From a virus: 23,748 nucleotides of DNA. Shown here piece after piece: positions 1 through 23,748 of the stretch. The DNA is taken from positions 1 through 23,748 of IMG/VR virus record IMGVR_UViG_3300048548_000058; one strand, written 5' to 3'. Below the pieces are notes generated by a model. That model did not search any database and was not told the DNA's origin. It was given only the letters and a program-made list of their open reading frames with translations. The position numbers and the translations under genes were made by a program. Each line of letters opens with the position of its first letter. Within the stretch, counting starts at the first letter, position 1.

Positions 1-170
1 CCAACTCTGGTCTCGATTTAAATGGACAGAGTTTTACAATCGCAGAACCAGGAGCAGCATTCCAGTTCACTCAGACCTACATGGGACCAGGGGTAACGAA
101 TCAAACTGTAATCCAAAGAACAACAGAGGTTACCAGCGTAACCGATACAACAAGTATCTTTACCCAGTAA
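1..170 (+). CDS. C-terminal end of an unrecognised phage protein (partial)
   Basis: The third forward frame is open from the left edge and ends at TAA 168-170. It encodes about 55 residues rich in Thr, Gln and Val and ends in ...TDTTSIFTQ. The beginning lies outside the window. There is no membrane segment or motif I recognise. The Thr/Gln-rich, beta-prone composition would suit a virion or surface protein, but that is inference. It is followed at once by another + strand gene whose reading frame overlaps this one, so the two may be translated together. The frame assignment rests on the clean open frame and on the downstream gene lying in a different frame. Confidence 0.55.
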   Translation, partial: NSGLDLNGQSFTIAEPGAAFQFTQTYMGPGVTNQTVIQRTTEVTSVTDTTSIFTQ

Positions 171-175
171 TCGGG

Positions 176-1156
176 TTGTTAATCGCATCTCCCGTCAGTG
201 CTGCTGATGTGGGAGGTGTTTCTGCGACTGCCAATCCAATCGCGAATTCATCAGGCTCAGTTACGAACCAAGCTATTCAGGTATTACAAGGACCATATAT
301 CACTAACCAATATGGTGGGGGTATTGCATGTCAAGGACCGACTGCTAATATCACACCATTCATTACTCATGCTCGTAGTCAGAAGGATCCATTTGAGACA
401 TACTACATGGAACCTCAGTATGACAACAGAGATTTTCAAGGCCAAATGGTAGAGACTCAGAAAGTAGTAAAGAACTTTCCTTGGGAACCACATTATGATA
501 ATAGAACATATACAAACTCAGAAGGTGAAACTGTTCGTGCCTATGAAGATGGTGCAGACATGACTATCACCGTTATGGAAATGGCAGGTGATGGTGTGCC
601 TGATAATCCAGGGTCAGAACTCTGGAGGAAACCAGTAAGAACTGGTGATGCAATTAATAATAGTACAAGTCTTGGTTTATCTGCAACACTTTCTTTCCCA
701 CTTGATGGTGGAATGCAAGAGCGTTGTAAGCAAGCAGCAGATACTCAAATCCAAATGCAGCAACAAATGATTGCTAACAAAAGATTAGACTTTGAGATTG
801 CAAGACTTAAGAATTGTGGTCAGTTAATGCAACAAGGAATAAGTTTTCATCCCAGAAGTCCTTACTATAAAATATGTGCTGACGTAGTAGTTAATAATGT
901 CAATGCTATCAAGCAACATCGTCACTCTATCCCTTCGGTTTCAGTGCCGAACGTAAGACCTTTATCGCCCGATTCCGATCCCGTTGCTCTGCCCTCTTCT
1001 GCGACACCGACAATACAGGGGGCGTCTTACCCCGTAAGGCAGCAATCTTCTTTATCACCTTCTTCACAGTCGGTTTCACAACCTTTAACAAAAGATCAGC
1101 AAGAGGCTTTGCAAGCAGTGCAGAAGTCGTCGCGACTACAGCAATTGAGGCGGTAA
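176..1156 (+). CDS. Secreted-looking conserved phage protein, start uncertain
   Basis: This is an open frame of about 326 codons from TTG 176. A signal peptide is visible: codons before and after the TTG read NKYLYPVIGLLIASPVSA and then ADVGG, an A-x-A type cleavage site. About half of that hydrophobic stretch lies upstream of the TTG. The frame stays open to the left edge with no ATG or GTG, so the true start is unresolved. The mature part has a conserved-looking N-terminal half, a Gln/Met-rich stretch (about residues 185-205) and a Ser/Pro/Gln-rich tail. No enzyme motif was recognised. The last 230 nt overlap the 3' end of the convergent - strand gene. An exported or virion-associated role is plausible but inferred. 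Confidence 0.65.
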   Translation: MLIASPVSAADVGGVSATANPIANSSGSVTNQAIQVLQGPYITNQYGGGIACQGPTANITPFITHARSQKDPFETYYMEPQYDNRDFQGQMVETQKVVKNFPWEPHYDNRTYTNSEGETVRAYEDGADMTITVMEMAGDGVPDNPGSELWRKPVRTGDAINNSTSLGLSATLSFPLDGGMQERCKQAADTQIQMQQQMIANKRLDFEIARLKNCGQLMQQGISFHPRSPYYKICADVVVNNVNAIKQHRHSIPSVSVPNVRPLSPDSDPVALPSSATPTIQGASYPVRQQSSLSPSSQSVSQPLTKDQQEALQAVQKSSRLQQLRR

Positions 1157-1733
1157 CAGTTACAGCACCTGGTGATGGTAGGTTAGCAACAATCTGATCT
1201 GGTATATTTAAAGTGTCAAATACAGGGAGACATTCTTTTCCTACTGTCTCATACCTGACTATCTTTTTATTATTTTCTAATACTTTTCCTACGGGATTCT
1301 TTAGCTGCTGCTCTCTTGTAGGACACTCTGCCTTTGCAGGCGGTGGAGGTGGCGGTGCTTTAGTATCTGTTTTAGTATCATCTTTTTTCTCAGGAGATTT
1401 CATAGGTGGAGGTGGAGGTGCCTCTGTTGTCATCTCTAATTTATTTGGATCATAATCTATTGGATTGAAACTAGGTGTTCCTGCATCACAAAATACTCGG
1501 ACTCCATCCCTGTCTTCTTCTTTGAGTGTTTGATTCTCACTACTATCTCTATGAGACTCAACACATCCAGGTATATTAACAATAGGAACACCCACCTGTG
1601 TAGTCACGGGTGGGTAAACTGGTAGTGCCTGCGGAGGATTAACCATCCAATCAGGCATTACATTAATATTTAAATCACGAATATTACCGATACTAATATC
1701 ATTATTCGGAATATCAATATCAGGAATGTCCAT
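927..1733 (-). CDS. Proline-rich protein with hydrophobic C-terminal segment, unknown function
   Basis: A 268-aa product. I chose ATG 1733, which shares its A with the preceding stop (TAATG), over an in-frame TTG two codons earlier. The N-terminus is rich in Ile/Asp/Asn/Pro with repeated IPD/IPN-like steps. The middle carries two runs of prolines (PPPPP and PPPPPP) separated by a Lys/Asp-rich spacer. Around residues 185-220 there is a hydrophobic Ala/Val stretch followed by a very basic tail (KKVIKKIAALRGK). Four Cys residues are scattered. The family is not recognised. It sits last in a run of membrane-type proteins downstream of regA. Its 3' end overlaps the opposing + strand gene by 230 nt. 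Confidence 0.7.
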   Translation of the reverse strand: MDIPDIDIPNNDISIGNIRDLNINVMPDWMVNPPQALPVYPPVTTQVGVPIVNIPGCVESHRDSSENQTLKEEDRDGVRVFCDAGTPSFNPIDYDPNKLEMTTEAPPPPPMKSPEKKDDTKTDTKAPPPPPPAKAECPTREQQLKNPVGKVLENNKKIVRYETVGKECLPVFDTLNIPDQIVANLPSPGAVTVTASIAVVATTSALLAKPLADLLLKVVKPTVKKVIKKIAALRGKTPPVLSVSQKRAEQRDRNRAIKVLRSALKPKG

Positions 1734-2302
1734 TAGCAATCATTAAATACACTACCAACTGTAGAACCAATACTGGACCCTGCTTTCTGTCCTAGTAGAA
1801 GTGCCCATCCACCTGCTAACCAACCCACGTAGGGGACGCTAGCAAGGGCAGGAACAGCGACACCAGCAGCGATAGCACTACCTGCCATTGCACCTTGAGA
1901 CCGTGCTCCAGCGTCCGCCACGATACACTCTATGTCTTTTGCAGACTTTCCCTCGCCCTCTGATACGGCACCTCCTAGATTGCGTGTGCCGTCCATAGTG
2001 AATTGGTCTTGACGCCACTCTCGTCTAACCTCAGTGGTGTTACCACCAAAGAATCCTTTATTATTTTTATCCAGGGATAAAGATTTTTGGGACTCAAGGA
2101 TAGCAGGATCGTTTGCACGATACTCAACCTCATATCCATCCTTACTACCTTTAATTCTATAAGATGAATAATCACCTTTAGGAATATTGATAATAGGAAT
2201 CTGAGGTTGTCTCGGTCTGTGAATTACATATCCCAACAAACCAATATGTGCGATAGCAAATAGACCACCGACAGCACCAGCTACAATCTTTAGTTTGGAC
2301 AT
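1733..2302 (-). CDS. Membrane protein with Gly/Ala-rich C-terminus, unknown function
   Basis: A 189-aa protein. The N-terminus forms one clear transmembrane helix (residues 7-28), followed by a proline/isoleucine linker (IPIINIPKGD) and a polar region. From about residue 130 it is rich in Gly, Ala and small hydrophobic residues (GSAIAAGVAVPALASVPYVG, then GSSIGSTVG), like a glycine-zipper or pore-forming segment. It has two Cys, at about residue 126 and at the C-terminus. Start ATG 2302 lies 2 nt after the stop of the upstream gene, and its own stop overlaps the next start (TAATG). The motif PIINIP resembles PIVNIP in the next protein, hinting at related architecture. Function unknown. Confidence 0.72.
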   Translation of the reverse strand: MSKLKIVAGAVGGLFAIAHIGLLGYVIHRPRQPQIPIINIPKGDYSSYRIKGSKDGYEVEYRANDPAILESQKSLSLDKNNKGFFGGNTTEVRREWRQDQFTMDGTRNLGGAVSEGEGKSAKDIECIVADAGARSQGAMAGSAIAAGVAVPALASVPYVGWLAGGWALLLGQKAGSSIGSTVGSVFNDC

Positions 2303-2304
2303 GA

Positions 2305-2568
2305 TTACATACCAAACGGAATAGCACCACCCGTCGCAGATGGAAGTGCAGGAATAGCGCCACCCGTCGCAGATGGCAGTTCTGGCATTGCAGAATCCAT
2401 CATCCCAGGAAGTTGTCCTGCAATTGCTTCTGCTGCTGCGCCAGCAACTTGTCCCTTTACGTTCTCAATAATAGAATCTTTATTAAGATATACTGCAGCA
2501 CCACCACCAACAATACCAGCAGTTCCTACGAATGATAGCAGTGCTAAAACGTTAATTACTTTTTGCAT
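2305..2568 (-). CDS. Small membrane protein with tandem C-terminal repeat
   Basis: An 87-aa product starting at ATG 2568 behind a good ribosome-binding site (GGAG, about 7 nt upstream). Residues 5-27 form a hydrophobic segment that could be a signal anchor. A short Ala/Gly-rich amphipathic region follows, and the tail contains two copies of LPSATGGAIP in an 11-residue repeat. It lies between the two-TM protein upstream (11 nt gap) and the Gly/Ala-rich membrane protein downstream (2 nt gap). No family is recognised. An envelope-associated structural or lysis-related role is possible but not shown by the sequence. Confidence 0.68.
   Translation of the reverse strand: MQKVINVLALLSFVGTAGIVGGGAAVYLNKDSIIENVKGQVAGAAAEAIAGQLPGMMDSAMPELPSATGGAIPALPSATGGAIPFGM
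2321..2386. repeat. Two-copy 33-bp tandem repeat inside the 87-aa gene
   Basis: Two imperfect copies, beginning at 2321 and 2354, share the core ccacccgtcgcagatgg. The unit is exactly 33 bp, or 11 codons, so copy number could change without shifting the frame. It encodes the repeated LPSATGGAIP(A) tail. Confidence 0.8.
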
Positions 2569-2579
2569 TTTGTTCTCCG

Positions 2580-2999
2580 TTACATTTTGTATGAATCGTC
2601 AGTAGAAATTTTGACTGGTGCCTGTTCAATACGAATAGTTTGTGCAGGTGCAGTTTGTGCTGCTTTCTCAATCAATCTTTCCATCTGGTCTTTTGTGATA
2701 CCACCATTACTACCACCACCTTCTCCTGCTTTCTTTGCTGCCTGAACACCAAAAGTCGCAAGCACCCCAGTAAAGACACTCGCGATAAAAGTTGGATCTA
2801 GTTTCTGCTCGGGAATTCCCAATGCTGGTGGAAGTTTGATGTATGCCAGCGTGAGTATTCCGCCAGACCAAACAAGAATACCAAGGCGAACAAAGGTAGA
2901 CAGAATAGCAAGCTGTTCTTCTTTGTCATCTGCTGCCTCCTTAATCTTACCAAGAAGACCTTTCTTTTTAGGATCCTCTTTTTTAACTTCTTCTGACAT
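2580..2999 (-). CDS. Two-transmembrane protein, holin-like in shape
   Basis: A 139-aa product. It has a highly charged Lys/Glu N-terminus (residues 1-29), a first membrane helix at about 31-54, a loop, a second helix at about 69-88, a Gly-rich hinge and a charged, amphipathic C-terminal tail. Two helices flanked by charged ends is a holin-like topology, but no holin family signature was recognised. It lies 25 nt after regA, and a CTAAATA box (3021-3027) at the regA stop could give late expression. It is the first of four consecutive unrecognised, mostly membrane-associated genes. Confidence 0.7.
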   Translation of the reverse strand: MSEEVKKEDPKKKGLLGKIKEAADDKEEQLAILSTFVRLGILVWSGGILTLAYIKLPPALGIPEQKLDPTFIASVFTGVLATFGVQAAKKAGEGGGSNGGITKDQMERLIEKAAQTAPAQTIRIEQAPVKISTDDSYKM

Positions 3000-3020
3000 T
3001 AACGAACAGCAAGGCTCTTC

Positions 3021-3027
3021 TATTTAG
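3021..3027 (-). promoter_or_regulatory. Possible late-type promoter box CTAAATA
   Basis: CTAAATA on the - strand overlaps the regA stop, with its near end about 22 nt before ATG 2999. It shares the TAAATA core of the T4 late box TATAAATA. It is a short motif, and the support is its repeated placement just before other gene starts in this window. Confidence 0.35.
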
Positions 3028-3452
3028 GATTCTGTAGGTTGTCTTTTCTTACCAATATTATACTTAGACTCTAGCGTCCATTCGGTTTTTTCTTTATATG
3101 CAATGACTTTAATTTGACTGAGTGGTGCAGCATCTGTCACAACCTCTTCTTTTACAATCTCCACTAGACCCCAGTCAGATAGGAGTTTGATAATTCGGTT
3201 GCGTCGTTGGACATCATTCTCAGATAAGTTTGCTTTCTTACCATCAAGTGCAAATAATTCTTTAAAATGAACAATATAATACTGACCTTTCTTATGTAAG
3301 ATATGACACGACTGAAATAGTTTCCTCTCTTTTCTAGAGGCAACTCCAATACGAGTAAGAGTTTCACGAACTTTTAGGAAGTCATCAGGTTCCTTTAGAT
3401 TCACCTCCACCATATCATTTTTGGTCCACTGAACTTCTTTAGGTTCATTCAT
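3024..3452 (-). CDS. regA: RegA translational repressor
   Basis: A 142-aa protein, somewhat longer than T4 RegA (122 aa). T4 RegA binds mRNA around start codons of early genes, including those of the clamp operon, and blocks translation. The protein resembles RegA along most of its length, with an N-terminal region leading into a K/R-rich segment (GVASRKERKLFQSCHI) and the family-typical QYYIVHFKELFALDGK stretch. The start overlaps gp62 as ATGA. T4 has the same order gp62-regA, which supports the call. The C-terminal 20 or so residues are an extension relative to T4. The T4 neighbour gp43 (DNA polymerase) does not follow here; membrane-protein genes do. Confidence 0.9.
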   Translation of the reverse strand: MNEPKEVQWTKNDMVEVNLKEPDDFLKVRETLTRIGVASRKERKLFQSCHILHKKGQYYIVHFKELFALDGKKANLSENDVQRRNRIIKLLSDWGLVEIVKEEVVTDAAPLSQIKVIAYKEKTEWTLESKYNIGKKRQPTES

Positions 3453-3853
3453 TGTTTCTTACCACCTTTATTCAATTTGTCTTTAATAACCATGAGTTGG
3501 TTTTCGGTAAGAATCCTGAGTGCTTGCATTGCTTTCTCGGTTGAATAACCATAGAACTGTTTTACAAGTTCAATATCCTTCACCTTTTCTTTTTTACCCC
3601 AAGGAGAAAATCTCTTACGGGACCTGACGGTATTTATAAAGAAATCATACTGAAGTTTTTTATCCAATCCAGGATACTGATTCATCTCATTAGAAAACAT
3701 CACAGTATCCATGTGATGAGACATACATTTATTGATGATATATGGAGGATAGTTCTGTTCCCATGCGGGATCTTCATCCTCCATAAGATTCTTTTTAGTC
3801 AAATTGATAGAATTTAAATAATCCTTAAGAGGATACCTGTCATCATACGACAT
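3449..3853 (-). CDS. 62: Clamp loader small subunit gp62
   Basis: A 134-aa protein, shorter than T4 gp62 (187 aa). In T4, one gp62 joins four gp44 subunits to load the gp45 sliding clamp at primer ends. Recognisable cyanophage gp62 features are the N-terminal YPLKDYLNSINLTKKNL stretch, the PPYIINKCMSHHMDTV segment and the basic KRFSPWGKK motif. It starts inside the end of the dam gene (11-nt overlap) and ends overlapping regA (ATGA). In T4 it directly follows gp44; here three genes intervene. An internal TATAAATA on the - strand (3631-3638) reads as Ile-Asn codons and is probably chance. Confidence 0.9.
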   Translation of the reverse strand: MSYDDRYPLKDYLNSINLTKKNLMEDEDPAWEQNYPPYIINKCMSHHMDTVMFSNEMNQYPGLDKKLQYDFFINTVRSRKRFSPWGKKEKVKDIELVKQFYGYSTEKAMQALRILTENQLMVIKDKLNKGGKKQ

Positions 3854-4670
3854 AGTTAAGTAGAAGAAGTTCTTTACGTTGTTGCTGTTCTTTCATATAC
3901 TCACCCACTGAACGCATAGTATAAGTATGATCATACTCATATGGTTTCCAATCAATGAATCTAGACTTGATTAGATTGGAAGAATTATATGATACCATTT
4001 GGTCGCAAGCATGTCTATCACATGCAAAGAAAAACTCATCATGGTCAAATCCTTTGTGCATTCCACCTTTCTTACCATAGAGATTAGACTTAATCTCATA
4101 AGGAGGATCTAGATATACAAACGATTCCTTCTTGTTAGTCAGAAGTTCTTCGTATGACAGATTAGTAATTCTCCAGTCTTGGATGAGTTCTCCGTAATAA
4201 GGGAGTTTGTCAATCCCTCGCATACTAAAGTTAGACTCTGACGCTTGTTTGCTGAAGGAACTGGACTCAGTGAGACCAGAGAAAGAGCACTTATTAACAA
4301 CGTAAAAACTAACAGCACGAGATAGGTTGGATGTCTGATCATTGTTTAATATGTCCTTAGCATCTAAAAATAATTCCTTTGCGGATACAGGTTCTGGATG
4401 ACGATTCTTAAGTTGAACCAACTGGTCACGAAGTTTGCGACCATCATACTGGAGTTCTTTCCAGAAATTATATAATGGTTCGTACAAATCATTCACCCAG
4501 ATATCCAGGTGAGGATACATCTGAGTGATATAAAGAGCAACAGAACCTCCACCAACAAATGGTTCGCGAAATTCTGTGTAGTCTTTGAATAGTGGAAAGA
4601 ACTCTGCCATCTTTTTAGTAGCACGAGACTTACCACCAGGATAACGAAGAGGTGTCTTTAGTGATGTCAT
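3843..4670 (-). CDS. dam: DNA adenine N6-methyltransferase, Dam (D12) family
   Basis: A 275-aa protein. It shows the ordered motifs of the Dam/D12 class: an N-terminal PLRYPGGK (7-14), the AdoMet-binding motif I FVGGGS (38-43), and the catalytic DPPY (188-191). Such enzymes transfer a methyl group from S-adenosylmethionine to the N6 of adenine, usually in GATC. The target here is not shown by the sequence. The length is normal for the family (about 260-280 aa). It overlaps its upstream neighbour as ATGA and gp62 by 11 nt, so it is translated within the clamp-loader operon. A role in protection from host nucleases or in marking replicated DNA is inference. Confidence 0.9.
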   Translation of the reverse strand: MTSLKTPLRYPGGKSRATKKMAEFFPLFKDYTEFREPFVGGGSVALYITQMYPHLDIWVNDLYEPLYNFWKELQYDGRKLRDQLVQLKNRHPEPVSAKELFLDAKDILNNDQTSNLSRAVSFYVVNKCSFSGLTESSSFSKQASESNFSMRGIDKLPYYGELIQDWRITNLSYEELLTNKKESFVYLDPPYEIKSNLYGKKGGMHKGFDHDEFFFACDRHACDQMVSYNSSNLIKSRFIDWKPYEYDHTYTMRSVGEYMKEQQQRKELLLLNYVV

Positions 4671-4960
4671 AGTATAAGTTGCTTGCTTGGAGTGATGATG
4701 TCAGGACCACCAAAGATACTATTATACTGCTTAACAACTTCTGGTTGAACTTCAACAGCATAAATGACATGTTTCATATCAAGAGCAATCTCAGGTTGTT
4801 CCAAATTAATCACTGTTGCCCAAGGAGCAAATCCAATTTGTCCTTGTTGAGGAATAACAACTAGAGCATTCTTGATGGTAAGAATACCGTTACTCCAGTC
4901 AATAACTTCAGCGATAATTTCTTCACCAGAAATAATTCGGATTAGTTTTACATCAATCAT
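4667..4960 (-). CDS. Small LSm-like beta protein, unknown function
   Basis: A 97-aa protein. It starts with a short beta pattern (KLIRIISGEEIIAEVID) followed by DG/NG-type turns and a conserved GFAPW motif. This resembles an Sm/LSm-like barrel and is clearly similar to the 141-aa protein at 16275-16700, which has LLNGEEVLGK and GFAKW in the same order. No function is known to me. It overlaps purS (TAATG) and dam (ATGA), so it belongs to the clamp-loader operon. RNA binding would be a guess from the fold alone. Confidence 0.75.
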   Translation of the reverse strand: MIDVKLIRIISGEEIIAEVIDWSNGILTIKNALVVIPQQGQIGFAPWATVINLEQPEIALDMKHVIYAVEVQPEVVKQYNSIFGGPDIITPSKQLIL

Positions 4961-5235
4961 TATTCAATACCTTTAGGAAAGTCTTCAATTTCAGTCAGTT
5001 CATAGTCCCAGTCTTCCATGACTGTATTGGCAAGGAATCTATCAGATAGCATTTCGAGTTCTTTCTCAGCATACTCTCTGGTCTCTGCTTCCAACCAAAC
5101 ATCGATGACCTTACCAAGTCTAAGTTTCTTGATATCTAACTCAGACAATCTCTTACAGGCATCTCTCACGGCATTGCCAGGAGAGTCATCAACCTGTGAT
5201 CGTAGTCGGACAAATACTAATGCTTTAAATTTCAT
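4960..5235 (-). CDS. purS: PurS-like subunit of phosphoribosylformylglycinamidine synthase
   Basis: A 91-aa protein matching the small PurS family in size and pattern: N-terminal MKFKALVFVRLRSQVDD, a central KKLRLGKVIDVWLEA strand-turn, and a C-terminal LANTVMEDWDYELTEIED. In bacteria PurS bridges PurL and PurQ in the fourth step of purine synthesis. Marine T4-like cyanophages are known to carry purine genes, presumably to boost nucleotide supply. Neither purL nor purQ is in this window, so it would act with host or distant phage subunits. It is embedded between gp44 and an LSm-like gene, overlapping both (ATGA and TAATG), which ties its expression to replication genes. Confidence 0.85.
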   Translation of the reverse strand: MKFKALVFVRLRSQVDDSPGNAVRDACKRLSELDIKKLRLGKVIDVWLEAETREYAEKELEMLSDRFLANTVMEDWDYELTEIEDFPKGIE

Positions 5236-6173
5236 TTGAATTCACACTCCACCATAATTTGAGTTAGACATGCAAGTAGATTAATCTCTTGGTCTACAAC
5301 AAAAGCAGACTTGTACTGGTACTCAGCAATGATTAGAACTGCTGCTGCAATACTAGGACCACCCATGACACCAGATAGATTATCATACAATTTACGCATG
5401 ATAGAAGTTGGATCTGAATCAAGGTTCTGAGTCACCCACTTCTTAACATCATTAAATTTCTTATCCTTTAATGCTGTTACAAGAGTATCAACATTGGCAT
5501 CACCTAACGCCGCCAGAATACCAGTGTCGATAGACCCTGTGCTGGCATAGCGTTGCAACTCATTGAGAGTTCTTCGGAAGTCTGGGAAGTATTTCTGGAC
5601 GACTTCTGCCAAAACTCTAGGAGCGAAGGTGACCTCCTCGCGCCTGAGGATATCTTGACACCTTGTAAAAAACGCACCAGCAAGTTCTTGCTTTGTTTGA
5701 CCTCGGACATTGAACTCTACGACCGTTGTCCTACTATGTAGTGGTTCAATAATCTTGTTTTTGAAGTTACAAGTGAATATGAACCTACAGTTTTTTTGGA
5801 ACTCTTCGATACTTGCACGAAGGAGAAGTTGGACATCTGGGGTTGTGTTATCTGCCTCATCAATGATAAGCACTTTGTGACGAGCAGAAGCAGTGAGAGA
5901 CACAGTAGAGGCAAAGTTCTTTGCCTGATTGCGTACAGTATCCAGGAATCGACCTTCATCCGATCCATTGATAACATAATAATCTGCTCCCAGTTCTTTA
6001 CACAGTGCTTTAGCGATAGTAGTCTTACCAACACCAGCAGTTCCAGACAAGAGGAGATTGGGAATCTCACCTTGGTCAATGAAACTCTGGAAGGTTTGCT
6101 TCACATTGGCAGGAAGAATACACTCCTCAACAGTCTGAGGACGATACTTCTCTACCCATAAAAAATCATTCAT
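5232..6173 (-). CDS. 44: Clamp loader ATPase subunit gp44
   Basis: A 313-aa AAA+ protein close to T4 gp44 (319 aa). It has Walker A GTAGVGKT (44-51), Walker B LIIDEAD (102-108), sensor-1 Asn in FTCN (136) and an SRT arginine-finger motif (147-149; SRC in many clamp loaders). Four copies with gp62 open and load the sliding clamp using ATP. The N-terminal WVEKYRPQTVEE is the classic RFC/DnaX-like beginning. The start overlaps the gp45 stop by one base (TAATG), and the end overlaps purS. Confidence 0.96.
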   Translation of the reverse strand: MNDFLWVEKYRPQTVEECILPANVKQTFQSFIDQGEIPNLLLSGTAGVGKTTIAKALCKELGADYYVINGSDEGRFLDTVRNQAKNFASTVSLTASARHKVLIIDEADNTTPDVQLLLRASIEEFQKNCRFIFTCNFKNKIIEPLHSRTTVVEFNVRGQTKQELAGAFFTRCQDILRREEVTFAPRVLAEVVQKYFPDFRRTLNELQRYASTGSIDTGILAALGDANVDTLVTALKDKKFNDVKKWVTQNLDSDPTSIMRKLYDNLSGVMGGPSIAAAVLIIAEYQYKSAFVVDQEINLLACLTQIMVECEFK

Positions 6174-6832
6174 CAGTTGTTAGGTTCGAGAGCAATAAAA
6201 TACTTGATTCCAGTACCTTGAAAGAGAGCAACATTCTGTCTACTAATAGTGACATTATAATTACCTGCCAAAAGTTTCAGATTCTCAACCTTGAAACAAT
6301 AACAGAACTCATCATCACTCTCACCAACCTCAACAGAGTAACTGTTGGAAGTATCGTTCTTCTTATCAGTTACGCACAAATTCATAGTACCATCAGAACA
6401 GAACAAGCATAGATCAGGAAGTTGATATACACTTGCCGCACGTTGAAGTTGTTGGAGAACTCCTGCATCTAGACGAAACCGTACATCCTCAGAAGGAATA
6501 TTAATCTCCTTTTCTGGAGGTTGAGTGATGATATCTGGGTCTGCATAGAAGAAACGAGTCTTCGACTTACCCCGTTGGTCACTCACAGTAACGTAATTGG
6601 ATTGGGTAGTATCAATCTTTGGAGACTCAAAAAGAGACAAACCACCAAGGAATACACCCAAATCGTAAATAGAAATCTGGGTATCAAACTGTTCTTCAAC
6701 ATCAGCGATAGCAAGAATATTCTTGTTGATGCTGAGAGTAGAAACTGTATTGCCAGGTTTAATTACGATTGATTTGTTGATTGAACAAAAGTTCTTAAGG
6801 ACTTCAATTGTAGATTTGGAAATTACGGTCAT
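6173..6832 (-). CDS. 45: Sliding clamp gp45
   Basis: A 219-aa protein (T4 gp45 has 228). It is a trimeric DNA polymerase processivity clamp, and in T4 it also activates late transcription through gp55 and gp33. The identification rests on overall similarity to the gp45 family (N-terminal MTVISKSTIEVLKNF, FCSINKSIVIKPG), length, and position directly before gp44 with a TAATG junction. The start ATG overlaps the end of the preceding DUF3310-like gene by 4 nt. No individual catalytic residues are expected. Confidence 0.95.
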   Translation of the reverse strand: MTVISKSTIEVLKNFCSINKSIVIKPGNTVSTLSINKNILAIADVEEQFDTQISIYDLGVFLGGLSLFESPKIDTTQSNYVTVSDQRGKSKTRFFYADPDIITQPPEKEINIPSEDVRFRLDAGVLQQLQRAASVYQLPDLCLFCSDGTMNLCVTDKKNDTSNSYSVEVGESDDEFCYCFKVENLKLLAGNYNVTISRQNVALFQGTGIKYFIALEPNN

Positions 6833-7110
6833 TGAGGGTAGGTTTCGGTAACTTTAGTTTTATCGGAAAAATGGAGGAGGAGCAATCCGTAGTGTAAGAT
6901 CTTAATGATATCACGACGGGCAGTGCCCTTGCGATCATAGCGTGAGGCATACTTTAGGATGTTGCTACGACAGAATGCCTCTGCATCACCACACGCTTCA
7001 ATCAAGTCTAGCGTTTGAATCTCATCGTTGCCAGCAGAATAATGCTGACCATAGGTCCCAGAAATATAGTCGCGCAACTCCTTGAGAAGCGCATCTTCAT
7101 TGTACTTCAT
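6829..7110 (-). CDS. DUF3310-like small protein
   Basis: A 93-aa product. I chose ATG 7110 (MKYNEDAL) instead of an in-frame TTG two codons upstream, because ATG 7110 follows the cobS-like stop by 2 nt. The central segment with IEACGDAEAFCRSNILKY, then RYDRKG and a helix ending in HYGLLLL, has the pattern of the phage DUF3310/SaV-like family (helix, LKY, R..K, second helix). The function of that family is not firmly known; some members are annotated as nucleotide kinase-like without strong proof. It sits between cobS-like and gp45 and overlaps gp45 as ATGA. Confidence 0.78.
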   Translation of the reverse strand: MKYNEDALLKELRDYISGTYGQHYSAGNDEIQTLDLIEACGDAEAFCRSNILKYASRYDRKGTARRDIIKILHYGLLLLHFSDKTKVTETYPQ

Positions 7111-7112
7111 AA

Positions 7113-8183
7113 TCAAATGGTTTCTTCTTCTTCATTGTACTCTGAATCTTCTCCAGCGTCAACCTTTGTATAGAGATCCAGGAAAGATTGTTTAGTGTCG
7201 TCATCAAAACGATTGATACACATGTTGACGGCAGTAAGACGGTCACTAAAAATCTCCATCGCTTGTGCAATATGAACTAAACGACGTGTTGTGATTACTT
7301 CATCAACACCACCATCAAAGAAAGTCTTACGAATGACACCTGCCCACCTCACAAGATTCTCTGCGAAGATAGTATCACAACCCATATTTCGTAGAATTTT
7401 TTCTTCTACCGATGCAGTTGGATAATCTTGCTCGAATGTAATTGGAAAACGTTCGAGGAATGCTTCGTTGAGAATATTGGTTCCAACAAAGCGACCGTCA
7501 TCGCTGCCTTTACCTTTAGTATTTGCAGTTGCAATAACATTGAATCCTTCCTTAGGAGTTACATATTTACCAATTTTCTTGAGGAAAACACCCTTGCCCT
7601 CAAGTACAGATTGCAGACACAAGATTTTATTAGATGCCAGGTCAATCTCATCTAGAAGAAGTATAGCTCCACGTTCCAGAGCTTCGATGACTGGACCATT
7701 ATGCCAAACAGTGTCACCATTAACAAGACGAAAACCACCAATAAGATCGTCTTCATCAGTTTCGATTGTGATGTTGACACGAATCAACTCGCGTTTCGCT
7801 GCAGCACAAGCCTGCTCAACGGACAAGGTTTTACCATTACCTGAAAGACCCGTGATAAAAATAGGATAAAATTTATTAGAGGAGATAACTTTGCGAACAG
7901 ATGCGAAGTTACCAAAAGGGACATAGGAATCATCTTTTACAGGAATGTAATTAGATACAGGTGTTGCAGAGGGTGCTTCATATGCTTGCTCAATTTCTTG
8001 AACAGTTAGGTTCCATTTACCCCTACCAGATTTATAAGAGTCAAGACGTTTGGTAGCAGTAGCATACGATACACCAAGAGATGCTGCTGAACTACGGACC
8101 TGAATAGTATCAACCTCACAACCATATAGTTCGGTCAGATGATTGACAAGGGCTGTTGTAGTGACTTCAGACTTGCGGGGCAT
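7113..8183 (-). CDS. cobS: CobS-like (MoxR-type) AAA+ ATPase
   Basis: A 356-aa protein. Residues 1-60 form a helical DNA-binding-like or adaptor region (SAASLGVSYATATKRL resembles a helix-turn-helix). An AAA+ core follows, with Walker A GLSGNGKT (112-119), Walker B ILLLDEID (174-181) and sensor-1 ATANT. The tail is acidic (EEEET). In cyanophage genomes this gene is usually called cobS, after the ATPase of the aerobic cobaltochelatase. The core is equally that of a MoxR chaperone, which works with a VWA-domain partner such as the gene at 9090-11183. The start is ATG 8183 behind AAAGGAAAG. It has its own promoter at 8207-8215. Confidence 0.88.
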   Translation of the reverse strand: MPRKSEVTTTALVNHLTELYGCEVDTIQVRSSAASLGVSYATATKRLDSYKSGRGKWNLTVQEIEQAYEAPSATPVSNYIPVKDDSYVPFGNFASVRKVISSNKFYPIFITGLSGNGKTLSVEQACAAAKRELIRVNITIETDEDDLIGGFRLVNGDTVWHNGPVIEALERGAILLLDEIDLASNKILCLQSVLEGKGVFLKKIGKYVTPKEGFNVIATANTKGKGSDDGRFVGTNILNEAFLERFPITFEQDYPTASVEEKILRNMGCDTIFAENLVRWAGVIRKTFFDGGVDEVITTRRLVHIAQAMEIFSDRLTAVNMCINRFDDDTKQSFLDLYTKVDAGEDSEYNEEEETI

Positions 8184-8196
8184 TGCTTTCCTTTGT

Positions 8197-8236
8197 TTAC
8201 TTTGTAATTATAGCAGGTTTGGGGTCGTTTTGGGTC
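8197..8236 (-). promoter_or_regulatory. cobS-like promoter with extended -10, inverted repeat and tandem upstream repeats
   Basis: On the - strand, TGCTATAAT (8207-8215) is an extended -10 sigma70 element. Just downstream is the inverted repeat TTACaaaGTAA (8197-8207). Upstream, two tandem 10-bp units, GTTTGGGGTC (8217-8226) and GTTTTGGGTC (8227-8236, + strand sense), occupy the -35 region, which lacks a TTGACA. This pattern fits an activator-dependent promoter. The cobT-like gene has nearly the same leader. Confidence 0.65.
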
Positions 8237-8747
8237 AGACCCAGGACGGTTTTTTATCTGGCAGTCTTAGGTAGTTGTCAGATACCCATGGTTTAGATGC
8301 AATGTACATCTTGTATGCAGTGAAGATATCAATGCTGGTATCATACTTATACTCGTCAGGTCCTGCAAAGACAAAAGGAGTGTGATCATCCCACTTCACA
8401 TAGGGAATGATTTCATCAGCAGCAATAAGAGTCCTATAACAGGTATGGTTTTTTCCATACCGATTGTAATACTCGTCACATAATGCAACGCCATGCTCAA
8501 GCAACCAGCGAGCATTTGCTATAGTCTCGTTTGCCCAGATAGTACAAGGGTGATTACGGAACGCTCCCTTCTCTGTAGCATAGGGTGTACCGTCTTTCTT
8601 AGGCAAAGTACCATAACCATGCCCCCACTTGTCTGAGGCGACTATAGCGAGCATCTGGCAGGTCTCCAGGGGCATCTTGACGACATGTTTGTCAGGTAGG
8701 ACAGCAGCAGATTTCCATGGAGACTCATCAGTGACAAAGATGTTCAT
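8235..8747 (-). CDS. Conserved phage protein of unknown function
   Basis: A 170-aa product. I chose ATG 8747 (MNIFVTDESP), which overlaps the stop of the upstream membrane gene as ATGA, over an upstream in-frame ATG. Conserved-looking blocks are DKHVVKMPLETCQML (about residues 19-33), an FRNHPCTIWA segment, and a helix WLLEHGVALCDEYYNRYGK with several His, Cys and Trp. The two helical blocks faintly recall the pyrimidine-dimer glycosylase (DenV-like) pattern, but I would not assign that. The family looks familiar from marine T4-like phages, with no function I can name. Its stop lies inside the upstream repeats of the cobS-like promoter. Confidence 0.75.
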   Translation of the reverse strand: MNIFVTDESPWKSAAVLPDKHVVKMPLETCQMLAIVASDKWGHGYGTLPKKDGTPYATEKGAFRNHPCTIWANETIANARWLLEHGVALCDEYYNRYGKNHTCYRTLIAADEIIPYVKWDDHTPFVFAGPDEYKYDTSIDIFTAYKMYIASKPWVSDNYLRLPDKKPSWV

Positions 8748-8953
8748 AGCAAATGCGATACAGAGATCACTAGGAGGAATGTAACCATAATAACGATGTC
8801 CCAAGATTTTGTCCTTACAAAGTAAGGAATTGAAATACTATCACCCACCATCTGCAATACGACACCAAGTGTTGTATTGATATGAAGGATAGTAAAGTAG
8901 GCAATAATCACAAGACCACTGCCCAATACCCTCATGGGAACAGTAATGTTCAT
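8744..8953 (-). CDS. Small two-TM membrane protein
   Basis: A 69-aa product. Hydrophobic segments at about residues 9-35 (VLGSGLVIIAYFTILHINTT and on) and 50-68 (WDIVIMVTFLLVISVSHLL) predict two membrane helices. The start ATG shares its A with the stop of the 46-aa gene upstream (TAATG), and its stop overlaps the next start (ATGA). These junctions support it as real despite its size. No family recognised. Confidence 0.65.
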   Translation of the reverse strand: MNITVPMRVLGSGLVIIAYFTILHINTTLGVVLQMVGDSISIPYFVRTKSWDIVIMVTFLLVISVSHLL

Positions 8954-9093
8954 TAGAATACTGCCGTTACTCCCATGATAGTTGCTCCAGGGTTTCGTGC
9001 CAAGGCAACTTTCTTAGCATCGTCATAGTCTGTAGCAATAACAATTTCATCGAAAACTGTTCCTGCTTTGAATAGTTGTACTTTACACTTCAT
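8953..9093 (-). CDS. 46-aa small protein
   Basis: A 46-aa product (MKCKVQLFKAGTVFDEIVIA, then TDYDDAKKVALARNPGATIM and a short end) from ATG 9093, which overlaps the stop of the cobT-like gene as ATGA. It ends at a TAATG junction with the next gene. The pattern beta-beta-helix (with DYDDAKKVALARNPG) resembles small proteins common in cyanophages. No function is known. It is translationally coupled to the cobT-like gene. Confidence 0.68.
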   Translation of the reverse strand: MKCKVQLFKAGTVFDEIVIATDYDDAKKVALARNPGATIMGVTAVF

Positions 9094-11183
9094 GCGATTT
9101 GCTCAATAAATGCGTTAAGGATGGTCTTGTTTGTCATTTTAGAACCCATATGCTTTTTAAATGCACGAGTGAGTTCTGCTTTAGTTGCAACTTCATGTTT
9201 TTGTTTGACTTCAAGATCCATAGACCCCATCCCAGTATTCTTATCTGGCATGTAAAACGCTTCAGTAAATCCTGCTCGTTCTTTAATAGAAGCAAACTTC
9301 TCCTTTCTCCACTGTTTATCAATAGCATCAATTTCATCATATGCAAAATCACGAACAAGTTTAGTCAAATCACTTTTGCCACATAGACGAATGCCAATCC
9401 AATTATAATCAGTAATCTCACGATAGAATGACACTATCGCCTTTGTAGTTTCATATGGTTGACTTGAGATTTTACGAGTGTATCCAGTCTTAGGGTCGCG
9501 AAGAAAGAATAGTTTACCACGAGTGTGACAAAGATACTGACAATGATACTCACCAGCACGATAAGCATGGTCGTCAGAGAACTGATGAACGTAACTCATA
9601 GGATTTGCTTCACCATCAGTCAGGCAAATAACGTTAACCTTGCTAACACGATCAACCCTTTTCATAGTTTCCACAATACTACGAGTGCAATAAACCGCTT
9701 CTGCAAGAGGAGTGCCACCAAGAGTATATGGACTGTAATGAGATAGTCTCCATCCAGACATAGAAAAGACTTGTAGATAAACAAGTTTCATAGACTTCTC
9801 TAGAGATTGCTTATTCTGACGAGAAGAGAACATCTCAAACAATCGAAAACATTCTGATATAGCAAGTTCGCCTGGATTACTCTCCGTAGGTTCAATGTTT
9901 GTTGAAACATATCCAGACTGAAAAGCAAATACCCTGAATGGAATGCCCGACTTTTTACAGAACCAAATCAGATTATAAACCTGCTTCAGAGTGTCTAGAA
10001 GTTGATGTTGCATAGAACCAGACCAGTCAATATGCATCACCAGTCCATGATTCTTACCCTCAGGGATGATAGTAATTTTCTTGAAGATGTCATCGTTATA
10101 CTTGTAAGTATGTAGTTTGTTAGTGTCAAGAACACCAGTCTTAGAAGTTGCTGCACGTTTATATTCGTCAGCCGACTTCCTCATTTCAAACTGCTTGCAC
10201 AAATAGTTGACAGTCTTCTGAGTATCTTTTTTAAAGGAAGTATAATGATCTATAGCATATTCAACGTTATCTTTCCAATCAGGTCTACGACTTTCATCGT
10301 AGAAATGGTTATTCAAATTGTCTTGAATTTCATTGAAAGGAACAATATAATTATCAATTTTAGGATCGGGTATATTAAGATACACCCATTCCTTTGCATC
10401 GTCATCTACAAGAGTTTCTAGTGCTTGAGCAAGTGCTTCATCAGTAACAGACTTAGTTTCATCACTACCATAGTATGGAGTAAGTTCTGATTGTGATGCA
10501 GAATCTTCTTGTTGCTGCTCATCTTCTCCATCATAATCACTTTCACTCTCATCATCACCGTCTTCAGAGGAAGGATTTATCTCTTCTTCGCGGTCTGCTT
10601 GTTTGTTACCATTAGCAGAAGGTGGAGGAAGTACATCTTCTTCTTTTTCTTCCTGTTTTTCCGAACAGAAATCGTAAAGTTCTGTCGCAAGATCAATAAC
10701 ATCTTGGAAAGTCTTAGTCAATTCTACACGTTCAACCCATACCAACTCTTCATCATCAAATAAAATATTAGGATTGCCCTTGAAGTAAAGATTGATACGA
10801 TCAATCAAAGACAAGGTATCAAGGTTATCATCTTTCACACCAAAGAAATCTCTCTCCCAAAGTTCTTTATAACCTTCAAAGAAGGAACGACGGAGACCAG
10901 GATAAGTACGCTTCATCATACGCTCAATACGAGCATCCTCTATGACATTCACGAATGCTTTTGAAGTAGTACCAAAATCCTCATTGGGTGTATAGAGAGC
11001 ATGTCCCACTTCATGCCCTACCAGAAGGTCATATACCGTGTTAGAGGCAGTCTTCCAGATGGGGAGGATGAGAGTCCTACTATTAACATCGAAACAGGCA
11101 GTGCTAACCTTACGATGCTCTACTTGAAGATTCTCCGTAGCGAGCAGTTTGGCGAGAGTGCCTTTGACTTCCTGAGTGTTCAT
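9090..11183 (-). CDS. cobT: CobT-like protein: HExxH metallopeptidase domain plus VWA domain
   Basis: A 697-aa protein. I chose ATG 11183 (MNTQEVKG) behind AAGAGAGACGG, not the ATG 14 codons earlier that lies inside the promoter. Near the N-terminus is HEVGHAL (57-63), a zinc-metallopeptidase HExxH motif, followed by NVIEDARIE (79-87), a likely third-ligand helix. Residues about 175-235 are a strongly acidic linker. The C-terminal half is a von Willebrand A domain with MIDAS DWSGS (386-390), a downstream GTPLAEA threonine motif and the LTDGEAN aspartate. CobT of the aerobic cobaltochelatase has a similar acidic-linker plus VWA layout, and the CobS-like ATPase is nearby. The peptidase motif suggests a protein-processing or remodelling machine instead. 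Confidence 0.85.
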   Translation of the reverse strand: MNTQEVKGTLAKLLATENLQVEHRKVSTACFDVNSRTLILPIWKTASNTVYDLLVGHEVGHALYTPNEDFGTTSKAFVNVIEDARIERMMKRTYPGLRRSFFEGYKELWERDFFGVKDDNLDTLSLIDRINLYFKGNPNILFDDEELVWVERVELTKTFQDVIDLATELYDFCSEKQEEKEEDVLPPPSANGNKQADREEEINPSSEDGDDESESDYDGEDEQQQEDSASQSELTPYYGSDETKSVTDEALAQALETLVDDDAKEWVYLNIPDPKIDNYIVPFNEIQDNLNNHFYDESRRPDWKDNVEYAIDHYTSFKKDTQKTVNYLCKQFEMRKSADEYKRAATSKTGVLDTNKLHTYKYNDDIFKKITIIPEGKNHGLVMHIDWSGSMQHQLLDTLKQVYNLIWFCKKSGIPFRVFAFQSGYVSTNIEPTESNPGELAISECFRLFEMFSSRQNKQSLEKSMKLVYLQVFSMSGWRLSHYSPYTLGGTPLAEAVYCTRSIVETMKRVDRVSKVNVICLTDGEANPMSYVHQFSDDHAYRAGEYHCQYLCHTRGKLFFLRDPKTGYTRKISSQPYETTKAIVSFYREITDYNWIGIRLCGKSDLTKLVRDFAYDEIDAIDKQWRKEKFASIKERAGFTEAFYMPDKNTGMGSMDLEVKQKHEVATKAELTRAFKKHMGSKMTNKTILNAFIEQIA

Positions 11184-11196
11184 CCGTCTCTCTTGG

Positions 11197-11250
11197 TTAC
11201 TCTGTAAGTATAGCACTGTCGTCAAGGTATGGGGACACTATAGGGACACT
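11197..11250 (-). promoter_or_regulatory. cobT-like promoter with extended -10, inverted repeat and upstream direct repeats
   Basis: On the - strand, TGCTATACT (11207-11215) is an extended -10. The inverted repeat TTACagaGTAA lies just downstream (11197-11207) and also contains the stop of the preceding gene. Upstream are two direct repeats GGGACACT (11232-11239 and 11243-11250, + sense), 11 bp apart. The layout and much of the sequence match the cobS-like promoter. Confidence 0.6.
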
Positions 11251-11421
11251 TTGGTTACTGTCCCAGTGGCGGATCACTCCAGCAACAATGAAGCAATTAG
11301 TAATGAGATAACTAAAAAACACGAGAGATCGTATAACAACAATAGCATTATCATACCCCTCGGTCTTCTCATCAGAGAAAGAACCCAATGCATATTTCCA
11401 AACTCTCAATATTTTTTTCAC
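11197..11421 (-). CDS. 74-aa membrane protein with GTG start
   Basis: A 74-aa product starting at GTG 11421, which overlaps the glutaredoxin stop as GTGA. The N-terminal half is charged (KYALGSFSDEKTEGYDNAI). A membrane helix at about residues 27-50 (VVIRSLVFFSYLITNCFIVA, then GVIRHW) follows, with a polar tail. It resembles a small membrane protein common in cyanophages. Function unknown. Its stop codon lies within the cobT-like promoter's inverted repeat. Confidence 0.7.
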   Translation of the reverse strand: MKKILRVWKYALGSFSDEKTEGYDNAIVVIRSLVFFSYLITNCFIVAGVIRHWDSNQSVPIVSPYLDDSAILTE

Positions 11422-11654
11422 ACAAGCATTCCCTTCTCTTGTAGGAAATGTAATGTGTCATGCATATTACCAACATGCTTATAACCCAAAGATACTTGGG
11501 GGTAGGTCGCCCCTTCGCCAAATTCATTTTCAAATGATCTTTGAGTAAAGTGCTTGTTGAGTTTATACTCTAAAAACTCTCCACCAAGAGACTCTAATAG
11601 TGCTGCCATACGCTCACACTCTTGACTACCATTTGAATAGATTACTGCTTGCAT
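11418..11654 (-). CDS. Glutaredoxin-like protein with SxxC active site
   Basis: A 78-aa thioredoxin-fold protein from ATG 11654 (MQAVIYSNGS). An earlier in-frame ATG at 11678 would add eight residues but does not fit the usual family start. Position 10 is Ser where the nucleophilic Cys of the CxxC motif is normally found, and C13 corresponds to the second Cys (SQEC). The cis-proline TYPQV motif (50-54) and the C-terminal GYKHVG-type motif are kept. A normal dithiol glutaredoxin reaction seems unlikely, so glutathione binding or a regulatory role is possible. It overlaps the Cys-rich 48-aa gene upstream by 13 nt. Confidence 0.78.
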   Translation of the reverse strand: MQAVIYSNGSQECERMAALLESLGGEFLEYKLNKHFTQRSFENEFGEGATYPQVSLGYKHVGNMHDTLHFLQEKGMLV

Positions 11655-11788
11655 TTTTTTAACCAACAGGGTTTGCATAGTGAATTTTTATATTTATTCT
11701 CGGACGGAACATAGCATCCGACTTGAGGACATTGATTTGCTGGTATCATCTTTTGACACCCAGAGCATTCCGTTTCCCACATCTTCAT
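11642..11788 (-). CDS. 48-aa Cys-rich zinc-knuckle-like protein
   Basis: A 48-aa product from ATG 11788, overlapping the upstream stop as ATGA. Cysteines at positions 8, 11, 20, 25, 38, 41 and 46 include two CxxC pairs (CSGC and CKPC) spaced as in a zinc ribbon, and the C-terminus is basic (WLKKCKQ). Zinc binding is inferred from spacing only. It is very short, but the ATGA junction and Cys pattern favour a real gene. Confidence 0.66.
   Translation of the reverse strand: MKMWETECSGCQKMIPANQCPQVGCYVPSENKYKNSLCKPCWLKKCKQ
11691..11698 (-). promoter_or_regulatory. Possible late-type box AATAAATA before the glutaredoxin gene
   Basis: AATAAATA on the - strand matches the T4 late box at 7 of 8 bases and lies 37 nt before ATG 11654. 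It falls inside codons of the Cys-rich gene, in AT-rich sequence, so chance is a real possibility. Confidence 0.25.
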
Positions 11789-12084
11789 AATGTTCTCTCC
11801 AATCTATTTGTTGCTTGGTCTGGGAAGTCTCTTGGTCTACTATCAGTAGCATTATCAGTCTTAGGAGAACCTTCATTCGCCTTCATCGTATGCTGATAGT
11901 TTGCTCTCGGATATCTAATACAGAATGGATCAGGCATCCAGTATGTTACCTGCCATTCTTGTTCGGGACACAACTCAAGGTGCTTCTCTACACTATGGGA
12001 GAAAATACCAATTTGAATGTATCCATCATGACTGACACATCTACCATTACCAATGTCAACTAGGAATAGCACCTTACTACTCAT
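11785..12084 (-). CDS. 99-aa protein of unknown function
   Basis: A 99-aa product from ATG 12084, overlapping the 43-aa gene as ATGA and ending overlapping the 48-aa gene. The first 60 residues look folded (KVLFLVDIGNGRCVSHDGYI, aromatic-rich middle with WQVTYWMPDPFCIRY). The last 35 are polar and disordered-looking. No family is recognised. Context is the chain of small coupled genes between gp46 and the glutaredoxin. Confidence 0.65.
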   Translation of the reverse strand: MSSKVLFLVDIGNGRCVSHDGYIQIGIFSHSVEKHLELCPEQEWQVTYWMPDPFCIRYPRANYQHTMKANEGSPKTDNATDSRPRDFPDQATNRLERTL

Positions 12085-12212
12085 AGCAGTTCTTGCTCTG
12101 GGTTAAGATTTTTCACGAATTGCTCAGGATCCTTTTCTGACTTATGCACCCAATGATAGCGCATCATCTCGAAAATAGGATCCCACATGGGGACACAGAC
12201 ATAATCCTTCAT
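12081..12212 (-). CDS. 43-aa small protein
   Basis: A 43-aa product (MKDYVCVPMWDPIFEMMRYH, then a charged end with NPEQELL) from ATG 12212. Both ends overlap neighbours as ATGA. It is Met/Trp/Tyr-rich in the first half. No function is known. Support comes from the two coupled junctions and from similarity to small proteins seen at this place in cyanophages. Confidence 0.6.
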   Translation of the reverse strand: MKDYVCVPMWDPIFEMMRYHWVHKSEKDPEQFVKNLNPEQELL

Positions 12213-12313
12213 GTGTGTCTCGCAGCAAGTTCTTTCAGTTCCTTTGCAGTCAACTTATCCAATCGCTCTGTGAAATGGTCTAGCAGCAATTGTTTATATT
12301 GTTTCTTAGTCAC
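12209..12313 (-). CDS. 34-aa small protein, GTG start
   Basis: A 34-aa product starting at GTG 12313, which overlaps the end of the 104-aa gene by 8 nt. It reads as one charged amphipathic helix (KKQYKQLLLDHFTERLDKLT, then AKELKELAARHT). It ends with an ATGA junction to the 43-aa gene. It could be a small regulator or adaptor, but nothing in the sequence shows which. Confidence 0.55.
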   Translation of the reverse strand: MTKKQYKQLLLDHFTERLDKLTAKELKELAARHT

Positions 12314-12620
12314 GTTGTCTCCAGTCATCAGGTTTGTCTTGGTGAAACCAACTCTTGATATCGTCAGCATCAGTGAATCCCCTTTTATGATTGGATGGGT
12401 CGGGGTCTCCTAAACCCATCCTATTCAGAAAATCGTCGGTACTACCTTCTTCAATGTCTTGTGCTGCTTGGCGTCTGGCCATTTTTAACATCTCGTTGGC
12501 AGATGTATTTGCTTTAGCGAGTTTCTGTGCCCAGATCATATCATCTAGTTTTACATCTTCATTATTTGCTATACATTTACAAATAAATTCTAATCGCAGT
12601 CGGTACTGTGTAGAAAGCAA
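12306..12620 (-). CDS. 104-aa conserved phage protein, TTG start
   Basis: A 104-aa product. TTG 12620 is chosen because a strong Shine-Dalgarno (AGGGGG) stands about 7 nt upstream, and the next ATG would remove the conserved-looking QYRLRLEFICKCIANNE block. Mostly helical and charged. The C-terminal half has MGLGDPDPSNHKRGF and ends in DKPDDWRQRD. It lies just after gp46 (25-nt gap) with a CTAAATA box at the gp46 stop. No function known. Confidence 0.68.
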   Translation of the reverse strand: MLSTQYRLRLEFICKCIANNEDVKLDDMIWAQKLAKANTSANEMLKMARRQAAQDIEEGSTDDFLNRMGLGDPDPSNHKRGFTDADDIKSWFHQDKPDDWRQRD

Positions 12621-12642
12621 AAGTTTTCCCCCTAATCAAGTT

Positions 12643-12649
12643 TATTTAG
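12643..12649 (-). promoter_or_regulatory. Possible late-type promoter box CTAAATA
   Basis: CTAAATA on the - strand overlaps the gp46 stop codon, with its near end about 23 nt before the TTG start of the 104-aa gene. It is the same box and similar spacing as before gp3 and the two-TM gene. Confidence 0.35.
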
Positions 12650-14367
12650 GACTCATCTGACATCTTGGAAAAGTCATTAATCTTTTCAAACTTCAGTGTT
12701 CGCAAGAACTTATCGACAAGAATGTCTCCTTTGTGTGAGATAACAAAGACATTTGTCTCTTGTCCCAAACTTCTAAGAATACTTAGTAGTTCTGCTGTGG
12801 CAGAAGAATCTAGAGAACTATCAAATACTTCATCAAGAATGAGCAAATTGGTGGCAACACTATTTTTCATCCGAGCAACTTCACGCCATGTAAACAGAAG
12901 TGCTAAATCAATCTTCTGCTTCTCACCTTCAGAGAAGGATGCATAAGAAAACTCATCTCTAAAGCGACTCTTGATGACTTCATTAAACTCCTCATCTAAA
13001 GTAAAGTTAACAAAGAAATCCATTGACTGAAGATACTTGTTAATTAGTTGATTGAAGATAGGAATATATTTTTTAATAATCTGACTTTTAATTCCCGAAT
13101 CTTTAAGAAGAGAAGCAACGACTTGAAACTCATCTAATTGCCGACTAACTGCAGAGCAGTCTTCCTCAGTTTTACTGTGCTCTTTTTGATACTCAAATAA
13201 AATTTCTTCTTCCTGATCAATATTAGGTGTACTCTGTTGTAGTTCAACGATTTCATTTGTAATACGAAGATTCTCCATTTCAATACGAACAATCTCTCGT
13301 TCAAATGCAGATGCATCACTACGAACTTCATAGAGTTGAGCAGATGTATCCTCCATCTTAGTAACAACATCTACTGCATCAGTAATATCTTTAGTGAAAC
13401 CTTCAATCTCACTTGCAAGAATTTTACCTGATGAAGACATCAGAGTAACTTTCTCCCTCTTAAACTCAGTGTTTATATCTTGACTACAAGTAGGACAAAC
13501 ATCATGGTCCTTGAAGAACTTCATGTTTCTTGCAATCAGTTTTAGTTCAGACTTTCTATCTGATTGACCTTGACGAAGTTTACGAACAAATTTTTTCTGT
13601 TCTTCAATGTCACCCATCTGTTCTTCTAGGATAACAACTTCATCTTTTTTTAATTTATGGTGTGTATGCAGTTCTTGAATACGTTCTGCATTTGCATTAT
13701 AAGTATCTTGTTTCTCTTCTTGACGATTTTGATTTACCTCTTTCAAAGAAGCAATCAACTTCTGTTGACTGTCAACCTTTTCCTTTGTTAGGCGAAGCAT
13801 ATGACCACAGTCATTATTCTGACTTTGAGCTGTACGAACACGATCTTTTAAAAGATTGTTCATGTTAGAGAATATATTGATATCCAAAAGGTCTTCAATT
13901 ACTTCTCGTCTGTGAGCAGCAGGAAGTTGCATGAAGGGAACAAAGGTGCTAGACCCAAGAATGACAACTTGGGTGAATGACTTATAGTTAAGTTTAAGTA
14001 CAGATTGTTCGAGATACTTTTGCGTATCCTTAGTAGCAGCATCCTGGTCAACTAGTTTGTTATTCTTATAAAGTTCAAATGCATTTGGTTTAATACCTCT
14101 GAATACACGGTACTCATCTTTACCTATAGAAAAAGTAACCTCCACTTTACAACCCTTTTCATTGATAGAGTTTACCAACTGAGGTTTGTTTATTTTACGG
14201 AATGCCTTTCCGAACAAAGCAAAACACAGGGCGTCCAACATAGTGGACTTCCCTGCGCCATTAGAACCTACAATAAGTGTTGATGATGATTCACAAAAAT
14301 CAATCTCCGTCCACTGATCTCCTGTTGAAAGGAAGTTTTTCCAGCGGATAGTCTCAAATATAATCAT
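12646..14367 (-). CDS. 46: Recombination endonuclease large subunit gp46 (Rad50/SbcC-like)
   Basis: A 573-aa SMC-like ATPase, close to T4 gp46 (560 aa). It has Walker A GSNGAGKS (34-41), long coiled-coil arms with a zinc-hook CPTC (291-294), ABC signature SFSEGEK (477-483) and Walker B LLILDEVFD (508-516). With gp47 it resects DNA ends and degrades host DNA to feed recombination-dependent replication. The start overlaps the 83-aa gene as TAATG. Confidence 0.96.
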   Translation of the reverse strand: MIIFETIRWKNFLSTGDQWTEIDFCESSSTLIVGSNGAGKSTMLDALCFALFGKAFRKINKPQLVNSINEKGCKVEVTFSIGKDEYRVFRGIKPNAFELYKNNKLVDQDAATKDTQKYLEQSVLKLNYKSFTQVVILGSSTFVPFMQLPAAHRREVIEDLLDINIFSNMNNLLKDRVRTAQSQNNDCGHMLRLTKEKVDSQQKLIASLKEVNQNRQEEKQDTYNANAERIQELHTHHKLKKDEVVILEEQMGDIEEQKKFVRKLRQGQSDRKSELKLIARNMKFFKDHDVCPTCSQDINTEFKREKVTLMSSSGKILASEIEGFTKDITDAVDVVTKMEDTSAQLYEVRSDASAFEREIVRIEMENLRITNEIVELQQSTPNIDQEEEILFEYQKEHSKTEEDCSAVSRQLDEFQVVASLLKDSGIKSQIIKKYIPIFNQLINKYLQSMDFFVNFTLDEEFNEVIKSRFRDEFSYASFSEGEKQKIDLALLFTWREVARMKNSVATNLLILDEVFDSSLDSSATAELLSILRSLGQETNVFVISHKGDILVDKFLRTLKFEKINDFSKMSDES

Positions 14368-14618
14368 TAGGGAGGAGGAATAACTAGGTCGTCTTTAGAA
14401 ATTACTGAATACTTATACCCATAATTGCTGCAATTTATAGCAACAACTTCGGGTTCTACTTCTACTATATCAAAATCATCAGAGTAATCATTTGCACTTA
14501 ACTGTTCTCGGTATCTGATTGCATCATCTTCCTCTTCAAAAAGGCGAATGATTTTACTGTTTGTAGTGGTACGAACAGCATAAACACCGCCATTTTTTAT
14601 GTCAGTTAAGATGAACAT
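14367..14618 (-). CDS. DUF3110-like small protein between gp47 and gp46
   Basis: An 83-aa protein. It has a beta start (MFILTDIKNGGVYAVRTT), the block LFEEEDDAIRYREQL (about 26-40) and then NCSNYGYKYSVIS. This order matches cyanobacterial DUF3110 proteins, which have FEDEDDA.R(Y/F), then C...GY. Assignment is by memory of that pattern, not by search. Both ends use TAATG overlaps with gp47 and gp46, so it is made together with the nuclease subunits. Function unknown; a host-derived origin is suggested. Confidence 0.7.
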   Translation of the reverse strand: MFILTDIKNGGVYAVRTTTNSKIIRLFEEEDDAIRYREQLSANDYSDDFDIVEVEPEVVAINCSNYGYKYSVISKDDLVIPPP

Positions 14619-15652
14619 TAGATTTCCGATGCCTCCATGTAAAGCGACCTCATCACATTTTTGATATTAGACTTATTTACTTTAAGTTCTATTTCATCTA
14701 TGTAGTTATCAAGAAGAGTCATTGTGTCTTCGGTTTCCAGTATCTTACTACCGTCTTCCAACTCAACACTAAGGTCTTCTATAATTTTAAGATCCCCAAG
14801 AGACATATTATGCAATTGTTGAACTGTGTAGTCAAACTTTGCATAGTCACCTTTGTCTTCTACAATGAGTTTAACGAATGCTCCTTGAAGTTCGTTTTCA
14901 TCTGGTAGAGTAACTCCACCATTATAATAGAGTTTGTGAAAAGTGTCAAAGGGATTTTTATAAAATGTTGTCTTAAGAGTTTTAGTATCAAATACATGAA
15001 ACCCTCTCTTACATCCATAATCGTTCCAATACAATTGATATGGATTACCAAGGTAACTTACGTTTTTCTTAGTAGACTTCATATGGTAATGACCAGAGAA
15101 TACTTTCTTGAATTTAGAAAACGCATTCACATCCATACCACTTTGCATTACGTGACCAGGGTGTGCTTCAAAACCATTAAGTTCAAGATGCCCCATGCAT
15201 ACTTCTGCTTCTGTGCTTCCTACCTCTTCCAGAATTTCTGTACGATTTTCATCGCAAATCCAAGGGAGAAGGAGTACAGGAAGATTATCGAAAAAAGCAA
15301 CAGTAGGTTTGGTATGGATTCTGAGGTTGTCGTATTCTCCAAGTAACTCACTTGGGGCGTTAACTCGTAAAGTGTTCTTGTAATAAATATCATGATTCCC
15401 TACGAGCATGTCCATCGTAACGCCCCTTTCTTGAAGAGGTGTGAACCACATATCCTTTGCTGCCTCAAGAGACATAAAGTTAATGGAACGCCTCTTGTCA
15501 AAGGTATCACCTAAACAAATAACATTTGTAATATTATGTGCATCGATGAATGGGAGAACTACCTCTCCATAAAATTTCTTGTAATGGTTGATAAAATGTT
15601 GATTGTCGTTACGAACACCAAAGTGTTGGTCAGTTATCAAAAGAATCTTCAT
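14618..15652 (-). CDS. 47: Recombination endonuclease small subunit gp47 (Mre11/SbcD-like)
   Basis: A 344-aa calcineurin-like phosphoesterase (T4 gp47 has 339). Metal-binding motifs appear in order: DQH (8-10), GDTFD (48-52), GNHD (85-88), MGHLELNG and GHYH, as in Mre11 and SbcD. It works with gp46 as a manganese-dependent nuclease complex. The start overlaps gp55 as ATGA. Confidence 0.96.
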   Translation of the reverse strand: MKILLITDQHFGVRNDNQHFINHYKKFYGEVVLPFIDAHNITNVICLGDTFDKRRSINFMSLEAAKDMWFTPLQERGVTMDMLVGNHDIYYKNTLRVNAPSELLGEYDNLRIHTKPTVAFFDNLPVLLLPWICDENRTEILEEVGSTEAEVCMGHLELNGFEAHPGHVMQSGMDVNAFSKFKKVFSGHYHMKSTKKNVSYLGNPYQLYWNDYGCKRGFHVFDTKTLKTTFYKNPFDTFHKLYYNGGVTLPDENELQGAFVKLIVEDKGDYAKFDYTVQQLHNMSLGDLKIIEDLSVELEDGSKILETEDTMTLLDNYIDEIELKVNKSNIKNVMRSLYMEASEI

Positions 15653-16185
15653 CGTTTGGTGTTTAGTTCGACACGAGATTTGATGTGATTATAGTCGGAA
15701 TGTGCATCTCCGTCAACAGAGAATACATGATCGTATCCAGACTTCTCAAGGATTTTATCTTTGATATCCATCTGTCTCTTTTCCTTAGCGATACGCCTGA
15801 GAAAAGCATAGTATACAATTTGTGTAAAATACGCAAACGGATTCTTAGACTTTTCTGGATCAAACCTATCAATATATTGGATACAATTTTCAATACCATC
15901 ACATACCATATCATCTTTATACATGTAGTTAATGAAGTTTGGACGATACGATAAGTGTGTCGCAATCTTCAAAAAACAACTACCTATGTAGTTTCCCACT
16001 CTAGGTTTATTGGGACTCTTCCAACTCTTTAAAATTTGAAACTGCTCATCAGATTTCATATCGCTAAGACCTGGAACTTCTTTTTCCAAGGCAGTCCAAA
16101 CTTCTTTCTTATAGTCGATAATAGCAGCAAGAAACTCCTGATTATCAACGTAATGTTGTTTTTGTTTTTTAGGTGTGGATTTCAT
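15649..16185 (-). CDS. 55: Late-transcription sigma factor gp55
   Basis: A 178-aa protein (T4 gp55 has 185). gp55 directs host RNA polymerase to late promoters (TATAAATA), with gp45 as coactivator. The stretch DGIENCIQYIDRFDPEKSKN followed by PFAYFTQIVYYAF is the sigma region 2-like core that recognises the -10 box and binds the beta' subunit. The start is ATG 16185 behind AAAGGA. It has its own sigma70-like promoter (16208-16235) and overlaps gp47 as ATGA. It is the probable source of activity at late boxes before gp22 and gp3. Confidence 0.94.
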   Translation of the reverse strand: MKSTPKKQKQHYVDNQEFLAAIIDYKKEVWTALEKEVPGLSDMKSDEQFQILKSWKSPNKPRVGNYIGSCFLKIATHLSYRPNFINYMYKDDMVCDGIENCIQYIDRFDPEKSKNPFAYFTQIVYYAFLRRIAKEKRQMDIKDKILEKSGYDHVFSVDGDAHSDYNHIKSRVELNTKR

Positions 16186-16207
16186 ATGCTGTTATTCCTT
16201 TACGTAC

Positions 16208-16235
16208 ATTATAGCACACTTGACAAGAATTGCAA
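16208..16235 (-). promoter_or_regulatory. Sigma70-like promoter of gp55
   Basis: On the - strand: extended -10 TGCTATAAT (TATAAT at 16208-16213), a 16-bp spacer, and -35 TTGCAA (16230-16235; 4 of 6 to TTGACA). It lies upstream of ATG 16185 and its ribosome site AAAGGA. It overlaps a + strand promoter in the same spacer. Confidence 0.7.
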
Positions 16236-16248
16236 ATCCCTGTATAAT
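16220..16248 (+). promoter_or_regulatory. Perfect-consensus sigma70 promoter on the + strand
   Basis: TTGACA (16220-16225), exactly 17 bp, then TATAAT (16243-16248), directly preceded by TG. It faces into the 3' end of the - strand LSm-like gene. The first ATG after it is followed at once by a stop (ATGTAA), so no protein is expected and an antisense or regulatory RNA is possible. Confidence 0.65.
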
Positions 16249-16274
16249 AACCATGTAAGGGTTCAGAAACACCT

Positions 16275-16700
16275 CTAGCTTTTAAAGATTCTTTCAAATA
16301 GTTTTCTTGCTTCATCAATACTACCTAGATATCCTAGTGTATCTTCAGGTCCAATCTTGTTAGTATTTTTTCTTTCTTCTACCCCGTCTTCGCCAAGAAT
16401 ATAGGACTCGTACATAAAGATAGATTCTTTATTCATGGATGCAACGGTTAGAATATCTTTTTCTCTAAGAATAAAAAACTCTTCGTCCGAAAGAGTCATC
16501 CATTTAGCAAATCCAATTCCTTTAATTACTTTACCTTCATCTAATTCTTTAGTAATAATTTGAAGACAAACAGGATCCTGGAGAAAAACTAAAGTTTCCC
16601 CATCATCTTCTGTGAGAACTGCTTTACCTAGAACTTCCTCACCATTGAGAAGTTTAAAGATACCGTAGAATTCTTCATCATGTTTTGCGTAGTTAATCAT
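16275..16700 (-). CDS. LSm-like protein of unknown function
   Basis: A 141-aa protein. The N-terminal core has FKLLNGEEVLGKAVLTEDDG followed by a conserved GFAKW motif, the same order as the 97-aa protein at 4667-4960 (ISGEEIIAEV, GFAPW). A second half with a predicted helix (IDEARKLFERIF) has no counterpart there. This suggests an Sm/LSm-like barrel with an extension. It starts inside the end of uvsW (8-nt overlap). Function unknown. A + strand promoter points at its 3' end. Confidence 0.74.
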   Translation of the reverse strand: MINYAKHDEEFYGIFKLLNGEEVLGKAVLTEDDGETLVFLQDPVCLQIITKELDEGKVIKGIGFAKWMTLSDEEFFILREKDILTVASMNKESIFMYESYILGEDGVEERKNTNKIGPEDTLGYLGSIDEARKLFERIFKS

Positions 16701-18159
16701 AAGCTTTTACTTTGACATCTATGATTTCATAATTAAATTTTTCTTCGTTGTAGACTTTGACTCTCTCCATTAAATGGTTGAGTGTATAGTTGTTACCTCT
16801 GTCTGTAGAGATATCATCAGCAATATCATATAATGTTGCTTGAGATTTATTTTCACCTTTCCTTAGGACACGACCAATAGATTGTAGGTTGCGAACTCTG
16901 GACTTTGAAGGACTTGCGAAAATAACGTTGTGTAATCTTTTGATGTTTATGCCTGTGGAAAACGTACCATATGAAGCAACGATGATTGCATTATCGGATT
17001 GTTCGGTTAGTAATCTGATGTCTTCACGGTCATTAACATCTACTCCACCATGTACGAAATGTACTGGTCTTTCGGTGTAACTATTTATCATCTCGTAAAG
17101 AGGCACTCCATGGCGTTCTACATAGTTGAAAAGGACTAGAGTGTTTCCCTTTAAATCACAAGCAAGATTGCGGATGAATTTGTTCCTACCCTCATGCTCT
17201 ACAAGGTATCCGATCTCATCCTGATAACCTTCAAATAATTTCTCCTCGTGCTTTACTAGAACAATCTTTACTTTCAACTTAGCAACATGCCCCGCTTCCA
17301 TCAGTTGAGCAGTTCGTGTCACTTGTGAGCATCTACCAAAGACACCTTCCAGAACTAATTGATTGACATTTGCACCGTCAAGAGTTCCTGTAAATCCAAT
17401 ACGATATTTACATTCATGCAACTTACCCATCAGAGACGTAAGAGACTTAGCTTTGAAAAGGTGTGCCTCGTCACCGATGACTACATCGAACCTGTCAAAC
17501 CACTTACGAGGTTCCTTATAGATAGATTGCCAAGTGGTAATTACCACCTGATGGTTCGTGTATTTTTCTGCCCCCGCATATATTTTGTGGCAGTTTTCGG
17601 ACGCCATCCAACCATATTCTTCAAAGTCCTTATACATCTGCTCCACTAGAGATGTAGTTGGAACAACAATTAAGATATTTCTGTTCGCATTTGCATGAAA
17701 GCGTACTAATGCATAAATCATCAGAGACTTTCCAGAAGCTGTTGGTGATAATAAAAGTCTCCTATTATATTTTAGTGCCTCGTATATTGCTTTATACTGA
17801 TAATCCCGAACGGGATAAGGTAAGTGAAGAGATTTTACAAAACCTACAACACCCTGAGGAGTGATGAACTCATTCTGTTCTAGTGGATGACCAAAGAACT
17901 TACAGTCTTCAAACTTATATTGATACTTCTTTTCGTCTGCCCACTCTAAAAGATAGTCTAGAAGACCACAATAAATTTCTCCTGTTGCTGGTGAGTACAA
18001 ACGGATCTTTCCGTCCCATCCTTTCCAGCGACGTTGCTTCTGCATATACTTTGCAGACTCAACTTCAAAACAAAAATAATCTGCTAGTTCATAATTGATG
18101 TGAGGTTCTGCCTCAATTTTAAGATAAACTTCATTCTTTTTACGAATACGGAGGTCCAT
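16693..18159 (-). CDS. uvsW: UvsW helicase
   Basis: A 488-aa SF2 helicase (T4 UvsW has 503). The N-terminal DNA-binding domain (QRRWKGWDGKIRLYSP) is followed by Walker A PTASGKS (139-145), DEAH box (230-233), motif III TGT (257-259) and motif VI SIGRVLRKG. UvsW unwinds R-loops and branched DNA and shifts origin-dependent to recombination-dependent replication. Its start lies in the last 20 nt of the oxygenase gene. Confidence 0.96.
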   Translation of the reverse strand: MDLRIRKKNEVYLKIEAEPHINYELADYFCFEVESAKYMQKQRRWKGWDGKIRLYSPATGEIYCGLLDYLLEWADEKKYQYKFEDCKFFGHPLEQNEFITPQGVVGFVKSLHLPYPVRDYQYKAIYEALKYNRRLLLSPTASGKSLMIYALVRFHANANRNILIVVPTTSLVEQMYKDFEEYGWMASENCHKIYAGAEKYTNHQVVITTWQSIYKEPRKWFDRFDVVIGDEAHLFKAKSLTSLMGKLHECKYRIGFTGTLDGANVNQLVLEGVFGRCSQVTRTAQLMEAGHVAKLKVKIVLVKHEEKLFEGYQDEIGYLVEHEGRNKFIRNLACDLKGNTLVLFNYVERHGVPLYEMINSYTERPVHFVHGGVDVNDREDIRLLTEQSDNAIIVASYGTFSTGINIKRLHNVIFASPSKSRVRNLQSIGRVLRKGENKSQATLYDIADDISTDRGNNYTLNHLMERVKVYNEEKFNYEIIDVKVKAYD

Positions 18160-18691
18160 AAAACCATGCTACAAGAGATTTACGCAATCCTGATGTTACA
18201 GGTCTAACCCTGTGCCATTGATCACCTTGAAAAAAGACGGCAGTTCCTGGTTTTGTTTTGAACGATTTATACCTAGGTTCTACCCCTGGACTATATATCT
18301 CCAAATCAAACTCCCCACCTTCATAGTCGTCATTGAGGAAGAGTGACATACTAATCTTTCTTACGTTGCCTCTAACAGGTGTTGGGTGTTGATCTACGTG
18401 CCAATTATACGTGCCTCCTGGTTCATATAATCCATATTGAATAGGTTCAACTCCAGTAATATTAAAGTTCCATCCAGCATCCCTATTCACCTGCTTTACC
18501 ATCTTCAGTAACAGGACATATAACTGCTCATTTTTTACCCATGCTATTTTAGATTTTCGTTTTGTTTCATTCTTTTGGTCATATAACTGACCGTCTTGCC
18601 ACTTAAATAAATTGCCAGACAATGCAGTATTGACTACTTGCATCGACTGGCGATTAAAAGAAACTTGCTTATAATATAAACCGTAATTCAT
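18140..18691 (-). CDS. 2-oxoglutarate/Fe(II) dioxygenase, PKHD type
   Basis: A 183-aa protein. Start ATG 18691 shares its A with the uvsY stop (TAATG); an in-frame ATG nine codons upstream lies inside uvsY and is less likely. Iron ligands HVD (H98, D100) and H160 and the 2-oxoglutarate-binding Arg (R170) are in the family positions, with NDDYEGGEFDL between them as in PiuC-like prolyl hydroxylases. Such enzymes are common in T4-like cyanophages, but their substrates are not known. It lies between uvsY and uvsW, both in recombination. Confidence 0.88.
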   Translation of the reverse strand: MNYGLYYKQVSFNRQSMQVVNTALSGNLFKWQDGQLYDQKNETKRKSKIAWVKNEQLYVLLLKMVKQVNRDAGWNFNITGVEPIQYGLYEPGGTYNWHVDQHPTPVRGNVRKISMSLFLNDDYEGGEFDLEIYSPGVEPRYKSFKTKPGTAVFFQGDQWHRVRPVTSGLRKSLVAWFYGPPYS

Positions 18692-19119
18692 TACATACCA
18701 GTTTGAAACCTTTTCCACTCGATAGCATTTTTGATATGGTATGTTCGACTATTAATTTGTCGCAAGACACCATCAAGATAAAATATTACCTGTTCTATAT
18801 AACCTAATTTGTATTGGAGTTTTCCAATCTCTTCATCAGATTCAATGAACATTGATATCTCTTCTTTTGTTGTAAGTTTTAAATCAAAAGGCATGTCCTT
18901 GTAGATTGCTGCAGGTGCCTTTCCCTTATAGTACAACCACTTATCTCGCGTCATTTTTTTCAATTGTATTTCCCTTTCTTTTTTCATAAGAGAAAATGTA
19001 TTATGATATTCCATATACTTCATGTGAAGTTGTGGAATTTTTAAAGAGTCATTGTCGTGTAAATCGTCATCCAAAACGGAATCAACTTTCCACATTTCCT
19101 GTAGTGTTTCCAGATTCAT
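18691..19119 (-). CDS. uvsY: UvsY recombination mediator
   Basis: A 142-aa protein (T4 UvsY has 137). Start ATG 19119 (MNLETLQEMWKVD) is chosen from the T4 N-terminus MRLEDLQEELKKD; the frame extends 30 codons upstream into another gene. A basic middle (KKMTRDKWLYYKGKAP) and C-terminal INSRTYHIKNAIEWKRFQTG agree with T4 (IKSRGFAIKHIQDMRAFEAG). UvsY loads UvsX recombinase onto gp32-coated DNA. It is coupled to the downstream oxygenase. Confidence 0.92.
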   Translation of the reverse strand: MNLETLQEMWKVDSVLDDDLHDNDSLKIPQLHMKYMEYHNTFSLMKKEREIQLKKMTRDKWLYYKGKAPAAIYKDMPFDLKLTTKEEISMFIESDEEIGKLQYKLGYIEQVIFYLDGVLRQINSRTYHIKNAIEWKRFQTGM

Positions 19120-19297
19120 AATTAAGTGATTTCTTGTATTCTGTAAGTCGTTTCCAATCTTCGTGCATCGCTTGAAGTATCCAACTTTGAGACATACTTC
19201 TAGGACCAACTGCTAATAATTTTATACGAGATTGGGTGAGTTGATCTTTTCGCATCTCGTAATATTCATCACGCCATTCTTGTTTGTGAAATTCCAT
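19082..19297 (-). CDS. 71-aa protein between gp3 and uvsY
   Basis: A 71-aa product from ATG 19297, 2 nt after the gp3 stop. Highly charged and helical (HKQEWRDEYYEMRKDQL, then ILQAMHEDWKRLTEYKKSL). Its end overlaps the uvsY start by 38 nt in another frame. Without it, gp3 and uvsY would be separated by about 180 nt, unusual in this tightly packed region. Family not recognised. Confidence 0.6.
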   Translation of the reverse strand: MEFHKQEWRDEYYEMRKDQLTQSRIKLLAVGPRSMSQSWILQAMHEDWKRLTEYKKSLNYESGNTTGNVES

Positions 19298-19299
19298 AA

Positions 19300-19851
19300 T
19301 TAAGTCTTACGAGTTTGAGAGTTTACATTTCTGATTTCATACAGAGTGTATTTGAATGTTGCCGTTGCTGTGAAGTAATCGTTATCGTTACCAGTAACAT
19401 CAAATGACAATGTTGAAAGACTTGTGGGAAACATATCTTTAAATACAACATCAAAGTTTGCATTGTTGTTGTTATTTAAAACTTGCAATGTTGCATCAGA
19501 GAATCTTGGATCTTGCGAAACATCGGTTCTATGCTTATCTCTCCAAAGTTTTCTTTCTTTTAATTCTTGTGGTGTTCCTAAAGCACGCATCCAGTTGTGA
19601 ATTTCCAAATAGTTTTTGAGATCTTCATCAACAATAAATTCCATACTGAACTCATCATAACGCATGTTTCCTTCAACTGGAATAGGTACTAATCCCCTTG
19701 TTGGAATATTGACCTCTCCTAGAGTCATAGAAGGAATCTCTGCTTTTTGACACAAGAAAGAAACTAATTGTGCTTTATCGAGAATAAAAAGAAACCCGAT
19801 AGGCGACAAAAAGTTTTTATTAGTTAATTGCTCTTGATACCAATTTGCCAT
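19300..19851 (-). CDS. 3: Tail completion / tube terminator protein gp3
   Basis: A 183-aa protein (T4 gp3 has 176). The FIVDEDLKNYLEIHNWM block (about 72-88) matches FLVDEDLKSW-type sequence in T4 gp3, and the N-terminal part has the same strand pattern (IPSMTLGEVNIPTRGLVPIP). gp3 caps the tail tube and stabilises the sheath. Its place after gp23 is typical for cyanophages. A CTAAATA box stands about 18 nt before the start. A related tube protein (gp19) is the main alternative. Confidence 0.8.
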   Translation of the reverse strand: MANWYQEQLTNKNFLSPIGFLFILDKAQLVSFLCQKAEIPSMTLGEVNIPTRGLVPIPVEGNMRYDEFSMEFIVDEDLKNYLEIHNWMRALGTPQELKERKLWRDKHRTDVSQDPRFSDATLQVLNNNNNANFDVVFKDMFPTSLSTLSFDVTGNDNDYFTATATFKYTLYEIRNVNSQTRKT

Positions 19852-19868
19852 GTAGGGATCTTTCTAAG

Positions 19869-19875
19869 TATTTAG
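19869..19875 (-). promoter_or_regulatory. Possible late promoter box CTAAATA before gp3
   Basis: CTAAATA on the - strand, near end 18 nt before ATG 19851, in the 30-nt gap after the oxygenase gene. It shares TAAATA with the T4 late consensus, and gp3 is a late structural gene, which makes the placement sensible. Confidence 0.45.
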
Positions 19876-19881
19876 TCAATA

Positions 19882-20472
19882 TCAAGATAACTCTAACCAA
19901 GACGTGGCAATATACTTTTCACTAGTCAAGGGCGGATTACCTCTATGAGTATGTGTAAATCCTGCTGGCCAAATCAACAGTGTTCCTTTTGTTGGTTTGT
20001 ATCTTTTAGATTGATATAAGAATTCTGTCTCCCCACCATCTTCCACATCATTTAAATACAACATCGTTGCTAATACTCTACGCTCTGCACCAGAATTATT
20101 ATGTTCGCAGTGCCACAGATGATATCCTTGTTTTGGAAGAGTTTTTTGGATATTTAAATATGTCTGCTGAAGTCTAAATCCACCTGCTTGTTCATATTCT
20201 TCGCAATACGAAGATAGGCACTGTGCAGTTATATTATTATATTCAATTAAAAATTTCATTCCCATAGATTTTGAGATGGTAAGACCATCATCAGGACCAG
20301 TCATAAGTGAAGAATCCACCTTCTCGTTTGGTCTGTTACCTGTCTGAATACTTTTTCTTTTGAAGACACGATTTGCCTCACGCATCTTTTCAAAATACTC
20401 GATCATGGGGAGTGTATCAAAATCTGTGCGAAATACACCAATGAAATCTTCAAAATAATACTCGGTAATCAT
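19882..20472 (-). CDS. 2-oxoglutarate/Fe(II) dioxygenase, prolyl-4-hydroxylase-like, HxE variant
   Basis: A 196-aa protein. The region GYHLWHCEH (117-125) supplies the first ligands with His121 and Glu123, so the usual HxD is HxE. The distal FTHTHRGNPP (172-181) carries the second His, and K186 or a nearby basic residue would hold 2-oxoglutarate. LNDVEDGGETEF (140-151) is the family's core strand-turn. Substrate unknown. It stands alone after a terminator. The start is ATG 20472. Confidence 0.84.
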   Translation of the reverse strand: MITEYYFEDFIGVFRTDFDTLPMIEYFEKMREANRVFKRKSIQTGNRPNEKVDSSLMTGPDDGLTISKSMGMKFLIEYNNITAQCLSSYCEEYEQAGGFRLQQTYLNIQKTLPKQGYHLWHCEHNNSGAERRVLATMLYLNDVEDGGETEFLYQSKRYKPTKGTLLIWPAGFTHTHRGNPPLTSEKYIATSWLELS

Positions 20473-20483
20473 AATTTAAATCA

Positions 20484-20491
20484 AATTTATA
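20484..20491 (-). promoter_or_regulatory. Possible late box TATAAATT before the HxE oxygenase
   Basis: TATAAATT on the - strand matches 7 of 8 bases of the T4 late box but ends only 12 nt before ATG 20472, which would leave almost no leader. Treat as weak. Confidence 0.25.
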
Positions 20492-20496
20492 GTATG

Positions 20497-20520
20497 AAAA
20501 AGAGGGTCTGAAAACCCTCT
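20497..20520 (-). terminator. Terminator closing the 52-aa gene unit
   Basis: Read on the - strand: AGAGGGT, a 6-nt loop, ACCCTCT, then a run of five T (20497-20501, partly within the stem edge). A 7-bp perfect stem with a T run on this strand and none on the other supports a - strand terminator. Confidence 0.78.
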
Positions 20521-20557
20521 TAAACACTTCCTTCACACGGTATATTATATATGTGAT

Positions 20558-20716
20558 CTACATAAGCACCTCTTTACAGATTCTTTTACATGACGCTTGA
20601 TGTGTGGTGTCGCATTCAATTAAACATTCGTAGTAATCGTTTATTTTTTCTAGTTCTGTAGAGTCTTCAAAGTGAGTCCATTCATACAATTGATTTCTAG
20701 AAGTGATGTTGTTCAT
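20558..20716 (-). CDS. 52-aa Cys-rich protein in a terminator-flanked unit
   Basis: A 52-aa product from ATG 20716. The second half carries CLIECD (C31, C35) and later CKRICKE (C43, C47), a paired-Cys helix pattern (Cx3C twice, as in twin Cx3C-type or metal-binding helices). The first half is acidic (YEWTHFEDSTELEKINDYYE). It resembles small proteins seen in other cyanophages; no function known. Its own Shine-Dalgarno is weak, and a leader ORF with a strong one overlaps its start, suggesting coupled translation. It lies between two terminators. Confidence 0.7.
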   Translation of the reverse strand: MNNITSRNQLYEWTHFEDSTELEKINDYYECLIECDTTHQASCKRICKEVLM

Positions 20717-20768
20717 AGTTTTTCTGTGTGTAACTGCGATTCATGATATAGTTCAAATTTGGGTTCAT
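20697..20768 (-). CDS. 23-aa leader ORF upstream of the 52-aa gene
   Basis: A 23-aa frame from ATG 20768 behind a strong GAGGTG, ending 20 nt inside the start of the 52-aa gene in another frame. The product is Asn/Tyr/His-rich with no motif. It could be a real micro-peptide or only a means of bringing ribosomes to the next start. Confidence 0.4.
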   Translation of the reverse strand: MNPNLNYIMNRSYTQKNYEQHHF

Positions 20769-20782
20769 CTGTTCACCTCGTA

Positions 20783-20811
20783 ATTCTATACTATCTATGT
20801 TGTTTTGTCAG
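20783..20811 (-). promoter_or_regulatory. Sigma70-like promoter of the 52-aa gene unit
   Basis: On the - strand: CTGACA (20806-20811, 5 of 6), a 17-bp spacer, TAGAAT (20783-20788, 5 of 6). It lies between the gp23 terminator and the leader ORF. The predicted transcript would begin almost at the GAGGTG ribosome site, so the leader is very short. Confidence 0.62.
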
Positions 20812-20866
20812 GAATTACTGACTTTATGCAACGAATATTATTGCCTACTAACTTATACCTAGGCAT

Positions 20867-20889
20867 AAAAAAAGGACCCCGAAGGGTCC
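20867..20889 (-). terminator. Strong terminator after gp23
   Basis: Read on the - strand: GGACCC, TTCG tetraloop, GGGTCC, then seven T. The UUCG loop closing a 6-bp G/C-rich stem and the T run make a textbook intrinsic terminator, 22 nt after the gp23 stop. Confidence 0.92.
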
Positions 20890-20911
20890 AGTAGTTGTGT
20901 ATCCTGATGGA

Positions 20912-22294
20912 TCACATAAGGTTCGTGACCTGTACACGACGGTAGTAGCGGTTGCTGTTGGCGGTAAGAGCGCCTGAACCCTGGGTAAGACCTTGTGAGA
21001 AGGGGTTTGAGACCATGCCGTAGCGAGTCTTGAAACCGATCTTCGGAGTGAAGGTCTCAGGGTTGATTGCACGAACCTGCTGAAGAGGAACGTATGGGCA
21101 ATAGAACAGACCAGCATCGAATGCGTTGGTTCCTTTATAACCAGCAACGTAGAAGTGCTTGTCACTTACGTTAGCAGAGTAAGGGTCAACGTAGACCTTG
21201 ATCTTGCCGTTGAGTGTACCAACCAGTGTGCTGGAGGTGTCATCAACGCCTGCGAGTGCATTGTTACCAGCAAGAGCAGGAGTGTAGTCAAGTACACCAG
21301 CCATGCCCAGTGCAGAAGCAACGTCAGCAGAGCAAATCAGGATGTTGCCCTTGCCACGACGAGTTTGCTGACCGATAGCGTTAGCATCGCGCTCGATTTG
21401 GAACAGAAGTCCTTTGAACTTCTCAACAGACCATCTGCCGTTGGAGTCAACGTCAAGGTCAAAGATACCAGCGTTAGCGGTATTGTTTGCAGCACCAGCA
21501 ACAGCGTTTACGTAGATTGTACGTACAACTTCACGGTTGATTTCAGCAAGGATTTCTGTGCTGAGGATGTTGGCGAGCTCTTGCTCGGCATCCAAACCAT
21601 GAATCGCCTTCAAGTCCTGAGCAAGCTCAAGGCTGTACTCGGCTTTCAGAGCGCGTGATCTTGCAGTAACACTAACCTTCTCGATGGAGAAACCCATCTC
21701 ACGGAAAGCGGTGCTAGAAGAAGCGTCAGACAGTGCTTCAGCAGTTGCTGTTGCCATTCCAGTGGCGTCGTCTGCTTGCTCATAGGTTCCAGCGGGGGAA
21801 TCGTTGAGAAGTGCAGGGTTGTTGCCTTGGGCATCGTTGGTGGCGTCAGACGCACCAGGATCGTATGCACCAGGACCACCAGAGAAACCAGCGTTAGGCT
21901 CGTTGAAGAATGCTTCGTCGTAACCAGAGGCGTTGGGATCTCTCTCAGCACCATAGTTGGTACGCATTGCGAAGATCAGTCCAGTAGGACCAGTCATTGG
22001 TTGTACACCAGCAACATCATAAGCGATGAGCTGAGGCATGGAGCGTCTAATCAGGGAGATTAGAACGGGGTCGAAACCTGCGTTAGGACCTGTTGCTGTT
22101 GCGCCACCACCGAATCCGCCTGTACCAGCAGATGCGATAGTTTCGTTAAGCATACCTGCCTCTTCGGTCAGGGCACGCTCTTGGTTTTCGAGGAGTTGTG
22201 CAACGACGCCGCGCTTATGGGAATCTGCAATCGCTGGGAGTGCTTCGTGATTCAGGACGGGTGCCCACTTCTCCTGGAGGTGTTGTAAAGACAT
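20912..22294 (-). CDS. 23: Major capsid protein gp23
   Basis: A 460-aa protein (T4 gp23 has 521). The N-terminus (MSLQHLQEKWAPVLNH), the Gly/Ala-rich region at about 55-70, the block SLIRRSMPQLIAYDVAGVQP and the MTGPTGLIFAMR segment are diagnostic for T4-type gp23. It forms the hexamers of the head shell. A likely gp21 cleavage site is LNE (49-51), which matches the (I/L)xE rule. The gene is visibly richer in G+C than its neighbours, as expected for a highly expressed gene, and is followed by a strong terminator. Confidence 0.97.
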   Translation of the reverse strand: MSLQHLQEKWAPVLNHEALPAIADSHKRGVVAQLLENQERALTEEAGMLNETIASAGTGGFGGGATATGPNAGFDPVLISLIRRSMPQLIAYDVAGVQPMTGPTGLIFAMRTNYGAERDPNASGYDEAFFNEPNAGFSGGPGAYDPGASDATNDAQGNNPALLNDSPAGTYEQADDATGMATATAEALSDASSSTAFREMGFSIEKVSVTARSRALKAEYSLELAQDLKAIHGLDAEQELANILSTEILAEINREVVRTIYVNAVAGAANNTANAGIFDLDVDSNGRWSVEKFKGLLFQIERDANAIGQQTRRGKGNILICSADVASALGMAGVLDYTPALAGNNALAGVDDTSSTLVGTLNGKIKVYVDPYSANVSDKHFYVAGYKGTNAFDAGLFYCPYVPLQQVRAINPETFTPKIGFKTRYGMVSNPFSQGLTQGSGALTANSNRYYRRVQVTNLM

Positions 22295-22326
22295 TTTAGT
22301 TTCCAGTTTTAGTAGTTAATTAACAA

Positions 22327-23349
22327 TCATTTAGACCAACGGGCAATTGCATCGACGTATTTCGACATCGAGCCGCCAGTTGTTTCTTCGACAAGGGGTT
22401 CCGAAACTTCTTCGGTGGGTTCGGTTGCAGATTCTGCAAGTTCAGCCTTTCTAGTGAAGTAGGATTCCTTAATCGTTTCGACTTTCTTACGAAAATCTTC
22501 TTCAGTTTCAAACTCAACACCCTCCGCCAGAGAAGCAAGCTTCTCCTTTTGTGTCTCTGCAAGACCAGTAGCGCATTCGTTCACAATTTCCATTTTTACA
22601 AACTCGCCAATTCTCTTATTTAAAGAGGCATTAGCATCGATTTGCTCGTTGAGTTTAGCTTCCATATCATCAATCTCTTCAACCATGCCATCAAGCAGGT
22701 TGAACTTTTCTTCGGGCACCGTAAAGTTGTGCTCTAAGAAAAGACCTTTTAGACCGTTGAAGAAAGACTCTGCCATCTCAGTCTTAATGCCATGCTCGAT
22801 CTGGAGAGTATTTTCCTTCATCCAGGATTCTGCGGCATAAGTGAGGTAAGTGTCTACCTTCTCGGCCAATTCTGTTTGAACCTTCTCTACTTCTTCAGTA
22901 AGAGTGGATTCAAATGCTTCAGTCAACGCTGTAACTTCTGCATTTACTTTGGAGGTTACTGCTGCTTCAAAGATTGTTGCTGCTTTTACTCGGAACTCTT
23001 CTGAGAGTTCTTCACCAGCGACAAGAGCGTTAACATCTTCAGTAAAGTCGTACTCGGTTTCAGTGAGGACTTCTTCTTCATTCTCGGTTCCCTCCAGTTT
23101 AGCGGATGCGTCTGAAGGTTTTGTAGAAGGAACTGGTGCTTTACCTACTGCTTTAGCAGCAGAAGCGCCTGCATTCTTTGTGCCTTTGGCACCTTCTTCT
23201 GAGTCAGAAGTAACATCGACTACTTTAGTTGCACCACCACCAGAAGAATCCATCTTCTCACCAGGTTTTGCATCTTTAGTAACTACGTTAGAACCTTCGG
23301 TCACTTGTTCCATGTTATCTAACTCTTTATCGAGTGAGGTCTCAGCCAT
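22327..23349 (-). CDS. 22: Prohead core scaffold protein gp22
   Basis: A 340-aa protein (T4 gp22 has 269). Very acidic, Ala/Glu/Lys-rich and helical, with long coiled-coil segments (about 150-290) as expected for the internal scaffold that gp21 degrades during head maturation. The N-terminal Ser/Gly/Ala-rich part (about 30-85) is low-complexity and accounts for the extra length. It stands between gp21 and gp23, and a perfect late box lies 39 nt upstream. Confidence 0.9.
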   Translation of the reverse strand: MAETSLDKELDNMEQVTEGSNVVTKDAKPGEKMDSSGGGATKVVDVTSDSEEGAKGTKNAGASAAKAVGKAPVPSTKPSDASAKLEGTENEEEVLTETEYDFTEDVNALVAGEELSEEFRVKAATIFEAAVTSKVNAEVTALTEAFESTLTEEVEKVQTELAEKVDTYLTYAAESWMKENTLQIEHGIKTEMAESFFNGLKGLFLEHNFTVPEEKFNLLDGMVEEIDDMEAKLNEQIDANASLNKRIGEFVKMEIVNECATGLAETQKEKLASLAEGVEFETEEDFRKKVETIKESYFTRKAELAESATEPTEEVSEPLVEETTGGSMSKYVDAIARWSK

Positions 23350-23387
23350 TTGTTTGAACTCCGTTATGCATTAGCGTTGTCTTTATT

Positions 23388-23395
23388 TATTTATA
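23388..23395 (-). promoter_or_regulatory. Late promoter TATAAATA before gp22
   Basis: An exact T4 late consensus TATAAATA on the - strand in the 48-nt gap after gp21, 39 nt before ATG 23349. Its place before a late head gene makes it the best late promoter in the window. Confidence 0.75.
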
Positions 23396-23397
23396 AA

Positions 23398-23748
23398 TTA
23401 CAGACTCTTAAGAAACTGGGAAAACGCGGAAACTTTTCGTTCCTGCAAGTTAATAAGAGTTGCTTGATCAATTTCAGTTTTCATTTGAGCAATCGCGGCC
23501 TCTTTGAGGATGCCATTATCCCAAACCCATTCTTTACCTTCCATGATTCCATCAACAAATGCATCAGGAGCAGAGGGATCTGCTACAATATCAGCAGCGG
23601 TTGCAAGCATGAAGTCATCTGCGACTACATTACAACCTTCTTTTCTCACTAAAGAACCCATGCCTCTAGAAGAAACGCCAAGACTGACGCCTTCAGAAAG
23701 AAGGTTCTTTGCAATATTACCCATGGGAGTATCAAGGATTTTTGCTCT
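23398..23748 (-). CDS. 21: Prohead maturation protease gp21 (C-terminal part)
   Basis: The frame is open to the right edge, leaving the last 116 residues. GVSLGVSSRGMGSL contains the catalytic-serine region of the T4 gp21 serine protease family, and VVADDFMLATAADIVADPSA is the conserved stretch after it. An internal ATG at 23724 is not the true start, because conserved residues (RAKILDTP) precede it. gp21 cleaves scaffold gp22, capsid gp23 and itself to mature the head. Confidence 0.92.
   Translation of the reverse strand, partial: RAKILDTPMGNIAKNLLSEGVSLGVSSRGMGSLVRKEGCNVVADDFMLATAADIVADPSAPDAFVDGIMEGKEWVWDNGILKEAAIAQMKTEIDQATLINLQERKVSAFSQFLKSL

Follow-up and report, generated by a model that had tools for sequence, protein, structure and literature searches.

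Two genes of a virus, one for a MoxR-type AAA+ ATPase and the other for a VWA protein with a gluzincin-like N-terminal domain, probably encode a two-protein, ATP-driven metalloprotease or remodelling machine rather than parts of a cobalt chelatase. They were analyzed within a 23,748-nucleotide stretch of DNA (the window), which comprises positions 1 to 23,748 of IMG/VR record IMGVR_UViG_3300048548_000058. The two products resemble an ATP-driven ring machine and a zinc-protease-like protein, and the B12 label of the ATPase gene is therefore probably wrong. Under this label, cobS is listed among 25 cyanophage-core genes (PMC3037559) and has repeatedly been classed as an auxiliary metabolic gene (AMG) for B12/nucleotides (e.g. 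PMC9723779, PMC5083919). The combination of a MoxR protein and a metallopeptidase–vWA protein has been known since 2021 in jumbo phages, where a MoxR AAA+ and vWA pair with an N-terminal metallopeptidase was noted in group 2.2 (PMC7824862), whereas another study called the peptidase label mistaken (PMC8651126). These two published readings contradict each other, and the sequence data favour the former.

The VWA protein comprises the following features.

9090-11183 (-): zincin-VWA protein of 697 aa, phrog_459 'peptidase' (E=0, 1057.8 bits)
10650-11183 (-): gluzincin-like N-terminal domain, residues 1-178, as predicted by AlphaFold2 (AF2) and Foldseek
11001-11015 (-): HEVGH, residues 57-61, with the predicted catalytic Glu and zinc ligands; H57, E58 and H61 invariant
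10923-10949 (-): NVIEDARIE, residues 79-87, predicted third-ligand helix (E82); N79, E82, D83, R85 and E87 invariant
10449-10631 (-): acidic disordered linker, about residues 185-245; pLDDT <50 over 191-237
9384-10049 (-): VWA domain, about residues 379-600; NorD VWA of NorQD and MDN1-MIDAS on top in the Foldseek PDB search
10014-10028 (-): MIDAS motif DWSGS, residues 386-390, completed by T491 and D523; D386, S388, S390, T491 and D523 invariant
9096-9182 (-): C-terminal helix, residues 668-696 (DSSP), which may contact the ATPase by analogy with the NorD C-terminus (PMC13036017)

An earlier sequence-only reading had proposed a MoxR-type ATPase together with a 697-residue partner in which HEVGH (57-61) is followed by an acidic linker and a VWA domain with a MIDAS; the sequence bears out this layout, and the gluzincin-like character of the N-terminal domain is likewise supported. 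The family of the VWA gene (phrog_459) is present in 463 phage records. HExxH and NxxEDxR were kept in all 181 of the 181 relatives with an intact N-terminus, and H57, E58, H61 and E82 were all invariant in a 91-sequence alignment reaching down to ∼27% identity. This alignment has a mean column identity of 29% and 32 invariant columns, and the after-the-fact odds that all four residues fall among the latter are ∼4e-6. Three apparent non-HExxH motifs among the relatives were rejected as false pattern matches upstream of the true motif, which is intact. The motif has decayed to REVST in the relative BUCTxx99, so some cousins manage without zinc.

Neither the VWA protein itself nor a divergent relative nor the family profile had a significant match among PDB sequences. 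The AF2 model of the N-terminal domain is confident (pLDDT 88.8, pTM 0.83); that of the full-length protein has pLDDT 83.4 and pTM 0.77. In its model, the N-terminal domain has gluzincin-type topology, with a sheet followed by the HEVGH helix (48-64) and the ED helix (75-93), and its best Foldseek matches in the PDB are the zincins ArdC (prob 0.98), selecase (0.95) and abylysin (0.89), matches that are weak by E-value (best 0.024). The HEVGH and E82 helices follow each other in a zincin-like manner, so that the model, at the level of topology, does not contradict the third-ligand helix suggested previously or its predicted placement for zinc binding. The sheet, HExxH helix and Glu helix are shared with the minigluzincins and the ArdC- and SprT-type zincins, which are among the best fold matches of the domain; however, the latter are independent proteins, either small proteases or DNA-binding, whereas the phage domain is fused to a VWA domain and paired with an AAA+ protein.

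For the full-length protein, NorD of NorQD was the best Foldseek match in the PDB and midasin MDN1-MIDAS the fifth. Both NorD and MDN1-MIDAS are VWA partners of AAA+ rings. With the MoxR–VWA chaperones NorQD and CbbQO, the pair shares these closest structures, the MIDAS and a NorQ-similar ATPase, and NorQD inserts iron (PMC13036017). A metal-insertion chaperone of this type, in which HExxH would carry or sense a metal without cutting and the pair would mature a phage or host metalloenzyme, might suit the 2OG-Fe(II) oxygenase-like genes seen by eye nearby. However, the NorQD study describes no HExxH or zinc site (PMC13036017), the catalytic Glu58 is invariant although it is unneeded for binding alone, and the neighbourhood of the pair showed no metalloenzyme gene as a constant partner, so that this explanation is considered unlikely.

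The ATPase comprises the following features.

7113-8183 (-): MoxR-type AAA+ ATPase of 356 aa, phrog_249 ('CobS', 'porphyrin biosynthesis')
7827-7850 (-): Walker A GLSGNGKT, residues 112-119, identical in 122/124 relatives
7644-7667 (-): Walker B AILLLDEI, residues 173-180, of LLLDE[IV]D type among relatives
7998-8183 (-): putative winged-HTH-like N-terminal extension, residues 1-62, including GRGKWNL, a pattern kept in diverse relatives

The ATPase matches phrog_249 (1.2e-147), the Pfam families AAA_5 (E=2.3e-18) and CbbQ_C (E=2.1e-07), and, in a phmmer search of the PDB, CobS (9e-18) and NorQ (1.3e-15). The motif set of MoxR-class AAA+ proteins is complete, with GLSGNGKT as Walker A, LLLDEID as Walker B, ATANT as sensor 1 and FLERF as Arg finger. 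Walker A lies exactly where it had been placed before; Walker B is present, but at 173-180 rather than 174-181. The HTH-like N-terminus proposed at the same time retains its pattern in diverse relatives, but it stays a putative HTH, as designed repeat proteins ranked first in the PDB search and HTH matches were weak.

The reading of the pair as cobalt chelatase subunits, in which phage CobS and CobT would join host CobN and boost B12 and hence ribonucleotide reductase, has been proposed (PMC8651126). The likeness is real in several respects: the AAA_5 and CbbQ_C ATPase is about equally close to CobS and NorQ, the VWA protein has the same order of N-domain, acidic linker and VWA domain as CobT, and its N-domain is distantly homologous to that of CobT through plasmid VWA proteins as intermediates (PF06213 E=5e-6; hhalign), although comparing the phage N-domain profile directly with CobT gave no significant match (E 0.094, prob 0.6%). 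In addition, CobN was found in 49/61 and CobT in 0/61 sampled genomes of the Prochlorococcus family, which may not be the family of the host of the window virus. An argument against a chelatase from the absence of CobN in cyanobacteria was accordingly dropped, as CobN is present. However, HExxH is absent from 8/8 sampled bona fide CobT proteins, whereas the window protein has HEVGH. At the curated cut-off, PF06213 and PF11775 were found neither in the VWA protein nor in a family search of the window; among 23 relatives, one gave a match, at E=0.86, compared with E=5.5e-84 and 4.8e-99 for the positive control, and matches of the 23 members to chelatase families in Pfam and NCBIfam were weak and at the VWA level only. 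CobS_N (PF12556), which a true CobS matches at 3.9e-08, is absent from the phage ATPase, though AAA_5 and CbbQ_C are recognized. These differences agree with the earlier view that a chelatase needs neither the zinc motif nor the N-terminal extension, which is unlike CobS. That view also held that cyanophage annotation treats both genes as chelatase parts; this is true of the ATPase, with its cobS/porphyrin label, but not of the VWA gene, which is mostly called 'peptidase'. Furthermore, the pair is carried by the Pelagibacter phage HTVC008M, yet SAR11 reportedly neither needs nor makes B12 (PMC8552899); no CobN was found in a Nonlabens assembly with a pair-carrying phage contig; and relatives are abundant on conjugative plasmids of enterobacteria. 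Taken with these points, a role as chelatase subunits appears improbable. The HExxH test offers a simple sequence criterion between the two published readings.

The ATPase and VWA genes adjoin in 145/148 informative loci, so the frequent separation that the sequence-only reading had considered damaging to its proposal is not seen. Their cyanophage record counts are identical (365/61/24), and the pair is present in essentially all ocean T4-like cyanophages. The genes between and beside them in the window are as follows.

8953-9093 (-): 46-aa ORF, phrog_685, variable passenger; start overlaps the VWA stop; between the pair in 31/136 loci
8744-8953 (-): 69-aa hydrophobic membrane-type ORF, phrog_2318, variable passenger; 4/136 loci
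8235-8747 (-): T4 endonuclease V-type pyrimidine-dimer glycosylase, variable passenger; PF03013 E=2e-13; 20/136 loci
6829-7116 (-): DUF3310 protein, a neighbour directly downstream of the ATPase; PF11753 1.9e-10; 53/67 loci

The three small genes had been regarded as coupled members of the system. They exist, and the start codons of the first two overlap the preceding stops, but with such low counts between the pair they are ruled out as fixed components. One of them encodes a DNA glycosylase, which had been overlooked; its homology begins at residue 20 of a longer ORF (8235-8804).

Judged by hand, relatives lie mostly within DNA replication and recombination modules. In the phage loci, gp46 is upstream in 84/97 and gp45 downstream in 64/67; other relatives neighbour ligase and Pol III alpha, primase, helicase and polymerase, or UvsX and primase-helicase, and elsewhere a RecA-family ATPase. 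One gene order was inherited by all T4-like loci, and the DNA context therefore amounts to a handful of events. HExxH-bearing relatives occur on IncC and Methylobacter plasmids, in Chloroflexi, and in Escherichia, Microcystis and Vibrio phages, and in halovirus HHTV-2 the zincin and VWA are encoded by separate genes. The IncC plasmids, with the order AAA-ssb-bet-exo-DUF3150-VWA, encode an AAA protein and a VWA protein with HEAAH, NVLEDCRIER and a homologous N-domain; they differ in the ssb, bet, exo and DUF3150 genes lying between AAA and VWA, and identity is ∼22% over the N-domain. A scan for the T4 late-promoter motif found 6 hits against 5.6 expected and gave no indication of when the genes are expressed.

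This context bears on a further explanation, namely that the pair is a virion-assembly chaperone and processing protease that remodels or trims structural proteins in head or tail maturation. T4-like phages already encode a prohead protease of the gp21 type, although proteolysis as such is used in tailed-phage maturation. A virion role was put forward for the jumbo-phage pair, which by its stated architecture is alike in having a MoxR gene beside a metallopeptidase–vWA fusion gene (PMC7824862); however, the present pair belongs to cyanophages and their relatives and sits in a replication/recombination block. In most settings inspected, it is found among such genes and not among head or tail genes, and the plasmid relatives have no virion. 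A function in virion maturation therefore seems doubtful.

For the preferred metalloprotease or remodelling machine, the following mechanism may be envisaged. By analogy with NorQD, the ATPase would form a hexameric ring on which the VWA domain would dock, with the target bound via the MIDAS. ATP hydrolysis would pull or twist the acidic linker and so deliver the target to the N-terminal domain, where zinc would be held by H57, H61 and E82 and water activated by E58. As in gluzincins, this domain might then cut the target, or at least remodel it. Gene context gives a weak hint at the target, namely a complex of DNA replication, recombination or repair.

More speculatively, the pair could represent a wide class of ATP-driven metalloproteases, encoded by both phages and conjugative plasmids, whose targets are protein–DNA complexes in replication or recombination; one example would be the stripping of proteins off recombining DNA. 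In this view, true CobT would be a relative that lost the zinc site, and cyanophage 'cobS' would not count as an AMG for B12. If the pair is indeed an ATP-driven metalloprotease, ocean-wide AMG inventories would miscount cobS.

By its gene content, the 23.7 kb IMG/VR window reads as a T4-like cyanophage, in which the genes of an AAA+ ATPase and a VWA protein are located between gp44/gp45 and gp46/gp47:

5232-6173, minus strand: gp44, on one side of the pair
6173-6832, minus strand: 219-aa ORF, clamp gp45 candidate on the same side as gp44, its identity taken from position
7113-8183, minus strand: AAA+ ATPase, 356 aa
8235-8747, minus strand: T4 endonuclease V (DenV)-type pyrimidine-dimer glycosylase, between the VWA and ATPase genes
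9090-11183, minus strand: VWA protein, 697 aa
12646-14367, minus strand: gp46, on the other side of the pair
14618-15652, minus strand: gp47, beside gp46

The true start of the glycosylase gene is probably at 8747, since homology starts at residue 20 of a longer ORF. Two 2OG-Fe(II) oxygenase-like genes, called by eye, were also seen in the upstream part (18140-18718 and 19882-20472, both minus strand). The large gene is found in 463 phage records and an ATPase match in 759, with equal counts for both genes, by record name, in Synechococcus (365), Cyanophage (61) and Prochlorococcus (24); existing annotation calls the large gene a 'peptidase' and the ATPase 'CobS/porphyrin biosynthesis'. A sequence-only reading had proposed a MoxR-type ATPase and a VWA metallopeptidase forming one system with three small genes between them. 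Its observation was sound, with all motifs found where claimed except for Walker B, placed one residue off, and its interpretation held only in part.

The pairing itself was borne out: the ATPase gene was near the VWA gene in 145 of the 148 loci with enough flank, in almost every case following it on the same strand, with a median gap of about 100 bp. The three small genes are instead passengers, as the phrog_685 ORF, the glycosylase and the membrane ORF lie between the pair in 31, 20 and 4 of 136 loci, respectively. The next gene after the ATPase, coding for a DUF3310 protein (6829-7116, minus strand; 53/67 loci), is more constant than these.

Two scans of viral sequences, a genome scan and annotated records supplied relatives of the VWA protein. 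All 181 with an intact N-terminus contain HExxH (HEVGH, HEVSH, HEIGH, HESAH, HEVAH or HEAAH) and NxxEDxR, after which come a hydrophobic residue and E/D. The 32 invariant columns of a 91-member alignment (mean column identity 29%) include H57, E58, H61, N79, E82, D83, R85, E87 and all five MIDAS residues. In gluzincins, the glutamate equivalent to E58 serves catalysis, beyond holding the metal, and its invariance therefore points to a hydrolytic N-domain. In the AlphaFold2 model of residues 1-178 (pLDDT 88.8, pTM 0.83), a helix and three strands precede the HEVGH helix (48-64), and after it come the ED helix (75-93) and further helices. A Foldseek search of the PDB was led by zincins, namely ArdC, selecase, abylysin and jannalysin, at modest E-values (best 0.024, probability 0.98), with weaker matches to aminopeptidases, ZMPSTE24, PprI and Wss1. 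The VWA protein of Stenotrophomonas phage BUCTxx99 (3631-5616, plus strand) keeps the ED helix and has lost the zinc histidines (REVST), and is, judged by sequence, a natural pseudo-protease cousin.

A bona fide cobS-cobT operon was used as a control. Its CobS carries CobS_N (PF12556), which was not found in the window ATPase; the latter instead has a putative HTH-like N-terminus, the sequence pattern of which, with a wing-like GxGxW/YxL end, is common across the family. The control CobT matches PF06213 (5.5e-84) and PF11775 (4.8e-99), whereas the window VWA protein reaches neither family. HExxH was absent from eight of eight CobT proteins, all from one bacterial family, in which the counterpart stretch, approximately HDxATHARYAP, is one residue longer and its second histidine unconserved. 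The predicted zinc site is thus kept in the phage protein but missing from the sampled CobT. However, the phage profile finds counterparts in two plasmid-encoded VWA proteins, one of Methylobacter (hhalign 97%, E 2.6e-11) and one of IncC (96%, E 9.5e-10), the latter lying barely over the PF06213 cut-off (26.6 versus 26.1 bits), so that 'CobT-like' is correct at the superfamily level and the phage and CobT N-domains are distant relatives.

Cyanophage cobT has been called 'mistakenly annotated as a peptidase' in a study that also treated halovirus HHTV-2, with its split cobT (PMC8651126). The HHTV-2 genes are arranged as follows:

416-1483: zincin-domain gene (gene 2)
1703-2989: VWA-domain gene (gene 3), separate from gene 2
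5983-7365: AAA gene, further on

With SHEVQHH...VINVLEDNHID in its sequence, gene 2 is also a match to the phage profile (E 2.6e-05, probability 75%), which gives the peptidase label a sequence footing in HHTV-2 too.

A phage CobST that joins host CobN is conceivable in hosts of the Prochlorococcus family, since CobN is encoded by 49 of 61 sampled genomes and CobT by none. However, the pair also occurs in Pelagibacter phage HTVC008M, whose host clade reportedly neither needs nor makes B12 (PMC8552899), and in a phage contig of a Nonlabens assembly lacking CobN, if Nonlabens is assumed to be the host. This 188-kb contig with T4-like phage genes is in the assembly of isolate Nonlabens xiamenensis 1Q3, in the genome of which CobN was not found.

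In the full-length model of the VWA protein (pLDDT 83.4, pTM 0.77), the acidic linker (191-237) is disordered; beyond it come a helix of 48 residues (301-348), the VWA fold, from residue 379, and a C-terminal helix (668-696). In the PDB, the model most resembles NorD from NorQD complexes, which fills the top three places, and the MIDAS domain of midasin MDN1 ranks fifth; each of the two is a VWA domain docking onto an AAA+ ring. The NorQD complex has a VWA-domain finger inserted into the ATPase pore and a C-terminus touching the ring, and its linker is twisted by ATP hydrolysis (PMC13036017); by analogy, the phage VWA protein would dock on its ATPase and work similarly. The two proteins are most likely an ATP-driven metalloprotease or remodelling pair and not a cobalt chelatase.

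Plasmid relatives number 2359 records, mostly enterobacterial and 1932 conjugative, many matching the VWA part only. In IncC plasmid NZ_CP031610.1 (73885-87642), the block runs AAA, ssb, bet, exo, DUF3150 and VWA (HEAAH), the HExxH-VWA/ATPase pair wrapping around a recombination operon; the Methylobacter block is AAA, DUF3150 and VWA. No description of either arrangement was found in the literature searched. An Anaerolineae MAG operon encoding a MoxR ATPase (2659-4260) and an HEVGH-VWA protein (4257-5756, plus strand) is possibly a cellular version of the phage pair.

Upstream of the pair, gp46 was found at 84/97 loci, and gp45 was found downstream of it at 64/67. Replication or recombination genes also accompany the pair elsewhere: it adjoins UvsX and primase-helicase in DLP6, and is found in BUCTxx99 with ligase and Pol III alpha, in ICP2 with primase, DnaB and polymerase, in Mae-Yong1326-1 with a RecA-family ATPase and in IncC with ssb, bet and exonuclease. 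In HHTV-2 it lies near the left end with no clear neighbours. Because these seemingly unrelated settings are few and were checked by hand, a replication or recombination complex is a tentative suggestion for the target.

Group 2.2 jumbo phages have been described as encoding a MoxR-vWA pair whose architecture, including the N-terminal metallopeptidase, is shared by the cyanophage pair; a virion role was suggested for it there (PMC7824862). To this, the present analysis adds the invariant catalytic set, fold support and the contrast with the sampled CobT and CobS, together with the relatives from plasmids and a halovirus and the setting of the pair in DNA modules.
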